From: Balneolaceae bacterium | GTDB taxonomy: Bacteria; Bacteroidota; Rhodothermia; Balneolales; Balneolaceae | Length of the DNA: 64,000 nucleotides | Assembly (NCBI GenBank): GCA_017795005.1 | Contig: CP051242.1 | Span: 496,001 to 560,000, forward strand | Direction of reading: 5' to 3' | Translations under genes and position numbers: made by a program | The notes under the pieces: model-generated | Told to the model about the DNA's origin: nothing | Database searches by the model: none | What the model saw: only the letters and a program-made list of their open reading frames with translations | Shown here: positions 1 to 64,000 of the stretch, in pieces | How positions within the stretch are numbered: position 1 is the first letter of the stretch | Layout: each line of letters opens with the position of its first letter

Positions 1-1
1 A

Positions 2-553
2 GAGGTTTTTTTCCATAAATTCAACAGAATGGAAACCGAAGACCAACCAGACGTAATATTGATGGATATAGAACTCCCAGGTATTTCAGGAATAGAAGCG
101 ACCTTTCAGCTGAAGCAGAAAGTTTCTGACATTGAAGTAATTATGTTTACTGTTTTCGAAGACGATGAACGAATTTTTGAATCAATCAATGTTGGGGGGT
201 CCGGGTATTTACTTAAAGACACAGCAATTGATGAAGTAGTAAAATCAATTAAAGAAATTCATTCTGGTGGTTCACCAATATCCCCTTCAATAGCGAAGAA
301 GGTATTGGATATGGTTAAAAATCCTGAAGCTTATCAAACTGAAAGAAAGGAAGAAATCCCATTTGATTTGAGTCCGGCAGAACTCAAAATCCTTGAACAG
401 GTAATTATTGGTAAAACAAATAAACAAATAGCTGAGGATGTATTTCTTAGTCCCTGGACGGTAAAAACACATATCAAAAATATTTATAAAAAGATGCACG
501 TGAATTCCCGTGCAGCAGCTGTTCGGCTCGCAATAAAAAGGAATATCGCCTGA
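2..553 (+). CDS. LuxR/NarL-family response regulator, 5' end cut off
   Basis: DNA-binding response regulator. The reading frame is open to the left window edge (codons from base 2), so the ATG at 29 is internal and the start lies outside. The receiver domain is entered just before its phospho-acceptor aspartate (PDVILMDIELPG); the conserved switch Thr and Lys follow (MFTVFEDD, YLLKD). A C-terminal LuxR helix-turn-helix is clear (LSPAELKILEQVIIGKTNKQ, then SPWTVKTHIKNIYKKM). Family members are activated by a sensor kinase that must lie upstream or elsewhere. The partner and targets cannot be told from here. Confidence 0.93.
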   Translation, partial: EVFFHKFNRMETEDQPDVILMDIELPGISGIEATFQLKQKVSDIEVIMFTVFEDDERIFESINVGGSGYLLKDTAIDEVVKSIKEIHSGGSPISPSIAKKVLDMVKNPEAYQTERKEEIPFDLSPAELKILEQVIIGKTNKQIAEDVFLSPWTVKTHIKNIYKKMHVNSRAAAVRLAIKRNIA

Positions 554-565
554 AAAAGAGAACAT

Positions 566-587
566 AATACCCCTTTCGGGTGATGTT
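566..587 (+). terminator. Weak hairpin after the response regulator
   Basis: A short stem (ACCC/GGGT around CTTTC) followed by a T-rich run sits just after the stop codon. It is a plausible but weak intrinsic terminator. Confidence 0.35.
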
Positions 588-667
588 TTAAGCTCTTCTA
601 AAGCCTGAAATTACTATGGTCGTGGTATATCCCGGCATTAAATTTTTTCAAAATAAAATCAGGCAGT

Positions 668-2854
668 ATGAAAAAAATAACGTTACTAATTCTAGGTTTT
701 TTTATAGGTACAGGAATGGCTAATGCTCAGGAACAACTCCGAGAGCAGATTGATAAACAATATTTAAATCCGGCACACAAAGCTTTTTTATATCAGGTAT
801 CAAAAGATTTTAAACAAGCAGATAGTTGGGTTCTTTCTTTTGGCGATATTGCAGATAAAAGTCTTTTTTTGGAAATGGCATCGGTAAGTAATCTTCCAGC
901 AGATACATCCTGGGGATATTCTGAGTGGAAGAATCTTATGGATACTTCATTTACCCCTCAAACATTCAGCCGCCGTTTTTATGAAGGAGATACTCTCAGT
1001 TATATCTACCATAATAATCAATATGTATGGTTAGCGGATAGTTCAGAATGGAGACCGCAAAGAATCCAGCAAGGGTTTTTTACAGATGGGTATAATGATA
1101 GCTCTGTTACTTATAATTATAATTACCCATATGAAGAACCGTACACTGGTCAGCGCTCAATTACTCCGGAAGTTCCGGCAGAAGGTGCCACCGTAGAACA
1201 GTTTTGGGACTACTACAATCCGGAAACAGGATGGCAAAAAGGTACAAGAGAACTTTCTTACCGGGATGAATTTGGTTGGGACACTCTCAGACTTTCATAT
1301 CAGTTTGAAACAGAGTTAATGGAGTACCAAATCAATTCAAGACAAAGAAGGCAACACGGAGAGAATTTTGATTACTATTATAATGAAGGGTATTTCAATG
1401 GAATTCTTTCATCCACCGATTTACAGGAAAGCACTACGGAATATGAATTAAGAAAAAGAGAGTACTTCAGTAATGAGGGTATCCAAACAAGTGGGAGCTT
1501 AGATTACACAAAGATAGAGGATGGCAACAGATATATATATCAGATAAATAAACAATATGACCAGGATAAGATGATGTATGTAGGTAATGACAGCCTGCAC
1601 TTTATGTACGCTCCGGATGATTCTTACACAGATGCAGAAGGTTTTTTCTGGGATGATTCTTTATGGGTACTCTATCAGGCATACACAAGCTTTCAAAGAA
1701 TGCATGAAAGCGAGGAAATGGTAGTAGACTCCATTTTGATTTACGATGTCGAAATCGATGAAGAAACTATGGAGCCGGTACGTACTCGCGTTTCCCTAAA
1801 AACAGAAATGGATTATGATATAGCGGGTAATCAAATAGAAGTAAGAAATTATGCGATTATATCAGATACACTTAGGCTAAACTCAAAAACGGTTAGAACA
1901 TTTCGCGAATTTCTTGATTTCAATGAAAACCCATACTTCACACAGACAAAACAAGAAACGTATTCAAGGGATTTTTCTTCGGGGATAATATTCCGTTCCG
2001 GGTTGAATGAAACATTGTATTCTTCTGACGGCACCTACATTGGCGCTAAATACTTCCAATTTAACGCAGCCGGAGATACTACATACGGATACCAAACCCA
2101 ACGAGAAACAATTCTGGACGGAAGCACATTAGAAGTGCGGTTTGACTGGGATTTCAATGAACAGAAGTTACTTTTAAAAAGTTATAGAATTAACAACCGA
2201 AGGATTACAGGATCTGGTGGTTTAAGCTTTAACCAATCAGTGAACAAAACTTTTGTTGGTGATCAGGAATCCATTAACCGGTCTATGAGTTCATATACAA
2301 GCTATCCCGGCGTATTCAATGATGGGCCGATACTTATTAACCCGGGTGATACAGTTAGTCTTTATGTAAGTGCGATGAGTCCGGATATGACTATCCCGGA
2401 AGTTGAAGTAATGGACATGCCATCTACAGCAACATTTGATCCGGAGACCAGACATTTCTGGTGGGTGGTAGATGAAAGCAACCCATCTCCAATGACCTAC
2501 AAAGCCACACGTGGCGAGACGTATGTAACTGCAGAGGTAGAATTTATTATGGATCAATTCGCAGTTGGAACCGAAGAGTTTGATAATCCGAATGAGTTTA
2601 AGCTTTCTCAAAACTACCCGAATCCATTTAACCCAAGTACAAATATATCTTTTAATCTTCCAGCAACGGGTGAGGTTAGTTTGAAAGTATATAATTTGCT
2701 TGGTCAGGAGGTTGCTACGTTAGTAGAAGGACGGTTAAGTTCTGGAAGTCATACCGTGAATTTTAACGCTTCCCAATTGGCGAGTGGGATGTATATCTAT
2801 CGTTTACAGGCAGGAAATCATCTTCAAACTAAAAAGATGATGCTGATTAAATAA
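668..2854 (+). CDS. Secreted protein with C-terminal type IX sorting domain
   Basis: A 728-residue exported protein of unknown function. It starts with a clean signal peptide (MKKITLLILGFFIGTGMANA, cut before Q). The middle, about residues 20-640, is rich in Tyr, Asp and Trp, has many YxY and YEL-type strands, and matches no family I know. The last ~80 residues are a sorting domain of the NYPNPFNPST type, ending in KKMMLIK, which in this group directs export through the outer membrane by the type IX system. The sorting-domain DNA is nearly the same as in the next gene. A surface or secreted location is well supported; the function is unknown. Confidence 0.85.
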   Translation: MKKITLLILGFFIGTGMANAQEQLREQIDKQYLNPAHKAFLYQVSKDFKQADSWVLSFGDIADKSLFLEMASVSNLPADTSWGYSEWKNLMDTSFTPQTFSRRFYEGDTLSYIYHNNQYVWLADSSEWRPQRIQQGFFTDGYNDSSVTYNYNYPYEEPYTGQRSITPEVPAEGATVEQFWDYYNPETGWQKGTRELSYRDEFGWDTLRLSYQFETELMEYQINSRQRRQHGENFDYYYNEGYFNGILSSTDLQESTTEYELRKREYFSNEGIQTSGSLDYTKIEDGNRYIYQINKQYDQDKMMYVGNDSLHFMYAPDDSYTDAEGFFWDDSLWVLYQAYTSFQRMHESEEMVVDSILIYDVEIDEETMEPVRTRVSLKTEMDYDIAGNQIEVRNYAIISDTLRLNSKTVRTFREFLDFNENPYFTQTKQETYSRDFSSGIIFRSGLNETLYSSDGTYIGAKYFQFNAAGDTTYGYQTQRETILDGSTLEVRFDWDFNEQKLLLKSYRINNRRITGSGGLSFNQSVNKTFVGDQESINRSMSSYTSYPGVFNDGPILINPGDTVSLYVSAMSPDMTIPEVEVMDMPSTATFDPETRHFWWVVDESNPSPMTYKATRGETYVTAEVEFIMDQFAVGTEEFDNPNEFKLSQNYPNPFNPSTNISFNLPATGEVSLKVYNLLGQEVATLVEGRLSSGSHTVNFNASQLASGMYIYRLQAGNHLQTKKMMLIK
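2601..2854 (+). repeat. Sorting-domain DNA, copy 1 of a direct repeat
   Basis: About 250 bases encoding the NYPNPFNPST domain match 4854-5104 at most positions, with long identical runs that include synonymous sites. The rest of the two genes is unrelated. Confidence 0.85.
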
Positions 2855-2857
2855 AAA

Positions 2858-2900
2858 ATACCCCGAATCGGGTATATAATTATTATGCCCGATTCGATTT
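2858..2900 (+). terminator. Terminator with two alternative hairpins
   Basis: ATACCC/GGGTAT can pair locally. Alternatively CGAATCGGG (2864-2872) can pair perfectly with CCCGATTCG (2888-2896), followed by a T-rich stretch. It lies between the two secreted-protein genes. Confidence 0.6.
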
Positions 2901-2932
2901 CTTTCATCTAAATCTGAATAAAATGGGGACAG

Positions 2933-5104
2933 ATGAAAAGAGCGATACTATTAACTTCAATATATGTACTGGCTTTTTCGGGGTACATTTTTTCACAAAG
3001 CGCATGGACTAATACGGGAGGTCCGGAGGGTGGCGCTATATTATCATTGGGATCTTCGGAGGGAAAACTTTATGGTATAACAGGAAGCTCTATATATGTT
3101 TCTTCAGATGCGGGAACTTCTTGGGAAAAAATAGGAGAGGACTTCACTAATCTCGGAGTTACTTCGGTGCTTACAACATCCTTCGGGGCCCATTTTAAAA
3201 CCACAGGAACAATATACACAACAACAGATGATGAACTACTTATCGAAACAGTAAGCGGCTTCGGAAGTTTTGAAGTTCCAACATATATGGTGAACATAGA
3301 AGATACTTTATATGCATCCGGCACTTCTAATTTATATAAATCGGTTGATGGCGCTACAACATGGACAAGTCTGGGCGCTTTTACGATAGGAGATATTCTA
3401 TTCAGCGACGACGAATATTTATATACAGCGTCCTTTACCAATGACATAAAAATCTCGAGAGATGGTGGGACAACGTTTGAAGCTTTTGGACCAGACTTGA
3501 ACTTTGAGTTAGTATCAGATATAAAACGCCTGGGCGATAGAGTCGTTTTCTCAACAAATACCGGGGCTTGGGCACAAGATCAAAACGGAGAATGGACAAA
3601 GAATTTCGAGCAACCGGGCGGTTTTAATAGCCTTGCGGTAATTGATGGTATAATTTACGGTCTGTATTCTGCTCCTACTCTCTCTGCGGATATATATGCT
3701 TCTGCAGATACGGGTAAAACCTGGACAAAAGTTGAAATTGAGGGTGATATTGCTCCCGCATATGGAGATCATAACAAAGTTGTTACAATAGATGGGAAAC
3801 TTTATGCTACCGCACTACAAATCAGAAACCCACTTGTTTCTGATGATGGCGGTCTGAATTGGAGTCAACTTGGATCAGCAGGATTGAAAAATCCACGTAC
3901 CCGCGGTTTATTCGAAATTGGCTCTGTAATTTACGCTACTTCAAGCAGCGGAATAGGGACGGGTAGTTTTGGTGACGGAATTTTTTACTCGGAGGATGGC
4001 GGACAAACATGGGATGAAGTAGAAATTAATCTTCCGGAATCTCACAATGGACTCTTTAATACTGTTCGCGGATATAATGGAACATTATATGCCTCCTCTA
4101 TGATGGGCTTATATATAAGCACAAACATGGGCGATACATGGAGCGTAATGTCGGGAACGGAAGACTGGTATATTAGTGATATTGCTTTCTTTGATGATCG
4201 CTGGGTAATGGCAGGGAGCGACGGTTTTTCACGAGTGTGGACATCAACAGATGCAGGAGCAACCTGGAATGCTGAAACACAGGCAATTGGTGCTGCTTTT
4301 TTTGAATTTTATCAAGATGAAGACCTTATCACGATTGGTTCTAATACTACGTTTATAGGAACATCTACTGATGCTGGTGCGACATGGCATTTTGCAAATG
4401 CAGATAGTGGATTAGGATTAATAAATGGTGGGCATCAATATGTTACCAGTTTAAATGGAACTATGTATGCAGTCTCATCAGCGAATCCCGAATATTACTC
4501 TTCAAATGATGGAGGCAAAACATGGGAAGGTGTCGATCTAGAAGGAATTCCAGCAGGTTTATCAGGATATGGCGCGTTACTCAATGTAGACGGCGCATTA
4601 TATCTTAACATTCAGGAAACGGTATTTGAAGATGGAGCATTGAAAGGAGTATATAGTATTTATAAAAGTGAAGATGGGATTAATTACATGAAAGAAATAG
4701 AGTTTGAAGGAATGCCCGAGGGTTTCAACTTTCCTTATTTGTTATTTACAGAAACCGAAATATTTGCCGGATTTAATGGTGCTACGATTCATAAATACGA
4801 TGCAATGGAGACATCAAATGAAGAAACAAAATTACATCCGGAAAGATTTATGCTTTCCCAAAACTACCCGAATCCATTTAACCCAAGTACAAGTATTTCT
4901 TTTAATCTTCCAACAACGGGTGAAGTCAGTTTGAAGGTCTATAATATGCTTGGGCAGGAAGTCGCTACAGTAGTTGAAGGGCGGTTAAGCTCTGGAAGTC
5001 ATACCGTTAATTTTAACGCTTCCCAACTGGCAAGTGGAATGTATATCTATCGCTTGCAGGCAGGAAATCATCTTCAAACCAAAAAGATGATGTTGATTAA
5101 ATAA
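2933..5104 (+). CDS. Secreted BNR/Asp-box beta-propeller protein with sorting domain
   Basis: A 723-residue exported protein. The signal peptide is MKRAILLTSIYVLAFSGYIF followed by SQ. The body holds about ten Asp-box (BNR) motifs of the form S-x-D-x-G-x-T-W, for example SSDAGTSW, SVDGATTW, SRDGGTTF, SADTGKTW, SEDGGQTW, STDAGATW (twice) and SNDGGKTW. These are spaced as in sialidase, sortilin or Ycf48-like beta-propellers. No sialidase catalytic set was recognised, so binding or scaffolding is more likely than hydrolysis. The C-terminus is the same sorting domain as the upstream gene. Its stop codon abuts the stop of the convergent gene at 5105. Confidence 0.88.
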   Translation: MKRAILLTSIYVLAFSGYIFSQSAWTNTGGPEGGAILSLGSSEGKLYGITGSSIYVSSDAGTSWEKIGEDFTNLGVTSVLTTSFGAHFKTTGTIYTTTDDELLIETVSGFGSFEVPTYMVNIEDTLYASGTSNLYKSVDGATTWTSLGAFTIGDILFSDDEYLYTASFTNDIKISRDGGTTFEAFGPDLNFELVSDIKRLGDRVVFSTNTGAWAQDQNGEWTKNFEQPGGFNSLAVIDGIIYGLYSAPTLSADIYASADTGKTWTKVEIEGDIAPAYGDHNKVVTIDGKLYATALQIRNPLVSDDGGLNWSQLGSAGLKNPRTRGLFEIGSVIYATSSSGIGTGSFGDGIFYSEDGGQTWDEVEINLPESHNGLFNTVRGYNGTLYASSMMGLYISTNMGDTWSVMSGTEDWYISDIAFFDDRWVMAGSDGFSRVWTSTDAGATWNAETQAIGAAFFEFYQDEDLITIGSNTTFIGTSTDAGATWHFANADSGLGLINGGHQYVTSLNGTMYAVSSANPEYYSSNDGGKTWEGVDLEGIPAGLSGYGALLNVDGALYLNIQETVFEDGALKGVYSIYKSEDGINYMKEIEFEGMPEGFNFPYLLFTETEIFAGFNGATIHKYDAMETSNEETKLHPERFMLSQNYPNPFNPSTSISFNLPTTGEVSLKVYNMLGQEVATVVEGRLSSGSHTVNFNASQLASGMYIYRLQAGNHLQTKKMMLIK
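4854..5104 (+). repeat. Sorting-domain DNA, copy 2 of a direct repeat
   Basis: Partner of 2601-2854. The shared block starts in the linker just before the NYPNPFNPST motif and runs to the stop codon. Confidence 0.85.
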
Positions 5105-6172
5105 TCAGCCTTTCATTCGGTTTACGGCAAATGCTCTCAACATCCAGGTTGGGAGCGATTTCTTTGGGTCTCTTTTGGTCATATCAATGAAGAGACCCAG
5201 TTTTTTTGCAATAGGAACTTTATGAGTTTCGACAAACTCAATTAACGTTCCATCGGGATCTTCGATATAGGTAAATCTACCCGCAGCTTCTCCCATGTCA
5301 AAGCTGTCGGCACTATCCACAGTAAATTTAAACCCAGCAGCCTCACATTCTTCTTTTAGTGTGTCCATTCCCTGAACATCAAAACAAAGATGGATAAAAC
5401 CAAGGTCTCCCCAGAATCGGTTTTCAAAAATAAGTTTTGGTTTTCTTCTTCCATCCAAACATTGAACAAGTTCAATTTCAGTAGGTCCGAATAACTTTAC
5501 AAAGGCACCTTCTCTGGGTTTACTATGTCTTAGGAGTACTCTTCTGTACTTTTGATCTCCGGCAGGAAGTCCTTCAAAATCTTCAAAAGTACCGGATTCA
5601 TCATATACTACTTCATCATAGCCTAAGATATCAGAATATAAAGTTCTTGATTTGTCGATGTCTGTAGAACCAATGATGGCGCCGGAAACACCACCCGTTG
5701 TTTTGGGTTCATTCTTTTTGAACCAACCCAACCCCTTTACTACGTTAAATATATTTCCATTCAAATCTTCAACAAAAAAGTTCAGATCTCCGACAGGATT
5801 TTTTCTTAATGAAGTTAATACGTTAAGTCCCGCGCCATTGAATTGCTCGTACGTTTCTTCCACATCTATGGATTTAATTTTAGCACAATTAATTCCCAGA
5901 TCACCCATTTGAATACCAAAATCAGGAGCAACTGGAGTACGACTGGTATACTGCCAGATTTCAAAACCACCACCACCTCGCATACTTAATGTAAGAATAG
6001 CTCTGCGTTCATGAGGCTGGCCTCCGGTGTACGGTAACATTAAATCTGCAATCGCGGCGTCGTCAAATACTTTGATATCCATCCCAAAATAGTTCTTGTA
6101 CCATCCTGTAGATTCTTCCACATTTGGGTTTCCAATTCCGATTTGCTGAATACCTGAAATTACTTTTTCCAT
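5105..6172 (-). CDS. Two-domain VOC (glyoxalase/bleomycin-resistance fold) protein
   Basis: A 355-residue cytoplasmic protein made of two VOC modules, roughly residues 5-145 and 160-320. The first opens with IQQIGIGNPNVEESTGWYKN and the second has GAIIGSTDIDKSRTLYSDIL, both typical first beta-alpha units. FIHLCFDVQGMD and FTYIEDPDGTLIEFVE carry the usual metal-site His and Glu of VOC enzymes. Related proteins include 4-hydroxyphenylpyruvate dioxygenase-like and extradiol dioxygenase-like enzymes; the substrate cannot be assigned. It lies 30 bases downstream of the thioredoxin-like gene on the same strand and may share its transcript. Confidence 0.8.
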   Translation of the reverse strand: MEKVISGIQQIGIGNPNVEESTGWYKNYFGMDIKVFDDAAIADLMLPYTGGQPHERRAILTLSMRGGGGFEIWQYTSRTPVAPDFGIQMGDLGINCAKIKSIDVEETYEQFNGAGLNVLTSLRKNPVGDLNFFVEDLNGNIFNVVKGLGWFKKNEPKTTGGVSGAIIGSTDIDKSRTLYSDILGYDEVVYDESGTFEDFEGLPAGDQKYRRVLLRHSKPREGAFVKLFGPTEIELVQCLDGRRKPKLIFENRFWGDLGFIHLCFDVQGMDTLKEECEAAGFKFTVDSADSFDMGEAAGRFTYIEDPDGTLIEFVETHKVPIAKKLGLFIDMTKRDPKKSLPTWMLRAFAVNRMKG

Positions 6173-6202
6173 AATGCTTTGACGATTTACCCTTTTGATG
6201 AT

Positions 6203-6805
6203 TTATAAACTAAGCAAAAAATTACGGAACTCATCTGTGTTATACTTAGCCATTCCTCTTTTTTCAACAACGATATCACCTTCCGGGGAAATAATATAGG
6301 TAGTTGGTACAACGGAACTGTTATAGACTCCCGGTTGTCTCCCCGTTAAAAAATAGACAGGCATGGAAAATTCTTTTCGTTCCATGTAAGAACGTGCCTT
6401 CTCACGATCTTCATCAAGTGATAGCATTACGAACACAATACCCTCTTCATTCTCGAGCTGCTCATAAAGCTTTTGAATATTAGGCATCTCTGCAATGCAC
6501 GGAGGGCACCATGTAGCCCAGAAATTCAGAAATATAGTTTTACCCTCAAACTCTTCAAGTGAAGTTCTGCTTCCATCAAGAGATATAAGAGGCATGTTGT
6601 AATTCGCTTTTTTGATCTCACTAATATCAATCTCTGTATCAGGCCGTAGAATTCCGGTAGACAAAAGTACTCTTTGTAATCCGCCAATTACTTCGGTATG
6701 AAGTCCTGTTATGTATAGGATTCCAAAAACTCCCAGAATAATCGCCCATTCACGGATCGCCTTTATAAATTGATTAGGTGATTTCTTTTCTTTTGGATCA
6801 CTCAT
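6203..6805 (-). CDS. Membrane-anchored TlpA/ResA-like thioredoxin
   Basis: A 200-residue protein with a short cytoplasmic N-terminus, one membrane segment (about residues 18-36) and a periplasmic thioredoxin fold. The redox motif NFWATWCPPC has its cysteines at about 100 and 103, and a conserved cis-proline follows (SSVVPTTYII). Homologues reduce or exchange disulfides in exported proteins, for example during cytochrome c maturation; a dihaem cytochrome is encoded at 50.1 kb, but the link is only inference. The start overlaps the stop of the upstream nitroreductase by one base (TAATG), so the two are translationally coupled. Confidence 0.88.
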   Translation of the reverse strand: MSDPKEKKSPNQFIKAIREWAIILGVFGILYITGLHTEVIGGLQRVLLSTGILRPDTEIDISEIKKANYNMPLISLDGSRTSLEEFEGKTIFLNFWATWCPPCIAEMPNIQKLYEQLENEEGIVFVMLSLDEDREKARSYMERKEFSMPVYFLTGRQPGVYNSSVVPTTYIISPEGDIVVEKRGMAKYNTDEFRNFLLSL

Positions 6806-7473
6806 TACAAGAAAGAAGAAATTTCATCCAGCGATTTCTTGGTTATATCCGGGACTTGAGTACCCACTTCGGGATATCCTACAACAAGCAACAGAAAAGC
6901 TTTTTCGTGGGAAGGGCGTTGCATAATTTCATTTAAGAAACCCATGGGACTTGGTGTATGGGTAAGGGTGGCAAGTCCGGCATTATGTAAGGCAGTAATT
7001 AACATACCGGTTGCAATACCAACAGATTCTTTCACATAGTAATGTTTCTCTTTTTCTCCGTCTTCATTGAGGTGAAAGCTTTGAGCAAAGATTCCAATCA
7101 GATAGGGAGCCTTTTCGAGAAAGGGTTTGTGCTCATCCGTTCCAAAAGGTCGTAAATCTTCCAGCCAGTCTTCAGGCGCGCGCCTGTGATAAAATTCCCG
7201 TTCTTCCTCTTCCGCAGCTTCCCGGATTTTTGTTTTGATATCAGGATCAGAAACCACTGCAAAATGCCAGGGTTGCTTATTCGCACCATTTGGTGCAGTT
7301 CCAGCGGCAAGAAGACATTGCTCAATTATTTTTTTGTCGACCGGACGATCAGAAAATTCCCGGATAGTTCTTCTGGATTTAATTAGCTGGTAGAAATCTT
7401 CCGCTCTTTGGAGCATTTCTTCCGGTGAATATTCTTTGTAAGAGGTTAGGGGAACGAAATGGGGTTCTTTCAT
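6805..7473 (-). CDS. Nitroreductase-family FMN oxidoreductase
   Basis: A 222-residue cytoplasmic flavoenzyme. It shows the family's FMN-binding start ([18 protein letters not shown]), the [16 protein letters not shown] segment that contacts FMN, and the glycine-rich C-terminal part ([20 protein letters not shown], then [11 protein letters not shown]). The length is typical. The [15 protein letters not shown] region resembles the iodotyrosine-deiminase-like subgroup more than classic NfsB, but the substrate is open. It is the first gene of a two- or three-gene minus-strand unit with the TlpA-like gene. Confidence 0.88.
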
Positions 7474-7604
7474 TAACAGGAATTCTTTTTTTAGAAGCTA
7501 AGCATATAAAAGAAAAGAAGTATCACAAGAGTATTGAACGATTAAGAGAAAAGTGATTAAGTGAATCTTTCATAATCACCTTTCACCTATCTCTTATCAA
7601 AAAA

Positions 7605-8027
7605 TCACTTAACCCCCGAACCTTTAGCCAACCACCAGGGGTGAACTTCGACAACCAATCGCCCGGCTTTTACCATCGGATCAGCCTGTGCATACTCCAA
7701 AGCCTGTTCTATTGTGGCTACATTGTATACAGAAAATCCCCTGATATCACCTTCTCCACCAGTCGGTCCATTAAGGTTAATAATTCCCTGTTCGTACAAC
7801 CCACCTAAATAGGCAAGATGTTGTTGTTGAAGAGTTGCCGCTTCTTCTTCACTTTGACTTCGTTCCGGTCCACTTTTCAGGAATACAATGAAATACTTTT
7901 GCATTTTTATTTTTTCACCCGCCCATTCATAATCGAACGTTTCAGGTTGAGGAGTTGAGGTGGAGTCTTGAGCCAAAACGATTTGCGTAAATAAAATCAG
8001 TGGCAATAGGGCAAAAAAGATCTTCAT
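7605..8027 (-). CDS. Exported YciI-like (YCII domain) protein
   Basis: A 140-residue protein with a signal peptide (MKIFFALLPLILFTQIVLAQ). It then has a YCII-like ferredoxin-fold domain: YFIVFLKSGPERSQSEEEAA, HLAYLGGLYEQGIINLNGPT, and the end DPMVKAGRLVVEVHPWW. YciI proteins are usually cytoplasmic and carry a His-Asp pair; here the protein is predicted to be periplasmic, a form seen in Bacteroidetes-like groups. The function is unknown. It is probably transcribed alone: 130 bases of non-coding sequence with partial inverted repeats separate it from the nitroreductase promoter. Confidence 0.8.
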   Translation of the reverse strand: MKIFFALLPLILFTQIVLAQDSTSTPQPETFDYEWAGEKIKMQKYFIVFLKSGPERSQSEEEAATLQQQHLAYLGGLYEQGIINLNGPTGGEGDIRGFSVYNVATIEQALEYAQADPMVKAGRLVVEVHPWWLAKGSGVK

Positions 8028-8042
8028 AAGTAAAAGGTGATT

Positions 8043-8098
8043 GTTGACAGTTGAAGGGGCAAGCTAACGTATACAGGTTCTTTAAGTCAACTCTCAAC
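8043..8098. repeat. Intergenic inverted repeat with CGTATACAGG core
   Basis: GTTGACAGTTGA (8043-8054) is the complement of TCAACTCTCAAC (8087-8098) with one mismatch. The loop contains CGTATACAGG, which recurs in the loop of the inverted repeat at 54722-54769. It overlaps the 3' end of the next gene. Confidence 0.5.
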
Positions 8099-10204
8099 CT
8101 TCATCACAAACTCAAGCCACTCCTGTTGCTCTTCTAACCGCTCTATATATCTTGGACGAAGATTTAATTCTGAAACGGCTTCAATCCAGTTTTGGGCAAT
8201 TTCATAAGACTCCAGAAAAATTAATTGATCGATGAGCTGTATATAGATATCAAACCAATCGGAATTTAAGTCACTCGTTGAAATGGCGGAAGCAAACGCA
8301 GGGATTCGTTCAGATTGTATGATATCAATCGCTTTAGAAATGCTTAAGTATTTATTAGATGAATTGAGCTGTGTTGTTAATTCCTGAGGAATAATATCCT
8401 TATACCGGTTATTGATAAAAGCTTCCCAATTCAAACTATCACTTCGAAGTTCATAAGAGTATTTAAAGTTTCTCGGTAGTGGGTTTGGCAGAATACTTAT
8501 GGTTTGGTTCATTTCTGAGTACGCTGATTCCCAATCTCCCAGTAAAGCATGGGCATCGGACTTTATCAACCTAAACTGTGGAATGGAATCGTTTGGTTGA
8601 ACTGCTTCAATTACTTTTTCATAGTTACCAAAACGAAGCTGGTATTGGAGCCATTTCAACTTAATGACAGAATTATAAGAATAGGAGGTATATAAACCTT
8701 CTACAATCGGTAAGGCTCTCCCAAGTTGTCGATTCGTTTCGTGCAACCGTATTTGATCCCATTGTTCCATAAGAGGACTTACAGCATGTGGACATGCCTT
8801 CTGAAAAATAGAGCGTTGACTAAAAATAAATGCCGAGTTTTGTTGATCCAGAGAATCCAGAACAACTTCGGGAAGTGAGTTTTGCCATTCAGAAACCAGT
8901 TGGTCAAAAGGAATGGAATAAGCAGCTTCAAAATCATTAGTAGCATAAGCCTCCTTAAAATCAGACACCGGGTATTCATCCAGTAAATAGCTTACAAAAG
9001 AGCCAGCAGTGGTATAACTGATTGCTCCGGCGCTGGAATAAAATCCTTTAAAGGAAAGAGCGGCTTCCATTTGTTCCGCCGTTGGATATGGAGGATCAGC
9101 TGCCATAATTTGATCCAGAGTAGACTCCGGGGAGGCATCTTTGGCAATTCCTTCTGCAAGTCCTTCAATTAATCCAATACTCCAGCTCCCATTGAAAAGC
9201 TTATTGCCAAATTGTTTGGAAATCACATGAACCATTTCATGCATAAGTACATCATCCAAATGTTCTTTGGCAATATGAAGCTGATCCTGATTTAACCAAA
9301 TAGGAACATAACTGGTAAATTTTGCGCCAACTAAAGCTTTCTTTTGCCAGGCATTTGAATAAATATAGCTTTCTATTTTTCTGTCTTCTGGCCAGTCTAT
9401 TTCCAACTGATTATTAATCTCTTCAAAGTAAAACTCATGTTTTAATGCCCAATATTCTATTTCTGTATCGGAGAAATACGTATCGGCATAGTAAATATCG
9501 AAATGTTCCGATTGATATTTTTTTAGTTGTTGTTTCAGTTCACTTCTGGGGGTAATAACTCCTGATTCAGGAAGGAAAAGATAGGATGGAAATAAAATGA
9601 GAACAGCCAAAGCTAAAGTCAGCTTAACACGACCCGATTTTTTCCAGTCAGGCAGGAACCAAAGAAAAACAATCCATGCAATCGTGATAACCCGGAATAA
9701 GATGAGGTTCCAGCCAATTGTAACGGTTTCATCATAAATAGGACCGGGCCAGGCTCCCCATACATGATTAAAAAAATATACCTGAGGTAATGTTAAAACC
9801 TCAACCAGTAATACTCCAACCGATATAAAAAGAAGAGTCAAAAAAGTAAGTGTTGTCGGAAGAGGTACTATCAACTTTCTGAATAAACGTCCGATGGTAA
9901 CTCCCAATAATACACTTGGAGCAGGAACTAATACCCAGAAGCCTAATCCATGTAAAGTGAAACATCCTCTGAACAGAGAGAATAAAAAGATGGGGAAACC
10001 AAATAGATAAACTGCTGTAAGAATTTTGAAGATTAATCGGCGCTCTTTTTTCAGAATAATTTTTGATGAAGCAATTCCTCCCCAAAAACAACCCACAATC
10101 GCAGCAAGCATCGCTGATTCAAAATGGAAATCACCTAATAAAGGGAGAGGCAGGAACAGGCACCCCAGAAAAATAGGAACTAAATGTTTTATCACTTTTT
10201 TCAA
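8087..10204 (-). CDS. Membrane-anchored gluzincin-like (HEXXH) metallopeptidase
   Basis: A 705-residue protein. The first ~215 residues hold about six hydrophobic segments. Then comes a soluble domain with HEMVH at about 322-326 and a downstream GLIEGLAEG with candidate third-ligand glutamates at about 347 and 351, the layout of peptidase-MA/gluzincin proteins. The C-terminal ~250 residues are helical and TPR-like. The soluble part is probably extracytoplasmic, so it may process proteins at the membrane. No ATG is available: TTG at 10204 (MKKVIKHLV) is used, and GTG at 10195 is an alternative. No close named family was recognised. Confidence 0.75.
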   Translation of the reverse strand: MKKVIKHLVPIFLGCLFLPLPLLGDFHFESAMLAAIVGCFWGGIASSKIILKKERRLIFKILTAVYLFGFPIFLFSLFRGCFTLHGLGFWVLVPAPSVLLGVTIGRLFRKLIVPLPTTLTFLTLLFISVGVLLVEVLTLPQVYFFNHVWGAWPGPIYDETVTIGWNLILFRVITIAWIVFLWFLPDWKKSGRVKLTLALAVLILFPSYLFLPESGVITPRSELKQQLKKYQSEHFDIYYADTYFSDTEIEYWALKHEFYFEEINNQLEIDWPEDRKIESYIYSNAWQKKALVGAKFTSYVPIWLNQDQLHIAKEHLDDVLMHEMVHVISKQFGNKLFNGSWSIGLIEGLAEGIAKDASPESTLDQIMAADPPYPTAEQMEAALSFKGFYSSAGAISYTTAGSFVSYLLDEYPVSDFKEAYATNDFEAAYSIPFDQLVSEWQNSLPEVVLDSLDQQNSAFIFSQRSIFQKACPHAVSPLMEQWDQIRLHETNRQLGRALPIVEGLYTSYSYNSVIKLKWLQYQLRFGNYEKVIEAVQPNDSIPQFRLIKSDAHALLGDWESAYSEMNQTISILPNPLPRNFKYSYELRSDSLNWEAFINNRYKDIIPQELTTQLNSSNKYLSISKAIDIIQSERIPAFASAISTSDLNSDWFDIYIQLIDQLIFLESYEIAQNWIEAVSELNLRPRYIERLEEQQEWLEFVMKVES

Positions 10205-10253
10205 GAACCCGGATATTATTTATTGAGTAGATAAGGAATTACAAGCATTGTAT

Positions 10254-10643
10254 CTACCACGATCCAAACTCGACAGCGGCATACACCCAATAGATTAACC
10301 AAAACTGAACCGGTAGCCGGATGAGTGTTGCTAATGTGTAAAGAGTGAAACCTCTTTTTTTATAGGCTTTTCTGAACATATCAATGTTAGCCGGAAATAC
10401 GGCTATTAACAGAAGAATCAATCCAATAGCTGAAATCATTTTAGTGAAAGGAATCATAATTCCGATCCCGCCTAAGACTTCAAAAACCCCGCTCCAAAAA
10501 ACCATTGCTTTATGATGGGGAACGTAATCTGGCATTATTTTTAAGAACTGTTTGGGAATCAAAAAGTGTAAAACGCCTGTAAAGATGAACATGCCTCCAA
10601 TCAAATAGACATGATTCGATATATCAGAAAAGAAATCGACCAT
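10254..10643 (-). CDS. DoxX-like small membrane protein
   Basis: A 129-residue integral membrane protein with four hydrophobic segments. The family pattern is visible: GMFIFTGVLHFLIPKQFLKI, then YVPHHKAMVFWSGVFEVLGG, then IGLILLLIAVFPANIDM. This subgroup of the DoxX family is common in Bacteroidetes-like genomes and has no firm function. It overlaps the proline dehydrogenase stop by one base (TAATG), so it is co-translated with it. Confidence 0.85.
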   Translation of the reverse strand: MVDFFSDISNHVYLIGGMFIFTGVLHFLIPKQFLKIMPDYVPHHKAMVFWSGVFEVLGGIGIMIPFTKMISAIGLILLLIAVFPANIDMFRKAYKKRGFTLYTLATLIRLPVQFWLIYWVYAAVEFGSW

Positions 10644-11497
10644 TATTTTTTAAAAATGGCGGTGAGTACAAAAAATACATTTTCTTTTCTCTCCATTAAT
10701 CTCCGGCTAAAGTATGGAAACCAATCGGTACCAAATGGAACATACACCCTGGTTCGGTAACCTAATTCAGTTAACTCAACCATAGTTTTTTCCCGTAAAC
10801 CATACAACATTTGAATTTCAAAACTGTCTAATGGTATGTTTTGCTCAGCAGCATATTCTCTGATCCAGTTAATTAATTCGTCATCATGACTCCCAAATCT
10901 GGGGAAATCCGTTTTTTCAAGAAGTATCTTAGCGCATTCTTTATAAGCCTCCCGAATATCAGGCATATTCTGGTGGGCTACTTTTGCCGGTTCTTTGTAA
11001 GCACCTTTTACCAATCGTATATCTACACCAAGATCAGCAAGCTCCTTAATGTCATCGAGGCTTCGGTGAAGCATCGACTGGATTACTGCTCCAACATGCC
11101 TGGCACCATATTTTGCATGCGCTTCTTTTACAATATCTATGGTGATCTGGGTGTAATCACTTCCTTCCATATCAACCCGAACAAATTGGTTTTGTTCGCT
11201 GGCAACATCTAATAATTTAAACAGGTTTTCCTTGCAATAATCATGATCAATATCTAATCCCATCATCGTTAGTTTGATGGAAATACTACTTAATAATTCA
11301 TGCTCTTTTATCCCATTAAGTAGATTAATATATGCTTCAACCGTTTCGTCAGCAGTTTTTCTGTCGGTTACATTTTCACCAAGTAGATCAAGAGTAAGTC
11401 GAAGATTCTTATTGTTCAGATATTGAGCTTTTGGAATGGAATCCTGAAAAGATTCTCCGGCTACAAAACGCTTGGCAAGCACAAAAGGTAGTTTCAT
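10643..11497 (-). CDS. Proline dehydrogenase (FAD-dependent)
   Basis: A 284-residue single-domain enzyme that oxidises L-proline to pyrroline-5-carboxylate, passing electrons to FAD and the quinone pool. It shows the PRODH barrel signatures: FVRVDMEGSDY, VGAVIQSMLHRSLDD, DIRLVKGAYKEP, FEIQMLYGLREK and, at the end, RTRVYVPFGTDWFPYFSRRL with the substrate-binding YxxRR-like segment. It is the short monofunctional form, not the PutA fusion; the P5C dehydrogenase is not in this window. It is first in a pair with the DoxX-like protein. Confidence 0.94.
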   Translation of the reverse strand: MKLPFVLAKRFVAGESFQDSIPKAQYLNNKNLRLTLDLLGENVTDRKTADETVEAYINLLNGIKEHELLSSISIKLTMMGLDIDHDYCKENLFKLLDVASEQNQFVRVDMEGSDYTQITIDIVKEAHAKYGARHVGAVIQSMLHRSLDDIKELADLGVDIRLVKGAYKEPAKVAHQNMPDIREAYKECAKILLEKTDFPRFGSHDDELINWIREYAAEQNIPLDSFEIQMLYGLREKTMVELTELGYRTRVYVPFGTDWFPYFSRRLMERKENVFFVLTAIFKK

Positions 11498-11656
11498 TCA
11501 GATGATTTTGGTTAGGCTTCAAAAATAAGAAATAGTTGGATGTTCTACCTACACAGAAATTTCCGGTAACGTTTGAAAGTTTGGTGCGTCTAACATTCAC
11601 TGAAACTAACAGGGAAGTAAGGCGTAAGGAACTTCCGTTAACCAAAAAGGAAATCC

Positions 11657-12586
11657 ATGAAAACAACAAAAGGTCTAATAAAAAGTATTTATGCTGCGTG
11701 CTTTGTTGCAGCAATTGTACTGGCAACAACGGATTCAAGTATGGCCCGCCAGGCGTATACAACCCAGGAATTTAGTGTATCAGATAATTCAAATATCGAA
11801 GTACGAACATCCGGAGGAAGCATTGAAGTATTCGGAGAGAATACCGATGAAGTAAGAGTAGAAATGTATGTGAGAAAAAGAGGAAAGTTATTAGAACAAA
11901 GAGAGGCTGACCTTGATGACTGGGAAATCAGAATTGAGAAAGAAGGGAACACAGTATATGCGATTGCTAAAAGAGAAGGCAGAAGCTGGGGAAATAATAA
12001 TCTGAGTATTTCTTTTAAAGTTTATGCTCCTGTAAAATCCAGAACGGATTTGAGAACCTCTGGTGGAAGTTTAAGACTGGAAAACCTTCAGGGCGATCAA
12101 ATGGCAAGAACAAGTGGTGGAAGTATAGAAGCTGATAATATTGCCGGAGACATTGAGCTGAAAACATCTGGCGGAAGCATAACCATTAATGATATTGAAG
12201 GAACTGTTGAAGCAAATACCAGTGGAGGAAGAATCAGAGCGGAAAACGTTACTGGTGGGATTGATGCCAGAACAAGTGGCGGAAGTATTACACTTGAAAG
12301 AGTTTCCGGAAACGTGGAAGCAAGTACCAGCGGTGGAAGTATCGAAGCGGAAGTATTAGACCCAAACGATTTTATTGAATTAAGAACTTCAGGCGGCAGC
12401 ATTACCGTATATGTTCCTAAAGATTTAGGCTATGATATTGATCTGGATGGCAACAGAGTCCGTGCCGATCTCCATAACTTTAAAGGTCAGTTCGATAAAA
12501 ACGATATGAAGGGCACCATGAATGGTGGCGGAACAAGATTGAAAGCCCGTACTTCCGGTGGTTCAGTAAACCTCAGATACCTGTAA
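11657..12586 (+). CDS. Exported DUF4097-type beta-strand repeat protein
   Basis: A 309-residue protein with an N-terminal signal sequence (hydrophobic stretch about 10-28, ending SSMARQ). The rest is a right-handed beta-repeat: TSGGS occurs about nine times, roughly every 18-24 residues, as in EVRTSGGSIEV, ELKTSGGSITI, DARTSGGSITL and ARTSGGSVNL. This is the DUF4097/YvlB adhesin-like layout. Such proteins lie in the periplasm or on the surface and have no proven biochemical role. The gene is monocistronic and is followed by a strong terminator. Confidence 0.86.
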   Translation: MKTTKGLIKSIYAACFVAAIVLATTDSSMARQAYTTQEFSVSDNSNIEVRTSGGSIEVFGENTDEVRVEMYVRKRGKLLEQREADLDDWEIRIEKEGNTVYAIAKREGRSWGNNNLSISFKVYAPVKSRTDLRTSGGSLRLENLQGDQMARTSGGSIEADNIAGDIELKTSGGSITINDIEGTVEANTSGGRIRAENVTGGIDARTSGGSITLERVSGNVEASTSGGSIEAEVLDPNDFIELRTSGGSITVYVPKDLGYDIDLDGNRVRADLHNFKGQFDKNDMKGTMNGGGTRLKARTSGGSVNLRYL

Positions 12587-12618
12587 ACAAATTTTTAAGA
12601 TTAGTTAGTTACAAAGCC

Positions 12619-12651
12619 AAAAGGCGGAGGATGATATCCTTCGCCTTTTTT
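12619..12651 (+). terminator. Intrinsic terminator
   Basis: A long stem (12619-12632 with 12636-12649, one G-T pair, loop GAT) built on AAAAGGCGGAGGAT is followed by a T run. A near copy lies at 17780-17813. Confidence 0.9.
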
Positions 12652-12656
12652 ATTTC

Positions 12657-12736
12657 CATTTGCGAGGAATGAGCGAAGCGAATGACGAAGCAATCTCAAG
12701 GAATAGGAAATCTCCATACATCTAAATCAGATTGCT
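12657..12736. repeat. Dispersed repeat of the TTGCGAGG...GAAGCAATCTC type
   Basis: CATTTGCGAGGAATGAGCGA and GACGAAGCAATCTC are followed by AGATTGCT near the end, giving an imperfect palindrome. Related copies lie at 17821 and 32694. This word pair is a common intergenic repeat in many bacteria. The remaining bases up to the next gene show nothing else. Confidence 0.75.
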
Positions 12737-12854
12737 AATTATTTTTGATGGAAATACTTTATAAACTCTTCATGTAGCTTTACCTAATTGTAAACAATTG
12801 AAAATTAATGTAAGGTGTTGCTTACGATTAGCTCTTACCTTTAAATCGTTTCTT

Positions 12855-14129
12855 ATGCGTATGCCCTTTTATTATTTACTATTGATAAGCTTTTCTTTGT
12901 GCAGCTGCAGTCTTTTCAACAACAATGAGATTGAATTTTTTAAAGTAACTCCGATCTCAGCGGTGGAAGTGGCATTGGAAATTCGTGCGGATTCAGGGGA
13001 TGAAATTTCCATAGAAAGGGATGGCAATGAGATTTTTTCCTTCCGCATGAGCCGTAAAGATACCGTGGTCTATGATTCGGGCCTCAGTCCTAACACCTCC
13101 TATATCTGGAAAGTAATTAACAAAAGCAGCCGGAGAAACAAGAGCAAAGAACGCCAGGCAACTACGTTAACAACCACCTCCAGCGAGTTCACCTGGCAAA
13201 CCTATTCCTTTGGTGATCATTCTTCAAGCGTGCTGTATGGGGTATCTATTGTTGATGAGAATAACATCTGGGCTGTGGGGGAAATATATATGAATGATTC
13301 CACCGGGCAGGCGGATGATGATCGCTACAATGCGATTCACTGGAATGGAACCAATTGGACATTGAAAAGAATAACTGTTCAATTCAGGCAAAACATGATT
13401 ACGCCGAAAATGAATGATATAGTTACTTTTTCGGCTGAGAATATCTGGCTGTCATCTGGTGTACCGGTTTATGGAAATGGAACAGACTGGACTCAATATC
13501 ATCTTTTTGATATGGGAATTTTAGATGATTCAGACGGAGGCGTTGTAAGTATATGGGGAAATAATTCTGAGGATATATTTTTCGGAGGGGCTTTAGGTAC
13601 TCTGACCCATTACAATGGTCAGGATTGGCAAAAGATTGAAACCGGAACAGAGCTGGAGTTTTATGACATTCACGGGAATGAGCAGCAAGGGGTAGTGGCT
13701 ATTGCAGCAAATCAATCCCAAAGTTCCGACAAACTCATTCTCAGGATCAACGAAGACTTAACTACGGAACCTCTGTCCACGGAGCCGATTCCATTCAGTA
13801 TCAGCGGCATCAGGTTTGACGATTCCGGGGTAACCTATGTTGTGGGCAGCAGGGTTTCTGTAAAACCGGATATCGATTCTTCATCCCCCTGGAATCTGCT
13901 TTCCAATGTCGATCACCCGTACTTGTTTGCGATAGACGCGAATGGGTTAAATGACATAGTTGCGACAGGCGGGTTTGGGGAAATAGTTCATTTTAATGGA
14001 GCCGACTGGGTTTTGTATGAACAGGGGACTGCAGGGAACCTGTATGATATTGATATCCAAGGGAACCTGATGGTGGTTGTTGGCTATGACGGAGGAAAAG
14101 CATTTATAACGATGGGTCGGAGAGAATAG
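12855..14129 (+). CDS. Lipoprotein with Fn3-like domain and beta-propeller-like repeats
   Basis: A 424-residue lipoprotein from the ATG at 12855 (MRMPFYYLLLISFSLCSC, lipobox cysteine after LCS). The frame extends upstream to a TTG at 12798, but that would bury the signal peptide. After the lipid anchor there is a fibronectin type III-like stretch (about 30-115; GLSPNTSYIWKV is typical). About five propeller-like blades follow, with recurring IHWNGTNW, YGNGTDW, HYNGQDW and HFNGADW motifs. The role is unknown; surface binding is the best guess. Confidence 0.8.
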   Translation: MRMPFYYLLLISFSLCSCSLFNNNEIEFFKVTPISAVEVALEIRADSGDEISIERDGNEIFSFRMSRKDTVVYDSGLSPNTSYIWKVINKSSRRNKSKERQATTLTTTSSEFTWQTYSFGDHSSSVLYGVSIVDENNIWAVGEIYMNDSTGQADDDRYNAIHWNGTNWTLKRITVQFRQNMITPKMNDIVTFSAENIWLSSGVPVYGNGTDWTQYHLFDMGILDDSDGGVVSIWGNNSEDIFFGGALGTLTHYNGQDWQKIETGTELEFYDIHGNEQQGVVAIAANQSQSSDKLILRINEDLTTEPLSTEPIPFSISGIRFDDSGVTYVVGSRVSVKPDIDSSSPWNLLSNVDHPYLFAIDANGLNDIVATGGFGEIVHFNGADWVLYEQGTAGNLYDIDIQGNLMVVVGYDGGKAFITMGRRE

Positions 14130-14184
14130 CAAAAGAAAGGACAAGGTAATGAGTACAACCCTTAACCTTTAATTAATACACATT

Positions 14185-17100
14185 ATGAGATATAACATTA
14201 AACGAGAGATAAAAGCGTGCATTCATAATTCAAAAAGAATAAGTACTGTATTAGTCATATTAGTACTTATTTCCACAATTGGGTATGCGCAAGATCCGAG
14301 AGTTCCGGCAGCTAATAATTCACTTGCCGCGGAACTTGCACCGGCCGTCGGAAGAATTATCAATTCTAATGGTGAATTAGAATGTACTGCATGGATTGCT
14401 CAGGGAGGTATTCTTTTGACAGCGGGACATTGCCCTGTAGTTGGAAGGACTTTGGAGTTTGATGTACCAAATTCTGGTACATGCGGAGAATTAAATTTTT
14501 CAGACCCCGAAAATCAGTACGAAATTAAAAGTGTAGTCGAATCACACAATGGGGCGCATGGTAATGATTGGAAAATATTTGATGTTTATGACAATCCTAT
14601 AACAGGGTATCAGCCTATTCAGGCTCAATTGAAGTACATACATTTTGCCAAGCCAAACGTTAGTAGTACCTCTATACCCACAATAAGAATTATTGGGTCA
14701 GGAAGAGATGTTTCACCAATTGGGCAGGGGTGTTCTTCAGGAGCAGGAAACTTTAGATATGGAACCTTACAAACTAATGCCGGGTCTAACGCTACATCCA
14801 GTTCTACGTCTGCAACTTTGAATATAGAGTTTGACATATTTGCTAATGATGGAGATTCAGGTGCCCCATTAATCAATGAAAGCACCGGAGAAGCAATTGC
14901 AATCTATAATGGTAAAGGTGACTATGTAAAAGGAACAACGTTACATCGATCTGGTCTTGACAATGAATTTAACCCTGTTGAGTTTAATCTTAAGGTAACG
15001 CAAAAATATGAATCGGGTTCTCTGTTGACAGGTTCTAATATAAGTCGCTGGGATGTAACAGACGAAGAATTTGATGACTTTACACTTACTGGAGCTTCTG
15101 TCGATTTTGATATGAATTATGTGGGAAATGCAGAAACCTTTAGAGGAGATCAAGGGGTACTAAACAACCCAAAAGAAAAGTTTAATGAATGGACAGGTTT
15201 TGATGATGTGAGAAATCACAAAGTCTTTCAGTTACAGAACCAGCTGTATACGTCTCAATTTCAAAAAACATATTCCGGGATCATCTTAAAAAATTATTAC
15301 CCGGAATACCCGGCGTTTGCTGCAGGAGGGCAACTGGCATTCAAAGACCCATGGCTGATTGATTACGTTGATTCGACCTTTAATAACGAAACCCGAAACC
15401 AGGGAAAAGATGCGGTATTTATAGATCAAAACTCACCATTTAGTCCGGGCTATAGTGCCATAAACGGGAAGCTATATAACGGGTTATTTTTGAATGAGAA
15501 TGAAAACTTTTTACCAAATCTAAACAACTATTCCGTTCGACATGACGATTCACCAACCACTGAAAGTTTCGGCGGTTCCTTGGGTAACCGGCAAGTAGTG
15601 TTTTATGAATGGGATGGAACCAGCGCCAATTTTGAAGACCCCAATGAAGAAGAAACAGGAGTGGTATTTACCAGTTCAAGTGCCGAAGCTCGTGCTAATT
15701 TGAAAATTGTAGGTGCATCTAATGAAAACGATGCTTATACCAACAACAGCCAGCGGAGGTTTATCCAGACTAAATCAGGTAGTACAGTATGGCTACATAA
15801 GGTATATAGCTCATTAGGTCATATTTGGATTGAGCATTCGAGCAATGGTGGCAGCAGCTGGACGATCGGGAATGATGGTGAGCCTCTAGACCAAGGTGCT
15901 GGAGGTAAGAATCCATCGATCGATTATGGTATTGATAGTGGTAATAACCTGAATTATATAGGCGTCGTTTGGCAAGAACCAGATGGGGCTAACTATAATA
16001 TTGTAGGTAGAACATTTACTCAATCCAGCAGTTCTTCAAGCATGCCTACTGGAGAAACAAACGTCACTCTGTATGAAGAGCAATCCGATTCTTATAGTAT
16101 CGATGCAAACCCAAACATAGTATTGACATCGGGGACACAAAAAAACTATATACTAACTTTTGAACGTAAAAGCTCTAGTCCTGGTGTGTATTGGAGGGCG
16201 GGAAAATTAGAGCTGGGAATAGGTATTTTGAGATGGTTATTTCATGAACATAATACAGGTGGTTTAATTCCCGGAACGAGCAATTCTACAATTAATACTC
16301 AAATGTCTTTATTTCCGGGAGGAGTAGGTGATATAAATCTTAACTTTTTGCATCAGGAAGGAACAGGCAGTACCGCTAAAATCAGAAGTCAGTATTTGGT
16401 TTTCGACTACAATTCCGGTTCTGACTCATGGAGTTTTAATTCAACACAATCTGATGATGACGGGCAAGTTTCTTATTCAGGGTATAGTTGGTCACCTTCT
16501 CTGGTTACCCTTCAAAATGGAGCGTATTCAGCTTGTTGGCAGGAGTTATATGATATGGTGTTTTATTATTTTGGAACCTCTACCCGCTATTATTATGGGT
16601 ATAATATAGCCTCTTGCTCAGTAAACCGTGGAAAGGGGAGTACATTTGGTAATTTTGGATACGCAGTTTGGAGCCAGGTTTCTGGTTCTTCCTGGACTAA
16701 TAAATCCATTTTGTTTGTAAATGGAGTACCGGAATCAATACCTCCACAAACGCTCAGTTCGAATGGTAAATATATTCAGTTAGGTAATGGTGTAATCAAT
16801 AATAGTATGGGAAGTATGTATGCTTCCACATTTAAACCAACTGGAACCCCCTATACCTTTAAAACTTCCGGATCCATGGGTCCGGTACTAGTTAAAGCAA
16901 CTACTGCTCCTACCTATGTGGAAGGGAGAGGATTTATCATAGAAAACGGAGAAGCCTCTTTTAACTACCGGTTTGGCAATCTGAATGTGGATGGGCAGGA
17001 TATTCGGTTTGTGGAAGCGCCGGATTCTCTCGACTACGGAAATCTCGAAACCCTGAACAGTGTACTGATTACGGAGCCATTTCAAATTACTCCCGAATCG

Positions 17101-17760
17101 GAGATTATTTTTTCAGAACGTCCCGGGTTTGCAGATTCAGCGGCTGCTAAAAACACGCTAAAGAGTGGTGATTACATTCGATACAAAATAGTACTCGTGG
17201 ATGAAACAACTGGTGAGACTGTTGGAGTAATCAAAAACGTCAATGTTAATGCTTCCAATACAAAGAACCTGAAATCCAAAGCTTTTTCAGTCAACGCCAA
17301 AAAATTCGAAGGAGGAACGGTTCGTGCCAGGATTGAACTAAAAACCAACCTGATCAAGCAAATTTCAAATCAAGAGAATCAGGGAAGAATTAAAAGAAGC
17401 TCTAATTTGCTATTAACGAAGCGATATGCTGAATCAAACGAAGCATTAAATAAAACTTCCTATGAGCGAATAGATATTGAAGCTCCTGATCAACCGGCTA
17501 CATTTTCTTTAAGTCAAAATTATCCAAATCCGTTCAACCCAACTACACAGATTGAATACCAGATTCCAAATGCAGGATTGGTTCAGCTGGAGGTGTTTGA
17601 TATTCTTGGACGAAAAGTGCAAACACTGGTAAACAAAACTCAGGAAGTGGGTACCTACACAGTTACTTTCGATGCCTCTGCGTTAGCCAGCGGAGTGTAC
17701 TTGTACCGGCTTACTTCAGGCAGCTTTACAGCCAGTAAAAAACTGTATCTGATTAAGTAA
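14185..17760 (+). CDS. Large secreted protein: trypsin-like protease domain plus sorting domain
   Basis: A 1191-residue exported protein. The signal peptide ends near ISTIGYAQ. Residues ~50-260 form a chymotrypsin-fold serine protease with an apparently complete triad: TAGHC (His ~82), GNDWKIF (Asp ~128) and GDSGAP (Ser ~225). A long middle part (about 300-1080) has beta-rich, Ser/Asn-rich stretches, including VWLHKVYSSLGHIWIEHSSN, that resemble sialidase-like propellers. The C-terminus is the NYPNPFNPTT sorting domain ending SKKLYLIK, clearly divergent from the pair at 0.7-5.1 kb. It probably acts outside the cell as a surface or secreted protease. A terminator follows. Confidence 0.85.
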   Translation: MRYNIKREIKACIHNSKRISTVLVILVLISTIGYAQDPRVPAANNSLAAELAPAVGRIINSNGELECTAWIAQGGILLTAGHCPVVGRTLEFDVPNSGTCGELNFSDPENQYEIKSVVESHNGAHGNDWKIFDVYDNPITGYQPIQAQLKYIHFAKPNVSSTSIPTIRIIGSGRDVSPIGQGCSSGAGNFRYGTLQTNAGSNATSSSTSATLNIEFDIFANDGDSGAPLINESTGEAIAIYNGKGDYVKGTTLHRSGLDNEFNPVEFNLKVTQKYESGSLLTGSNISRWDVTDEEFDDFTLTGASVDFDMNYVGNAETFRGDQGVLNNPKEKFNEWTGFDDVRNHKVFQLQNQLYTSQFQKTYSGIILKNYYPEYPAFAAGGQLAFKDPWLIDYVDSTFNNETRNQGKDAVFIDQNSPFSPGYSAINGKLYNGLFLNENENFLPNLNNYSVRHDDSPTTESFGGSLGNRQVVFYEWDGTSANFEDPNEEETGVVFTSSSAEARANLKIVGASNENDAYTNNSQRRFIQTKSGSTVWLHKVYSSLGHIWIEHSSNGGSSWTIGNDGEPLDQGAGGKNPSIDYGIDSGNNLNYIGVVWQEPDGANYNIVGRTFTQSSSSSSMPTGETNVTLYEEQSDSYSIDANPNIVLTSGTQKNYILTFERKSSSPGVYWRAGKLELGIGILRWLFHEHNTGGLIPGTSNSTINTQMSLFPGGVGDINLNFLHQEGTGSTAKIRSQYLVFDYNSGSDSWSFNSTQSDDDGQVSYSGYSWSPSLVTLQNGAYSACWQELYDMVFYYFGTSTRYYYGYNIASCSVNRGKGSTFGNFGYAVWSQVSGSSWTNKSILFVNGVPESIPPQTLSSNGKYIQLGNGVINNSMGSMYASTFKPTGTPYTFKTSGSMGPVLVKATTAPTYVEGRGFIIENGEASFNYRFGNLNVDGQDIRFVEAPDSLDYGNLETLNSVLITEPFQITPESEIIFSERPGFADSAAAKNTLKSGDYIRYKIVLVDETTGETVGVIKNVNVNASNTKNLKSKAFSVNAKKFEGGTVRARIELKTNLIKQISNQENQGRIKRSSNLLLTKRYAESNEALNKTSYERIDIEAPDQPATFSLSQNYPNPFNPTTQIEYQIPNAGLVQLEVFDILGRKVQTLVNKTQEVGTYTVTFDASALASGVYLYRLTSGSFTASKKLYLIK

Positions 17761-17779
17761 TCACCAAATAATTTAAAGC

Positions 17780-17813
17780 AAAGGCGGAGGATGATATCTT
17801 CCGCCTTTTTTTT
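17780..17813 (+). terminator. Intrinsic terminator, near copy of the one at 12619
   Basis: AAAGGCGGA (17780-17788) pairs with TCCGCCTTT (17800-17808), with extra inner pairs and an eight-T run. The word GGCGGAGGATGATATC is shared with 12619-12651. Confidence 0.92.
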
Positions 17814-17820
17814 GGTTTCG

Positions 17821-17950
17821 GTCATTGCGAGCCTGCCTTTGCCGGCAGGCAGGCGGAGCGAAGCAATCTCCATAAATAAGCCCAAATTTAGATTTTAAGA
17901 TTGCTTAGTCGACACCATTCACGAGCGATAGCGAAGTGATCTCAGTCACT
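17821..17950. repeat. Dispersed repeat, compound copy
   Basis: GTCATTGCGAG, an inserted CCTGCC/GGCAGG palindrome, and GGAGCGAAGCAATCTC are followed by AAGATTGCTT and then a second unit ACGAGCGATAGCGAAGTGATC. It fills most of the 325-base gap before xseB. Nothing coding is seen there. Confidence 0.75.
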
Positions 17951-18085
17951 CGAGTTGCAGAATTTATTGAAAGTATACCTCTCAGGACTTCTAATTTTGT
18001 TAAATGGCTTTCTCCCCAAAAAACGGTATTTTTATGCGGAACAAAAAGAATAAAAGAAGATTAATATCTCGTCAGAATTGATTTA

Positions 18086-18280
18086 ATGGAAGAAAAGGAA
18101 CGCCCGGGCTTTGAAGAAGCTTTAAAGGAATTGGAATCGATAGTGATGAAACTGGAAAATGATGAGATAACACTGGAAGAATCCGTAAAGCTGTACGAGA
18201 AAGGAATAGAACTTTCAAAGTTCTGTACTGAAATCCTCGAACAAGCTGAGCTTCGTATAGAACAAGTAAACGAAGCATAA
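18086..18280 (+). CDS. xseB: Exodeoxyribonuclease VII small subunit
   Basis: A 64-residue protein with the XseB pattern: FEEALKELESIVMKLENDEI, TLEESVKLYEKGIELSKFC, LEQAELRIEQV. It forms the two-helix small subunit that binds the large subunit XseA to make the single-strand exonuclease used in repair and recombination. xseA is not in the window. It sits 20 bases before dxs, a common bacterial pairing, and probably shares its transcript. Confidence 0.93.
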   Translation: MEEKERPGFEEALKELESIVMKLENDEITLEESVKLYEKGIELSKFCTEILEQAELRIEQVNEA

Positions 18281-18300
18281 CAGAAATTAGCCCCTGACTG

Positions 18301-20226
18301 ATGTCAAATGAAATGAAAATTCCAACTCCAACTCCTGGTCCATTATTGGCCGCCATAGATTCTCCGGATGATCTGAAGAAATTAAAGCCCGAGCAGTTAC
18401 GGGAAGTTTGCGACGAGTTACGCGAGTTTATTATTGATATTGTTTCCATTTACGGGGGACATTTTGGAGCAAGCCTTGGAGTAGTTGAGTTAACAACAGC
18501 GCTTCATTATGTATACAACACTCCGGAAGACAAGATTGTTTGGGATGTCGGGCATCAGGCATATGGTCACAAAATATTGACAGGTCGCAGAGATGATTTT
18601 TATACAAACCGTACCTATGGCGGTATTTCTGGCTTTCCAAAGCGATCTGAAAGTGAATACGATGCATTTGGTGTAGGACACTCTTCCACCTCCATTTCTG
18701 CGGCTTTAGGCATGGCGGTTGCCCACGATTTAAACGGGAAAAATAATAAAGCTATAGCAGTTATCGGTGATGGCGCTATGACGGGTGGTCAGGCCTTTGA
18801 AGCGTTAAATAATGCCGGAGGAATGAATAGCGACATTCTGGTTGTATTGAACGATAACCGGATGTCGATTGATCCCAATGTAGGGGCTCTTAAAGAATAT
18901 TTAGCAGATATAACCTCAAGTAGAACCTTTAATAAGTTCAGAGATGAAGTATATGACTTATTAGGTCATTTCAAATCTGCCGGTGAGAAAATGAGAAAAG
19001 TGGCATCTCGTTTGGAATCCGCTATGCTGGCTGCGTTAACACCCGGGTCACTCTTTCGTTCATTAGGTTTTAAATACTATGGTCCAATGGACGGTCATGA
19101 TGTGAACGGACTTCGAAAAACGTTGGAAGATCTGAAAGAAGTTAAAGGACCGAAGCTACTTCATATTGTTACTGTGAAAGGAAAAGGATTTGCTCCTGCA
19201 GAACGTGAGCAAACTAAATGGCACGCGCAAAGCAGTCCGTTCGATAAGATTACCGGGGACTCATTAAAGCCTAAATCAACAAAAAAATCCGCTCCAAAAT
19301 ATCAAGATGTATTCGGCGAAGCGCTAGTGGAGCTGGCTGAAAAGGATGAGCGCATAGTAAGTATGACGCCGGCTATGCCTAGTGGCTCCAGCTTATTACC
19401 AATGATGAATCGCTTTCCTGAAAGAGCATTTGATGTGGGAATTGCAGAACAACATGCGGTTACATTTGCTGCCGGATTAGCGACCGAAGGGAAGAAAGCA
19501 TTTTGTGCGATCTACTCTACCTTTTTACAACGTGGGTTCGACCAGCTGGTACATGATGTGGCTATCCAAAAATTACCGGTAGTATTCTGTATTGACCGTG
19601 CCGGAGTGGTTGGAGCAGACGGTCCAACGCATCATGGAGCCTACGATATTTCTTATATGCGCTCTATTCCAAACCTGATTATTTCCTCTCCACTTAACGA
19701 GCAGGATTTAAGGGATATGATGTTTACAGCATCAGAATATGAGGAGCAAGCCTGGGCAATTCGATATCCGAGAGGAGCTTCAACCGGTATGGAAGTTCGG
19801 GAAGGATTTCAAGCAATGGAAATTGGAAAAGGAATTTGTTTAAGGGAAGGTGAAAATGTTGCTGTATTGAGTTTCGGTCCCATTGGAAAATATGTAACTG
19901 AAGCAGCTGAAAAGCTTTCCTTGGAAGGGATTGAAATTGGTCATTATGATATGCGCTTCGCTAAACCGATAGACCAAGTAATGCTTGACGAAATATGCCT
20001 GAAATACGATCATATCATCACCCTTGAAGATGGGGCTAAATTAGGAGGTTTCGGTAGTGCGGTTGCAGAATACATTGCAGAAAAAGAGAGTAAGCCTACC
20101 TTAAAAATAATGGGGCTTCCGGACCGAATCATTGAACATGGAACTCAGGAGGAGCTTCACGCCGAAGTTGGGATTGATGTTGAAAGTGTTATCAATGAAG
20201 TAAGAAAAGTAACTGTGAAAGTTTGA
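18301..20226 (+). CDS. dxs: 1-deoxy-D-xylulose-5-phosphate synthase
   Basis: A 641-residue thiamine-diphosphate enzyme. It condenses pyruvate and glyceraldehyde-3-phosphate, the entry step of the MEP isoprenoid pathway. Signatures: YGGHFGASLGVVELTTALHY, the ThDP motif GDGAMTGGQAFEALNNAG with LNDNRMSI, FKYYGPMDGHD, and the transketolase part FDVGIAEQHAVTFAAGLA with DRAGVVGADGPTHHGAYD. The length is standard and all active-site segments look intact. No strong Shine-Dalgarno is seen. The next 180 bases contain no recognised gene. Confidence 0.97.
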   Translation: MSNEMKIPTPTPGPLLAAIDSPDDLKKLKPEQLREVCDELREFIIDIVSIYGGHFGASLGVVELTTALHYVYNTPEDKIVWDVGHQAYGHKILTGRRDDFYTNRTYGGISGFPKRSESEYDAFGVGHSSTSISAALGMAVAHDLNGKNNKAIAVIGDGAMTGGQAFEALNNAGGMNSDILVVLNDNRMSIDPNVGALKEYLADITSSRTFNKFRDEVYDLLGHFKSAGEKMRKVASRLESAMLAALTPGSLFRSLGFKYYGPMDGHDVNGLRKTLEDLKEVKGPKLLHIVTVKGKGFAPAEREQTKWHAQSSPFDKITGDSLKPKSTKKSAPKYQDVFGEALVELAEKDERIVSMTPAMPSGSSLLPMMNRFPERAFDVGIAEQHAVTFAAGLATEGKKAFCAIYSTFLQRGFDQLVHDVAIQKLPVVFCIDRAGVVGADGPTHHGAYDISYMRSIPNLIISSPLNEQDLRDMMFTASEYEEQAWAIRYPRGASTGMEVREGFQAMEIGKGICLREGENVAVLSFGPIGKYVTEAAEKLSLEGIEIGHYDMRFAKPIDQVMLDEICLKYDHIITLEDGAKLGGFGSAVAEYIAEKESKPTLKIMGLPDRIIEHGTQEELHAEVGIDVESVINEVRKVTVKV

Positions 20227-20408
20227 CTTAACAGCTTTATTCAGCTTTGATAATATAGCTGATGAAAATACTCTTCTACATAATAATCGTCTCCTGTAGT
20301 AGGCGTAAGTTGTCATTAGTTAAGGGAAAATAAAACGAAGTAAGATTGTTTGTAATACAATAGTTATAATTGCTTTTTCGCTAAGGCAAACCAAAAAGAA
20401 ATAAGTAA

Positions 20409-21284
20409 ATGGTCTATAAAATTCAAAGGATTTTGTTGTTTTTAATATTGGGGGTTCTTCTTATAAATTGTGGAGGTGGAACATATAAAAGCGTTTTAAA
20501 ATCAAATGAATTTCCACAACCACCTCTACAAGAGTTGACATTAATCTCTTACGATGTTGGGATAAATAGAGTTAAAGTATTACAGCAAGGTTTTGGAGAA
20601 AAAATCAGACAAAAGAACATATCGTTAATTAACGACTCACTTTCACACTATTTTTCTTATGGAGGAATTCAGCTAAATAACCTCAGTAAATCCCTTGATG
20701 AAGAGGAATGGAAGTCTATTACAGTTGAGTTTAATAGAATATCAGAGTCAATAGAAAAGCAAAGATCACTCCAGGAAACGAGTAATCCCCTTGAGAAAAT
20801 CAATGTTGACTTAGACGAGCTAATTGGGGGCTCTCCAACTAAATATGGTATTTACTTGAGGTTCTACGATATTGCAACAAGGTATAGTACCGGGTACGGT
20901 GGTAGCTATGTAGAGACATCTCATTATATGGAAGCCTATTTAATTGATATCCAGAATAACGAGGTGGATTTATTTATGAGTAAAAAATTGATAGTTGATA
21001 AAGAAGAAATAGTAATAGAAGAAATGGTTAAAAGTCTTGTTTATTATCTTTCTTATGGTAAAAACTTGAAACCGGAAGATTTTAGAATCAAAATTCCAGA
21101 AGGTCTTGTTAGGATAGAGTTCAATAATTCCAATACTTCAAATTTAATTGCCACCCTTAAATCTGTAAATGGGTTTGAGTTGCTTATCGAAGATCGTTTG
21201 GGAAACGAGCAAAGAATGCATCTTAAAGATGTCAAAAAAATATCCTCGATGAGGGACAGTAGAACTATTTTTTCTGCCGGTTAG
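20409..21284 (+). CDS. Predicted lipoprotein of unknown function
   Basis: A 291-residue protein with a lipoprotein signal (LFLILGVLLINC, lipid cysteine ~21, then GGG). The rest is soluble and probably periplasmic, with no known domain. IGGSPTKYGIYLRFYDIATR and a C-terminal strand-rich region (FELLIEDRLGNEQRMHLKDV) are the most distinctive parts. The DNA is visibly more AT-rich than the dxs and queA neighbours. It lies 16 bases before queA and may be co-transcribed, though no functional link is evident. Confidence 0.72.
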   Translation: MVYKIQRILLFLILGVLLINCGGGTYKSVLKSNEFPQPPLQELTLISYDVGINRVKVLQQGFGEKIRQKNISLINDSLSHYFSYGGIQLNNLSKSLDEEEWKSITVEFNRISESIEKQRSLQETSNPLEKINVDLDELIGGSPTKYGIYLRFYDIATRYSTGYGGSYVETSHYMEAYLIDIQNNEVDLFMSKKLIVDKEEIVIEEMVKSLVYYLSYGKNLKPEDFRIKIPEGLVRIEFNNSNTSNLIATLKSVNGFELLIEDRLGNEQRMHLKDVKKISSMRDSRTIFSAG

Positions 21285-21300
21285 GAAGACTTGGAGATAA

Positions 21301-22302
21301 ATGTCTTACACCCTCTCTGATTTCGATTTTTCACTTCCGGAAGAACTCATCGCCCAATCACCGGCTCATCCAAGAGATCATGCACGTTTGTTGGTTTATG
21401 ATAGGGCTACCCAACAAATAACAGACGACTACTTCTACAATCTTGGGAAATACTTAAATCCGGAAACCACACTTGTTGTGAATAATAGCAAAGTGGAGAA
21501 ATGCAGACTGATGTTTGATGCCGGCAAGAAAGAGCTGTTTGTTACATCAGTAAGAAACAATAATACTATCGAAGCGCTGGTCAGGCCAGGGAAAAAATTC
21601 GGAGTAGGAAAAGAAGTAGAGTTGGCTTCAGGAATTATAGCAAAAGTTACCCATGTCGCGGAAGACGGACTTCGCACCATTATCCTTTCTCATGATCTGG
21701 ATGCTCCTGAATTAGAGCAATTTAAGTACACCCCATTTCCGCCCTACATTGAGCAGGATGAATCTCTGGCAGATGAATACCAAACCGTGTATGCAAAAGA
21801 TTTAGGGAGCAAAGCAGCTCCTACGGCAGGACTTCATTTTACGGATGAACTTCTTGATAAATTGAGTCAGCAGGGGATCAAAAAGTCAGAAGTAACGCTT
21901 CATGTCGGATTGGGAACCTTCGCTCCGGTTAAAACGGAAAAACTTGAAGAGCATGATATGCATAGCGAGTGGTATCAGCTGGATGAGGAAACAGCATCCG
22001 ATTTAAATCAAGCCAAGCATATTACTGCTGTAGGCACAACAAGTGTCCGAGTTCTGGAATCAATTTCAGATTCAGCAAAAAGCTTCAGCCCGGGCAGTGG
22101 TGATACCAACATTTTTATTACTCCGGGATATCAGTTCAAGTCTGTTGATTCATTAATCACAAACTTCCACCTACCTAAAAGTACATTGCTTATGCTGGTC
22201 TCAGCTTTTATAGGTTTTGAGGAGATGCACGCGCTATATAAACATGCTATTCAGGAAAAATACCGGTTCTATTCTTTTGGAGACGGAATGCTGCTTCTTT
22301 AA
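21301..22302 (+). CDS. queA: S-adenosylmethionine:tRNA ribosyltransferase-isomerase
   Basis: A 333-residue enzyme that moves the ribosyl part of SAM onto 7-aminomethyl-deazaguanine in tRNA, making epoxyqueuosine. Family segments are clear: FDFSLPEELIAQSPAHPRDH, AAPTAGLHFTDELL, VTLHVGLGTFAPV, HSEWYQL, GTTSVRVLES and LITNFHLPKSTLLMLVSAF. The length is slightly short of the ~340-350 norm but the protein looks complete. The 227 bases after it lead into the nqr operon. Confidence 0.97.
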   Translation: MSYTLSDFDFSLPEELIAQSPAHPRDHARLLVYDRATQQITDDYFYNLGKYLNPETTLVVNNSKVEKCRLMFDAGKKELFVTSVRNNNTIEALVRPGKKFGVGKEVELASGIIAKVTHVAEDGLRTIILSHDLDAPELEQFKYTPFPPYIEQDESLADEYQTVYAKDLGSKAAPTAGLHFTDELLDKLSQQGIKKSEVTLHVGLGTFAPVKTEKLEEHDMHSEWYQLDEETASDLNQAKHITAVGTTSVRVLESISDSAKSFSPGSGDTNIFITPGYQFKSVDSLITNFHLPKSTLLMLVSAFIGFEEMHALYKHAIQEKYRFYSFGDGMLLL

Positions 22303-22435
22303 TTAGAATGATTCTAAAATTATAGGCGCTAGTGAGTTACTGAGACTCGGATTTAATCAAAAAAGCGCTTTTGTCAAAAGTCTGTTTCTTCAAAATGTTT
22401 TTCCGTGAAAAGGTTACGAAAACACCTTAAAAAAT

Positions 22436-22448
22436 TAGTATCTTTACC
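22436..22448 (+). promoter_or_regulatory. Candidate promoter -7/-10 element for nqr
   Basis: AGTATCTTTACC, about 85 bases before nqrA, fits the TAnnTTT element of Bacteroidetes-type sigma factors. Similar words precede apbE (31650), nif3 (42385), xseB (18027) and rnpB (44547). No clear -33 box was confirmed. Confidence 0.3.
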
Positions 22449-22529
22449 GCCCTTGAATTATTTGTTTCCGTTCGTTGTTAGAACGGCTGATTCAATCCTA
22501 AAACATAATAACCGATTTCTGAATTATAG

Positions 22530-23891
22530 ATGTCAGACGTTATAAAGATTAAGCGCGGTGTAGATATCAATCTTGTTGGAGATGTGGAAGCTGAATTTGC
22601 AGCACCCGTCGCCGTTGAAACCGTAGCTGTAAAACCAACCGATTTCCATGGGGTTCGCTTCAAGCTTTCAGTAAAAGAAGGTGATGAAGTAAAAGCTGGT
22701 ACTCCTTTGTTATTTAATAAAGATGATGAGCAGATGAAATTTACTTCTCCGGTTAGTGGTGAAGTTGCTCAGGTTGTCAGAGGTGCCAAAAGAAGAATCC
22801 TTGAAGTGCGAGTACTCGCTGATAAGAAAAACACATTTGAAGATTTTGGAGCTGCCGATCCTGTTTCTTTAGAAAGAGAGGCGATTGTTGAAAAAATTGC
22901 TGCTTCAGGATGCTGGGCCTTTTTCAAACAACGCCCATACAATGTTGTTGCTCAGACTTCTAAAACTCCCAAAGCGATTTTCATTTCCGGATTTGACTCT
23001 GCCCCATTAGCACCTGATTTAGGAATGCTACTTGAAGGTAATGAGAAAGAATTTCAAACAGGTATCAACGCACTTGCTAAACTAACTTCAGGTCAGGTTC
23101 ACCTGGGCTTGAATGCTTCTAAACCAGTAGGTAGAGTTCTTTCCAGTGTAAAAGGGGTTAAAGTTTCTAAGTATGATGGACCTCATCCAGCAGGATTAGT
23201 TGGAGTGCATATTGCACAAAACGATCCGATTGATAAAGGTGATGTAGTTTGGACTATCAACCCGGAACACGTGGTTATTATCGGGCGATTATTCTTGGAA
23301 GGTAAATTCGATGCCCGGATTAATATTGCTTTGACAGGCTCCGAAGTAAATGACAGAAAATACCACTCTACCATTTTGGGAGCTGCTGTTAAGAATTTTG
23401 TTGATGGTAATACCTCTGACAAAACCAACCGCATTATCTCAGGAAATGTATTAACAGGGACTAAAGTTGATATCGACGGATATCTTGGAATGTATGATCG
23501 TCAGATCACTGTAATTCCTGAAGGACTTGAGCCGGAGATGTTTGGATGGCTCATTCCAAAGCCGGATAAATTTAGTATTTCAAGAGCACTTCCATCATGG
23601 TTCCAGCGCCAAATTGGAAATCCAGAATATGAACTGGATACCAACCTGCATGGCGAAAGAAGAGCCTTTGTAGTAACGGGTCAGTATGAAGAAGTATTCC
23701 CGTTTGATATCTATCCGGTTCAATTGATCAAGGCGATTATGACACAGGATATTGAGCGTATGGAAAATCTCGGAATTTACGAGGTTGTTGAAGAAGATTT
23801 TGCTTTGTGTGAAGTAGTTTGCACATCAAAAATTCCTGTTCAGGAAACAGTTCGAAAAGGGCTCGACCTGATGAAAGAAGAAGTTGGTTAG
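22530..23891 (+). CDS. nqrA: Na+-translocating NADH:quinone reductase subunit A
   Basis: A 453-residue soluble subunit of the six-part Na+-NQR, docked on the cytoplasmic face and implicated in quinone binding. Typical segments: IKRGVDINLVGDVE, VKEGDEVKAGTPLLFNKD, FTSPVSGEVAQVVRGAKRRI, WAFFKQRPYNVVA and LHGERRAFVVTGQYEEVFP. The length is normal. First of six genes transcribed in the order nqrA-F with gaps of 2-30 bases. Confidence 0.97.
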   Translation: MSDVIKIKRGVDINLVGDVEAEFAAPVAVETVAVKPTDFHGVRFKLSVKEGDEVKAGTPLLFNKDDEQMKFTSPVSGEVAQVVRGAKRRILEVRVLADKKNTFEDFGAADPVSLEREAIVEKIAASGCWAFFKQRPYNVVAQTSKTPKAIFISGFDSAPLAPDLGMLLEGNEKEFQTGINALAKLTSGQVHLGLNASKPVGRVLSSVKGVKVSKYDGPHPAGLVGVHIAQNDPIDKGDVVWTINPEHVVIIGRLFLEGKFDARINIALTGSEVNDRKYHSTILGAAVKNFVDGNTSDKTNRIISGNVLTGTKVDIDGYLGMYDRQITVIPEGLEPEMFGWLIPKPDKFSISRALPSWFQRQIGNPEYELDTNLHGERRAFVVTGQYEEVFPFDIYPVQLIKAIMTQDIERMENLGIYEVVEEDFALCEVVCTSKIPVQETVRKGLDLMKEEVG

Positions 23892-23917
23892 TGAATAAAA
23901 TAAGCTGAAAGTAACTA

Positions 23918-25111
23918 ATGAAAGCATTACACGATTTTGTAGAAGGAAAGATTAAACCAAATTTTGAGGAAGGAGCTAAGCTGCATAAGCTTTGGCCGGT
24001 GTATGATGGATTGTACACCTTCCTTTTTGTTCCTGGTCACACTGCTCATAGTGGCGCCCATGTTCGCGATGGTATTGATCTGAAAAGAACAATGAACACC
24101 GTAATTACGGCACTTATTCCATGTTTACTATTTGGAATGTGGAATGTCGGTTATCACCATTACAATGCCCTTGGAATGGATGTAACCTTCTTTGATCAGT
24201 TCCTGTTTGGGGCCATCAAAGTACTTCCAATGGTTATCGTTTCTTATGGTGTTGGATTAGGTATCGAATTCTTTTTCTGTGTTATTAAAGGACATCAGAT
24301 CGAAGAAGGATATCTGGTAACAGGAATGTTGATTCCGTTGATTATGCCGGTTGATCTTCCATTATGGATGTTAGCACTCTCAGTAGTATTTGCTGTTGTA
24401 ATTGGTAAAGAAGTATTTGGTGGAACCGGGATGAATATTTTTAACCCGGCGCTTCTTGCTCGTGCCTTTGCGTTCTTTGCATACCCAACCTGGATGTCTG
24501 GTGATAAAGTATGGATCAATACCGATGTAGCTGAAGGTCAGGCGGTAGTAGATGGATTTTCTGGTGCAACTATTCTTGGTGATCTTGCAACAACAGGAGC
24601 TACTTCATATTCAGCATTTGAAGCATTCCTTGGTTTAATTCCGGGTTCAGTTGGTGAGACTTCAACACTATTAATTTTGGCTGGTGCAGGATTATTAATC
24701 TTTACCGGAATTGGTAGCTGGAAGATTATGCTTAGCGGTGTACTTGGCGGTGCTACGATGGGAATCATTTTTAACCTGGTTGCTCCATATGCTCTTTCTC
24801 CCGAGCAGCAGGCATTTATGGCTGTTCCATTCTGGCAACAACTCATTTTTGGTGGGTTTGCATTTGGAATTGTATTTATGGCAACCGATCCGGTTTCAGG
24901 ATCGCAGACTGAAAAAGGTAAATGGTTCTATGGATTTCTGATTGGCTTTTTAGCAATTATGATCAGAGTATTTAATCCGGCTTATCCTGAAGGTATCATG
25001 CTGGCAATTCTGTTTATGAATACGATGGCTCCATTGATTGACCATTATGTGGTAGAAGCCAACATCAAGAAACGTCAAAAAAGACTAGCCCTTAAAACGG
25101 CAGGAGCTTAA
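23918..25111 (+). CDS. nqrB: Na+-NQR subunit B (covalent FMN, riboflavin)
   Basis: A 397-residue integral membrane subunit with about nine to ten hydrophobic helices, part of the sodium channel. The FMN attachment motif DGFSGAT is present with the modified threonine at ~218. GKEVFGGTGMNIFNPALLAR and FGIVFMATDPVSGSQTEKGK are family hallmarks. FMN would be attached by ApbE, encoded at 31.7 kb. Confidence 0.97.
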   Translation: MKALHDFVEGKIKPNFEEGAKLHKLWPVYDGLYTFLFVPGHTAHSGAHVRDGIDLKRTMNTVITALIPCLLFGMWNVGYHHYNALGMDVTFFDQFLFGAIKVLPMVIVSYGVGLGIEFFFCVIKGHQIEEGYLVTGMLIPLIMPVDLPLWMLALSVVFAVVIGKEVFGGTGMNIFNPALLARAFAFFAYPTWMSGDKVWINTDVAEGQAVVDGFSGATILGDLATTGATSYSAFEAFLGLIPGSVGETSTLLILAGAGLLIFTGIGSWKIMLSGVLGGATMGIIFNLVAPYALSPEQQAFMAVPFWQQLIFGGFAFGIVFMATDPVSGSQTEKGKWFYGFLIGFLAIMIRVFNPAYPEGIMLAILFMNTMAPLIDHYVVEANIKKRQKRLALKTAGA

Positions 25112-25113
25112 TT

Positions 25114-25833
25114 ATGGATGTAAATAAGAACAGTTATACATTTGGGTTTGCAGCAGTAATGGTTGTAGTTGTAGCTGCGCTTCTTTCATTTGCTGCAACT
25201 TCATTAAAGCCTGCTCAGGATAAGAATGTAGAGCAGGAAAAAATGCAAAATATTCTAAGCTCTATCGAAATTGAAGCAACAAGAGCAGAAGCAGAACAAC
25301 TTTATCCTGAGTATGTAACGGAAGCATTGGTTATTAATGATAATCAGCTTAAAGAAGGAATGGATGCTTTTGCCATCGATTTAGCAAAAGAAATCAGAAA
25401 GCCAGCTCTTGAAAGAGACGCTCCTTTATATATAGCGTCTAAGGATGGCGAAACATATTTCATCGTTCCATTAAGAGGTCAGGGGCTTTGGGGGCCAATT
25501 TGGGGGTATATCTCTCTTAAAAGTGATTTAAGTACTATTTACGGTGCAGTATTTGATCACAAAGCTGAAACCCCGGGACTGGGAGCTGAAATCAAATACC
25601 CGGTTTTTACAGAGCAATTCAAAGGGAAAGAAATCCTGAATGAAAATGGTGAATTGGTAGGTATCGACGTAAGAAAAGGTGACGCTGATGACTATAACGA
25701 AGTTGATGGAATAAGTGGCGGAACTATTACATCTGATGGTGTTGAAGCTATGATAGCAGATAACCTCCAAGCTTACATTCCATTTTTAAAAGACTATATC
25801 GGTTCACAAACCACTTCCGGTTCAGAACTTTAA
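25114..25833 (+). CDS. nqrC: Na+-NQR subunit C (covalent FMN)
   Basis: A 239-residue subunit with one N-terminal membrane helix and a large periplasmic domain. The flavinylation site is DGISGGT (Thr ~204), followed by ITSDGVEAM. The usual alanine before the threonine is glycine here, a tolerated variation of the motif. HKAETPGLGAEI is the other family signature. It begins 2 bases after the nqrB stop. Confidence 0.96.
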   Translation: MDVNKNSYTFGFAAVMVVVVAALLSFAATSLKPAQDKNVEQEKMQNILSSIEIEATRAEAEQLYPEYVTEALVINDNQLKEGMDAFAIDLAKEIRKPALERDAPLYIASKDGETYFIVPLRGQGLWGPIWGYISLKSDLSTIYGAVFDHKAETPGLGAEIKYPVFTEQFKGKEILNENGELVGIDVRKGDADDYNEVDGISGGTITSDGVEAMIADNLQAYIPFLKDYIGSQTTSGSEL

Positions 25834-25863
25834 TAAACCAAACGCTGCAAAAAATTAAATAAC

Positions 25864-26562
25864 ATGGCAGAAGTTTTAGACAAAGAATCATCGAAAGAGG
25901 AGCTGATAGATAAAGTTCCTAAAGAGCCGTTGTTCAGTAAAAAGAACAGAAAGCTCCTCAGTGATCCAATGAACGACGATAACCCGATTACGGTACAGGT
26001 ACTTGGGATATGTTCGGCTTTAGCGATTACCGTTAAACTATATCCTGCACTTGTAATGTCAATCTCTGTACTTTTTGTGATGGCTGCAGGAAACGTAATA
26101 GTTTCTATTTTGAGGAATTTCATCCCAAACCGTATCCGTATTATTGTTCAGCTGGTAGTAGTTGCTTCTCTGGTAGCATTAGTTGATCAGGTTCTTAAAG
26201 CATTTGCTTACGACGTGTCAAAAGAGCTTTCGGTATTTGTTGGTCTTATTATCACCAACTGTATCATCATGGGACGTCTCGAAGCCTTTGCATTAGGAAA
26301 CGGAGTTTGGAGATCATTTCTGGATGGAATTGGTAATGCCTTTGGGTATGCTTGGATTCTCTTGGCGGTATCTTTCTTCCGCGAGCTACTTGGTTCAGGA
26401 ACATTATTCGGATATCAGGTAATTCCGGATGCATGGTATATCGCAAATGGAGGTTTCTATAGTAACAATGGGTTTATGTTGTTACCACCAATGGCGCTGA
26501 TTACTGTGGGTATCATTATTTGGGTACAGCGTTCTCGTAATACTAAATTGATTGAGGAGTAA
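25864..26562 (+). CDS. nqrD: Na+-NQR subunit D
   Basis: A 232-residue membrane subunit, about six helices. [20 protein letters not shown] and [20 protein letters not shown] are diagnostic; the Cys in the TNC motif helps hold the intramembrane iron centre shared with NqrE. The N-terminal ~35 residues (charged, [11 protein letters not shown]) extend beyond the proteobacterial form. Confidence 0.97.
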
Positions 26563-26566
26563 TACG

Positions 26567-27184
26567 ATGCAAGAACTCATTAACATATTTGTAAAAGCAA
26601 TTTTTGTTGAGAACATGATTTTCGCCTATTTCTTAGGCATGTGTTCTTACCTGGCTGTATCCAAAAAAGTAACCACCGGTGTGGGACTTGGTCTGGCTGT
26701 TATCTTTGTACTAACCGTGACTGTGCCCGCTAACTACCTGCTTCAGAATTATGTATTGCAAGAAGGTGCATTAACATGGATAAGTGAGGATTTTGCCGAA
26801 GTAGATCTTAGCTTCCTTTCTTTCATTTTGTTTATTGCAGTAATCGCATCTATGGTGCAATTGGTGGAAATGGCGGTAGAGAAATTTGCCCCGGCTCTGT
26901 ATGGCGCTCTGGGTATTTTTCTTCCTCTAATTGCGGTAAACTGTGCCATTCTTGGTGGGTCCCTGTTCATGCAGGAAAGGAATTATGCGAACATTACTGA
27001 AGCGACAGTTTTTGGCTTTGGTAGCGGAATTGGCTGGTTTTTAGCAATTGTAGCAATTGCTGCTATCCGCGAAAAAATTCAATACTCGAATGTACCTGCC
27101 CCACTTCGGGGACTAGGAATCACCTTTATTGTAACCGGCCTGATGGGAATCGCCTTCATGTCGTTTATGGGAATTAAGTTATAA
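26567..27184 (+). CDS. nqrE: Na+-NQR subunit E
   Basis: A 205-residue membrane subunit homologous to NqrD, with the matching inverted topology. [20 protein letters not shown] and [15 protein letters not shown], with the iron-ligand Cys, are diagnostic. The ATG at 26567 is chosen because it gives the family N-terminus and has GAGGAG 8 bases upstream, an unusually clear ribosome-binding site here. An upstream TTG at 26552 would add five unlikely residues. Confidence 0.96.
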
Positions 27185-27209
27185 TCTTTATTGAGAAGAG
27201 TTTAATATC

Positions 27210-28526
27210 ATGATATTTGCAGCAACAACTTCAACAGTAATCATTACGAGTGTCACCGTTTTCTTTTTGGTGATATTTTTGCTTGTGTCATTACTTCTTA
27301 GCGCGAAAGCAGTTCTGGCTCCGTCGGGGCCGGTTAAAATTCGCATTAATGGAGAAAAAGAAATTGAAGTGGAATCAGGTGGAACCATTTTAAGTACTCT
27401 TGGTGACAACAAAATCTTTCTTCCGTCAGCTTGTGGTGGTGGTGGAACTTGTGTTCAGTGTAAATGTCAGGTACACGAAGGAGGTGGAGAAATTCTACCT
27501 ACTGAAAAGCCTCACTTCACGAGAAAAGAACAAGCCGATGACTGGAGATTGGGTTGTCAGGTGAAAGTGAAACAGGACATGGACATTAGCATTCCTGAAG
27601 AAGTATTTGGTATTAAGAAGTGGGAAGCAAAAGTAGTTTCGAACTACAATGTGGCTTCTTTTATTAAAGAGTTTATTGTTGAGATTCCGGAAGACATGGA
27701 TTACGAAGCGGGAGGCTATATCCAGATCGAAATTCCACCATGTGAAGTGGATTACAAAGACATCGATATTACTGCTCATCCAGAAGAGCATCCCGGTGAA
27801 CCTGAAAAGTTCCAGTTAGAGTGGGATAAATTCGGTCTTTGGGATCTTAAAATGAAGAATGACGAAACTGTAGAACGTGCTTACTCTATGGCCAGTTATC
27901 CAGCTGAAGGTCGACGAATTATGTTGAACGTTCGTGTGGCTACTCCACCATGGGATAGAAATAAAAATGGCTGGATGGATGTAAATCCGGGCATCGCTTC
28001 TTCTTACATTTTCTCGAGAAAACCAGGTGACAAAGTTGTTATCTCTGGTCCTTATGGTGAGTTCTTCATCAAAGAAAAAACAGAAAGCGAGATGTTATAT
28101 ATCGGTGGTGGTGCAGGTATGGCTCCAATGCGCTCGCATTTATATCACTTATTCAAAACACTGGAAACAGGACGTAAAGTTACGTACTGGTATGGTGGAC
28201 GTTCAAAACGAGAATTATTCTATCTGGATCACTTTAAGCAGTTAGAAGAGAAGTTCGATAACTTCAAATTCTATGTAGTTCTTTCAGAGCCTCTTGAAGA
28301 AGATAACTGGGTTGAAAAGAAAAATATGCGGGATGAAGAAGGAGATGGTTTCCTTGGATTTGTACACCAGGCTGTAATTGATCAGTATTTGGTAAATCAT
28401 TCTGAACCCGAAGAAATAGAATTTTATTTCTGTGGACCTCCACTTATGAACCAGGCCGTACTGAAAATGTGCGACGACTGGGGAGTTCCAGAAGAAAATG
28501 TTGCCTTCGATGATTTCGGAGGGTAA
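27210..28526 (+). CDS. nqrF: Na+-NQR subunit F (NADH dehydrogenase, 2Fe-2S/FAD)
   Basis: A 438-residue subunit that takes electrons from NADH. An N-terminal membrane helix (~10-32) is followed by a 2Fe-2S domain ([14 protein letters not shown], Cys ~75, 81, 84, with the fourth at ~116 in RLGCQVKV). Next are the FAD domain (RAYSMASYP) and the NADH domain ([32 protein letters not shown]). It is about 30 residues longer than the Vibrio form owing to an acidic insertion near 190-215 ([16 protein letters not shown]). It ends at a strong terminator. Confidence 0.97.
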
Positions 28527-28555
28527 AAACTCTGATTTTTATACACCAAAATTTA

Positions 28556-28586
28556 AAGCCTCGCTATATTAGCGAGGCTTTTTTTA
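28556..28586 (+). terminator. Terminator of the nqr operon
   Basis: AAGCCTCGCT and AGCGAGGCTT form a perfect 10-bp stem with loop ATATT, then seven Ts. Confidence 0.95.
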
Positions 28587-28645
28587 TATGAAAAAAAATA
28601 TCACGGCGTCATATAAAGCCATACTTCAAGAGACAAATAAAGTGA

Positions 28646-29128
28646 ATGGACAGCAAAGAGCTTGAACAATTATTAAAAGTATATCATAAAGATGCTTTTT
28701 ACTGGGCAAGGCAATGTTGTCACTATGATTCGGAAGAAGCAAAAGAAGTATTGCAAATAGTGTATTTAAAAATCCTTGAAGGCAAAGCGAAATTTGGTGG
28801 TAAATCTAACTTTAAAACCTGGTTGTTCTCAGTAATAAGATTCACTTCTATTGATTCTCTTAAAAAGAAATCAAGCTTTGAATCCTTAGATAATCTATCA
28901 CTCGTTGATAATGATTCTTTTCAGGAAAATGTAATTCACTACGAGCATTTACTGGAAAAACTTTCTGAACGTCAGCACAAGGTACTTTTACTTTCATTCT
29001 ATCATGGAATGCCCTTGTCCGAAATAGCAGAGGTAATGAATCTTCATATAGGGACTGTCAGAACACATTATGAAAGAGGAAAGGCGTCTTTAAAACAAAT
29101 TATAGAAAAAGAGCAGAATGAACGATGA
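28646..29128 (+). CDS. ECF-type RNA polymerase sigma factor
   Basis: A 160-residue sigma-70 family protein. Region 2 is visible in EEAKEVLQIVYLKILEGKAK and FKTWLFSVIRFTSIDSLKKK; region 4 in LSERQHKVLLLSFYHGMPLS followed by EIAEVMNLHIGTVRTHYERG. It probably redirects RNA polymerase in response to an envelope signal. It overlaps the next gene by 11 bases, and the three genes 28646-30135 form a tight unit. The DNA is AT-rich. Confidence 0.92.
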   Translation: MDSKELEQLLKVYHKDAFYWARQCCHYDSEEAKEVLQIVYLKILEGKAKFGGKSNFKTWLFSVIRFTSIDSLKKKSSFESLDNLSLVDNDSFQENVIHYEHLLEKLSERQHKVLLLSFYHGMPLSEIAEVMNLHIGTVRTHYERGKASLKQIIEKEQNER

Positions 29129-29456
29129 TAAAAAAATAGAGTCATTTTTTGAGCAACTAAGGCTTGCAGATAAAAATGTACACGTTCCTGCTTTCGAAGA
29201 AATTAAAAGTCCTCAAAAAAGACCGATCGGCTCTTTACTAAGGCTAGGTATTGCTGCATCTCTGTTAATACTATTTGGAGTATTTACTCTTAGAGTAAAT
29301 CAAAAAGAAGAAGTGGACCCTCACTTTACTGAGTTTTTACCTTTATCCATTGAAATTGAATCCATAACTACAAATTCGCTCATCAAAACTGTAAGTAACA
29401 TTGAGGAGTGGAGCGCACCATCGAACTCTCTAATTAATCATTATCATGAATGGTAA
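29118..29456 (+). CDS. Small single-pass membrane protein, candidate anti-sigma factor
   Basis: A 112-residue protein with a ~45-residue cytoplasmic N-terminus (DDKKIESFFEQLRLADKN, then VHVPAFEEI), one membrane helix (SLLRLGIAASLLILFGVFTL) and a ~40-residue outer tail. It overlaps the sigma gene by 11 bases and the next gene by 11. Size, topology and position match an anti-sigma factor, but no zinc-binding HxxxCxxC is present and the family was not recognised. The role is inferred from context. Confidence 0.65.
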   Translation: MNDDKKIESFFEQLRLADKNVHVPAFEEIKSPQKRPIGSLLRLGIAASLLILFGVFTLRVNQKEEVDPHFTEFLPLSIEIESITTNSLIKTVSNIEEWSAPSNSLINHYHEW

Positions 29457-30135
29457 GTTGAATATAAGTCTAGTAACGAGAATAATTTTTGCTGTAGGGA
29501 TATTACTCTTTTTAAACTCAGGAGTTTTAGCTCAAAATAGCTTTGAGAATGGGTTATTCTCAGCAAAACTTGCTTTAAAAAACAGAATTGAAATAGACCT
29601 TTCAGAAGAGCAGATCGCGAGTATTCAGGAAATTTACACATCCCATATTGCTGAGTTTGAAATTATGAGGTTTGATCTGGATGCTCAGCTCGTCGAACTG
29701 GACAAAATAATGAAGAGTGAAAAAGTGGACGAAAACAAAGCTACGGCTCAACTCCAAAAAGTACTAAGGTTAGAAGAGCAATTAAAAAGAGTCCGCCTAC
29801 TAATGCTGATTAGAATAAAAAATACATTGAGCTCAAACCAACAAGCACAATTAAAAGAGCTAAGAACAGAAAATGATGTAGATGGTTTTTTAATGAAAGC
29901 GCCGATCAATAAAAATCAAAGCGCCATTTTTCAACTTGCTGATATCCAGGGAAATGGATCTGAACCTTTATTTATTATTAAGACCAAAAGCGGAGAAAGA
30001 GAGGTTAGCCTGGCTTATGTGCAAACGCTTAATATGTCCGATATACTAAGCATAAGTATAATTAAAGATGCTGTGGCTACAGAGAAATATGGCCCGAAAG
30101 GGAAAAACGGTGTTGTGTTTCTGGAACTGAAATAA
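29446..30135 (+). CDS. Exported LTXXQ (Spy/CpxP-like) protein with TonB-plug-like tail
   Basis: A 229-residue protein with a signal peptide (ending SGVLAQ). Residues ~35-145 are helical with two LTXXQ-like motifs, LSEEQ (~52) and LSSNQ (~128), typical of periplasmic Spy/CpxP chaperone-like sensors. The last ~33 residues copy the plug motif of TonB-dependent receptors: MSDILSISIIKDAVATEKYG then PKGKNGVVFLELK. This combination at the end of a sigma operon suggests a periplasmic sensor or chaperone. The joint function is unknown. Confidence 0.75.
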   Translation: MNGKLNISLVTRIIFAVGILLFLNSGVLAQNSFENGLFSAKLALKNRIEIDLSEEQIASIQEIYTSHIAEFEIMRFDLDAQLVELDKIMKSEKVDENKATAQLQKVLRLEEQLKRVRLLMLIRIKNTLSSNQQAQLKELRTENDVDGFLMKAPINKNQSAIFQLADIQGNGSEPLFIIKTKSGEREVSLAYVQTLNMSDILSISIIKDAVATEKYGPKGKNGVVFLELK

Positions 30136-30163
30136 TAGAAATCAAAAAAACTCAAACTCAAAA

Positions 30164-31618
30164 ATGAACACATTTCGTTTTTATTCGTTAATAATAGTTT
30201 TACTAATCCCGCTGAGAAGCTCTGCACAGGATATTCATAGAGCAGCTTGTGATGGAAATATTGGTCAGATAGATTCTTTACTCCAACACGTTGATATAAA
30301 TCTTCGAAACGGGACGGAATCTACAGCATTACACATAGCTGCTTTTTGCAGGCAGCGAGAGGCATTCAATTTTTTAATAGAAAAAGGGGCGGATATAAAC
30401 ACTATTAATCGATTTGGTGAAACCGCTCTGTATTATGCCATTCGTGCCAGGGATAGTTCAATGGTTACAACACTTTTAGAAAGAAACACTCCACTGAATA
30501 TGGTGAATGAAGAAGATATCACACCGCTATTCAGAACAGTTCAGTCAGACAATCTTCAACTACTAACCATGTTACTGGAAGCAGGGGCGGATCATAATCT
30601 GGGGAAATCTCCACTCCACGATGCAGTATTAAATGAAAATCTGGAAATCCTTAAGCTGATTATAAATGATCAAACCGAGTTAGATCCAATCAACAATTAC
30701 GAGAATACTCCCCTTGCCATTGCTATCAGGCAGAACTCAATTGAAATTGAGGAGTACCTTCTATCGAGGGGAGCTGATGAAAAAAAAGTTAAAAAGTATA
30801 ATTTAACCGGAGAATATGCAGGACAACCTGTTCCGGATTCAACCGCGAAAGTCTTTGCAAGAGGGTTTATATCAACAGAAGATTTTGTACATACTCCTGC
30901 ATTCAGCCCAGATCAGAAAGAGATATATTATACGTTGGAATCGTTTCTTGCACATGGTGGAACCATTATGGTAACGCGGTATATTGATGGAAAATGGACA
31001 AAACCAGAACCGGCAGAAATAGAAGGTACCTACAGAGAAATTGATCCATTTATCACAAGCGATGGAAGTAAATTATTCTATAGTTCAAACCGACCCGTAA
31101 ATGGGGAGGAAGACGAAACTAATATAGATTTATGGATGATTAATATTGATGGCGATGAATGGAGTGAACCGATTCACTTAGGCAACAAAGTGAATACGGA
31201 ATATTTAGATTGGTTTCCTACCCTGTCTGACAAAGGTACTTTGTTCTTCTCAACCGGACCAAACAGATCAAGCAACATCGTGTATTCAGTATTTGAGGAT
31301 GGAGAATATGGAGAGGCGGTTTCATTAGGAGACTCGGTGAATTCTTCTTCAAGAGATTATGACCCTTTAATAGCTCCTGATGAAAGCTATGTCATCTTTT
31401 CTTCAAACAGACCGGGAGGGTTTGGGTCCGTCGACTTATACATAAGTTTTAGAAAAGAAGAGGGAGGCTGGACTAAAGCAAAAAATATGGGTAGTAAAAT
31501 AAATACCGAAATGGTGGATTTTGCTCCAAAATTATCTTCAGATGGCAAGTATTTCTTCTTCAACAGAGGAAGCGAAATATTTTGGATCGACGCCGGGATC
31601 ATACATAGTTTTAGATAG
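30164..31618 (+). CDS. Exported ankyrin-repeat plus PD40 beta-propeller protein
   Basis: A 484-residue protein. After a signal peptide (ending RSSAQ), residues ~25-205 form about five to six ankyrin repeats (for example TALHIAAFCRQREAFNFLIE and TPLFRTVQSDNLQLLTMLLE). Residues ~235-480 hold PD40/WD40-like blades (SPDQKEIYYT, SDGSKLFYSSNRP, PDESYVIFSSNRPGGFGSVD, SDGKYFFFNRG). Both parts bind proteins in other contexts; their fusion in one exported protein is uncommon. It lies 28 bases after the sigma-factor operon and may be part of it. Confidence 0.82.
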   Translation: MNTFRFYSLIIVLLIPLRSSAQDIHRAACDGNIGQIDSLLQHVDINLRNGTESTALHIAAFCRQREAFNFLIEKGADINTINRFGETALYYAIRARDSSMVTTLLERNTPLNMVNEEDITPLFRTVQSDNLQLLTMLLEAGADHNLGKSPLHDAVLNENLEILKLIINDQTELDPINNYENTPLAIAIRQNSIEIEEYLLSRGADEKKVKKYNLTGEYAGQPVPDSTAKVFARGFISTEDFVHTPAFSPDQKEIYYTLESFLAHGGTIMVTRYIDGKWTKPEPAEIEGTYREIDPFITSDGSKLFYSSNRPVNGEEDETNIDLWMINIDGDEWSEPIHLGNKVNTEYLDWFPTLSDKGTLFFSTGPNRSSNIVYSVFEDGEYGEAVSLGDSVNSSSRDYDPLIAPDESYVIFSSNRPGGFGSVDLYISFRKEEGGWTKAKNMGSKINTEMVDFAPKLSSDGKYFFFNRGSEIFWIDAGIIHSFR

Positions 31619-31661
31619 GTGTATTGATGCTTGGGAATAAATTCTTTGGTATATTTTTCCC

Positions 31662-32666
31662 ATGAAATTTACTCCTTTGTGCTTTCTTATAATCCTTTTT
31701 GCAGGATGTGATCAAACATCCCAGCCCAAACTTGTGGAGAACTCCGGGTATGCTCAGGGCTCGACGTATCAGATTAAATATCTGACCTCAAAAAACCAGA
31801 ATTTCGCTGAAGAAATAGAAGTTATTTTTCAGGAGATTGATCAGTCCATGAGTACCTATGTACCAACTTCATTGATTTCTGGAGTAAACAAGAGTGGAGT
31901 TTGGGTAGAGGTAGATGACCGGTTTCTGGAGGTTTTAAATCGCTCTATTGAAATTGCAGAAGAAACTAGTGGAGATTTTGACCCGACAGTAGGTTCATTA
32001 GTAGCAATCTGGGGATTCGGCTTTGAAGAAGTTCGTCGGGATGTGGATACTGAAATAATTGAAGAAGTAAAATCAAAAACAGGGTATGCATCAATACAGA
32101 TTAATGGAAATAAGGTAATGATACCCGAAGGTTTCTCGCTCGATTTTAACGCACTGGCCCAGGGTTATACCGTAGATGTGATTGCCGAATATCTTGAGAA
32201 TAGTGGTATCCAAAACTACATGGTGGAAGTTGGTGGAGAGGTAAGAACCTTAGGAGTAAATGAAAAAGGAAATATCTGGACCATCGGAGTTGATAAACCT
32301 CAAAACGAAATAGATAGGGAAGACCGCTTTCAGTTTATTCTTGAATTAAAAGATGCGGGGTTAGCAACTTCAGGTAATTACCGAAAGTACTGGGTGGATG
32401 AAAAAACAGGGAACAAGTATTCCCATACTATTAATCCTCACTCGGGTACACCTGCACTAAACCGGTTGTTAAGTGCATCTATCATTACAAATAATACAAT
32501 GGATGCTGACGCTTATGCGACCGTGTGTATGGTAAAAGGTTTGGAAGATTGTAAAGCTTTTCTTGAAAGCAAAGATGAGTTGGAAGGCTACTTAGTATAC
32601 ACCAATGATACTGGCGCTTGGGAAGTCTACACTACCCCTGGATTTGAAAGTTATATCAAAAACTAA
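31662..32666 (+). CDS. apbE: FAD:protein FMN transferase (lipoprotein)
   Basis: A 334-residue ApbE that attaches FMN covalently to threonines of NqrB and NqrC using FAD and Mg2+. It has a lipoprotein signal (CFLIILFAGC) so it acts in the periplasm. Typical segments: FDPTVGSLVAIWGFG, SLDFNALAQGYTVDVIAEYL, YMVEVGGEVRTLG, YSHTINPHSGTPA and TNNTMDADAYATVCMV with the Mg-binding Asp. The substrates are encoded 5-7 kb upstream on the same strand. A TAnnTTT-like element lies immediately upstream, so the leader would be very short. Confidence 0.96.
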   Translation: MKFTPLCFLIILFAGCDQTSQPKLVENSGYAQGSTYQIKYLTSKNQNFAEEIEVIFQEIDQSMSTYVPTSLISGVNKSGVWVEVDDRFLEVLNRSIEIAEETSGDFDPTVGSLVAIWGFGFEEVRRDVDTEIIEEVKSKTGYASIQINGNKVMIPEGFSLDFNALAQGYTVDVIAEYLENSGIQNYMVEVGGEVRTLGVNEKGNIWTIGVDKPQNEIDREDRFQFILELKDAGLATSGNYRKYWVDEKTGNKYSHTINPHSGTPALNRLLSASIITNNTMDADAYATVCMVKGLEDCKAFLESKDELEGYLVYTNDTGAWEVYTTPGFESYIKN

Positions 32667-32693
32667 AGATCATGTAGCTACACTCGTGAATGG

Positions 32694-32779
32694 ATTCATT
32701 TGCGAGGAGTGAATACGACGAAGCAATCTCAGTTTACCAGACGTGGAATACAGAGATAGCTTCGCTTGCTCGCTAATGT
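32694..32779. repeat. Dispersed repeat, palindromic copy
   Basis: CATTTGCGAGG...GACGAAGCAATCTC (left arm) faces GAGATAGCTTCGCTTGCTCG then CTAATG (right arm), which is the same unit inverted. This shows that the repeat is a long imperfect palindrome. It sits between apbE and the convergent NqrM-like gene. Confidence 0.75.
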
Positions 32780-33022
32780 TTAAGCTACAAAAGGACTAAA
32801 CTCACCTTCCTGTTTCTTCTGATCATCACTCTTACACTTCTCATCGGGTAAAGCACCGCAGAAGCTGCATGGTTCACCTTCCTTATTAAGAAAAGGACTA
32901 TTACTGGCACAGGTTCCTGAAAATTCACCGTCTTTCTTTGCCCATATTTTCACGGCAATTCCGGCGAATCCAATTCCAACTAAAGTGATTGCTAATAAGG
33001 TAGTAAGTAAAACGGTACTCAT
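32780..33022 (-). CDS. Four-cysteine single-pass membrane protein, NqrM-like candidate
   Basis: An 80-residue protein: one N-terminal membrane helix (VLLTTLLAITLVGIGFAGIA), a basic turn (KIWAKKDGEF), then four cysteines in GTCASNSPF, EPCSFCGAL and DEKCK. NqrM, the factor thought to deliver iron to the NqrD/NqrE centre, has the same plan: one helix, then a short loop with four conserved cysteines, usually encoded next to apbE. Here it faces apbE tail to tail. The motif spacing differs from proteobacterial NqrM, so this is a proposed analogue, not a firm homologue. Confidence 0.6.
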   Translation of the reverse strand: MSTVLLTTLLAITLVGIGFAGIAVKIWAKKDGEFSGTCASNSPFLNKEGEPCSFCGALPDEKCKSDDQKKQEGEFSPFVA

Positions 33023-33163
33023 AGTATTAAAACTCTCTGATTAAGTATCAAAGTTCGGGATTTATATAATGAACGGCAATAAATCGGATATAATTTCAGA
33101 TGCGTATGAGCAGCAGGTTCCTTATATTTGTTGCCCTCTTGAACAAGAGAAACATACTATTAT

Positions 33164-33237
33164 GCGCCCGTAGCTCAACTGGATAGAGTACCAGATTTCG
33201 GCTCTGGGGGTTGGGGGTTCGAACCCTCCCGGGCGTA
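33164..33237 (+). tRNA. tRNA-Arg (anticodon TCG)
   Basis: A 74-nt cloverleaf. The acceptor stem GCGCCCG pairs with CGGGCGT (one G-U). The D arm is GCTC...GAGT; the anticodon arm CCAGA-TTTCGGC-TCTGG has anticodon TCG reading CGA; the T arm is GGGGG-TTCGAAC-CCTCC. CCA is not encoded. No integrase or duplicated 3' end was seen nearby. Confidence 0.95.
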
Positions 33238-33247
33238 CAGTCATTCA

Positions 33248-33286
33248 AAGCCAAGTATATATAATTATTATGCTTGGCTTTTTTAT
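33248..33286 (+). terminator. Terminator after tRNA-Arg
   Basis: AAGCCAAG (33248-33255) pairs with CTTGGCTT (33273-33280), then a T run. It may also serve the convergent NERD gene. Confidence 0.85.
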
Positions 33287-33313
33287 TAGTCAGAATACCA
33301 AAATTTAACTTGG

Positions 33314-34216
33314 CTACCTATTTATTTGATACCAGTTATTGAAATAGTTAAACAGATTTTCAACCTCAGTTTCGCTGAATATTGGGTCAAAATATTCTAC
33401 ATAGCTATTCAGATTAGTAATGGATAATACTTTCGCACTTTTGAATTCTTCTTTTGGCATACTATTAGTCATAACAATGATGTTCCGGACAGGTATTTTT
33501 TTATCTCCCCAATGATGATTTATAATCTCCAAGTTTGCTTGGCTATTAATGGAAACAAACAATGCAAAACCAGTTCGTTTTATCTGATCTACCGGAGATC
33601 GAAAGTCTAGTCTTTGAATCGAATCCGAATTCCAGTTTTTAGTTTCAATTACAAATATGCCGGATTGTGAAATCAGTAAATGATCAATCTGAATACTGTA
33701 AATTCGATCATCTTCATTTTTGTTATAAACTGGTGGATTAAACTCAGCTCTGAAATCATTAATCAAGTAGTATGAGTCAGGTAACTTTTTTAGCTCGTTA
33801 ACGACAGTGTTTTCACCTAATGCTCCAGAAATTAAAGGGTAAAGTTCATCAATTGTTTTTTTTAAAAAGCCAATCCTATCGAGTGACTCACTACAACGTT
33901 TTGAAAGGATATTTTCAAAATTCCTATCGATCGATTTTTTTTGAGAAGTGCTAACTCGGGTTTTAATCCCATAGTAGAATTTATAGATAAAATTTTGCTG
34001 TTGTTTAAACTTATAAGCCTTAATTAACTTTTCAAGGTTTTTGATTTCCTTATTTAAGCCTTCTCTTTCTTTATCTGGAATTTCCTTTTTTTCAGTTTCA
34101 AAATTTTTGAGGAATAAATTAATGTCGCTGATAGAATTGAATCTTGAAATGTCTTTCTCATCTAAAGTTTCTCGAATCAATTTAAGAGGTTGTATTTGAC
34201 CAACTACAACAGCCAT
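33314..34216 (-). CDS. NERD-domain (nuclease-related) protein with N-terminal coiled coil
   Basis: A 300-residue protein. Residues ~30-120 are helical and highly charged, probably coiled coil. Residues ~130-245 are a NERD domain: ALGENTVVNELKKLPDSYYL, the acidic QIDHLLIS and the catalytic-type ETKNW, an arrangement related to restriction-endonuclease-like folds. NERD proteins are assumed to act on DNA or RNA, but few are characterised. It is AT-rich relative to its neighbours and lies next to a tRNA, which hints at acquisition. It ends 3 bases before the LytTR regulator's stop side, on the same strand. Confidence 0.85.
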   Translation of the reverse strand: MAVVVGQIQPLKLIRETLDEKDISRFNSISDINLFLKNFETEKKEIPDKEREGLNKEIKNLEKLIKAYKFKQQQNFIYKFYYGIKTRVSTSQKKSIDRNFENILSKRCSESLDRIGFLKKTIDELYPLISGALGENTVVNELKKLPDSYYLINDFRAEFNPPVYNKNEDDRIYSIQIDHLLISQSGIFVIETKNWNSDSIQRLDFRSPVDQIKRTGFALFVSINSQANLEIINHHWGDKKIPVRNIIVMTNSMPKEEFKSAKVLSITNLNSYVEYFDPIFSETEVENLFNYFNNWYQINR

Positions 34217-34219
34217 AGT

Positions 34220-34885
34220 TTATTTATAAAACCTATTCTGAAATTCTTCTTTATGGGAAGCACCAATTGGGATTTCTGATGTACCTATGTGAATCATATT
34301 CCCTTCTACGAAATCAATTCTGGAAAGAGAAACCAAAAACGACTTATGGACGCGTAAAAAAGTATTATCAGCAAGTTCCTCTAAAAAAGATTTCAATGTT
34401 TTATTGAATGTAAGCGTGTTTGAAGCCGTATGAAGTTTCACATAATCACCCAAGCTTTCAGCGAATAGAATATCATTTTTATCTATTCTGTAGGTTTTGC
34501 CGTCGGCTTTCACAATGATGGAAGCTTCACCGGAAGCGGGAATGTCTACTTTCTGAACGGCCTTTAAAAATCGTTCAAAAGAAAAGGGTTTGAGTAAGTA
34601 ATCCACAACATCTAATTCATATCCTTCCAACGCATATTCAGAATAAGCAGTCGTTAGAATAACTTTCGGAGGATTACTCAAACTTTTCAGAAAACTGATT
34701 CCCGAAAGCTTTGGCATATTGATATCCAGAAAGATGAGATCAATGGTTTTGTCCTGTAACGTTTTTAGTCCCTCTATAGCAGTTTCACATTCCCCTTCAA
34801 GAGAAAGGTTAGGCGTATCTTCGATATACTTTCCGAGGATATCTCTGGCAACTGGTTCATCTTCAATAATAAGGCAGCGAATCAT
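34220..34885 (-). CDS. LytTR-family response regulator
   Basis: A 221-residue regulator. The receiver domain has the acidic pair (CLIIEDEP), phospho-acceptor Asp in IDLIFLDINMPKLSG, and TTAYSEYALEGYELDVVDYL then LKPF. A LytTR DNA-binding domain follows (KNDILFAESLGDYVKLHT, TFLRVHKSFLVSLSRIDFVE). The ATG at 34885 is preferred over a TTG at 34897 because it gives the normal MIRCLIIEDE start. It begins one base after the kinase stop codon and forms a pair with it. Confidence 0.94.
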   Translation of the reverse strand: MIRCLIIEDEPVARDILGKYIEDTPNLSLEGECETAIEGLKTLQDKTIDLIFLDINMPKLSGISFLKSLSNPPKVILTTAYSEYALEGYELDVVDYLLKPFSFERFLKAVQKVDIPASGEASIIVKADGKTYRIDKNDILFAESLGDYVKLHTASNTLTFNKTLKSFLEELADNTFLRVHKSFLVSLSRIDFVEGNMIHIGTSEIPIGASHKEEFQNRFYK

Positions 34886-34886
34886 A

Positions 34887-35918
34887 TTATACCTCAAGTG
34901 TCAGCTTTAAGTGATATTCATCACTGGTTTCTTCAATTTTTAAGGAGTGTGCATCAGGATAAAGTAACTTCATTCTGTTTTTCGCGTTTTCCAGTCCGGT
35001 TCCGGTGGAGTCAGATTTGATGATTTCTGAATTTGAAATTGGATTTCTGGTTTCTAATACCAATGAGTTGTCGGAAAGTGAAAGATCAATAAAAATTCTG
35101 TCTTTAATCTCATTAACAGAACCATGCTTAAAACAGTTTTCTACAAAATTGATGAGTAGAAGTGGAGAAATCATGATTCCTGAGAAATCTCCGGAAACTG
35201 AAAATAACACCCGGTCAGGATTAGAGAGTCTGCTCTTCTGAAGCTGAATAAACTTCTTCAGGTATTCAATTTCTCCTTCCAGCGACACTTTTTCTTCATC
35301 CATATTATCCACTACATATCGCAAAATCGAAGAAAGCTCCAGAATCATACCGGGAGTTTTATCTGATTTCTTGATAGCCTCTCCATAAATGGTATTTAGA
35401 CTATTGAATAAAAAATGAGGGTTAATCTGTGCCCTCAATGCACGTAATTCATTTTTAATCCGCTCCTCTTCTAGTTGAGAAACTTTTAATTCGGTTTCTT
35501 TTCGATTGAACCAGCTCTTTGAAAGCTCAATCAAGGTAGAGGCGGATAAATAGATAATCATGATCCCAAGAATTTCAAGAGGGTTATACACGGCAACCAT
35601 GTAATAATCAGGAAATAAAAAGGAAGCTATCGGCCCGTAGGAAAGTTGATAGAGTCCCTGGGTAACTCCAAATCCAGCTATTAAACTCATTGCCAGGTAC
35701 AGCCAGATATTAATCTTCTTGAGGATATTTGGTACCAGGTGAAACACATTAATATTTACAATCACAAAAAAGGGTATGTGGAACAGGACGGTGTAAATCA
35801 GATCTATTGCACGGATTTCGCCAGTCTGTTGGAAAAGTCGAAGTGTAATCCCAAAAGAAATCATCCAGAAAATTATATTCTGGATGATCATGATCACATA
35901 GTTTCTTTTAAAGTTCAT
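34887..35918 (-). CDS. LytS/YehU-type sensor histidine kinase
   Basis: A 343-residue membrane kinase with four hydrophobic segments in residues 1-145 and no recognisable extra sensor domain. A short coiled linker leads to the His_kinase motif (LRALRAQINPHFLFNSLNTI; phosphorylated His in NPHF). An ATPase domain follows (LLINFVENCFKHG, GTGLENAKNRMKLLY). It partners the LytTR regulator just downstream and overlaps the upstream lipoprotein gene by 11 bases. Confidence 0.93.
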   Translation of the reverse strand: MNFKRNYVIMIIQNIIFWMISFGITLRLFQQTGEIRAIDLIYTVLFHIPFFVIVNINVFHLVPNILKKINIWLYLAMSLIAGFGVTQGLYQLSYGPIASFLFPDYYMVAVYNPLEILGIMIIYLSASTLIELSKSWFNRKETELKVSQLEEERIKNELRALRAQINPHFLFNSLNTIYGEAIKKSDKTPGMILELSSILRYVVDNMDEEKVSLEGEIEYLKKFIQLQKSRLSNPDRVLFSVSGDFSGIMISPLLLINFVENCFKHGSVNEIKDRIFIDLSLSDNSLVLETRNPISNSEIIKSDSTGTGLENAKNRMKLLYPDAHSLKIEETSDEYHLKLTLEV

Positions 35919-36588
35919 TGTTCACCCTGTTTAATCCGATTGGGTCTTCAAAAGCACGCTCATCCGAGCTGTATTTTTCAACAAACTTTCTAAGTTCAGG
36001 AGTGCTAGCGGTGATTAATACCTGATCGTCTTCATTCCCAAAAGAATCCGGTATTCTTTCATGACTAATTCGCACCTGATTATTTAAAATGAGTTCTTTA
36101 ATCCAATTATCTTTTAAAAACTCAATAAGTAAATTGTCATTATTAATAGAGATTCTCGAGAAAGAATGAACCGGAAACAAGTGTGCTCCTTTAAAGGTAT
36201 CGTCCTCTAATCCTGTTTCAAATAAAGATAAATCGAGGAATTGTTTGCCTCCAATATCACCGGCGTAACCAATAAATAAGGTTGTATCTTCTTCCTGACT
36301 TTGAAGGTTTTCAAATATGATGAAATAAATATTTTCATCAGAAAATACCGTTGTGTTTTCATCCGTTTCAATTTCTACGCTTCCTAAAAAATTTACGCCG
36401 GAAGTATTTAAAGTTGGGATTATTTTAGGATCTCTGATAAACGTCCAGCGTTGATCATCACTACTCCAGGTACCTTCAATTCCCTGTATAGTGGTAGCAG
36501 TTTCAGAAGTTACCAGAGGATGAACAGATTTTAAAAAGCATCCGGTAAAGGTGTAAATGATAAAGGCAAAAAGTATAGTTCGTTTCAT
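35908..36588 (-). CDS. Predicted lipoprotein upstream of LytS/LytTR pair
   Basis: A 226-residue protein with a lipoprotein signal (FAFIIYTFTGC, lipid Cys ~17). The mature part is beta-rich and of unknown family; IQGIEGTWSSDDQRWTF resembles the start of lipocalin-like or YxeA-type beta barrels, but this is weak. It is co-transcribed with the two-component system (11-base overlap), so it may be a ligand-binding accessory or sensed component. Confidence 0.7.
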   Translation of the reverse strand: MKRTILFAFIIYTFTGCFLKSVHPLVTSETATTIQGIEGTWSSDDQRWTFIRDPKIIPTLNTSGVNFLGSVEIETDENTTVFSDENIYFIIFENLQSQEEDTTLFIGYAGDIGGKQFLDLSLFETGLEDDTFKGAHLFPVHSFSRISINNDNLLIEFLKDNWIKELILNNQVRISHERIPDSFGNEDDQVLITASTPELRKFVEKYSSDERAFEDPIGLNRVNNEL

Positions 36589-36753
36589 TATGTCTTTTGT
36601 TAATTAAAAATTACAATGCAAAGAAACGGGACTTTCCTGAGGTCAAAAAAAGTATTCGATGAACACATAACTTTTCTCGGTGAACAGGTTCTATGATAAT
36701 CTATCACTAAAATAAACTTTTTCGATTAGGGCGGGAACGAAAGATTATATAAT

Positions 36754-36785
36754 ATTAGTTTAATATTAAACTATTTAATACTAAT
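36754..36785. promoter_or_regulatory. Strong palindromic operator candidate before YceI
   Basis: TAGTTTAATATTAAACTA (36756-36773) is a perfect 18-base palindrome. It is nested with ATTAGT (36754-36759) and its complement ACTAAT (36780-36785), and ends 15 bases before the yceI ATG. The AT-rich dyad is the kind bound by MarR-type repressors. No such regulator is encoded nearby. Confidence 0.55.
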
Positions 36786-36800
36786 TAAACATTATTACTT

Positions 36801-37340
36801 ATGGAAACTGCTGTAAAAACATTATGGAGAATCGACCCAACTCATTCTGAAATTGAGTTTAAAGTAAAACATTTAGTCATTTCAACTGTAACAGGGAAAT
36901 TCACAAGCTTTGATGCAACTCTTGAAGCAGAAGAAGGAACGTTCGAAGGGGCTACAATTAATTTCAACGCTGATATTGCAAGTATCGCAACAGGTGTGGA
37001 AGACAGAGATAACCACTTAAAATCTGCTGATTTCTTTGATGCCGAAACATATCCACAATTATCATTTGAGTCTACTTCATTTGAAAAAGTAAATGATGGG
37101 GCATATAAATTAACCGGTAACCTGACTATTAAAGATGTAACTAAGGAAATTACATTAGATGTAGAGCATGGTGGTACCGTTGTTGACCCTTATGGTCAAA
37201 CAAAGGCTGGCTTTGAGATTTCAAGTGAAATTAACAGAAAAGAATATGGATTAACCTGGAGCGCAGTTACTGAAGCTGGTAGTGTTGTTGTAGGCGACAC
37301 CGTTAAGCTTATCATGAACGTACAGGTTGTTCAATCATAA
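36801..37340 (+). CDS. YceI-family lipid-binding-type protein
   Basis: A 179-residue YceI domain, an extended lipocalin-like barrel that binds isoprenoid or fatty amphiphilic molecules. Key segments: WRIDPTHSEIEFKVKHLVIS, GVEDRDNHLKSADFFDAETY, KLTGNLTIKDVTKEITLDVE and NRKEYGLTWS. No signal peptide is seen, so it is predicted to be cytoplasmic, unlike E. coli YceI. The gene is monocistronic, with a palindromic operator candidate upstream and a strong terminator downstream. Confidence 0.94.
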   Translation: METAVKTLWRIDPTHSEIEFKVKHLVISTVTGKFTSFDATLEAEEGTFEGATINFNADIASIATGVEDRDNHLKSADFFDAETYPQLSFESTSFEKVNDGAYKLTGNLTIKDVTKEITLDVEHGGTVVDPYGQTKAGFEISSEINRKEYGLTWSAVTEAGSVVVGDTVKLIMNVQVVQS

Positions 37341-37362
37341 TCACAACTTCATCAAGAGAGAG

Positions 37363-37391
37363 AAGGGGCGCATTGTCGCCCCTTTTTTTAT
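37363..37391 (+). terminator. Terminator after yceI
   Basis: AAGGGGCG/CGCCCCTT perfect 8-bp stem, loop CATTGT, then seven Ts. Confidence 0.95.
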
Positions 37392-37433
37392 ACCTGTTAT
37401 TTTGTAGCTTAACGGAAACTAACTTTAGCTACT

Positions 37434-38447
37434 ATGAAAATATTAAACGTATTTACAGCAATTCTTTTAGGATTATTATTGCTGACTTGTACCAACATCA
37501 GCAAAGAAACTGAGCCAAAAGAAGTAAAAGAATGGGCAATAGCTCTTCATGGTGGTGCAGGGTATTATCCGGAAGACGCTCCGGAAGAACGAACTCAGGC
37601 ATACAGAGAGGCTCTTGAAGAGGCGTTAAGTATTGGGTCTAAAATTTTGGAAGATGGGGGTTCTTCGCTTGACGCAGTAGAACAAACCATTCAATACTTG
37701 GAAAATAATGAACTCTTTAATGCGGGCAGAGGAGCTGTTTTTACCAGTGAAGGAAAGAATGAGTTAGATGCAGCTATTATGGATGGTAATAATCTGAATG
37801 CCGGAGCGATAACAGGAGTAACAACTGTTAAAAATCCGATCTCACTGGCAAGAAAAGTAATGGAAGAGTCTGACCATGTATTTTTTGCGGGAGATGGAGC
37901 CGAGCAGTTTGCTGATCAGACCTCAGTCGAACGAGTTGACCAAGAATATTTTAAAGTTCAAAGCAGATTTGAAGCATGGCAACGGAGAAACGCCGGAACG
38001 GGAATGATTCTTAAAGAAGAAGCTAACAACGGCTGGAAAATGGGTACGGTAGGCTGCGTAGCAGTTGATAAAGATGGTAACATTGTCGCAGGAACATCCA
38101 CTGGTGGAATGACTAACAAAAAATTTGGTCGGGTAGGTGATGTACCTATTATAGGATCTGGTACCTATGCTAATGAACTTGTTGCCGTATCAGCTACGGG
38201 ATGGGGTGAAAAAATTATGCTGAATGTTTCCGCTCATACTTTGGCAAGTTATATGAAATTCAAAGAGGTTAGCTTACAGGAGTCTATGGATTATCTTGTG
38301 GGTGAAGTGCTAAATCCCAGAGAAGCGGGATTTATTGCAGTAGATAAATATGGAAACATTTCAATGGAAACTAATACCGGATCAATGTTTCGGGCCGCAG
38401 CAGATTCTGACGGAAAAAAAGAGATTGGGATCTGGTCGAACGACTAA
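37434..38447 (+). CDS. Isoaspartyl peptidase/L-asparaginase (Ntn hydrolase), lipoprotein form
   Basis: A 337-residue type III asparaginase. It removes isoaspartyl residues from peptides and hydrolyses asparagine. A lipoprotein-like signal (LLGLLLLTC) suggests a periplasmic location. Family segments: IALHGGAGYY, LFNAGRGAVFTSEGKNELDA, the self-cleavage site GTVGCVAVD with nucleophile Thr ~205, and GTSTGGMTNKKFGRVGDVPI. It is made as a precursor and cleaved before the Thr into two chains. Its stop codon abuts that of the convergent gene. Confidence 0.94.
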   Translation: MKILNVFTAILLGLLLLTCTNISKETEPKEVKEWAIALHGGAGYYPEDAPEERTQAYREALEEALSIGSKILEDGGSSLDAVEQTIQYLENNELFNAGRGAVFTSEGKNELDAAIMDGNNLNAGAITGVTTVKNPISLARKVMEESDHVFFAGDGAEQFADQTSVERVDQEYFKVQSRFEAWQRRNAGTGMILKEEANNGWKMGTVGCVAVDKDGNIVAGTSTGGMTNKKFGRVGDVPIIGSGTYANELVAVSATGWGEKIMLNVSAHTLASYMKFKEVSLQESMDYLVGEVLNPREAGFIAVDKYGNISMETNTGSMFRAAADSDGKKEIGIWSND

Positions 38448-39212
38448 TTAGTCGATTCGAAAGTTAAAACGATCTCTTAATTCCTGAACGTAAACACCGA
38501 TGTCATTTCTTAGCTCAAAAAAGCGTCCGTGAAAATCCTGATACTGGCTTTTAGTAAGCAGTTTTTTGCTTTTAATGGTTTGGAAATGACCAAGGCATAT
38601 ATTCGCGCATCGAAGAGCTTTTTTGGTATATGCAATGTTAGCACCTAGGTATTCCGCTTCAAATCCAAAAGAATAGCCACCAGCTAGTTTAGCACCGATT
38701 TTTAAAGATTCACCTACGAATTCCTGAAAAACCTTAGTCTGAGCTTTAGGAGGAACACCTTCGGCCCATTTTAAAACATCTACTGCTAGTTGCTTCGCCT
38801 GATTATAGATAATAAGATTATCGAGTGAGCCATAGTCTGAATCAGCAAAATCCTCACTAAGAGATTTCCATTCTTCTCCGGCATCGAAATCCTCTACCTC
38901 ATCCAAATCTGATAATTCATCTTCATATCCAAATAAAAAGTCTTCATCATCCTCGAAATCATCGTCGTCGTCCCAGTCTTCATCTTCAGGGAAATAGGCT
39001 TCGTCCAGTAGGAGTTCTTCCTCTACATAAGCTTCAAAGGCATCATCTTCGCTCAGACTTTCTTCAAGAAGCGTTATCCATCGGGGTGTATTTCCTTTAG
39101 GATCAGACGAGATAAATTTCCGAAGTTGATCACTCTTCTTTTCGACTTCATTAAGGTGAGCTTCCCATTTGTGTTCATCCCAAAGCTCATCATTACTTCC
39201 ATCAAATGACAT
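38448..39212 (-). CDS. Acidic protein of unknown function
   Basis: A 254-residue cytoplasmic protein. Residues ~50-130 are extremely acidic (the run DEDWDDDDDFEDDEDF is the core) and probably disordered. Residues ~140-254 form a helical domain (KAQTKVFQEFVGESLKIGAK, ALRCANICLGHFQTIKSKKL) that looks like a four-helix bundle. I do not recognise the family. It lies 101 bases after punA on the same strand; a loose operon with the punA-divIVA cluster is possible. Confidence 0.7.
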   Translation of the reverse strand: MSFDGSNDELWDEHKWEAHLNEVEKKSDQLRKFISSDPKGNTPRWITLLEESLSEDDAFEAYVEEELLLDEAYFPEDEDWDDDDDFEDDEDFLFGYEDELSDLDEVEDFDAGEEWKSLSEDFADSDYGSLDNLIIYNQAKQLAVDVLKWAEGVPPKAQTKVFQEFVGESLKIGAKLAGGYSFGFEAEYLGANIAYTKKALRCANICLGHFQTIKSKKLLTKSQYQDFHGRFFELRNDIGVYVQELRDRFNFRID

Positions 39213-39313
39213 ATATGGTAATTATCGATGGTTATGGTTTCCTATAGAAACGAATTTCAAAACTCGTTTGCAATAGTACGTGGAAAAATAACGCTTTTTG
39301 TGGATAAATAAGT

Positions 39314-40150
39314 CTATAATTTTTCTAAAACACCCACAATTATCTGGGTAAGCTTGGGTTCAGCCATTGCTGCAGCTTCCAGAACATCATCCAGACTAAC
39401 TGGTTCCAATGCATCAGGGAAACATTCATCAGTAATCACCGAGATGCCGAGAACATCCAGGCCCATATGAACAGCAGCAATAACTTCAGGTACAGTGCTC
39501 ATACCAACAACATCGGCTCCCAACTGTCGCATATAACGATATTCTGCTTTTGTTTCTAAAGTAGGTCCTGAAACAGCAAGATATACTCCCTTATGTAATT
39601 TGATTGCGTGTTCAAGCGCTACATTTTCTGCAGTTTCTACAAGTCGTTCAGTATAAGGCTCACTCATATCAGGGAAACGGGGACCAAGTTCATTATCATT
39701 AGGTCCGATAAGCGGATTATCTCCCAGAAAGTTAATGTGATCATTAATAATCATTACATCTCCTCGCCGGAAAATTGGATTTAATCCTCCACAGGCATTG
39801 CTAACCATCAAAGTTTGAACACCTAATGCTTTAGCTACTCTAACCGGGAATGCAATTTGTTGCATGGAGTACCCTTCGTAGTAATGAAAACGTCCCTGCA
39901 TGGCAACTACAGATTTACCACCAAGTTCTCCAAAAATTAATCGACCGGCATGACTTTCAACTGTGGATACTGGAAAATTAGGAATCTGATCATATGAAAT
40001 AGTGTGAACTACATCTATTTCTTCAGCAAGTTGTCCTAATCCTGTACCAAGAATCAATAGGTATTCGGGTTGAAATGAGGTTTCTGATAAAATGAATTCA
40101 ACCGCTTCATCACGTTTTGTACGGAACTCTTCTACAGTATCAAAGGCCAT
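39314..40150 (-). CDS. punA: Purine nucleoside phosphorylase
   Basis: A 278-residue trimeric-type PNP that splits inosine and guanosine with phosphate for purine salvage. Markers: [27 protein letters not shown] with the phosphate-binding His, [32 protein letters not shown], the substrate-binding [20 protein letters not shown] and [10 protein letters not shown]. Last of the yggS-divIVA-punA run, 43 bases after divIVA. Confidence 0.95.
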
Positions 40151-40193
40151 GTGGATAAGAAAAAATTTAAATTAAGACCGAAGATAGTTCTTT

Positions 40194-40862
40194 TTAGTCG
40201 ATCTCATCAAGGATATCATTTAAACGGTCGCTACCGGGTGGGAAGCCACTATCATCTTCTTCCGATGTTTCTTCAGACTCCAACTCAGAATCTGCTAAGC
40301 CTTCTTCATCTAGGCTAAAACGTGAACCATTTTTTGTGTCCTCTTCTGATTTTGAATCTTCAGATACATTTGTCTGGTCGGTGTCATCAACAGGAAGAGA
40401 AAAAATTGCCATCTCATCCTTCGAAAACTTTTCAACCGAATTTTTAGCGTTATCTAAATAAGAAGAAATTCCTGCAATTATTTCATCGCGGCGGTCGAGT
40501 AAACGCAGAATACTTTGCCGAATTTGTGCTCTTTGTTGATTGGCTTCAGAAATGATAGCCTCAGCTTCCATTTGAGCCTTATCTGTAGTGTTTTTAGCTT
40601 CTAGTCGGGCATTATCCATTTTCTGAGCCACAGACTCCTTAGTAGTCTGTAGCGTTTCATGAAGTGCTTCTTCCACCCGCTCGTAATGGCGGACTCTGTC
40701 GCTCAGTTTTTCAATCTGTTCTTCGAGCTCTTTGTTTTTTGTAAGCAAATGCTCGTATTCATTGGATACAAGGGTAAGAAATGCCTGTACATCTGCAACA
40801 TCAAATCCCCGGAGAGATTTTTCAAATTGTTGCTGCTTAATTTCTAATGGAGTGAGTTTCAT
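40194..40862 (-). CDS. DivIVA-domain protein
   Basis: A 222-residue coiled-coil protein. The N-terminus (MKLTPLEIKQQQFEKSLRGF, DVADVQAFL) is the DivIVA membrane-curvature-binding motif. A long coiled coil runs ~35-150, and the tail (~160-222) is acidic and disordered. DivIVA proteins mark poles and division sites and recruit wall-synthesis partners. Neighbours yggS and two small membrane proteins echo the Gram-positive ylmE-sepF-ylmG-divIVA cluster. Confidence 0.9.
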   Translation of the reverse strand: MKLTPLEIKQQQFEKSLRGFDVADVQAFLTLVSNEYEHLLTKNKELEEQIEKLSDRVRHYERVEEALHETLQTTKESVAQKMDNARLEAKNTTDKAQMEAEAIISEANQQRAQIRQSILRLLDRRDEIIAGISSYLDNAKNSVEKFSKDEMAIFSLPVDDTDQTNVSEDSKSEEDTKNGSRFSLDEEGLADSELESEETSEEDDSGFPPGSDRLNDILDEID

Positions 40863-40905
40863 GATAGGTGCCTTTAAGAAGTCAAATGCCTATTTAAAGT
40901 AACAC

Positions 40906-41259
40906 TTATTCATTTAACATGTTCCTGAGATTACTATTATCGTCTTTTTTTGATTCCCCTCGAACCTGAGAGTCTTCAATAGTAATTTCAGCATTAGAAT
41001 CAGCTGACTCAGGAATTCTGATTTTCTCCTCTTCAAGTTCAGATACAATTGCTTCCAGGTTGGCTATTCTACGCTCTGTAGTTTTTTTAAACTCACCTAA
41101 GGCTTTAAAAAATTGTGGGTTTATATCACTGGATGAGGAGCTGCTCTTTCGATTGATCCAAGCCTTAATCAAGCTGAATATATTGTGAAGGAAAAAACCG
41201 GTTAATCCAATTCCAAAAACAATTGCAACCAGACTTATAATAAACTCTTCTTCTTGCAT
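40906..41259 (-). CDS. Small membrane protein, PspB-like layout (copy 2)
   Basis: A 117-residue protein: N-terminal membrane helix (FIISLVAIVFGIGLTGFFLH), a basic/serine linker, a helix with TTERRIANLEAIVSELEEEK, and an acidic tail. The RIxxLEAI segment after one helix resembles phage-shock protein PspB. It starts 4 bases after the related gene at 41264, so the two are co-translated. Function inferred only. Confidence 0.65.
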   Translation of the reverse strand: MQEEEFIISLVAIVFGIGLTGFFLHNIFSLIKAWINRKSSSSSSDINPQFFKALGEFKKTTERRIANLEAIVSELEEEKIRIPESADSNAEITIEDSQVRGESKKDDNSNLRNMLNE

Positions 41260-41263
41260 CGAC

Positions 41264-41557
41264 TTAGCCCCTTACTTTGGCTCTGTTATTATTTTCACTC
41301 TCATCAAGATCATTCTTAATCTCGATTTCATCAAGAGAAATTTCACTTTTATCCGAGGCATTTTCTGAAGCAATTGCTTCAAGATTTTCAATACGTGCTT
41401 TGAGGTTGAAAATCATCTTTCGGAGTTCGTGAGATTCTTTTGTACTTGTAAGACGCTTTTCCTCGATTTGAAGTTCTTTTTCTTTATAAGCGTAAATAAG
41501 TCCGCCGATGACGGCTACGATAGGAATGATTGCAAACCATGGAAGTCCAAATAACAT
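41264..41557 (-). CDS. Small membrane protein, PspB-like layout (copy 1)
   Basis: A 97-residue protein from the ATG at 41557 (MLFGLPWFAIIPIVAVIGGL); a TTG at 41608 would add 17 residues but overlap yggS. One membrane helix is followed by a coiled coil with ELRKMIFNLKARIENLEAIA, as in PspB, and an acidic tail. It shares the RIxNLEAI block with the gene at 40906. Located between yggS and divIVA. Confidence 0.65.
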   Translation of the reverse strand: MLFGLPWFAIIPIVAVIGGLIYAYKEKELQIEEKRLTSTKESHELRKMIFNLKARIENLEAIASENASDKSEISLDEIEIKNDLDESENNNRAKVRG

Positions 41558-41604
41558 AATGCCCGATTTAGTTAATGCTAAAGTGAGGTTCCTTACGCAA
41601 TAAA

Positions 41605-42309
41605 TCAACCATAGTTTCGGGAACCAAATATAGCACTTCCAACTCTTACCATAGTGGCGCCTTCTTCAATAGCTACTTCAAAATCACCACTCATTCCCAT
41701 TGAAAGTTCTTTAAGTTCAATATTATTTCCATTGAAATGCTTATGATCTTCAAGCGTTGTTCTAAGCAGGGCAAATTCATGACGAACATCTTCAGGATCA
41801 TCAGTAAAAGTAGCCATCCCCATCAGTCCTTTGATTTGTACATACTCCAGTTGTTTCGCATGCCCAAGTATTTTGGGAAGATCAGAAATTTCACACCCAC
41901 TTTTTTGATCCTCACCACTAATATTAACCTGAATCAAAACATTAATAGTTCTGTTTGCAGAAGAAGCTCTTTTTTCAATTTCATTGAGATATTTTGCTTT
42001 TGAAACAGAGTGAATCCAATGCACCCGCTCAGCGATATATTTGATTTTATTGGATTGTATAGTACCGATCATGTGCCATTGAATACCGGGTAACTCAATT
42101 CTTTCCATTTTGTCCTGAAGTTCCTGCATTCTGTTTTCACCGTAATGCAGTTGACCGGCAGTACATGCTTCAATTATTGCCTCATTGGGTTTAGTTTTAC
42201 TTACCGCAATAAGGGTAATCTCCTCCGGATTACGACTGGATTTTTCACAAGCTATTTTAATTCTGTGTTTAATTTCTTTGAGATTTTCTTTTATGGAAGC
42301 CTCAGACAT
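41605..42309 (-). CDS. YggS-family PLP-binding protein
   Basis: A 234-residue PLP homeostasis protein (single TIM-barrel, no large catalytic domain). The PLP lysine is in ITLIAVSKTKP; further signatures are HYGENRMQELQDKM, WHMIGTIQSNKIKYI, LIQVNISGEDQKSGC and LSMGMSGDFEVAIEEGATMV then RVGSAIFG. First gene of the minus-strand cluster; conserved next to cell-division genes in many phyla. Confidence 0.95.
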   Translation of the reverse strand: MSEASIKENLKEIKHRIKIACEKSSRNPEEITLIAVSKTKPNEAIIEACTAGQLHYGENRMQELQDKMERIELPGIQWHMIGTIQSNKIKYIAERVHWIHSVSKAKYLNEIEKRASSANRTINVLIQVNISGEDQKSGCEISDLPKILGHAKQLEYVQIKGLMGMATFTDDPEDVRHEFALLRTTLEDHKHFNGNNIELKELSMGMSGDFEVAIEEGATMVRVGSAIFGSRNYG

Positions 42310-42501
42310 AGATAAAAAACAGTTTCAAGGTTAATTTTAAGTTATCAACATAAAGATAGCCTTTTATAATTCATGAATTAGCCGTATTTTTGGAAGCTCA
42401 AAGAAGACGTAAATTTTTACCAGTTGATACTGACTTTCTACGCTACCATACATTCCTTGTCGGGCTATTTATCGAAACTAATTTTTAAAAGGGTTAGATA
42501 A

Positions 42502-43563
42502 ATGGCAACCAGAATCCGGCATATTTCTACCTTTTTGAATCAATGGGCTCCCCCAAATATCAAATTGGACTACGACAATGTTGGATTACTAGTTGGAGAC
42601 CCCGATTCGGAAGTAACGTCTGTTCTTACCTGTCTTGATGTAACCGATGAGGTTGTTGCAGAAGCAATTAATAAAAACTGTGAAGTTATTGTTGCTCATC
42701 ACCCGCTCATTTTTAACAAAATAGGATCAATTAATCCAACCAATGAGCAGGGAAGTATCATTTATAAACTTATCAAAAACGATATTGGACTATTAGTTGC
42801 GCATACTAATCTTGACGCAGCTCTTGATGGGGTTTCATTTGTATTGGCAAATATCTTAGGGCTGGATAATCTTCGGTTTTTGGATAAGAGTTACGATATC
42901 AGCAGAAAAATCCGATTAGTTACCGATGAAGAAGATGCAGAAGCGGTACTCAAAATTCTTAATTACTACTCAGCAGAAGAAGCGCATTACTTTGAAGTTG
43001 AAAATCGTCAGCGAGGATTAAAATGCTTTGAAGCGATTATCGATAAGCATCATGTAGCATCATTAAGAGCAGGTTTAAAGAAAGAAGGACTTTTAAAAGC
43101 AGGTTCATTTCAGGTGACCGAACTAGCTTCAACTTCCCAAAATTTTGGAATGGGTGTAGTTGGAGAATATCCTGAAGGTGGTGTTGGGAAAAACGAATTT
43201 CTTCACCTTGTTTCAAAAGCTTTAAATGTTCGATCAATTCGCTATTCAGGAGATGTTGAACGTATTCAACGAGTTGCCGTTTGTGGTGGGTCAGGTATTT
43301 CACTGAAAAAAGCAGCGATTGCATCAGGAACTCAGGCCTTCGTTACTGCCGATATTAAATATCACGACTATTTTACCGAAAAAGAAGATTTCCTTCTTGT
43401 TGATGTGGGACATTATGAAAGTGAGTTCCCAATTGCAGAGGCTTTAAAAAATGAACTCAGCGATGCTTTTGAAGATATTTCGGTTTCAGTTACCCAGACT
43501 GTTACTAATCCAATGAAAATTTACGTTTCTGAAATTGAACCTCAACCCATTCATCCAAGTTGA
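42502..43563 (+). CDS. Nif3-like dinuclear metal centre protein
   Basis: A 353-residue protein of the Nif3/YbgI/YqfO family (GTP cyclohydrolase 1 type 2-like). Metal ligands are visible in EVIVAHHPLIF, VAHTNLDAA and, near the end, LVDVGHYESEF. Length and the central ~125-220 stretch fit the long form carrying a PII/CutA-like insert. Enzymatic function is unsettled. A TATTTTTGG element lies 117 bases upstream. It is followed after 11 bases by the coiled-coil gene, a very common pair. Confidence 0.93.
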   Translation: MATRIRHISTFLNQWAPPNIKLDYDNVGLLVGDPDSEVTSVLTCLDVTDEVVAEAINKNCEVIVAHHPLIFNKIGSINPTNEQGSIIYKLIKNDIGLLVAHTNLDAALDGVSFVLANILGLDNLRFLDKSYDISRKIRLVTDEEDAEAVLKILNYYSAEEAHYFEVENRQRGLKCFEAIIDKHHVASLRAGLKKEGLLKAGSFQVTELASTSQNFGMGVVGEYPEGGVGKNEFLHLVSKALNVRSIRYSGDVERIQRVAVCGGSGISLKKAAIASGTQAFVTADIKYHDYFTEKEDFLLVDVGHYESEFPIAEALKNELSDAFEDISVSVTQTVTNPMKIYVSEIEPQPIHPS

Positions 43564-43574
43564 CAAAGCCACTC

Positions 43575-44309
43575 ATGAAAGAAGTATTACAACAACTAGC
43601 AAATTTACAGTACATCGATAGCCGAATCGATGAGATAAAGCAGCTCAGGGGAGACTTACCGGAAGAAATTCTGGATATTGAAACAGATATCGCCCGGGGC
43701 GAGGCTAAAGTAGCTAAACTCGAAAAAGAAGAGAAGGACCTGACAGTAGAGTTTGATAGTCTTAAACTGGAAATCAAAAGCTCTGAAGAAAAAGTAAGCA
43801 AGTACGAAGATCAACAACTAGCAGTTAGAAATAATCGGGAGTACGACGCACTTACGAAAGAGATTGAAGCACAAAAACAGGTTATTGAAAACGCCAATTC
43901 CCGTATTGCAGAAGTAGAAAAAAGACAAACAGAAATCGGACCTGAGTTAGAAGCAGCAAAAGAAGATCTCACTTCCGTAAAAGCACTTTTTGAGCAAAAG
44001 CAAAACAGCCTTGAAAAAGTAATGAAGTCTACTGAAGACGAAGAAGAAGTGCTTATAAAGAAGAGAAAAGAAGTAGAAAAAGGGATTGATGAGCGATATA
44101 TGCGAAACTATAAAAGACTCAGAAACGGGTTGAATAATGGCATCGCAGTTGTAGCTATGGACAGAGGAGCTGCTCTTGGAATGGCGCTTCCTCCACAAAC
44201 ACAGGTCGAAGTTCGTCGCATGAATAAAATCATTTTTGATGAAAACAGCGGTCGAATTGTAGTAGATCAGTCTTTCTTTGATACTGCAAAAGAGCAATTA
44301 ACACTCTGA
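43575..44309 (+). CDS. Coiled-coil protein of the C4 zinc-ribbon family, cysteines lost
   Basis: A 244-residue protein. Residues ~1-180 are a long antiparallel coiled coil with the family block AVRNNREYDALTKEIEAQKQ. The C-terminus normally holds a C4 zinc ribbon (CxxC...LPPQ...CxxCGR); here it reads GAALGMALPPQTQVEV and DENSGRIV, with no cysteine in the whole protein. The LPPQ and GRI landmarks remain. ATG at 43575 is chosen; TTG at 43560 would overlap the nif3-like gene. Role unknown; usually encoded next to Nif3-like proteins. Confidence 0.88.
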   Translation: MKEVLQQLANLQYIDSRIDEIKQLRGDLPEEILDIETDIARGEAKVAKLEKEEKDLTVEFDSLKLEIKSSEEKVSKYEDQQLAVRNNREYDALTKEIEAQKQVIENANSRIAEVEKRQTEIGPELEAAKEDLTSVKALFEQKQNSLEKVMKSTEDEEEVLIKKRKEVEKGIDERYMRNYKRLRNGLNNGIAVVAMDRGAALGMALPPQTQVEVRRMNKIIFDENSGRIVVDQSFFDTAKEQLTL

Positions 44310-44335
44310 TATTTAGGTGATCAGCACCACTTTTT

Positions 44336-44367
44336 AAAGGGAATTCCGGACGGAGTTCCCTTTTTTT
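44336..44367 (+). terminator. Terminator after the nif3-like pair
   Basis: AAGGGAAT-TCCG and CGGA-GTTCCCTT form a long stem with a two-base loop, then seven Ts. Confidence 0.93.
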
Positions 44368-44368
44368 G

Positions 44369-44545
44369 TTTGTGAGTTATTGTCTCCCTCCTTGGGGAGG
44401 GACAGAGTCAAAACTTGTTTTGGCTCAGGGAGAGGACGGAAATGGCTCTATACTTATTACCTTCAGTGTCCTCCCTCTGAAATCCCGCAAGCGTGATTTC
44501 TGTCTCCCTCCAAAGGGAGACAGGGATGTTACTCATAAAACCCGT
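44369..44545. repeat. Dispersed palindromic repeat (TCTCCCTCC type)
   Basis: TGTGAGTTATTGTCTCCCTC on the left and GGGAGACAGGGATGTTACTC then ATAA on the right are inverted relatives. Inner words CCTTGGGGAGG and CCTCCAAAGGGAG form small hairpins. A related element starts at 52954. It fills the gap before rnpB. Confidence 0.6.
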
Positions 44546-44554
44546 ATCTTATTT

Positions 44555-45042
44555 GCAGGAAAGCCGGGTAATCGCTTCGTGCTTTGGTATGGGGAGGAAA
44601 GTCCGGACACCAACGAGCGCCGCGCTCAACGATCCTTCGGGCGAAGTTGAGGCTCGATTAGGGCGACCTGATCGGGATAGAAAGTGCAACAGAAAATAAA
44701 CCGCCTCCAGCGCGGAACGCTGGTGAAATTCCAAATGACAAGTATCAAATGAAAAACAAATCTCAATGTTTGAATATTTAAGCATTGGAGCTTGTTTGGA
44801 TTTTGAAATTTGAAGTATTGGTATTTCCCAACGCTCTGCGTTGGCGGTAAGGGTGAAAAGGTGAGGTAAGAGCTCACCGCTCTGAGGGTAACCGAAGAGG
44901 CATGGTAAACCTCGCGGGGTGCAAGCTCATGTAGGATGGTATGCGCTGCTTGTCGTGACGCCATCGGGTGGAGTGCACCAGATAAATGATTACCGAATCC
45001 CGCTTGCGGGAGGAACAAAATCCGGCTTATAGGCTTTCCTGC
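44555..45042 (+). ncRNA. rnpB: RNase P RNA, class A, with an insert
   Basis: The catalytic RNA that trims tRNA 5' ends. P1 pairs GCAGGAAAGCC (44555-44565) with GGCTTTCCTGC (45032-45042). Conserved core segments are present: GGGGAGGAAAGTCCGGACACC, AGAAAGTGCAACAGAAA, GGTAAGGGTGAAAAGG, GGTAAGAGCTCACCG, CATGGTAAACC and TGCACCAGATAAATGATTAC. The total of ~488 nt exceeds the usual ~350-400 because of a 138-nt palindrome in the P12 region. Its protein partner rnpA is at 56.6 kb. A TATCTTAT promoter-like word lies just upstream. Confidence 0.95.
44707..44844. repeat. Palindromic element inserted in RNase P RNA
   Basis: CCAGCGCGGAACGCTGG at the left end and CCAACGCTCTGCGTTGG at the right end are inverted relatives. 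Between them, AAATTCCAAATGACAAGTAT... on the left mirrors ...GAAGTATTGGTATTT on the right with mismatches, so the whole block can fold into one long arm. Confidence 0.75.
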
Positions 45043-45051
45043 TACAACATG

Positions 45052-45080
45052 AAAACCCCGTCCCAAAAGGTCGGGGTTTT
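45052..45080. terminator. Bidirectional terminator between rnpB and smpB
   Basis: AAAACCCCG (45052-45060) pairs with CGGGGTTTT (45072-45080). The A and T runs at either side allow use from both strands. Confidence 0.9.
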
Positions 45081-45083
45081 GTT

Positions 45084-45557
45084 TTAGAGATTAACCTTAT
45101 AACTCCCTTTCACATTACGATCGAGCTGGCGTTTGACGTCTTTTTCTTTGATACTATCTCTCTTATCGTATTGCTTTTTACCCCGGGCGACTCCAATTAG
45201 AACTTTTGCATAGCCATGTTTGAAGTAAATTTTTAAAGGTACAATCGTATTCCCTTTTTGAGCAACGGCTTTATCCAGTTCGCGAATTTCCTTTTTATTG
45301 AGGAGTAATTTTCGGGGTCGCCTTGGGTCATGATTATAGTAGGAACCCTGTTCATACGGCTTAATATACAGTTCCCTCAAAAACACTTCTTCCCCCTGAA
45401 TGAAAGCGAAAGCATCCGTAAAGCTTGCCTTCCCCTGGCGGATAGACTTCACCTCGGTACCTTGCAGTACAATACCAGCCTCAAAGGTTTCCAGAATGGA
45501 ATAATCGTGGTAGGCCTTTCGATTTTGTATGGTCGGTGTGTTTTTGTTTTCTGACAT
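45084..45557 (-). CDS. smpB: SsrA-binding protein
   Basis: A 157-residue protein that brings tmRNA to stalled ribosomes. Segments: NRKAYHDYSILETFEAGIVL, GTEVKSIRQGKASFTDAFA, the tmRNA-binding IKPYEQGSYYNHDPRRPRKL, and VPLKIYFKHGYAKVLIGVAR then GKKQYDKR. The ATG at 45557 gives the normal length; a TTG at 45593 would add 12 residues. No tmRNA gene was recognised in the window. Confidence 0.96.
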   Translation of the reverse strand: MSENKNTPTIQNRKAYHDYSILETFEAGIVLQGTEVKSIRQGKASFTDAFAFIQGEEVFLRELYIKPYEQGSYYNHDPRRPRKLLLNKKEIRELDKAVAQKGNTIVPLKIYFKHGYAKVLIGVARGKKQYDKRDSIKEKDVKRQLDRNVKGSYKVNL

Positions 45558-45637
45558 TTTTAAAAAGACGAAGGACAGACAACCACCGTCCAATGAGAAT
45601 TCTTTTCGTTATTCGTCGGTGGTCTATGGTCTTCTAA

Positions 45638-46057
45638 TTAAACCTCAAAACCCAGAGCCTGCAGTTCCTGAACAATGGATTCTTCCGGGCTACGATCCGG
45701 GAAAGATTTATAAATACCTAAGATCTGTTCAATCTCTGAGATTGCTTTTTCATTATCAGGGTTCAATTTCAGTACTTCAATATATTGAGCCAGTGCGCCA
45801 TTCATTTTATCGCGCATATTTGTGATATTTGAATCCCTGTACTCCAGATACAATCCATAATTCAGGTGCACTTTCTCTTTCAGCGTAGAAACCTCTTCGG
45901 ATGCTTCTAATCCTTCGAGGGTATTAAGCGCATCGACATACATATCTTTTTCGATGAGTGCGTCAATCTGAGTAGCCAGGTTTTGTGGGGCTTCATTTTG
46001 CTGTTGTGAACAGGCAATGGCTCCGAATACTAATAGAGCCAGGAATATTCTTTTCAT
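45638..46057 (-). CDS. Small TPR-like lipoprotein
   Basis: A 139-residue lipoprotein (LLVFGAIAC lipobox). The mature part is helical with a TPR-like pair: IEKDMYVDALNTLEGLE and GALAQYIEVLKLNPDNEKAI. It overlaps the M50 protease stop by four bases (ATGA) and so is co-translated. The function is unknown. Confidence 0.78.
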   Translation of the reverse strand: MKRIFLALLVFGAIACSQQQNEAPQNLATQIDALIEKDMYVDALNTLEGLEASEEVSTLKEKVHLNYGLYLEYRDSNITNMRDKMNGALAQYIEVLKLNPDNEKAISEIEQILGIYKSFPDRSPEESIVQELQALGFEV

Positions 46058-47307
46058 GGACCGAATGTTTTAAAGGATAATGGATTCAAACTTATACAAA
46101 GCACAAATATAAGCATACTTAGCCACCCAATCACTTTTCTTGCAGGAGTTAATGGCTTTTCTATCAATACTGGCGGGTGTTCTACTTTTACAATAAACGT
46201 GATAAAAACCGTCCAGAAAATCCAAATAAGGGAGGATTCAGGATCAGAATTTCCTCTTATGATGTATAAATAAAATGCTGACCCAATTAATGATGCAGGT
46301 AACATGGAAGCAACCCAATATTGTTCTCTGTAAAAAGCTTTCTGCATGACAAGAAACAAAACACCTGTCCAAATGAGCCAGGAAAGCACACCAAAATTAT
46401 TGTCCCAATTCCTTGAGAAAAGATAATCGTGAAGAAGGGGAATGGCTTCTATTCCGGCTAGAAGAGTAATCCCAGAAAAAAATAATCGAGCTACAATTTT
46501 ATGCTTTTTATAACCGATGAGTGAATAAAGAATATGCCCTCCATCCAGCTGACCTACCGGCATCAGATTTAAAGCAGTAAAAAATAACCCAAACCATCCT
46601 GCCAGTAAGAAAGGATAATGTTGTATTTCCCAGAGTGGAGGAGCAGCATCGAACAAGGAAGAGAGAAAGTTGTACAAAGGAGTATCCCCAAAAAATATAA
46701 CCATGTGTCCCTCTTTAATTATTGGGTCTTCAGGAAATGCTCCTGTTTGATTGAAGTGGTCAACTACGTAGTTGTGATCGGTAAATTGATTCAGAAACTC
46801 GACTTCAGGAAGCGTAAAAAAACCAATAAATAATAACATTATTGAAACTACAAAACCGGCAATTGGACCGGCTACTCCTATATCAAAAAGCTTTTTAGTT
46901 TCATGGATTTGTTCTTTGATCCGGATTACAGCCCCCAGAGTTCCTATTCCTAGTGGGATTGGAATGTAATAAGGTAGTGAGACTTCTACTTTATGGTAAA
47001 CGGCGGCAAAATAATGCCCAAATTCATGAAAGGTTAAAAAAGCGAGAAGCAACGTGGCAAATAATACCCCCCGTAAAAATCCTTCTTCAGAAGTTGGAAT
47101 AAATCCCAAAAAAGCAGTTTCTGATGGTAGCCCTACCAGGATAGTGCTTACAAAAGAAACCGATATAAAAGTAAGAATGAAAAGCCCGATATGTTTTAAG
47201 ATAGTTTTCGAATCGGGACTATTTTTTCTGGGAGGAACAAAGACTCGTTCTTCCGGCTTTTTCTCTGGCTCAGGATAATAAAAGGACTCTTTAGGCTCTG
47301 AACTCAA
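46054..47307 (-). CDS. Site-2-protease family (M50) membrane metalloprotease
   Basis: A 417-residue integral membrane protein with about eight hydrophobic segments. The catalytic HEFGH (His ~94, Glu ~95, His ~98) lies in a membrane helix; the third ligand is in LMPVGQLDGGHILYS. Family members cut transmembrane proteins such as anti-sigma factors, so the anti-sigma-like protein at 29.1 kb is a conceivable substrate (speculative). No PDZ domain is seen. Start is TTG at 47307: an in-frame stop lies shortly upstream and no ATG exists. It starts 10 bases after the arginine deiminase stop. Confidence 0.88.
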   Translation of the reverse strand: MSSEPKESFYYPEPEKKPEERVFVPPRKNSPDSKTILKHIGLFILTFISVSFVSTILVGLPSETAFLGFIPTSEEGFLRGVLFATLLLAFLTFHEFGHYFAAVYHKVEVSLPYYIPIPLGIGTLGAVIRIKEQIHETKKLFDIGVAGPIAGFVVSIMLLFIGFFTLPEVEFLNQFTDHNYVVDHFNQTGAFPEDPIIKEGHMVIFFGDTPLYNFLSSLFDAAPPLWEIQHYPFLLAGWFGLFFTALNLMPVGQLDGGHILYSLIGYKKHKIVARLFFSGITLLAGIEAIPLLHDYLFSRNWDNNFGVLSWLIWTGVLFLVMQKAFYREQYWVASMLPASLIGSAFYLYIIRGNSDPESSLIWIFWTVFITFIVKVEHPPVLIEKPLTPARKVIGWLSMLIFVLCISLNPLSFKTFGP

Positions 47308-47317
47308 TACAGGATTC

Positions 47318-48553
47318 TTAAATAGTTAACACTTCTCTTGAAATTGGCATGGTCATACATCTCGCACCACCGCGACCTCGACACAATTCGTGACCCTGAA
47401 AACTAACAGCGATTTTGTTTTCCGCATTTAGTTCCAGGTCCTTGTCGGTATACTCTTCAATAAATTCGAACTGGTTCATATATGAATACCCATGATCAAC
47501 CAAAGTATTAAAGGTTTTCGTATTTCTTTCATAACCAACAATCACGCCCGGAGCTAATGCGAAAACGTTTGCTCCATCGGTCCATTGTTCACGGAATTGA
47601 CTGGTTCTGTTTTCTCCACCGCATTTTATAAAGTCATACTCTTTCCCGGAAAACTCATTCAAAGCAGATTGTAAAGAGGAACGTGAATCAGCAACAATAT
47701 GATCTCCGTTTTTCTTGAGTGCGACAACATTATCATGTTGTTCTAAAATTGCAGGAGGAAATGCAATACATTCAGTTTCACTTGCAAAGGTAAAAATGGT
47801 ATCCAGATGCATTGAAGCTCTTTGTTTAGGAATATCTACGGCTAATACGGTTTCTACACCGTGGTTTAACAAACCTTCTGCTGCTTTCATCAAGCCGGTA
47901 AAAGAAGTTCGTTCACTCATTCCAATAAGAACAAGTTTTTCTGACTCTACCAGTACATCTCCTCCTTCAATGGATTGGTGCCCTGATATTCTAACTGCAT
48001 TATTTTTAACGCTGTCAAATAATGGGTGATAACTCACCAGTGTTTCCATCATCAGGGATTCCCGGAGCCGTGCTTTAGTAGCGGCTCTTGAGATCAGGAT
48101 ACTATCTCCAACGACGGCTGCAAGGTCTCTTGTAAACAACAAGTTTGGTGATGGATGAAGATTGAATTCAGTTGAACCCTTTAAGGTGCCTTGAGTACTA
48201 AATGTAAGCAACTCTATGGGGTCAAGCGATTTAAGTTCGTTCTGAATAACAGAAAGGTTTTCTTCGGGAAACTCTTTAATCAGCTGTTCAATAAAATAAT
48301 GTCTTGCACTTTCATTCTGAATAGCTTCAGAAAATAGATCTACTATTTCTAATACTTGTCCACCTTTGGGCATGGCAGCTTTAAATACCTCAAGCATATC
48401 AAGATGCTCGCCCCGTGCGTCTTCCTCAAAAATGATATCATCAAAAAGAAGCTCATCTTTCAACTCAGGGTTTACCAGAGATACTTCATGTCCTGGTGTA
48501 TGTACAATAACCCCGTTTAAATGACCAATTTCAGAAGAAACGTTGATTTTCAT
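47318..48553 (-). CDS. arcA: Arginine deiminase
   Basis: A 411-residue enzyme converting arginine to citrulline and ammonia. Segments: GHLNGVIVHTPGHEVSLVNP, LLFDDIIFEEDARGEHLDML, LLFTRDLAAVVGDSILIS, HQSIEGGDVLVES, SMHLDTIFTF and the catalytic Cys ~399 in RGRGGARCMTMP. No ornithine carbamoyltransferase, carbamate kinase or antiporter is adjacent, so this is not a standard arc operon. First gene of a unit with the M50 protease. Confidence 0.95.
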   Translation of the reverse strand: MKINVSSEIGHLNGVIVHTPGHEVSLVNPELKDELLFDDIIFEEDARGEHLDMLEVFKAAMPKGGQVLEIVDLFSEAIQNESARHYFIEQLIKEFPEENLSVIQNELKSLDPIELLTFSTQGTLKGSTEFNLHPSPNLLFTRDLAAVVGDSILISRAATKARLRESLMMETLVSYHPLFDSVKNNAVRISGHQSIEGGDVLVESEKLVLIGMSERTSFTGLMKAAEGLLNHGVETVLAVDIPKQRASMHLDTIFTFASETECIAFPPAILEQHDNVVALKKNGDHIVADSRSSLQSALNEFSGKEYDFIKCGGENRTSQFREQWTDGANVFALAPGVIVGYERNTKTFNTLVDHGYSYMNQFEFIEEYTDKDLELNAENKIAVSFQGHELCRGRGGARCMTMPISREVLTI

Positions 48554-48630
48554 AAAGCCGTTTTAGCATTATTGATTAGAGTTTGAAATATAGGGTTTAG
48601 CCCCGCCATATTTAAACAGTAATTGAGAAA

Positions 48631-49521
48631 ATGAATATCTATCTTAATAGGGCAAGGAAAAAGAGAATGACTAGTAAATCAGAAATACAATCGTTGCTGC
48701 TTTTGATGGATGATCCTGACCCATTTATTCAGGAAAGTGTACAGAGCAGGTTTAATCAATTGGGTGAAAATGCGGTTCCCATTTTGGATGAATACCGTCT
48801 CGAATTAAAAAACCCGGACGAAAAGCAGCGGGTAGGTGAAATTATACACCAGCTTACATTTGAAACATTACGTTCAGATTTTCATGAACTGCTTGAGGTT
48901 GGCGTAAAAAACAGAAAGCAACTGGAGAAAGCTGCATTTACTCTTGCCAGGTTTGGAAATCCAACACTTAGAGGTATCGATTATTCTCAAAAGCTGGATC
49001 ACTTTGCTGAAATGGTAGAACCTACTATTCGGTACCGACTTGATGAACGGAGAAAAATGAAGCAACTCATCAAGTTTGTATTTGAAGATCTGAATTTCAG
49101 TGGGGATACAGAAGACTACCATAATCCAAATAACTGTTTTATGGATCAGGTGATCAACCGAAGACGAGGGTTGCCTATCACGTTAAGCATGGTCGTGATG
49201 TTTCTGGCGCAAAGACTGGATATGCCTTTTTTTGGTGTAAATATGCCCATTCACTTTATGCTCAATTACATAAGTGATAAAGAAGAGGTTTTAATTGATC
49301 CATATGATAATGGAGCAATTGTAACGTATGATCAATGCTATTTCTTTTTGAAGAAAAATAATATCGAGCCAAAGCCGGACCATTTCAGGATTGCTTCAGA
49401 TATAGAGATTTTGATTCGTTGTATTAGAAATCTGATTCATAGTTATGAGAGAAAAGAACAGCTAGAGCGGGTTGAAGACTTAAAAAAATTGCTCGCAATA
49501 GCTGAAATGCATGAGGAGTAA
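48631..49521 (+). CDS. SirB1/transglutaminase-like family protein
   Basis: A 296-residue protein. HEAT-like helices at ~12-90 (MDDPDPFIQESVQSRFNQLG) precede a transglutaminase-like domain: NPNNCFMDQVINRRRGLPIT, LSMVVMFLAQRLDMPFFGVN, MPIHFML and LIDPYDNGAIVT. The C-terminal TPR-like tail of longer SirB1 proteins is reduced to one helical pair. The protein is probably not a true transglutaminase; the function is unknown. Confidence 0.88.
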   Translation: MNIYLNRARKKRMTSKSEIQSLLLLMDDPDPFIQESVQSRFNQLGENAVPILDEYRLELKNPDEKQRVGEIIHQLTFETLRSDFHELLEVGVKNRKQLEKAAFTLARFGNPTLRGIDYSQKLDHFAEMVEPTIRYRLDERRKMKQLIKFVFEDLNFSGDTEDYHNPNNCFMDQVINRRRGLPITLSMVVMFLAQRLDMPFFGVNMPIHFMLNYISDKEEVLIDPYDNGAIVTYDQCYFFLKKNNIEPKPDHFRIASDIEILIRCIRNLIHSYERKEQLERVEDLKKLLAIAEMHEE

Positions 49522-49530
49522 CTCTTTCTT

Positions 49531-49615
49531 GTCATTTCGATTGAACGAAGCGAAAGTGAAATCAAAAAATCTCTTTATTAAATCATGTAGATTTCTCACA
49601 TTCGTTCGAAATAAC
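49531..49615. repeat. Dispersed palindromic repeat (GTCATTTCGA type)
   Basis: GTCATTTCGA at the left and TCGAAATAAC at the right are inverted relatives. Between them are GAACGAAGCGAAAGTGAAATC and CATGTAGATTTCTC, words common in intergenic repeats of Bacteroidetes-like genomes. Confidence 0.7.
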
Positions 49616-49629
49616 AAAAATAAATAGGT

Positions 49630-50040
49630 ATGGCTGGATATTCAGGAACTCCTCTGGTTAAGAAACTGGGTATTAAACAAGGGAATACAATACTGACCGT
49701 AAATGAGCCGGACCACTACTTTGAACAGCTTGGAGAATTACCTGAAGAAGTAAAACTGGTAGACTTAGAATTTGCAGAACCTATCAACTTTATCCATTTC
49801 TTTTGCAGAGAGCTTGAGACGCTTCATAATCTTTTTCCCATCCTTAAGGAAAAACTAGATAAAAATGGCATGATCTGGATTTCCTGGATCAAAAAGGCAT
49901 CTAAGAAGTACGACTGGACCTTTACAGAAACCGAAGTAAGAAATTACGGTCTTCAAATTGGTTTAGTCGATGTCAAGGTGTGTGCTGTTGATGAAGACTG
50001 GAGTGGATTGAAATTCATGTATAGAAAAGAAGACCGGTAG
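49630..50040 (+). CDS. DUF3052-like protein
   Basis: A 136-residue cytoplasmic protein. GYSGTPLVKKLGIKQGNTIL at the start and KLDKNGMIWISWIKKASKKY in the middle are the pattern of the DUF3052 family, found in many aerobic bacteria. The end (GLQIGLVDVKVCAVDEDWSG, LKFMYRKEDR) also fits. The biochemical role is unknown. Confidence 0.82.
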   Translation: MAGYSGTPLVKKLGIKQGNTILTVNEPDHYFEQLGELPEEVKLVDLEFAEPINFIHFFCRELETLHNLFPILKEKLDKNGMIWISWIKKASKKYDWTFTETEVRNYGLQIGLVDVKVCAVDEDWSGLKFMYRKEDR

Positions 50041-50115
50041 CTTTTTTTGAGAAACACTTTTCAGTTGTTTCCTGTTTTTTGTTTGTTAGATTATAGGTGA
50101 ACTAACTTTCTACCT

Positions 50116-50601
50116 ATGAAATCTCTCTTTATTCTAACGATCACGTTTCTTTTCGGAGTTTTTTGGTCTGGTTCCGAAAAGGGAGATATAAGCTCATCAA
50201 ACGAAGTAATTATTCAACCAGATACTTCAGAGTTCGATCAGGAAAAAGCATTAGCTGAGCTCCGTGAACAAATTAAAGGGTCTGAAAACGAACCTTCTTC
50301 AGAGGTATATTTAAATGTACAGATGTTGGGAAGAGTTCCTGCTGGCCGTTTACTACGAATTATGGAAATGGGGTATTCCAGATCCTTAGGGGTTACTTGT
50401 ATTCATTGTCATGATCCTAATGATTGGTCAAGTGATGAAAAGAAGGAGAAAATTATTACCCGGGAAATGTCCAAGATGGTTCGAGAAATTAATGGAGAGT
50501 TACTCCCGGCTATCGAATCATTTTCGGATAAACGAGCTAGTGTGAATTGCACAACTTGCCATAGAGGAGATATTAAACCTGCGTTAAATATGCCGGATTA
50601 A
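50116..50601 (+). CDS. Exported dihaem c-type cytochrome, reaction-centre-cytochrome-like
   Basis: A 161-residue protein with an N-terminal signal segment. It has two haem sites: CIHCH (~residue 95) and CTTCH (~147), each preceded by the family's context (MLGRVPAGRLLRIMEMGYSR, then SLGVTCIHCH). This is the photosynthetic-reaction-centre cytochrome C subunit-like fold found in non-phototrophs; it probably carries electrons in the periplasm. Its stop overlaps that of the convergent symporter by four bases (TTAA). Confidence 0.87.
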   Translation: MKSLFILTITFLFGVFWSGSEKGDISSSNEVIIQPDTSEFDQEKALAELREQIKGSENEPSSEVYLNVQMLGRVPAGRLLRIMEMGYSRSLGVTCIHCHDPNDWSSDEKKEKIITREMSKMVREINGELLPAIESFSDKRASVNCTTCHRGDIKPALNMPD

Positions 50602-52301
50602 ATCTTTCGGACAACATGCCAAATCGCAATTGATCCCCCAACCAAAAGGCTCATTCCCAGGAATAAATTACCAAAGAAAAGCTCTCCTATTCCAAGTAAA
50701 AAGAATACGATTGCAATTATGGAAAGCAGAACATCCAGAAGTGCTGGTACTAATCGATCATTTGACAGCTCTCCATTTGAGTATGGTTTCCAGCCTTTAC
50801 CCATAGGTCGTACTTGTCGGAAATAGGAAGTGAGTGTTTCTTCTTTTTCTGGACTAGTTACGAAGGTAACAATCATCCAAACTGCGGTAGAAAAAGAAGT
50901 AGTAAGAATCATACTTTCGGCAAACTCGAGCATCAAAAACTTGGATACAATGGCTCCGGTTGTGGCAGCAATCATTGCAGAAATTTCACTCCAGGCATTT
51001 ATTCTCCACCAAAACCAGCGCAATAACATCACTCCTCCAATTCCGGCGCTGAGTGATAAAATAAATTCCCATCCACCTTTTACAGAATCAAAAAAGTAGG
51101 AAACGACAATTGCAATTCCAGCCATCACAATAGTGGCGATTCTGGAAATAAGAACATAATGTCTCTGAGCGTCTTCCGGGGATGCAAACTCGTCTTCTCT
51201 TATTATAAAGCGGGCATAAAAATCATTAATAACATAAGAAGTTCCCCAGTTTAACTGAGTAGAAATAGTAGAAACGAATGCAGATAGAAAGGCGACGCAA
51301 AGCAATCCGAACCACCCAACAGGAAGCACTTCAGCCATCATCATCGGGTAGCCAGCTTCTTTATCTGTGAGTTCCGGAAAAACCACCAGTGAAACCAGTG
51401 CGACCAGAATCCATGGCCATGGACGGATAGCATAATTAGCGATATTGAAAAGCAGAGTTCCACCAACAGCATTGCGTTCATCTTTTGCAGAAAACATTCG
51501 TTGGGCGATGTACCCGCCACCACCCGGCTCTGAACCCGGGTACCAGGCTGCCCACCAGGCCATGCCAACCCAAATCAGTGCAGTTACAATTGGTATTTCC
51601 GGACTTGAAAATGGGTTTAGGCTCAGTATATCATAGTCTACCACAGACCCGAGCTTTGATTTTAACTCACCTAAACCACCCACATGATCAACTGCGAAAT
51701 AAGCGAGAGCAATGGAACCAATCATAGCGATAAAAAACTGAATAAAATCAGTAACAACCACACCCCAGAGTCCTGAGATAGCGATGTAAATGGCGGTCAT
51801 TCCATATAAAATGATAATAATTTCCCACTGACTTGCACCCGTGATAACCGACATCACTTTCGCCATTCCTACGGTTACCCAACCCATAATTACGCAGTTA
51901 AATGGAAACGCAAAATAAAGTGCCCGGAATCCTCGAAGAAAGCTGGCCGGTTTTCCGCCATAACGAAGCTCGATAAATTCACAGTCGGTGAGTACATCTG
52001 CTCTTTTCCAGAGTTTTGCATAAATAAATACAGTAAGTAAACCCGAAATCATCCAGCTCCACCAAAACCAGTTTCCGGCGATGCCTTCAGAAGCTATAAT
52101 TCCGGTAATAGCTAAAGGGGTGTCAGCAGCAAAGGTAGTCGCTACCATAGAAACACCAACCAACCACCATGGCAGGTTTTTACCTCCTGCAAAGTAGTCA
52201 TCGAGAGATTGTTGACCTCTTTTTTTTGCAAGATATGCAACAGCTATTAGCAGGAGGATATATGTTGCAATGACTAGATAATCGAGGGTACTGAATGGCA
52301 T
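50598..52301 (-). CDS. Sodium:solute symporter family transporter
   Basis: A 567-residue membrane protein with about 13-14 helices, driven by the Na+ gradient. Segments: FAGGKNLPWWLVGVSMVATT, TDCEFIELRYGGKPASFLRG, LWGVVVTDFIQFFIAMIGSI, and the SSS-type AFLSAFVSTISTQLNWGTSY with YVINDFYARF. The substrate is not deducible. The ATG at 52301 (MPFSTLDYLVIATYIL) is preferred to a TTG at 52322. NQR at 22.5 kb could supply the gradient. Confidence 0.92.
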   Translation of the reverse strand: MPFSTLDYLVIATYILLLIAVAYLAKKRGQQSLDDYFAGGKNLPWWLVGVSMVATTFAADTPLAITGIIASEGIAGNWFWWSWMISGLLTVFIYAKLWKRADVLTDCEFIELRYGGKPASFLRGFRALYFAFPFNCVIMGWVTVGMAKVMSVITGASQWEIIIILYGMTAIYIAISGLWGVVVTDFIQFFIAMIGSIALAYFAVDHVGGLGELKSKLGSVVDYDILSLNPFSSPEIPIVTALIWVGMAWWAAWYPGSEPGGGGYIAQRMFSAKDERNAVGGTLLFNIANYAIRPWPWILVALVSLVVFPELTDKEAGYPMMMAEVLPVGWFGLLCVAFLSAFVSTISTQLNWGTSYVINDFYARFIIREDEFASPEDAQRHYVLISRIATIVMAGIAIVVSYFFDSVKGGWEFILSLSAGIGGVMLLRWFWWRINAWSEISAMIAATTGAIVSKFLMLEFAESMILTTSFSTAVWMIVTFVTSPEKEETLTSYFRQVRPMGKGWKPYSNGELSNDRLVPALLDVLLSIIAIVFFLLGIGELFFGNLFLGMSLLVGGSIAIWHVVRKI

Positions 52302-52418
52302 GTGGGAAATTTCAAATTCCAATTATCAAAAAACAAACAAAGGTCAGAGAACAAGGATCAAAATCCAAATTTTAAACTCTAGTGGTAATAGCAAGAAATT
52401 TTAGTTAATTGTGACACA

Positions 52419-52949
52419 ATGAGTCGAAAGAAAAAAATATTCTTATGTATGATTGGTTTTTTTGCCATACATGCATTCACTTGGTGGCTTTGGGGAACAG
52501 AGCGGTTACTGGTTAAGGGTTATGAGTATCTGGAAGGAACTGAAATGTGTTCGCCTGAAGTAGATGGAAGAGTAGTTTCTCAAGAAATATTTGAAGACAC
52601 CACTTATACTTATATTGGTGAAAGATTATGGACAACTCCAATAGGCGGAATAGATACTCTTTTTAGCTTAAAAATAAATAGAGTAGAAAGAGAAATCTAT
52701 ACGAGAGAATCTAAAAGATGGGAAAACCTATTAGACGAGTCATATTCAAAGGACATAGCTTTTCGTGTAAATTTAATTGAACGAGAGTTTGCTAACCCAT
52801 ACTACCAAAACGCAGCTTTCGTATGTTGGGCATTAGGATCTGATTGGTATGAAGATCATAAACCATTTCTTATTTGGGCATTTGTTGGATGGATAGAAAT
52901 TACAGATGAAGAAAAAGTAGCGAAGAGGCTACAGGGATTTAGAGACTAG
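52419..52949 (+). CDS. Hypothetical single-pass membrane protein
   Basis: A 176-residue protein with an N-terminal membrane helix (IFLCMIGFFAIHAFTWWLWG) and a ~150-residue outer or periplasmic part with two cysteines. I do not recognise the family. CSPEVDGRVVSQEIFEDTTY and FVCWALGSDWYEDHKPFLIW are the most distinctive stretches. AT-rich and flanked by repeats, so it may be a recent or strain-specific gene. Confidence 0.65.
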   Translation: MSRKKKIFLCMIGFFAIHAFTWWLWGTERLLVKGYEYLEGTEMCSPEVDGRVVSQEIFEDTTYTYIGERLWTTPIGGIDTLFSLKINRVEREIYTRESKRWENLLDESYSKDIAFRVNLIEREFANPYYQNAAFVCWALGSDWYEDHKPFLIWAFVGWIEITDEEKVAKRLQGFRD

Positions 52950-52953
52950 ATTA

Positions 52954-53080
52954 AGTCCTCCTTTGAAGGAGGTGGATTCTGATCGAATAGATCAGAAGAC
53001 GGAGGATGTTAGTAATGAAGAAGAAACTCAAACACCCCTCAGAAAGTCCAAAGAACTATTTGGACTTTCATCTCCACTCA
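52954..53080. repeat. Dispersed repeat (TCCTCCTTTGAAGGAGG type) with hairpin
   Basis: GTCCTCCTTTGAAGGAGGTG is followed by GATCGAATAGATC and CGGAGGATGTTAGTAATGAA, related to the element at 44369. Inside it GAAAGTCCAAA (53042-53052) pairs perfectly with TTTGGACTTTC (53059-53069). Confidence 0.6.
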
Positions 53081-53089
53081 ATACAAGTT

Positions 53090-53199
53090 GTTATTCCGGA
53101 CTTGATCCGGAATCTGTAAGGTGTGATTCTTCGATTTAATTCTTATCTATAACAACGATTCGATCTCTACAGATGCTGAAATAAATTCAGCATGACAAC
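53090..53199. repeat. Dispersed repeat (ATTCCGGACTTGATCCGGAATC type)
   Basis: GTTATTCCGGACTTGATCCG followed by GAATC forms a hairpin. The right end is AGATGCTGAAATAAATTCAG then CATGAC. This is a widespread intergenic repeat family in many bacterial phyla. Confidence 0.75.
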
Positions 53200-53211
53200 C
53201 AAAAGGACAAC

Positions 53212-53844
53212 ATGCAAGCAATCATCGAGAGCATTATTACAGGAGTAGCACAAACTTCGACGTTGGAGTGGGTTGCTGTTATCACAGGATTAATGAGCGT
53301 TTGGTTCTCGATGAAGGAAAATATTCTGGTTTATCCTACTGGAATTATCAGTGTGTTGATTTATGTCTATTTCGGATTTAATTATCAGCTGTATGCCGAC
53401 ATGGGGGTGAACAGTTACTACTTTGTGATGAGTGTATATGGTTGGTATCACTGGAAAGACACAGGGGATGATTCAAGGGAGCAAATACCGGTAACTACAA
53501 ATTCAAATAAAGAGTGGCTGGTTTCTATTGTTCTACTTGTTGGCTCTTTTTTAATACTGGTATTTGTACTGATTAATTTTACTGACAGTGATGTTCCAAT
53601 ATGGGATGCCACAACAACCTGTTTTGCTATTCTTGGAATGTGGTTAATGGCAAGAAAGAAACTGGAAAGCTGGATCGCATGGATAATAACCGACCTTATA
53701 TCAGTTCCACTGTACTTTTATAAAGGATTGGTTCTAACGAGTGTTCAATTTCTGATTTTTACAGGGCTGGCATTTGCAGGGTATATTGCCTGGAAGAAGT
53801 CGTTAGAAAATCAATCCATCAAGTCAGAAATAGCCCGAATATAG
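53212..53844 (+). CDS. pnuC: PnuC-type nicotinamide riboside/mononucleotide transporter
   Basis: A 210-residue membrane protein with about seven helices. Signatures: LEWVAVITGLMSVWFSMKEN, the YGWYHW motif, FAILGMWLMARKKLESWIAW then II, and LISVPLYFYKGLVLTSVQF. It imports an NAD precursor by facilitated diffusion. A related thiamine-importing PnuT cannot be excluded. Its 3' end overlaps the convergent gene by 34 bases. Confidence 0.93.
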   Translation: MQAIIESIITGVAQTSTLEWVAVITGLMSVWFSMKENILVYPTGIISVLIYVYFGFNYQLYADMGVNSYYFVMSVYGWYHWKDTGDDSREQIPVTTNSNKEWLVSIVLLVGSFLILVFVLINFTDSDVPIWDATTTCFAILGMWLMARKKLESWIAWIITDLISVPLYFYKGLVLTSVQFLIFTGLAFAGYIAWKKSLENQSIKSEIARI

Positions 53845-54716
53845 GTTGAAAGTTCTTCTTTAAAGCTGAACCCAATTTCATCTTTAATATCCAGATGCTG
53901 AAAACCTGTAGCTGATTGGAATATTGTGTTCTTATTTTCTTCAGAAGCTACTAAATCAAGAGAAGCCGAAAGCAAAGCTACATTATCGCCCTCTTTATTC
54001 AGGATAGCATTAAGACGAGTCGCTCCAAATGGTGTAGCACTTAATGATAGTGCCAGTCTTTTATTTTCACCCGTTTTAAATACACGGTAATAATTTGCCA
54101 ATCCAAGTTCAGGCGAAGTGCCTTCAAAGGCGAAAAATTTGGTAGAGATTTCTTTATGAGTAAAAAGGTAGCCACTGCTTTCAGAAATCCAGTTTCTTGT
54201 TTGTGGATGAGAGTTCTTTCCAGCAACCCCCCGCTTAGTCCAGTACTCGAAACTTCTTTCAGGATTAATTGAAGGTTGAAAAGTAATTGGAATTTCATCC
54301 AAAAAGGAAAGGGTATCACCTTCCATTGAAAACCAGTAATCCTGTAGACCATTTGTGATTAACAGTAAAGGAGCTTCTATCTTTTGATTATATCGTGCGA
54401 TTTGAAGAGCTACTTTTGCATCAAGTCGGATATCCGGTGCTTTACATTCAACCAGTAGCAAAGGGGTAAAATTATCATCATAACAAATCAGGTCAGTCCG
54501 GGAATTCGATTTATCACGTGGAAGCTTAACGGGTGATTCAAAGGAAATACGGTTTTTGGAAAACCCGGCTTCCAGTAATAAATATTCTACAAATTGCAGT
54601 CGAACACGTTCTTCAGGTAAGTTTTTAAACACTTTCTTGAGAATTGGATTCCAAAGCAGTTTTTCTTCACCCTTAAAGGAAACCTGAGGAAAGTGATTTA
54701 ATGCTTTACTCTTCAA
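53811..54716 (-). CDS. Stand-alone HsdR N-terminal-like (PD-(D/E)XK) protein
   Basis: A 301-residue protein. Residues ~30-140 match the type I restriction R-subunit N-terminal nuclease fold: RVRLQFVEYLLLEAGF, then SNSRTDLICYD and LLVECKAP, giving the D...ExK catalytic pattern. The C-terminal half has no helicase or methylase parts and no hsdM/hsdS lies nearby. Such solo proteins are widespread in Bacteroidetes-like genomes and may not act in restriction. Start is TTG at 54716; an in-frame stop lies just upstream. Confidence 0.85.
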   Translation of the reverse strand: MKSKALNHFPQVSFKGEEKLLWNPILKKVFKNLPEERVRLQFVEYLLLEAGFSKNRISFESPVKLPRDKSNSRTDLICYDDNFTPLLLVECKAPDIRLDAKVALQIARYNQKIEAPLLLITNGLQDYWFSMEGDTLSFLDEIPITFQPSINPERSFEYWTKRGVAGKNSHPQTRNWISESSGYLFTHKEISTKFFAFEGTSPELGLANYYRVFKTGENKRLALSLSATPFGATRLNAILNKEGDNVALLSASLDLVASEENKNTIFQSATGFQHLDIKDEIGFSFKEELSTYIRAISDLMD

Positions 54717-54721
54717 AGCTG

Positions 54722-54769
54722 GTTAATGGTTATTAGTTAGTCGTATACAGGAAACTAATAACCATTAAC
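54722..54769. repeat. Perfect 17-bp inverted repeat with CGTATACAGG loop
   Basis: GTTAATGGTTATTAGTT (54722-54738) is exactly complementary to AACTAATAACCATTAAC (54753-54769). The loop contains CGTATACAGG, as at 8043-8098. It separates yidC from the next gene; no T run follows, so a simple terminator is less likely. Confidence 0.75.
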
Positions 54770-54780
54770 AATTAACCAAA

Positions 54781-56574
54781 CTAAGTTTTAGCTACAGCTG
54801 CTTCGTGTGTAGTCTTATTGATATACAACTGCTGTACAATTGAAAGAAGGTTGAAAATCAGATAGTATAAACTCAATCCTGAAGCAAAGTTATTGAATAC
54901 GAATAATAGCATAATCGGGAGGAAGTATTGCATGATTTTCATTTGCTGAGCCATTGGATTCGAAGCTCCACCACCTGTTGCACTCCCGGTAAGTTTACTT
55001 TGAAGCACCATAGAAGCGGTCATCAATAGTACCAATCCCGCAATCTGATCCCCCAGGAATGGAATGGAGAATGGCAGGCTGATAATGTAGTCAGGGGCTG
55101 ATAAATCACTCACCCATAAAAATGGCTCTTGTCGTAACAAGATTGAGTTTTGGAAGAACTGCCAGAGTGTAATAAGAATCGGAAACTGGAGCAACATTGG
55201 TAAACATCCACCTAAAGGGTTTACCTTATTTTTCCGATATAAATCCATGGTAGCTTTTTGCTGCTTCTGAGGATTGTCTTTGTATTTCTCCTGTATCTCT
55301 TTCATTTGCGGCTGAAGTTCCTTCATAGCCGCCATACTTCGATAACTTTTCACAGTAAGAGGAGATAGAATCAATTTAACGGAAGCTGCGAAAATGATAA
55401 TCAAAATCCCATAGTTTGAAATAAAGCCACTAAAGAAAGTAAAGAATGGGATCACAATAAAGCGAACAAATGGATCTGAAAACCATCGCAACCATCCATA
55501 ACCCACTTCCACCATATCGAAAGCATGCTCGTTGAAGTCTTTTACATCATAGTATTTCATTGGCCCCATATACAGCTCAAATGAAACAACTCCGTCAGAT
55601 GGAATATCAGAAGTAACTGAAGAGGAATACATATGATCTGTAAACGGGTCATCAACCGCTCCATTAACTTGTCCTTTTAGGTATGCTCCGGCAGTTGGCG
55701 TTACCGGTTGAATAATTTGGGCAAAGAATTTTGTTTTGGTAGCTACCCAGTCGATGGTGCCATTTACACTTTGTTCTTTAAGGCCGTTGTTTTCCTCGAA
55801 GTCATCAGCTTTTAATTGCTCAAGTTCTCCACCTGAATAGAAATATGCTTTTGTAGCAAGCGCCTCTTGTACTCTATCAAGTTCAGTAAATCTGAGAGGA
55901 GAATTCCATCCAAAATCAATTTCTCTACCTATGATAAAGTCTCTTAATCCAATAAACCGAACATCTAAATCAACTTCATAGTTATCACCAAAAAAGGTGT
56001 ACGTATATTCAAGTCGGCGTCCGTTTTCGAGATCAAGGACATAGGTTAGTTCCTTGCTGTCGCCTTCAGTTACGGTAATAGAGCTACCTGCGTTAACCTG
56101 TCGAAAGATCAGATTCTGAGTTTCAATATTGTAATTCTCAGTTGTCAGAAATCCAGAATTATAAGCGGAACGAGTAGTATCACTTATTAACTGAACCGGC
56201 TGACCGTCCCACGTTTTATGAGTTTTAAGGATAAATTTTGAAGGACCAGCACCTTTGTTAGTAAAAACAGCAGAATAAAGAGGCGTTTCTACAGTGAACT
56301 CTATCTGAATACTATCCTGATTTACTCCAAACATTCCTGAAGGAATTTCTTGTTCAACATCTGCATCCTCAATAAAAGTTTCCGGAGTTGAAGGGGCTTC
56401 GCTTTCTTCCATAAAAGCTTCTTGCTCCATTTGTTCAACCATTGCCAGACTATCCTGAATGGCTTGTTGTCTGCGTTGTTCTGCCACTTGCTCTTCACTA
56501 GGCATGGTGAAATAAAACCAGCCAATCATGAGTATAAAGATGAGCGAAAATCCAATTACGGTATTTTTATCCAA
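54781..56574 (-). CDS. yidC: Membrane protein insertase YidC
   Basis: A 597-residue Gram-negative-type YidC. An N-terminal anchor (MDKNTVIGFSLIFILMIGWF) is followed by an acidic linker and a large periplasmic beta domain (to ~360). Five core helices then carry YGILIIIFAASVKLILSPLT, SMAAMKELQPQMKEIQEKYK and NPLGGCLPMLLQFPILITLW. It inserts proteins into the inner membrane alone or with SecYEG. The start is TTG at 56574, giving the family N-terminus MDKN. It lies 12 bases after rnpA; yidD is absent between them. Confidence 0.96.
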   Translation of the reverse strand: MDKNTVIGFSLIFILMIGWFYFTMPSEEQVAEQRRQQAIQDSLAMVEQMEQEAFMEESEAPSTPETFIEDADVEQEIPSGMFGVNQDSIQIEFTVETPLYSAVFTNKGAGPSKFILKTHKTWDGQPVQLISDTTRSAYNSGFLTTENYNIETQNLIFRQVNAGSSITVTEGDSKELTYVLDLENGRRLEYTYTFFGDNYEVDLDVRFIGLRDFIIGREIDFGWNSPLRFTELDRVQEALATKAYFYSGGELEQLKADDFEENNGLKEQSVNGTIDWVATKTKFFAQIIQPVTPTAGAYLKGQVNGAVDDPFTDHMYSSSVTSDIPSDGVVSFELYMGPMKYYDVKDFNEHAFDMVEVGYGWLRWFSDPFVRFIVIPFFTFFSGFISNYGILIIIFAASVKLILSPLTVKSYRSMAAMKELQPQMKEIQEKYKDNPQKQQKATMDLYRKNKVNPLGGCLPMLLQFPILITLWQFFQNSILLRQEPFLWVSDLSAPDYIISLPFSIPFLGDQIAGLVLLMTASMVLQSKLTGSATGGGASNPMAQQMKIMQYFLPIMLLFVFNNFASGLSLYYLIFNLLSIVQQLYINKTTHEAAVAKT

Positions 56575-56586
56575 AAGTCAGCGTAT

Positions 56587-57021
56587 TTAAAGTTCTTCAG
56601 AATTAATTGAAAGGATGCGGCTACGCAAATCCTCTAACAGAGTTACCATGTCATTTTCTACCGCATGATACTCAGGTTTGGTATGTCGGGCAATAAAAGC
56701 TATATGCAATGAACCCTCAAAAGTGAGCATCACTTCCGACAAAATGTGTTTATTTAATCGATATGCTTCACGTAATAATCGTTTGTAATTATTTCGATGA
56801 ACTGCAGTACCAATTTTCTTAGGTGAGATAAAACCAACTTTGAAATCTCCTTGACTGGAAGGAGAGATCGCAAAACGGGCAGAAATAGTTGGCGTATTTA
56901 TGAACTTTGCGCTTTTAAAAAGCTCCTGGAAGTTCCGTCTACCCCGTAAGATGTGAGATTTAGGTAGAGTAAATCTACGAGGAGAAGGAGCAGTAAAATT
57001 ACTTGGCTCCTTTTCTCTCAT
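56587..57021 (-). CDS. rnpA: Ribonuclease P protein component
   Basis: A 144-residue basic protein that helps RNase P RNA bind pre-tRNA. Segments: [37 protein letters not shown] and [12 protein letters not shown] (the RNR-like helix). The first ATG (57021) lies inside rpmH, giving a 23-base overlap in another frame; GTG at 57024 is an alternative. No later start would preserve the RGRRNF region. The RNA partner is at 44.6 kb. Confidence 0.95.
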
Positions 57022-57157
57022 CACTTACAGTAAGCTTATGGCGACCTTTTGCCCGGCGGCCAGCAATTACTTTTTGTCCGTTTGCAGAGGACATGCGCTT
57101 ACGGAATCCGTGCTTGTTCTTGCGCTTTCTGTTACTAGGTTGAAATGTACGTTTCAT
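56999..57157 (-). CDS. rpmH: 50S ribosomal protein L34
   Basis: A 52-residue protein read from the sequence: [20 protein letters not shown], then [20 protein letters not shown] and [12 protein letters not shown]. It is highly basic and matches L34 throughout, with an eight-residue C-terminal extension past the usual LTVSDE end. The extension is where rnpA overlaps. First gene of rpmH-rnpA-yidC, the classic arrangement near the replication origin in many bacteria. Confidence 0.97.
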
Positions 57158-57380
57158 GAATCAGGATATTTTCAGTTCGATTTCGTTATCCAAAAAGGCA
57201 TTAAATATAAGGAGAAATTCATAGAAAACGAACCCAAAGAATATTATTTATTTTGAAAACATTCTGTCATGCAACTAAGCTTGGCGTAATATTTGATTAA
57301 AGGTTACTGGCGCTGTTGAACCAGCCTGTATATAAGGTTACCTTTAGCGCAGAAAAAATAACCTGACTCCAAGCGAGATT
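57158..57380. other. Divergent promoter region between rpmH and secA
   Basis: A 223-base gap between divergent genes. It contains partial direct repeats (AAAGGTTACTGGCGCTG and AAGGTTACCTTTAGCGCAG) and a GTATATAAGG word about 50 bases before secA. No dnaA, DnaA-box cluster or small gene was recognised. Confidence 0.5.
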
Positions 57381-60300
57381 ATGATTGATAAAGTAGGAAA
57401 GCTCATTACCAAAATATTTGGATCCAAGAGCGAAAAAGATATTAAATCCATCCAGCCAATTGTTGACGAAATTAAGTCATATGGTCCGGAAATGGAGAAA
57501 CTGAGTGATGATCAGCTAAAAGCTAAGACTGAAGGTTTCAGAAATCAGATTCAGGAAGCTACGAAAGATACAAGAGAGCGAATTGCCGAAGTAAAGAAAC
57601 AACTCGATAATATTGAAGACCTTTCGCCGGCTGAGCACCGGGATTTGGCGGACGAACTTGAAAAGCTTGAAAAAGAAGAGTTAGATATCATTGAAGATCA
57701 ACTCAATGACATATTGCCCGAAGCGTATGCGGTTCTTAAAGATACCTGCCGACGATTTGTCGGTAAAAGTTGGAAGGTTGCTGGCGACGAAGTAGAATGG
57801 AATATGATTCCTTATGATGTTCAGTTGGTGGGCGCTATTGTATTGCATCAGGGAAAAGTAGCTGAGATGAAAACTGGGGAAGGTAAAACACTGGTGGCAA
57901 CCTTCCCGGCATTTCTAAATTCCTTAGCCGGGAAAGGAGTTCATGTAATCACGGTTAACGACTATCTGGCTAAGCGTGATGCTGAATGGAATGAGCCGAT
58001 CTTTAATTTCCATGGCATCCATGTAGATTGTATTGACCGGTATCAGCCTAATACAGAACAGAGAAGAAAAGCATATCGTGCGGATATCACCTACGGAACC
58101 AATAACGAATTCGGCTTCGACTACCTTCGTGATAATATGGTAATTGGACAGGATCAACTTGTTCAAAAGGAACATCACTACACTATTATTGATGAGGTTG
58201 ATTCTATCTTAATTGATGAAGCCAGAACTCCTCTGATCATTTCAGGCCCGGTACCACACGACAACAAGTCTGATAAATACATTGAAATGAAACCAAGGGT
58301 TGAAGCTTTGGTAGCAGCTCAGAAAAAGCTCGTGGCGCAGTTAGTACAGGAAGGTCAAAAATATCTTGATGATGGAAATGAAGAACAAGCAGGGCTAGCT
58401 TTGTTCAGGGCTCAGCGTGGCTTCCCTAAAAATACTCGTTTCCGAAAAATGCTTCAGGAACCAAGTATTCAGAAATTAATTCAGAAAACAGAAGCATTTT
58501 ATCTGGCGGATAATGCTAAGAACATGCCTGTTGTTGATGAATATCTGTACTACGCGGTAGATATGAAGTTGAACTCTATTGAGATGACTGAAAAAGGGCG
58601 TGAGTTCGTCACCCAAAAAAATGAAGATCCGGAATTCTTCGTAATCCCTGATCTCGGTTTGGAGACATCAGAAATCGAAAAAGAAATTGAAGTTCTTGAG
58701 AAAGAGAAAGTAGATGCTGTTAAAGAGCTGGATTTAAGTGAAGACTATCAGGAAAAGAAAATTGACGAAGCGAAAGCGGAAGTTCGTCAGGAAAGAGAGA
58801 GCAAATTCAGTGAGCTACACCGATTATTTGCAGAACGTGGTGATCGTATCCACACTGTTAACCAGTTATTGAAGGCCTATACAAACTTCGAAAGGGAAGA
58901 AGAATATATCGTTCAGGATGGGAAAGTTCAGATTGTAGATGAACACACGGGACGTGTACTTTCAGGGCGTCGTTACTCTGATGGATTGCATCAGGCGATT
59001 GAAGCAAAAGAAAATGTAAAAGTGGAAGCTTCAACACAGACGTATGCAACCATTACTCTTCAGAACTATTTCAGAATGTATCACAAACTTTCGGGTATGA
59101 CAGGTACAGCTGAAACGGAAGAAGGGGAATTCAATGAAATTTATGAATTGGATGTAGTAGTGATTCCTACCAACAGGCCAATTCAGCGTGATGATAAAGA
59201 GGATCTGGTTTTCAAAACAAAGCGGGAAAAATTCAAAGCTGCGATTGATAAGATCGAAGAATACCATAAAAATGGACAGCCAGTTCTTGTAGGTACAACC
59301 AGTGTTGAAGTTTCTGAAACGATGAGCCGTATGCTTCAGAGAGCAGGAATTTCCCATAATGTATTGAATGCCAAGCAACACGCACGGGAAAGTGAAATCG
59401 TGAAACAGGCCGGACAACCGGGTGCAGTTACGGTTGCCACCAATATGGCGGGTCGTGGTACCGATATTAAGTTGGCTCCGGGGGTAAAAGAGAATGGTGG
59501 ATTAGCAATCCTCGGTACGGAAAGACACGAATCACGCCGAATCGATTTACAGCTTCGTGGTCGTTCAGGTAGACAGGGAGACCCCGGAGTATCTCAGTTT
59601 TTCGTATCGCTTGAAGATAAATTGATGTCATTATTTATGAGCGATCGAGTGGCAGGAGTAATGGATAAACTTAGCTTTGAAGAAGGCGAGGTTATTACGC
59701 ATCCATGGATAACCAAGTCGTTGGAAAGAGCCCAATCAAAAGTTGAGCAGAACAACTTCAGTATCAGAAAGCGTCAGCTGGAATATGATGATGTACTGAA
59801 TAATCAGCGTAATGTAATTTATGCCCGACGTAAACATGCTCTTTTGGGAGATCAACTTCGAACAGATATCCTTGGTATGCTCGAAGAGTTGGTTGAGGAT
59901 ATCGTAGCAGAACATGTGATGGCGGGAGATTATGAAGGACTTCATTCTGAAATCCTGAGGAATCTTGCAGTGGATGTGGACTTCGACGGAGAGAAATGGC
60001 GCCAGATGGGAGAAGATGATCTTGTTGAAATGATAATTGCCAGAGCTTTGGAGGTATACAAGCGAAAAGAAGAGATGATGGCAAAACCGCTTTATGAAGT
60101 AATGAAGCGAATCACAGAATCTAATCCGGATCGCCGACCTGATAAAGTACAGGTAATTTTTACAGATGGAATCCGAAGAATGCGTGTGGTTGTTGATGTA
60201 GATGCAGCGCTGGAAAATGAAGGACGAGAAGTAGCCAGAGCTCTGGAAAAGTCTGCCGTACTCTCCGTTATTGATGATAAATGGATGCAACACCTTCGTG

Positions 60301-60767
60301 AACTGGATTCAGTAAAGGAAGGTATCGGATTGAGATCATTTGCTCAGAAAGATCCTCTGCTGGAATATAAAAGGGAAGCATTTGATATGTTTAAGCAGCT
60401 TCTTGGAATGATCAATCAGGAAGCAATTTCACTAATCTGGAAATCTTTCCCCGAAGCACAGATGGGAGATAATCAGGTACAGCAAGCTCAACAGCAGAAA
60501 TCCAGGTTTGATACCAGCAAAATGCAAACCCAGCATGCTGATTCAACCGGAATGGGATTACAGGCGCCTGCTCAACCGGCGAATGGTAATCAACCACGTC
60601 CAGCAGGACCAAATGTGAAACGTAAGCCGGTTGAAGTTGCTGATGAACCTGGACGTAATGATCATGTAACTATACAGAATATGAGTACAGGGAACACAAA
60701 GGAACTCAAGTGGAAGCACGCCAAACGCTTAGTTGATGAAGAAGGCTGGGTGTTAGTTGAGAAATAG
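57381..60767 (+). CDS. secA: Preprotein translocase ATPase SecA
   Basis: A 1128-residue motor that drives proteins through SecYEG. Walker A is MKTGEGKTL (~164-171) and the second motif is IIDEVDSILIDEARTPLIIS. Further signatures are TNNEFGFDYLRDNM, MTGTAETE, TNMAGRGTDIKL and GTERHESRRIDLQLRGRSGR then QGDPG. A long helical, highly charged insertion spans ~245-470, as in Bacteroidetes-like SecA, making it about 200 residues longer than E. coli SecA. The C-terminus has a Gln/Pro-rich linker and lacks the CxC...CH zinc motif. It is divergent from rpmH. Confidence 0.97.
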   Translation: MIDKVGKLITKIFGSKSEKDIKSIQPIVDEIKSYGPEMEKLSDDQLKAKTEGFRNQIQEATKDTRERIAEVKKQLDNIEDLSPAEHRDLADELEKLEKEELDIIEDQLNDILPEAYAVLKDTCRRFVGKSWKVAGDEVEWNMIPYDVQLVGAIVLHQGKVAEMKTGEGKTLVATFPAFLNSLAGKGVHVITVNDYLAKRDAEWNEPIFNFHGIHVDCIDRYQPNTEQRRKAYRADITYGTNNEFGFDYLRDNMVIGQDQLVQKEHHYTIIDEVDSILIDEARTPLIISGPVPHDNKSDKYIEMKPRVEALVAAQKKLVAQLVQEGQKYLDDGNEEQAGLALFRAQRGFPKNTRFRKMLQEPSIQKLIQKTEAFYLADNAKNMPVVDEYLYYAVDMKLNSIEMTEKGREFVTQKNEDPEFFVIPDLGLETSEIEKEIEVLEKEKVDAVKELDLSEDYQEKKIDEAKAEVRQERESKFSELHRLFAERGDRIHTVNQLLKAYTNFEREEEYIVQDGKVQIVDEHTGRVLSGRRYSDGLHQAIEAKENVKVEASTQTYATITLQNYFRMYHKLSGMTGTAETEEGEFNEIYELDVVVIPTNRPIQRDDKEDLVFKTKREKFKAAIDKIEEYHKNGQPVLVGTTSVEVSETMSRMLQRAGISHNVLNAKQHARESEIVKQAGQPGAVTVATNMAGRGTDIKLAPGVKENGGLAILGTERHESRRIDLQLRGRSGRQGDPGVSQFFVSLEDKLMSLFMSDRVAGVMDKLSFEEGEVITHPWITKSLERAQSKVEQNNFSIRKRQLEYDDVLNNQRNVIYARRKHALLGDQLRTDILGMLEELVEDIVAEHVMAGDYEGLHSEILRNLAVDVDFDGEKWRQMGEDDLVEMIIARALEVYKRKEEMMAKPLYEVMKRITESNPDRRPDKVQVIFTDGIRRMRVVVDVDAALENEGREVARALEKSAVLSVIDDKWMQHLRELDSVKEGIGLRSFAQKDPLLEYKREAFDMFKQLLGMINQEAISLIWKSFPEAQMGDNQVQQAQQQKSRFDTSKMQTQHADSTGMGLQAPAQPANGNQPRPAGPNVKRKPVEVADEPGRNDHVTIQNMSTGNTKELKWKHAKRLVDEEGWVLVEK

Positions 60768-60790
60768 CCTCTAAGTTTTCTGGTTTTTTA

Positions 60791-60826
60791 AACAGTAAGC
60801 GTGTTTCATGAAACGCACCTACTGTT
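60791..60826 (+). terminator. Probable terminator after secA
   Basis: AACAGTA (60791-60797) pairs with TACTGTT (60820-60826) around the inner palindrome GTTTCATGAAAC, followed by a T/C-rich tract. Confidence 0.55.
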
Positions 60827-60903
60827 GTTATTTCCTTTTCCTCCAAAAACTTAACATTGGATTTTGAGTTTCAATCCTTATCATTGGAGCCCATGTTAAG
60901 AAA

Positions 60904-61671
60904 TTGTTAAGTGATTCAGAATTAGTGGAAGTATTAGGTATCGATATTATTGGCAAAAGCATCAAAGGTGCAATCGTTGATACTGAAAAAGGAGAAATTG
61001 TATCCGGTAAAAAATCGACAGATACTGCAGAAGATTCCCGTCCTCATAAGCTTATCTCCAAAATTCATAAAGTAGTAAAGAAGTTCGACTGGAAGGGACC
61101 AGTAGGATGTTCATTTCCTGCGCCAACAAATAAAGGGATTATTCTTTCTGCAAACCGGATCAATTCGGCCTGGGTTGATGCCGATGCAGAACATCTATTC
61201 ACCGAAATTACCGGTTGTAATGTTAGCGTATTAAATCAGACGGATGCTACAGGTATCGCTGAGATGACTTTTGGAATTGGTAAGAAGGCATCTGGTACTG
61301 TAATCGTTTTGAATGTGGGGGATGGAATTGGCTCTTCTATTTTTGTGGACGGGAAATTAGTCCCGAATACGGAACTTGGTTTAATAGAAATAAAAGGGGT
61401 AAAAATTGAAGACCGGGCATCAAATTCCGCAAGAAAAGAAGAGGGTGTTGGAAAAAAGAACTGGGCAAAACGACTTCAGTTTGTACTTGAGCATTATGAA
61501 CACCTGTTCCATCCCGACATGTTTATTCTGGGAGGCCAGCTAAGCAAAAAGCCCGAAAAAGTGATGCCCTATATTAAAATAGGTACACGATTGAAATCTG
61601 CTGAGTTCGGGAGAGACGCAAGTATTGTTGGAGCGGCATACTATGCTGCCAAGAAGCAGGAACTGATTTAA
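60904..61671 (+). CDS. Polyphosphate-glucokinase-like ROK protein, probable pseudokinase
   Basis: A 255-residue protein homologous end to end to strictly polyphosphate/ATP glucokinases (GPVGCSFPAP, NSAWVDADAEHLFTEITGCN, LVPNTELG). Key motifs are altered. DIGG is DIIG (~14-17), the catalytic LNDAD is LNQTD (Asp replaced by Gln ~112), GTGIGS is GDGIGS (~139-144), and the sugar-binding ELGH is ELGL. An inactive regulator or a changed enzyme is likely. No ATG is available: TTG at 60904 or GTG at 60925 (MEVLGID, closer to the family start). It converges on the TPR gene with one base between stops. Confidence 0.82.
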   Translation: MLSDSELVEVLGIDIIGKSIKGAIVDTEKGEIVSGKKSTDTAEDSRPHKLISKIHKVVKKFDWKGPVGCSFPAPTNKGIILSANRINSAWVDADAEHLFTEITGCNVSVLNQTDATGIAEMTFGIGKKASGTVIVLNVGDGIGSSIFVDGKLVPNTELGLIEIKGVKIEDRASNSARKEEGVGKKNWAKRLQFVLEHYEHLFHPDMFILGGQLSKKPEKVMPYIKIGTRLKSAEFGRDASIVGAAYYAAKKQELI

Positions 61672-61672
61672 G

Positions 61673-62755
61673 TTATTTCAATCGCTTCAAAGCTTCTTTG
61701 GAGTTTTCATGATCCTTATCTGCTTTTAACGCCAGTTCATATTTTTCAATTGCAACTTCACTGTTACTTCTGTGCTCCTCAATTGTACCAAGCCTGAAAT
61801 AAGTCCATGCTAACGTATTCGCATTATATTCATCCTTTTTTGTGATGAACATATTCAGGTATTCCTCTCCTTCATCAAGATACTGACCAGAAACAGCGGC
61901 AAGTCTTCCAATTTGATACCAGGCTCCAAAAAGGGAAGAATCCATTTCAAGAGTAGTTTGGTAGACAGAATAAGCTTCATCAAACTGATCATTTCTTTGT
62001 AATGCATTTCCTAACCTCAGATAAATACCTGCTGTAGTATCATTGTAAACGAGTTGCTTTTTGGCAACATCCGCAGCTTTATCAAATTCGCCTTCATTAA
62101 AATGAAAGTTATACAACTGATAATAGGGTGCCATTAATGTTGGGTATTTTTCAATTGCCTCAGTGTAGTTGAATTTGGCGGCGTCTACCTCATCATAGTA
62201 GGTGAAAATGCGTCCCCATGCGATATATCCCGCCTCTTTATCCAGTTCCATAATTGCCTGAGCCTGATTCTCTGCTTTGTCACGACCACCACCCATAAAA
62301 CCGGGAGCTTGAAGATAAAACTCCATCACACTTTCACGGGCTTCTACATTAGTGGGGTCCAGTTCCACAGATTTTTCATAATTCTTTCTCGAGTCTCGCG
62401 CATAAAAAGCCTGTTTTAGTTTTCCTGCATTTTGGGCACTTCTCCCATAAGAATGTCCCAGCCACATATGATATTTAGAAGTTCCGGGTTGATAATCCGC
62501 AGCCTTTTCAAACCAGTCTACTGCTTTACCAAATTCATCTTTATCAAAATAAATTCTACCCATGTAGAAATTTGCTTCGGGGTGTTTTTTGTTTGATTTG
62601 ATGAAATCTTCAAAGTAGGATTTTGCTGCATCGGCGTTTCCTTCTTCAAATAAAGTGATGCCTTCATCAATGGAAGATTGGGCGTAAACAATGGAGGAGA
62701 ACAGAAGTCCTAAAGAAATGCCAAGTAATGGGAGATACGTTTTTTGCTGAAACAT
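61673..62755 (-). CDS. Exported TPR-repeat protein
   Basis: A 360-residue protein with a signal peptide (LPLLGISLGLLFSSIVYAQ). About eight TPR units follow, for example ITLFEEGNADAAKSYFEDFI, KHPEANFYMGRIYFDKDEFG and DQFDEAYSVYQTTLEMDSSL. The middle block with AFYARDSRKNYEKSVELDPT and FYLQAPGFMGGGRDKAENQA resembles a known family of periplasmic TPR proteins. It is a likely scaffold; the partner is unknown. It is the last gene of the minus-strand run from 63.3 kb. Confidence 0.85.
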   Translation of the reverse strand: MFQQKTYLPLLGISLGLLFSSIVYAQSSIDEGITLFEEGNADAAKSYFEDFIKSNKKHPEANFYMGRIYFDKDEFGKAVDWFEKAADYQPGTSKYHMWLGHSYGRSAQNAGKLKQAFYARDSRKNYEKSVELDPTNVEARESVMEFYLQAPGFMGGGRDKAENQAQAIMELDKEAGYIAWGRIFTYYDEVDAAKFNYTEAIEKYPTLMAPYYQLYNFHFNEGEFDKAADVAKKQLVYNDTTAGIYLRLGNALQRNDQFDEAYSVYQTTLEMDSSLFGAWYQIGRLAAVSGQYLDEGEEYLNMFITKKDEYNANTLAWTYFRLGTIEEHRSNSEVAIEKYELALKADKDHENSKEALKRLK

Positions 62756-62778
62756 GATACCAGTGTTAAAGTTTGGGC

Positions 62779-62907
62779 TCAGTTACGATCGTTCTGGTCT
62801 TCGGTTTCATCCTCTTCATTTTTTAATAGAAACCTCCCAACAAGCCGAACTCCAAGTCGTGCAAACAGGATAATCGCAATTACGGTGATAATGTCGAAGG
62901 TGTTCAT
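62779..62907 (-). CDS. 42-residue single-helix membrane protein
   Basis: A small ORF read directly: MNTFDIITVIAIILFARLGV, RLVGRFLLKNEEDETEDQND, RN. A hydrophobic helix (~5-16) is followed by a basic turn and an acidic tail, typical of real membrane microproteins. Its ATG begins 3 bases after the VOC gene's stop, so it is probably co-translated; the TPR gene starts 23 bases later. The function is unknown. Confidence 0.6.
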   Translation of the reverse strand: MNTFDIITVIAIILFARLGVRLVGRFLLKNEEDETEDQNDRN

Positions 62908-62910
62908 TAA

Positions 62911-63297
62911 TTAGTTATCCGAATGCAGTGCTACCCGGTTCCCTTCGGTGTCTTCAAACACCGCCATGAACCCTCTTCCGGGACCAATTCCTCGTTTGGA
63001 AATAGATACGCTGCCCCCAGCTTTTTCAATTCTATCCTCTATAATCTGCAGGTCTGGATTGGCATTAAAGTGGAGAAGAGGTCCGTGAGTACTACTTGGT
63101 TTATAATATTCTGCATTCCAGACTAAAGCTCCACCAACCACAGACTGTCCTCCGGGAAAAACAGCCATCTTAAAATTATCACCGAGTACCATTAGCTGGA
63201 GTTCAATATCAAAAATGCTCTCATAGAAAGTTTTGGCACGATCCATATCAGAAACGGGAAGTTCGAACCAGCTGATTACGTGTTTAGATTCACTCAT
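62911..63297 (-). CDS. VOC-family protein
   Basis: A 128-residue single-module VOC protein. VISWFELPVSDMDRAKTFYE at the start, MAVFPGGQSVVGGALVW in the middle and FMAVFEDTEGNRVALHS at the end are typical. It resembles the predicted-enzyme-related-to-lactoylglutathione-lyase group; the substrate is unknown. It lies 37 bases downstream of the LysR-type gene on the same strand, so may be its target. Confidence 0.9.
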   Translation of the reverse strand: MSESKHVISWFELPVSDMDRAKTFYESIFDIELQLMVLGDNFKMAVFPGGQSVVGGALVWNAEYYKPSSTHGPLLHFNANPDLQIIEDRIEKAGGSVSISKRGIGPGRGFMAVFEDTEGNRVALHSDN

Positions 63298-63334
63298 AAA
63301 ACTCCTCCTTTATATTAATAGTAACTGAATGACA

Positions 63335-64000
63335 TCAGTTTAGCAAAGCCGTAATTCGATCAAGTACAGGATTCCGGTTATCCGTTTTCCAGACAGCAGA
63401 GAGGGTTGTCCGCTGAGGGATTTTGTTTAGGTCGATAAACTTTATATCCAGATTAAAGCCTCTTTTTAAAGAGCTGGGTACAATTCCTATTCCTAATTCA
63501 TTTTCAACTAACCGGAAGATAGTACTGGAATGAACAGACTCATGAGCAACTTTCGGAGTAAATCCATAATCTTCAAAAATACTCATGATTTTTTCGTAGT
63601 AACCATGACTGTACTGACTTGAAAATAAAATGAAGGATTCGTTTTCGAGATCTTTAACTGTTTTAAAGTTTTTCTGATCCAGTGGGTGATTTGACGGAAG
63701 GACCAAACAAAAGCTCTCTTCATATACATCTTTTTTATAGAGTCCTTCTGGAAGTCTCATCGTTCGGATAAAGCCGATATCCAGTTCATCTTTTTTAATC
63801 CGATCAATTTGATCCTGGTTAGGAAGCTCAGTTAATACGGTATGTATATCAGGAGACTGATCATGAATTTGGCGTAATAATCCTGGTATAATCGATTGCA
63901 TAGCTGACCCAACAAAGCCGATTCGAAGTTGTCCTTTATCTCCCGAAGAAAGATGTCGAATATTTTGCCTGACAAAATCAAGATGATTAAATATGAATTG
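63335..64000 (-). CDS. LysR-type transcriptional regulator, 5' end cut off
   Basis: The C-terminal effector-binding part of a LysR regulator, 221 residues visible. The frame is open to the right edge, so the Met at 63901 is internal; upstream residues include HLSSGDKGQLRIGFVGSA, the usual start of the substrate domain. IPGLLRQIHDQSPDIHTVLT and DELDIGFIRTM are family blocks. The DNA-binding helix-turn-helix lies outside the window. It probably controls the adjacent VOC gene or itself; the effector is unknown. Confidence 0.92.
   Translation of the reverse strand, partial: QFIFNHLDFVRQNIRHLSSGDKGQLRIGFVGSAMQSIIPGLLRQIHDQSPDIHTVLTELPNQDQIDRIKKDELDIGFIRTMRLPEGLYKKDVYEESFCLVLPSNHPLDQKNFKTVKDLENESFILFSSQYSHGYYEKIMSIFEDYGFTPKVAHESVHSSTIFRLVENELGIGIVPSSLKRGFNLDIKFIDLNKIPQRTTLSAVWKTDNRNPVLDRITALLN

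Follow-up and report, generated by a model that had tools for sequence, protein, structure and literature searches.

The RNase P RNA gene (rnpB) of a Balneolaceae bacterium carries, in helix P12, a copy of an AT-rich palindrome that is dispersed elsewhere in the same genome, here placed between two 17-nt hairpins. On the best reading, this is a repeat of ancient origin that sits in a helix tolerant of it and has repeatedly been lost (or re-acquired). We consider it probable that an old copy of the dispersed palindrome was inserted into P12 in a common ancestor of, at the least, this lineage and Balneola, was inherited with rnpB, was lost in several lineages, and is tolerated as a peripheral, self-folding helix. 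The window, the whole stretch of DNA analysed, is 64,000 nt long and comes from genome G000, a single contig of 3.75 Mb from genus g1 of the family Balneolaceae. The rnpB genes of relatives were scanned in 92 Balneolaceae genomes, with g17 denoting Balneola, g4 a Gracilimonas-type genus and g10 a further genus.

The gene and the features that accompany it in the window are these:

44556..45045, plus strand: rnpB, RNase P RNA class A (RF00010), 490 nt; cmscan 216.3 bits, model positions 1-367
45052..45080, plus strand: probable rnpB terminator, an inverted repeat (I3) followed by a T run
44382..44437, plus strand: whalefall-1 element (RF01762), upstream of rnpB and outside the arm, the first member of an inverted pair; cmscan 73.8 bits
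44468..44523, minus strand: whalefall-1 element (RF01762), second of the pair, likewise upstream and outside the arm; cmscan 71.2 bits
56626..56967 (G000:C1:552626-552967), minus strand: rnpA, the RNase P protein and partner of the RNA; PF00825, E 4e-18

The match to RF00010 covers the full length of the model, with a score far above the gathering threshold of 100 bits, and the cmscan alignment has a single large insertion, located between the strands of P12. A search for tandem repeats in rnpB found none. Since rnpB is present in a single copy, with one RNase P RNA match genome-wide, and the window also encodes RnpA, we read the gene as the working RNase P RNA of G000, as far as sequence tells. 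The neighboring whalefall-1 elements belong to a type published as a noncoding RNA restricted to a whale-fall metagenome (PMC2864571). G000 has 54 copies above cut-off, mostly in inverted pairs about 86 bp apart, and it has the look of a dispersed Balneolaceae repeat of REP/BIME type, as opposed to one ncRNA gene.

The P12 region is laid out as follows:

44701..44847, plus strand: whole P12 arm with basal stem CCGCC / GGCGG; the Rfam alignment pairs the strands on either side of the insertion, as does the predicted fold
44707..44723, plus strand: left 17-nt hairpin CCAGCGCGGAACGCTGG, with the alternative of pairing to the right hairpin; from sequence, counterparts in 11 other species, and covariation
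44724..44827, plus strand: AT-rich palindromic core, belonging to a repeat family dispersed in Balneolaceae; from blastn and covariance model matches elsewhere in the genome and a locus-level similarity test
44828..44844, plus strand: right 17-nt hairpin CCAACGCTCTGCGTTGG; from sequence, with near-identical hairpins dispersed in the genome

The insert, 44707-44844, is thus read in order as a 17-nt hairpin, an AT-rich palindrome of about 100 nt, and a second 17-nt hairpin, and makes P12 longer by about 120 bases. The initial annotation had described a long imperfect inverted repeat in P12 that folds as an arm, and both points hold. The repeat lies between the P12 strands with the quoted 17-mers at both ends, and for the region 44700-44860 the predicted structure is a single long, imperfect arm (-62 kcal/mol, z -7.5; none of 200 dinucleotide shuffles does as well). 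Compared with an alternative fold into two local hairpins, the extended arm is favored in prediction by about 10 kcal/mol (-60.2 vs. -50.6). The same kind of arm appears in independent assemblies, including the record for Balneola sp. EhC07, which is not labelled as a MAG; this excludes assembly artefact as its source.

Independently of any model trained on the copies, blastn with the insert as query gives matches at four further sites in G000, with E-values from 6e-9 to 7e-5. A covariance model of the core, built from nine copies, identifies eight places in G000 including rnpB, that is, seven others, and has matches in 11 of the 15 genomes searched. The motif order common to the copies recurs at sites outside the set used to build the model, and the median z for all core copies folded is -3.4. 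Chance or plain AT-richness as the source of the core resemblance is ruled out by these blastn, fold and model results. A related proposal, that this is an ordinary long P12 with a chance likeness to AT-rich palindromes elsewhere, is highly improbable and disfavoured. P12 has no universally conserved nucleotides and is sometimes dispensable, as in cyanobacteria (PMC2858038), and AT-rich palindromes do look alike, but such a proposal must contend with blastn matches as strong as these in a 3.7 Mb genome, with the recurring motif order, and with congeners that have no arm. It was also the outcome that the initial annotation had set against its own reading, an arm with no other genomic copies and present in all relatives; copies exist, and the congeners are without it.

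The other core copies occupy intergenic sites, tRNA spacers among them, and many are found at the same site in several genera. One lies between what we take to be frr and smc in G000, G001, G018, G026 and G011 (L002, L164, L168, L173, L176), another after a presumed lysS in G000, G001, G011 and G005 (L161, L172, L178, L179), and a third adjoins a presumably peptidase-like gene in G000, G001 and G014, all of these labels being read off flanking sequence and not from a family search. This sharing of sites points to a palindrome family that is old and mostly static, inherited site by site. The AT-rich palindromes at the frr-smc and lysS sites keep their palindromic form across genera despite near-saturated sequence. 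Transposase domains of the Y1 (TnpA-REP) type occur at five places in G000 and are present in 12 of 12 genomes checked.

The 17-mer type of hairpin has a dispersal of its own. Allowing one mismatch, it occurs at 10 places in G000, both rnpB hairpins included, against 0 for a reversed-pattern control, and the near-identical hairpins often sit in two-hairpin intergenic elements; related 17-mer hairpins are also scattered in G001, G026 and others. One small element of this kind in G000 consists of CCAATGCTCTGCGTTGG and then a second hairpin such as GGTAACGACGCAGAGCATCGTTACC (L061-L064, near position 1500; compare window 44828-44844). Searched in 25 genomes, the exact hairpin-core-hairpin pattern matched rnpB only, as did the relaxed core-plus-hairpin pattern (up to 3 mismatches) searched in the 92 family genomes. 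Because near-identical hairpin-bounded units are seen at rnpB only, the 17-mers would not count as demonstrated ends of a dispersed or mobile unit. In G026 (L167), one core has CTAGCGCTTTGCGCTAG directly after it. Perfect hairpins abut core ends more often than they occur at nearby controls, whether the stem is at least 5 (17/88 ends vs. 24/352 controls, p 8e-4) or at least 7 (7/88 vs. 2/352, p 3e-4), and the sequences of these small hairpins are unrelated. The flanking hairpins of rnpB may come from a target hairpin, from the repeat itself, or from inverted duplication.

Among relatives, the length of rnpB differs even within the genus: 490 nt in G000 vs. 369 and 371 nt in the two congeners, which lack the insert and have short P12 helices of unrelated sequence. 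The rnpB genes of other families in the same order are about 362-393 nt long. The hairpin-core-hairpin layout occurs in 11 species besides G000, across g4, g10 and g17, with arm lengths that differ between genera. G005 and G014 have no full arm; their P12 has a solo hairpin, CAGCGCTCCGCGTTGG, that equals the left outer half and right outer half of the arm, joined. G078 and G079, both of g4, have short P12 helices identical to each other. Genera g1, g4, g10 (G026) and g17 have almost the same flanking hairpins, while the P12 helices of arm-free species are unrelated. In the P12 of G011 (L041), all four strands of both hairpins have changed together, from the AACGCTCTGCGTT type to the AATGCTTCGCATT type, a concerted change that points to gene conversion or to the unit having been replaced. 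A check for mobility found that one genus has both arm-bearing and short alleles of P12, but the unrelated sequences of the short helices obscure any empty site or target duplication.

The age of the arm was approached through normalised core similarity (fraction of maximum), which tells same-site from different-site pairs at short distance. The G000 rnpB core scores 0.50-0.58 against Balneola rnpB cores, vs. a mean of 0.26 and a maximum of 0.507 for 1390 different-locus core pairs. The Balneola rnpB cores are its nearest match, above any other copy. At the same genus distance, the frr-smc cores of G000 and G001 score 0.64 and 0.55 against Balneola G018. By this locus-level test the arms of G000 and Balneola are orthologous and have a common origin; the insertion is thus older than the split between g1 and Balneola, or it moved with P12. 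Patchy distribution as proof of repeated insertion was dropped for G000 and Balneola after the same test. Horizontal transfer of the whole rnpB gene is disfavoured, as the remainder of the gene, apart from P12, does not group species by whether they have the arm; identity there between G000 and its congener G001 is 0.857, and between G000 and Balneola G018 it is 0.836. Between genera (G011 left out), identity is 0.90 in the hairpin ends vs. 0.62 in the core.

These results refine the initial annotation, which had proposed a dispersed palindrome that landed in rnpB and expanded a catalytic RNA naturally. The expansion is right in outline, with a repeat-family core inside P12 of a gene that otherwise matches class A intact. 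Three checks it suggested, a genome search for other copies, a comparison of rnpB lengths across the genus, and alignment to a class A covariance model, gave the copy numbers, the lengths and the full RF00010 match with insertion confined to P12 reported above. Dispersal is shown for the AT-rich core; for the unit bounded by the 17-mers, the 92 genomes gave no near-identical example outside rnpB. Nor is a simple landing supported, as the orthology with Balneola cores indicates an old, patchily retained insertion, not a recent one.

The rnpB cores of g4 and g10 show similarity to others at or near background, and separate arrivals in these genera may have occurred. One alternative, possible but doubtful, generalizes this into recurrent insertion, with members of the repeat family entering a P12 hairpin separately in g1/g17, g10 and g4 and preferring small hairpins. 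Such a history gives the fewest changes on RpoB trees, where arm presence takes 6-8 unconstrained changes, or one gain and 11-13 losses. It accords with the excess of perfect small hairpins at core ends, with g4 and g10 cores that have no detectable orthology to others, and with G011 hairpin letters that differ in all four strands. It does not readily account for flanking hairpins that are nearly identical in four genera though arm-free P12 helices are unrelated, and the missing core similarity is uninformative, since sure same-site intergenic pairs also drop to background at larger distance.

Under the preferred reading of an old insertion, an AT-rich palindrome bounded by two small hairpins would have entered P12 in an ancestor common at least to Balneola, and the arm would have passed down together with rnpB. 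Several lineages would then have lost the arm, leaving a short P12 or one fused hairpin, and the solo hairpin of G005 and G014 would be the expected product of deleting the middle of the arm; in other genera, too, the direction of change is presumably loss. In favor count the P12 insert, its relatives, its patchy presence, the Balneola orthology, the otherwise intact class A match, and the partner RnpA. Against a single old insertion count the 11-13 losses required vs. 6-8 unconstrained changes, and also the identical short P12 of G078 and G079, which is more simply explained as the ancestral state than by two separate losses. The insert would be tolerated because the palindrome folds back on itself and extends only a peripheral helix, outside the catalytic core. 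The arm is probably neutral, and would be retained in the mature RNA.

An alignment of 11 of the 12 arms has 93.9% of cells pairing, and 9 pairs changed on both sides vs. 3.4 in shuffles; the local hairpins covary too, mostly through G011. Because intergenic core copies also keep palindromic pairing, the covariation in the arm does not prove selection on the RNA. A comparison for stronger folding of rnpB cores than of intergenic copies gave no clear difference (p 0.06, with non-independent rows). We regard as decidedly unlikely that the arm is selected for a function of its own, such as protein binding or stabilisation of RNase P. The greater conservation of hairpin ends than core, and a concerted change in G011 that preserves both extended and local hairpin pairing, would fit such a function, but the arm is missing from many close relatives, both congeners included, varies in length between genera, and in its core is not clearly more foldable than the intergenic copies.

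A further proposal concerns processing and is compatible with origin by old insertion. The arm may act like an intervening sequence (IVS), RNase III cutting and removing the long helix to leave RNase P RNA as two pieces that P12 keeps joined. We rate this as unlikely. It draws on the nature of the insertion, a stem-loop with extended pairing located in a variable helix of structural RNA, on a patchy distribution typical of IVSs, and on the removal of 23S IVSs by RNase III into pieces that stay functional (PMC4990558); the predicted arm helix, however, is frequently interrupted by small loops and has no long perfect duplex. If true, it would place a two-piece RNase P RNA in a lineage whose arm-bearing and arm-free species are directly comparable. 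More broadly, the case documents how insertion and deletion of a repeat lengthen and shorten a peripheral helix of a catalytic RNA, and close relatives between them have the full arm, the solo hairpin and the short P12. This makes it possible to test, in cultured bacteria such as Balneola, whether an extended P12 is tolerated and whether RNase P RNA is fragmented.

Several known systems invite comparison. Rickettsia palindromic elements are dispersed palindromes of roughly 100-150 nt found inside genes, mainly protein genes of Rickettsia; compared by description only, they resemble the rnpB arm in size, palindromic form and location inside a gene. The IVSs of 23S rRNA are likewise stem-loops that interrupt a helix of an essential RNA where insertion is tolerated, and related bacteria have them patchily (PMC4990558); they differ in lying in rRNA and in having a demonstrated excision by RNase III. 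The Coxiella IVS, in further contrast, carries an ORF. REP/BIME repeats with TnpA-REP transposases offer a parallel in their small dispersed hairpins, often in inverted pairs, and in the Y1 domains of G000, although the Balneolaceae core is longer and AT-rich. In the literature searched, we found no earlier report of palindromes inside rnpB. STRR repeats reportedly lengthen P12 in cyanobacterial rnpB. They are described from heterocyst-forming cyanobacteria (Vioque 1997, as cited in PMC2858038), and, as with the arm, a repeat dispersed in the genome sits within rnpB. Cyanobacterial STRRs are short tandem direct repeats, whereas the Balneolaceae arm is one long hairpin-bounded palindrome, in another phylum. 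STRR-expanded rnpB is the closest precedent: repeat-expanded rnpB was already known, and the hairpin-bounded palindrome is a variant of it.

Follow-up and report, generated by a model that had tools for sequence, protein, structure and literature searches.

A secA-linked polyphosphate-glucokinase homologue of Balneolaceae has lost its catalytic aspartate and is kept under purifying selection

Yeast Gal3 and the plant hexokinase-like proteins are sugar-kinase pseudoenzymes or sensors that were retained after catalysis had been lost, and most pseudoenzymes are encountered as isolated examples. The closest described systems for the gene treated here are the polyphosphate glucokinases (PPGK; structure 1woq, profile NF045942) and the ROK family (PF00480). 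For PPGK, no report of a pseudoenzyme was found in the open-access literature as covered by titles and the opening of abstracts, subscription journals lying outside this scope. The phosphate-1 and phosphate-2 motifs are named here as in PMC4252912.

The window, meaning the whole stretch of 64,000 nucleotides that was analysed, carries a PPGK-like gene directly downstream of an ORF that we take, from its sequence, to be secA.

57381..60767, plus strand: ORF taken to be secA, directly upstream of the PPGK-like gene, in a position conserved across the order
60925..61671, plus strand: gene of the PPGK-like pseudoenzyme, 248 amino acids with a GTG start, identified by profile matches, predicted structure and Foldseek

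The first-pass annotation had placed this gene at 60904-61671. A TTG at 60904 does begin a plus-strand frame that stays open until the stop at 61671 (255 amino acids in the ORF listing and translation), and both frame and stop hold, while the start at TTG probably lies 21 bases too far upstream. GTG 60925 is the most probable start and would give the protein of 248 amino acids, because the family N-terminus [M/V/L]-E-V-L-G-I-D starts there and relatives have similar DNA around this site. In these, the start falls on residue 8 of the 255-residue frame; it is a GTG, TTG or ATG codon, with GAAGT next in the majority of the sequences compared. Residues of the window protein are numbered throughout with TTG 60904 as residue 1.

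The claimed full-length alignment with PPGK proved correct, in that homology runs from end to end and the predicted fold is that of 1woq. The NF045942 score was 246.6 bits, below the cut-off of 250, whereas the score for the Pfam ROK domain (PF00480), the sole domain found, was 51.6 bits against a curated cut-off of 22.9. The sequence matched 1woq in the PDB, the polyphosphate/ATP-glucomannokinase of Arthrobacter, with an E value of 3.5e-47, and the predicted structure (pLDDT 94, pTM 0.91) had 1woq as its top Foldseek match, with a TM-score of 0.94 and an rmsd of 1.5. The Foldseek matches also included Mlc and the Listeria ROK repressor, and the sugar-binding domain is common to ROK repressors, as expected if the protein were a ROK-type transcription regulator responding to sugar. 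Such a role is highly improbable, as the 248 residues hold a ROK domain alone with no DNA-binding extension, and the top structural match is PPGK 1woq. The protein begins at the first ROK strand, with the N-terminal helix-turn-helix domain absent.

Some PPGK match was present in 88 of 97 related genomes, and a resident copy like that of the window in 53 of 92 genomes of the same family (E at most 8.6e-83), the carriers being Balneolaceae that include, by named records, Gracilimonas, Balneola and Fodinibius/Aliifodinibius. From 105 protein rows, 20 that were identical to another were merged, among them the resident copy of G103 (the same as that of G045) and the second-type copy of G114 (kept as L103), and a tree was built on 86 distinct proteins. 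The tree falls into two groups, one of 59 resident rows and one of 27 rows that takes in 1woq, Saprospiraceae, an Anaerolineales and others. Within the 27-row group, the intact clade, the catalytic Asp and the His are each present in 27/27 and the phosphate-2 Thr in 26/27. In 53 of the 59 distinct resident relatives, the gene is preceded by secA on the same strand; secA was not found in the available flank of the other six, which in five of them is about 1.5 kb or less. By its place in the tree and its secA-linked position, the window gene is the resident PPGK orthologue of a Balneolaceae genome. Two genomes hold two intact second-type PPGKs each (G043, with L056, where they are adjacent, and G127, with L079/L080), and no resident secA-linked copy was found in either at the threshold used.

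The residues in question are located as follows.

60943..60966, plus strand: phosphate-1 loop DIIGKSIK (DIGSYGIK in relatives, DVGGSGIK in intact PPGK), from the alignment
61237..61239, plus strand: position of the catalytic Asp, CAG for Gln, from the alignment
61318..61332, plus strand: phosphate-2 loop GDGIG replacing GTGIG, from the alignment; Asp or Glu is found there also in G026 and G011
61372..61383, plus strand: glucose motif ELGL replacing ELGH, from the alignment; a family-wide change, unlinked to the loss of the Asp
61531..61548, plus strand: GGQLSK replacing GGGISK, from the alignment; a family-wide change

The window protein departs from the PPGK motifs DxGG, GTGIG and ExGH and lacks the catalytic Asp of NDAD (connect-1). 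All four substitutions read in the first-pass annotation are present in the alignment: DIGG to DIIG (G16I), the catalytic Asp of LNDAD to Gln (D112Q, codon CAG at 61237-61239), GTGIG to GDGIG (T140D, codon GAT at 61321-61323) and ELGH to ELGL (H160L, codon TTA at 61381-61383). Their interpretation as a simultaneous loss of four sites was mistaken, since the His, like the second DIGG Gly, had already gone in copies that keep the Asp. Among the 46 Asp-keeping resident copies of Balneolaceae, the second Gly is found in none, DIGG having already become DIGSYG family-wide, the His of ExGH in just two (missing from 44), and GGQ stands in place of GGG in 44. With the His in only 2/46 Asp-keeping relatives, the change to Leu is uninformative on catalysis; in LmNanK, a ROK kinase of known structure, this position holds Tyr (PMC5458393). 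G16I, G19S, D112Q and T140D alone are new in the lineage of the window. We also note that the Asp-keeping Balneolaceae copies share DIGSY, ExGL/Q and GGQ, and these live copies may themselves have changed their sugar or donor.

A compensating Asp, proposed earlier as a point to check, was found neither in the alignment nor in the model. The only Asp nearby is D114 (LNQTD), two residues further along the same helix, and we rejected it as a new base because live and dead copies share it without exception. Asn111, Glu157, Lys21, Trp90 and Trp187 are retained in the window protein. Lys21 would be the equivalent of Lys25, a residue discussed as a phosphate contact in the portion of PMC4252912 that deals with it.

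As a reference set, we used 101 positions that are near-invariant among the 46 Asp-keeping relatives. The window protein differs at six of them (G16I, G19S, A70S, D112Q, T140D and N237R), and four of the six, G16, G19, D112 and T140, are phosphate-loop or catalytic positions. When clustering was tested with the Asp left out, as it defines the group, 11 phosphate-loop positions stood among the remaining 100, and 3/5 changes of the window protein fell on them (p 0.009; this and the following p values are uncorrected). The corresponding figures were 3/5 in G001 (p 0.009), 5/11 in G026 (p 0.002), 5/12 in G011 (p 0.003) and 8/38 in G058 (p 0.015), and clustering was weak in two lineages, with 3/11 in G056 (p 0.10) and 2/7 in G002 (p 0.17). 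Damaged loops were also seen in four Asp-keeping copies from genomes that have no second PPGK: L074 (G100), L038 (G051), L040 (G016) and L033 (G007) show 4, 2, 2 and 1 altered phosphate-loop positions, respectively, with changes such as GTGIG to GAEIG. Judged from these loops, the four are probably further cases of lost or changed activity.

Conservation was also counted over 52 resident copies, with retention asked of five of the six dead copies, G056 being left out. We found 81 positions conserved over these 52 copies including the five dead ones, and in the intact clade 16 of the 81 are rare or missing. The clade-specific residues kept in the five dead copies include H48, K49, H55, D92, H203, Q212, K225 and K231, and H48, K49, H55, D92 and H203 are found in at least 83% of six outgroups from the order. 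Because these outgroups keep the catalytic Asp and share these residues, the resident lineage had conserved residues of its own before catalysis was lost.

The catalytic Asp is missing from 7 of the 59 distinct resident relatives, and the open frame is intact in all seven. The replacing residue is Gln in G000 (the window genome) and G001, Lys in G002, Ala in G026 and G011, Asn in G056 and Gly in G058; G000, G001 and G002 are all three genomes examined of the window's genus. Since the loss is found in all three with every frame open, a sequencing error or frameshift as its source was excluded. Asp is kept in 46 of 52 Balneolaceae resident copies, a count from which L049 of G058 was left out, although it is included in the 59 and in the seven. 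By parsimony over the 59 rows, on a tree made without the motif columns, the loss amounts to four changes. When the seven Asp-less rows were set against four Asp-keeping rows with a second PPGK, well-supported branches forced at least three losses. In an AU test that placed the five nearest dead copies in one clade, the gene tree did not reject a single clade (p 0.087), whereas separate losses are supported by G035, which keeps the Asp although its genus (g10) is also that of G026 and G011. At position 140, Thr was replaced by Asp in three genomes (G000, G001 and G026) and by Glu in a fourth (G011), which makes two separate changes on the tree. As a separate observation, L049 of G058 sits on an extremely long branch (2.45) and has 39/101 conserved positions changed, with an open frame, a secA-linked position and an intact second PPGK; it has perhaps undergone true decay or taken on a new function. 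The loss of the Asp is real, is not due to chance, and goes beyond an accident of one species, and the window protein is best read as a pseudoenzyme within the PPGK/ROK family.

The window genome has a second PPGK at G000:C1:575902-576627 on the minus strand, about 19 kb away, with all motifs intact and about 40% identical to the resident copy. Also present in the genome are a gene for a polyphosphate kinase (PF02503) and ROK-family genes that are longer. Protein identity between G000 and G001 is 90.3% for the dead copies and 81.1% for the intact second copies, and between G026 and G011 the values are 93.8% and 84.9%; the gap is small for G000-G002 (75.0% against 74.6%) and G001-G002 (77.8% against 75.8%). 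For comparison, local matches of the neighbouring genes between G000 and G001 were 97% for the presumed secA, 68% for what we take to be a TPR protein and 83% for a presumably glyoxalase-like protein. The dead copies of G000 and G001 have identities of 0.915, 0.968 and 0.468 at codon positions 1, 2 and 3, the third being saturated. As synonymous sites were saturated for NG86/YN00 on most pairs, a pairwise codon model was fitted; its dS is approximate, and the upper bound is the best guide to omega. For the dead copies, omega was 0.013 in G000-G001 and 0.0075 in G026-G011, with upper 95% bounds of about 0.027 and 0.021 and 2dlnL against omega = 1 of 350 and 357, respectively; for the intact copies of the same pairs, omega was 0.018 and 0.029.

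These values bear on the possibility that a redundant copy is becoming a pseudogene after the second PPGK took over, as might be suspected from the loss of the Asp in 6/10 genomes with a second PPGK and 1/49 without. The codon analysis excludes pseudogene decay in the window's genus; in addition, the frames of the seven Asp-less copies are intact while third codon positions are saturated, and conservation is higher in the dead copy than in the intact one. We regard decay as an extremely unlikely account of this gene, although G058 may be one real case of it. The earlier suggestion that the copy has lost catalysis and is kept by selection is well supported by omega, by conservation across three species of the genus and by the parallel losses in other lineages, where the remainder of the protein is conserved. 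Two marks of a pseudoenzyme, loss of the catalytic residues in a homologue of an enzyme and retention under purifying selection, are thus seen in the window protein.

The same 6/10 and 1/49 give a Fisher p of 3e-5 for Asp loss against presence of a second PPGK, a figure that ignores kinship. When independent pairs were drawn in 200 random sets, presence of the second copy went in the same direction as the loss in 1.8 of 4 pairs on average and in the opposite direction in none; the remaining pairs did not differ in the second copy, and this design cannot reach significance. There is thus a hint that Asp loss is associated with a second PPGK. The link is a loose one because loops are damaged in G100, G051, G016 and G007, which have no second PPGK. 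G056 has lost the Asp in the absence of a second PPGK as well.

Upstream of the gene, two further elements were recognised.

60857..60886, plus strand: promoter-like stretch TTG ... TATCATTG (TATGTTTG in relatives), conserved before eight copies
60896..60910, plus strand: near-palindrome TTAAGAAATTGTTAA, 14 bases before the GTG, a possible operator, from the upstream alignment

The first of these may be a promoter of the Bacteroidota type. An inverted repeat noticed by eye at 60791-60826, just past the secA stop, could be the secA terminator, in which case the window gene would need a promoter of its own. The G130 row of the upstream alignment is disregarded, because the stretch is coding there and not intergenic. 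TTAAGAAATTGTTAA is found at 13/15 matches or better before the resident copies of G000, G001, G002, G014, G035, G042, G026 and G011, that is, before the window gene and L002, L003, L004, L005, L020, L026 and L029. The carriers are 8/9 Balneolaceae genomes with both PPGK types, the ninth being G012. At the same threshold the element was found before no resident copy that lacks a second PPGK, and it was not found before the second PPGK copies. This distribution hints that the resident copy may be separately regulated where a second PPGK exists, with seven of the eight carriers being related. We dropped TTAAGAAATTGTTAA as the mark of a regulon, as there was one other match in the genome, before no PPGK gene; a half site combined with GTG was matched 6 times, no more than chance given 5 matches in the control.

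The upstream element also bears on whether the protein could be a regulatory partner of the intact PPGK, for instance as a subunit of a heterodimer or as a decoy for glucose or polyphosphate, which would be a special case of the explanation preferred below. The polyphosphate glucokinase of Methylomonas is a dimer according to the part of PMC6406325 that describes it, and TTAAGAAATTGTTAA before the resident copy in 8/9 two-PPGK genomes would couple its regulation to the presence of the second copy. Against such a partnership stand the identity of about 40% between the two copies, the loss of the Asp in G056 with no second PPGK, and the lack of the element before the second copy, and we consider it very unlikely. 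A broader version, in which Balneolaceae would have a two-protein system with a former enzyme repeatedly turned into a non-catalytic regulator of glucose or polyphosphate use, acting beside an intact PPGK from its own promoter and operator, is speculative and rather improbable.

The explanation we prefer, and hold to be probable, is that the secA-linked resident PPGK has become a pseudoenzyme, with phosphoryl transfer lost in the window's genus and the protein kept for a non-catalytic function older than the loss. The family would probably have taken on this function while still catalytic; catalysis would then have become dispensable, mostly where a second intact PPGK was present, after which the catalytic residues would have been lost and the remainder would have stayed under strict selection. 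Phosphoryl transfer would have been lost through the change of Asp to Gln, a bulky residue in phosphate-1 and an acidic residue in phosphate-2. In other sugar kinases, replacing the Asp by Ala or Asn leaves little or no activity, as reported in PMC10465942, and because of this effect in relatives of the fold, together with the bulky and acidic loop residues, the window protein is predicted to be inactive in phosphoryl transfer. Most likely it works through binding, with a ROK fold that would contact a partner protein or hold a ligand without turnover.

The first-pass annotation had left the choice between a non-catalytic role and a changed chemistry; retention after loss of catalysis is well supported, and nothing favours the other. 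If the protein were still an enzyme, it might have a changed chemistry or donor, use another residue as base, or catalyse some other reaction with a sugar or phosphate compound as substrate. Compatible with this are the confidently predicted fold, almost the same as that of 1woq, the retained Asn111, Glu157, Lys21, Trp90 and Trp187, and purifying selection as strong as that on live copies; selection read from sequence cannot tell catalysis from another function, and a changed enzyme would look alike. Moreover, GGG to GGQ, GG to GS and His to Leu/Gln predate the loss of the Asp, so that the family had already drifted from standard PPGK. The replacing residue varies by lineage (Q, K, A, N, G), though, which is hardly to be expected of a new catalytic group; the acidic residues in both loops of G026/G011 and in one loop of the window protein should repel phosphate; and the Asp to Ala/Asn mutants of other fold members described in PMC10465942 are dead. 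We therefore judge a surviving enzyme unlikely. The more specific suggestion of polyphosphate or sugar sensing found no particular support, as the phosphate loops are the most altered part and two of the sugar contacts of ROK kinases, Asp and His, are gone. Glucose sensing by the window protein would be possible, with Asn111 and Glu157 kept and two sugar contacts gone, and polyphosphate sensing would be less likely given the loops, though Lys21 is kept.

In place of a single case, the order offers one secA-linked locus with catalytic, half-eroded and dead copies in a series of related species, most of the dead copies being accompanied by an intact paralogue. It is a natural experiment in which the live and dead copies of neighbouring genera can show whether the non-catalytic function preceded the loss. 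Annotation as PPGK by homology can mis-assign such genes, the window protein being just 3.4 bits under the cut-off.

Compared with PPGK (1woq; NF045942), the window protein has the same fold, length and end-to-end alignment, and it is an orthologue of motif-keeping copies by tree and secA-linked position, but it differs in the catalytic Asp, the phosphate-1, phosphate-2 and glucose motifs, and a score under 250. Compared with the ROK family (PF00480), it lies above the curated cut-off, but it has neither the zinc motif, nor a DNA-binding domain, nor the catalytic Asp; the zinc motif is also missing from the polyphosphate glucokinases of methanotrophs, as stated in the portion of PMC6406325 concerned with them. 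Finally, whereas Gal3 and the hexokinase-like proteins are eukaryotic and have known roles, the present case is a bacterial ROK/PPGK protein with repeated loss at one conserved locus.
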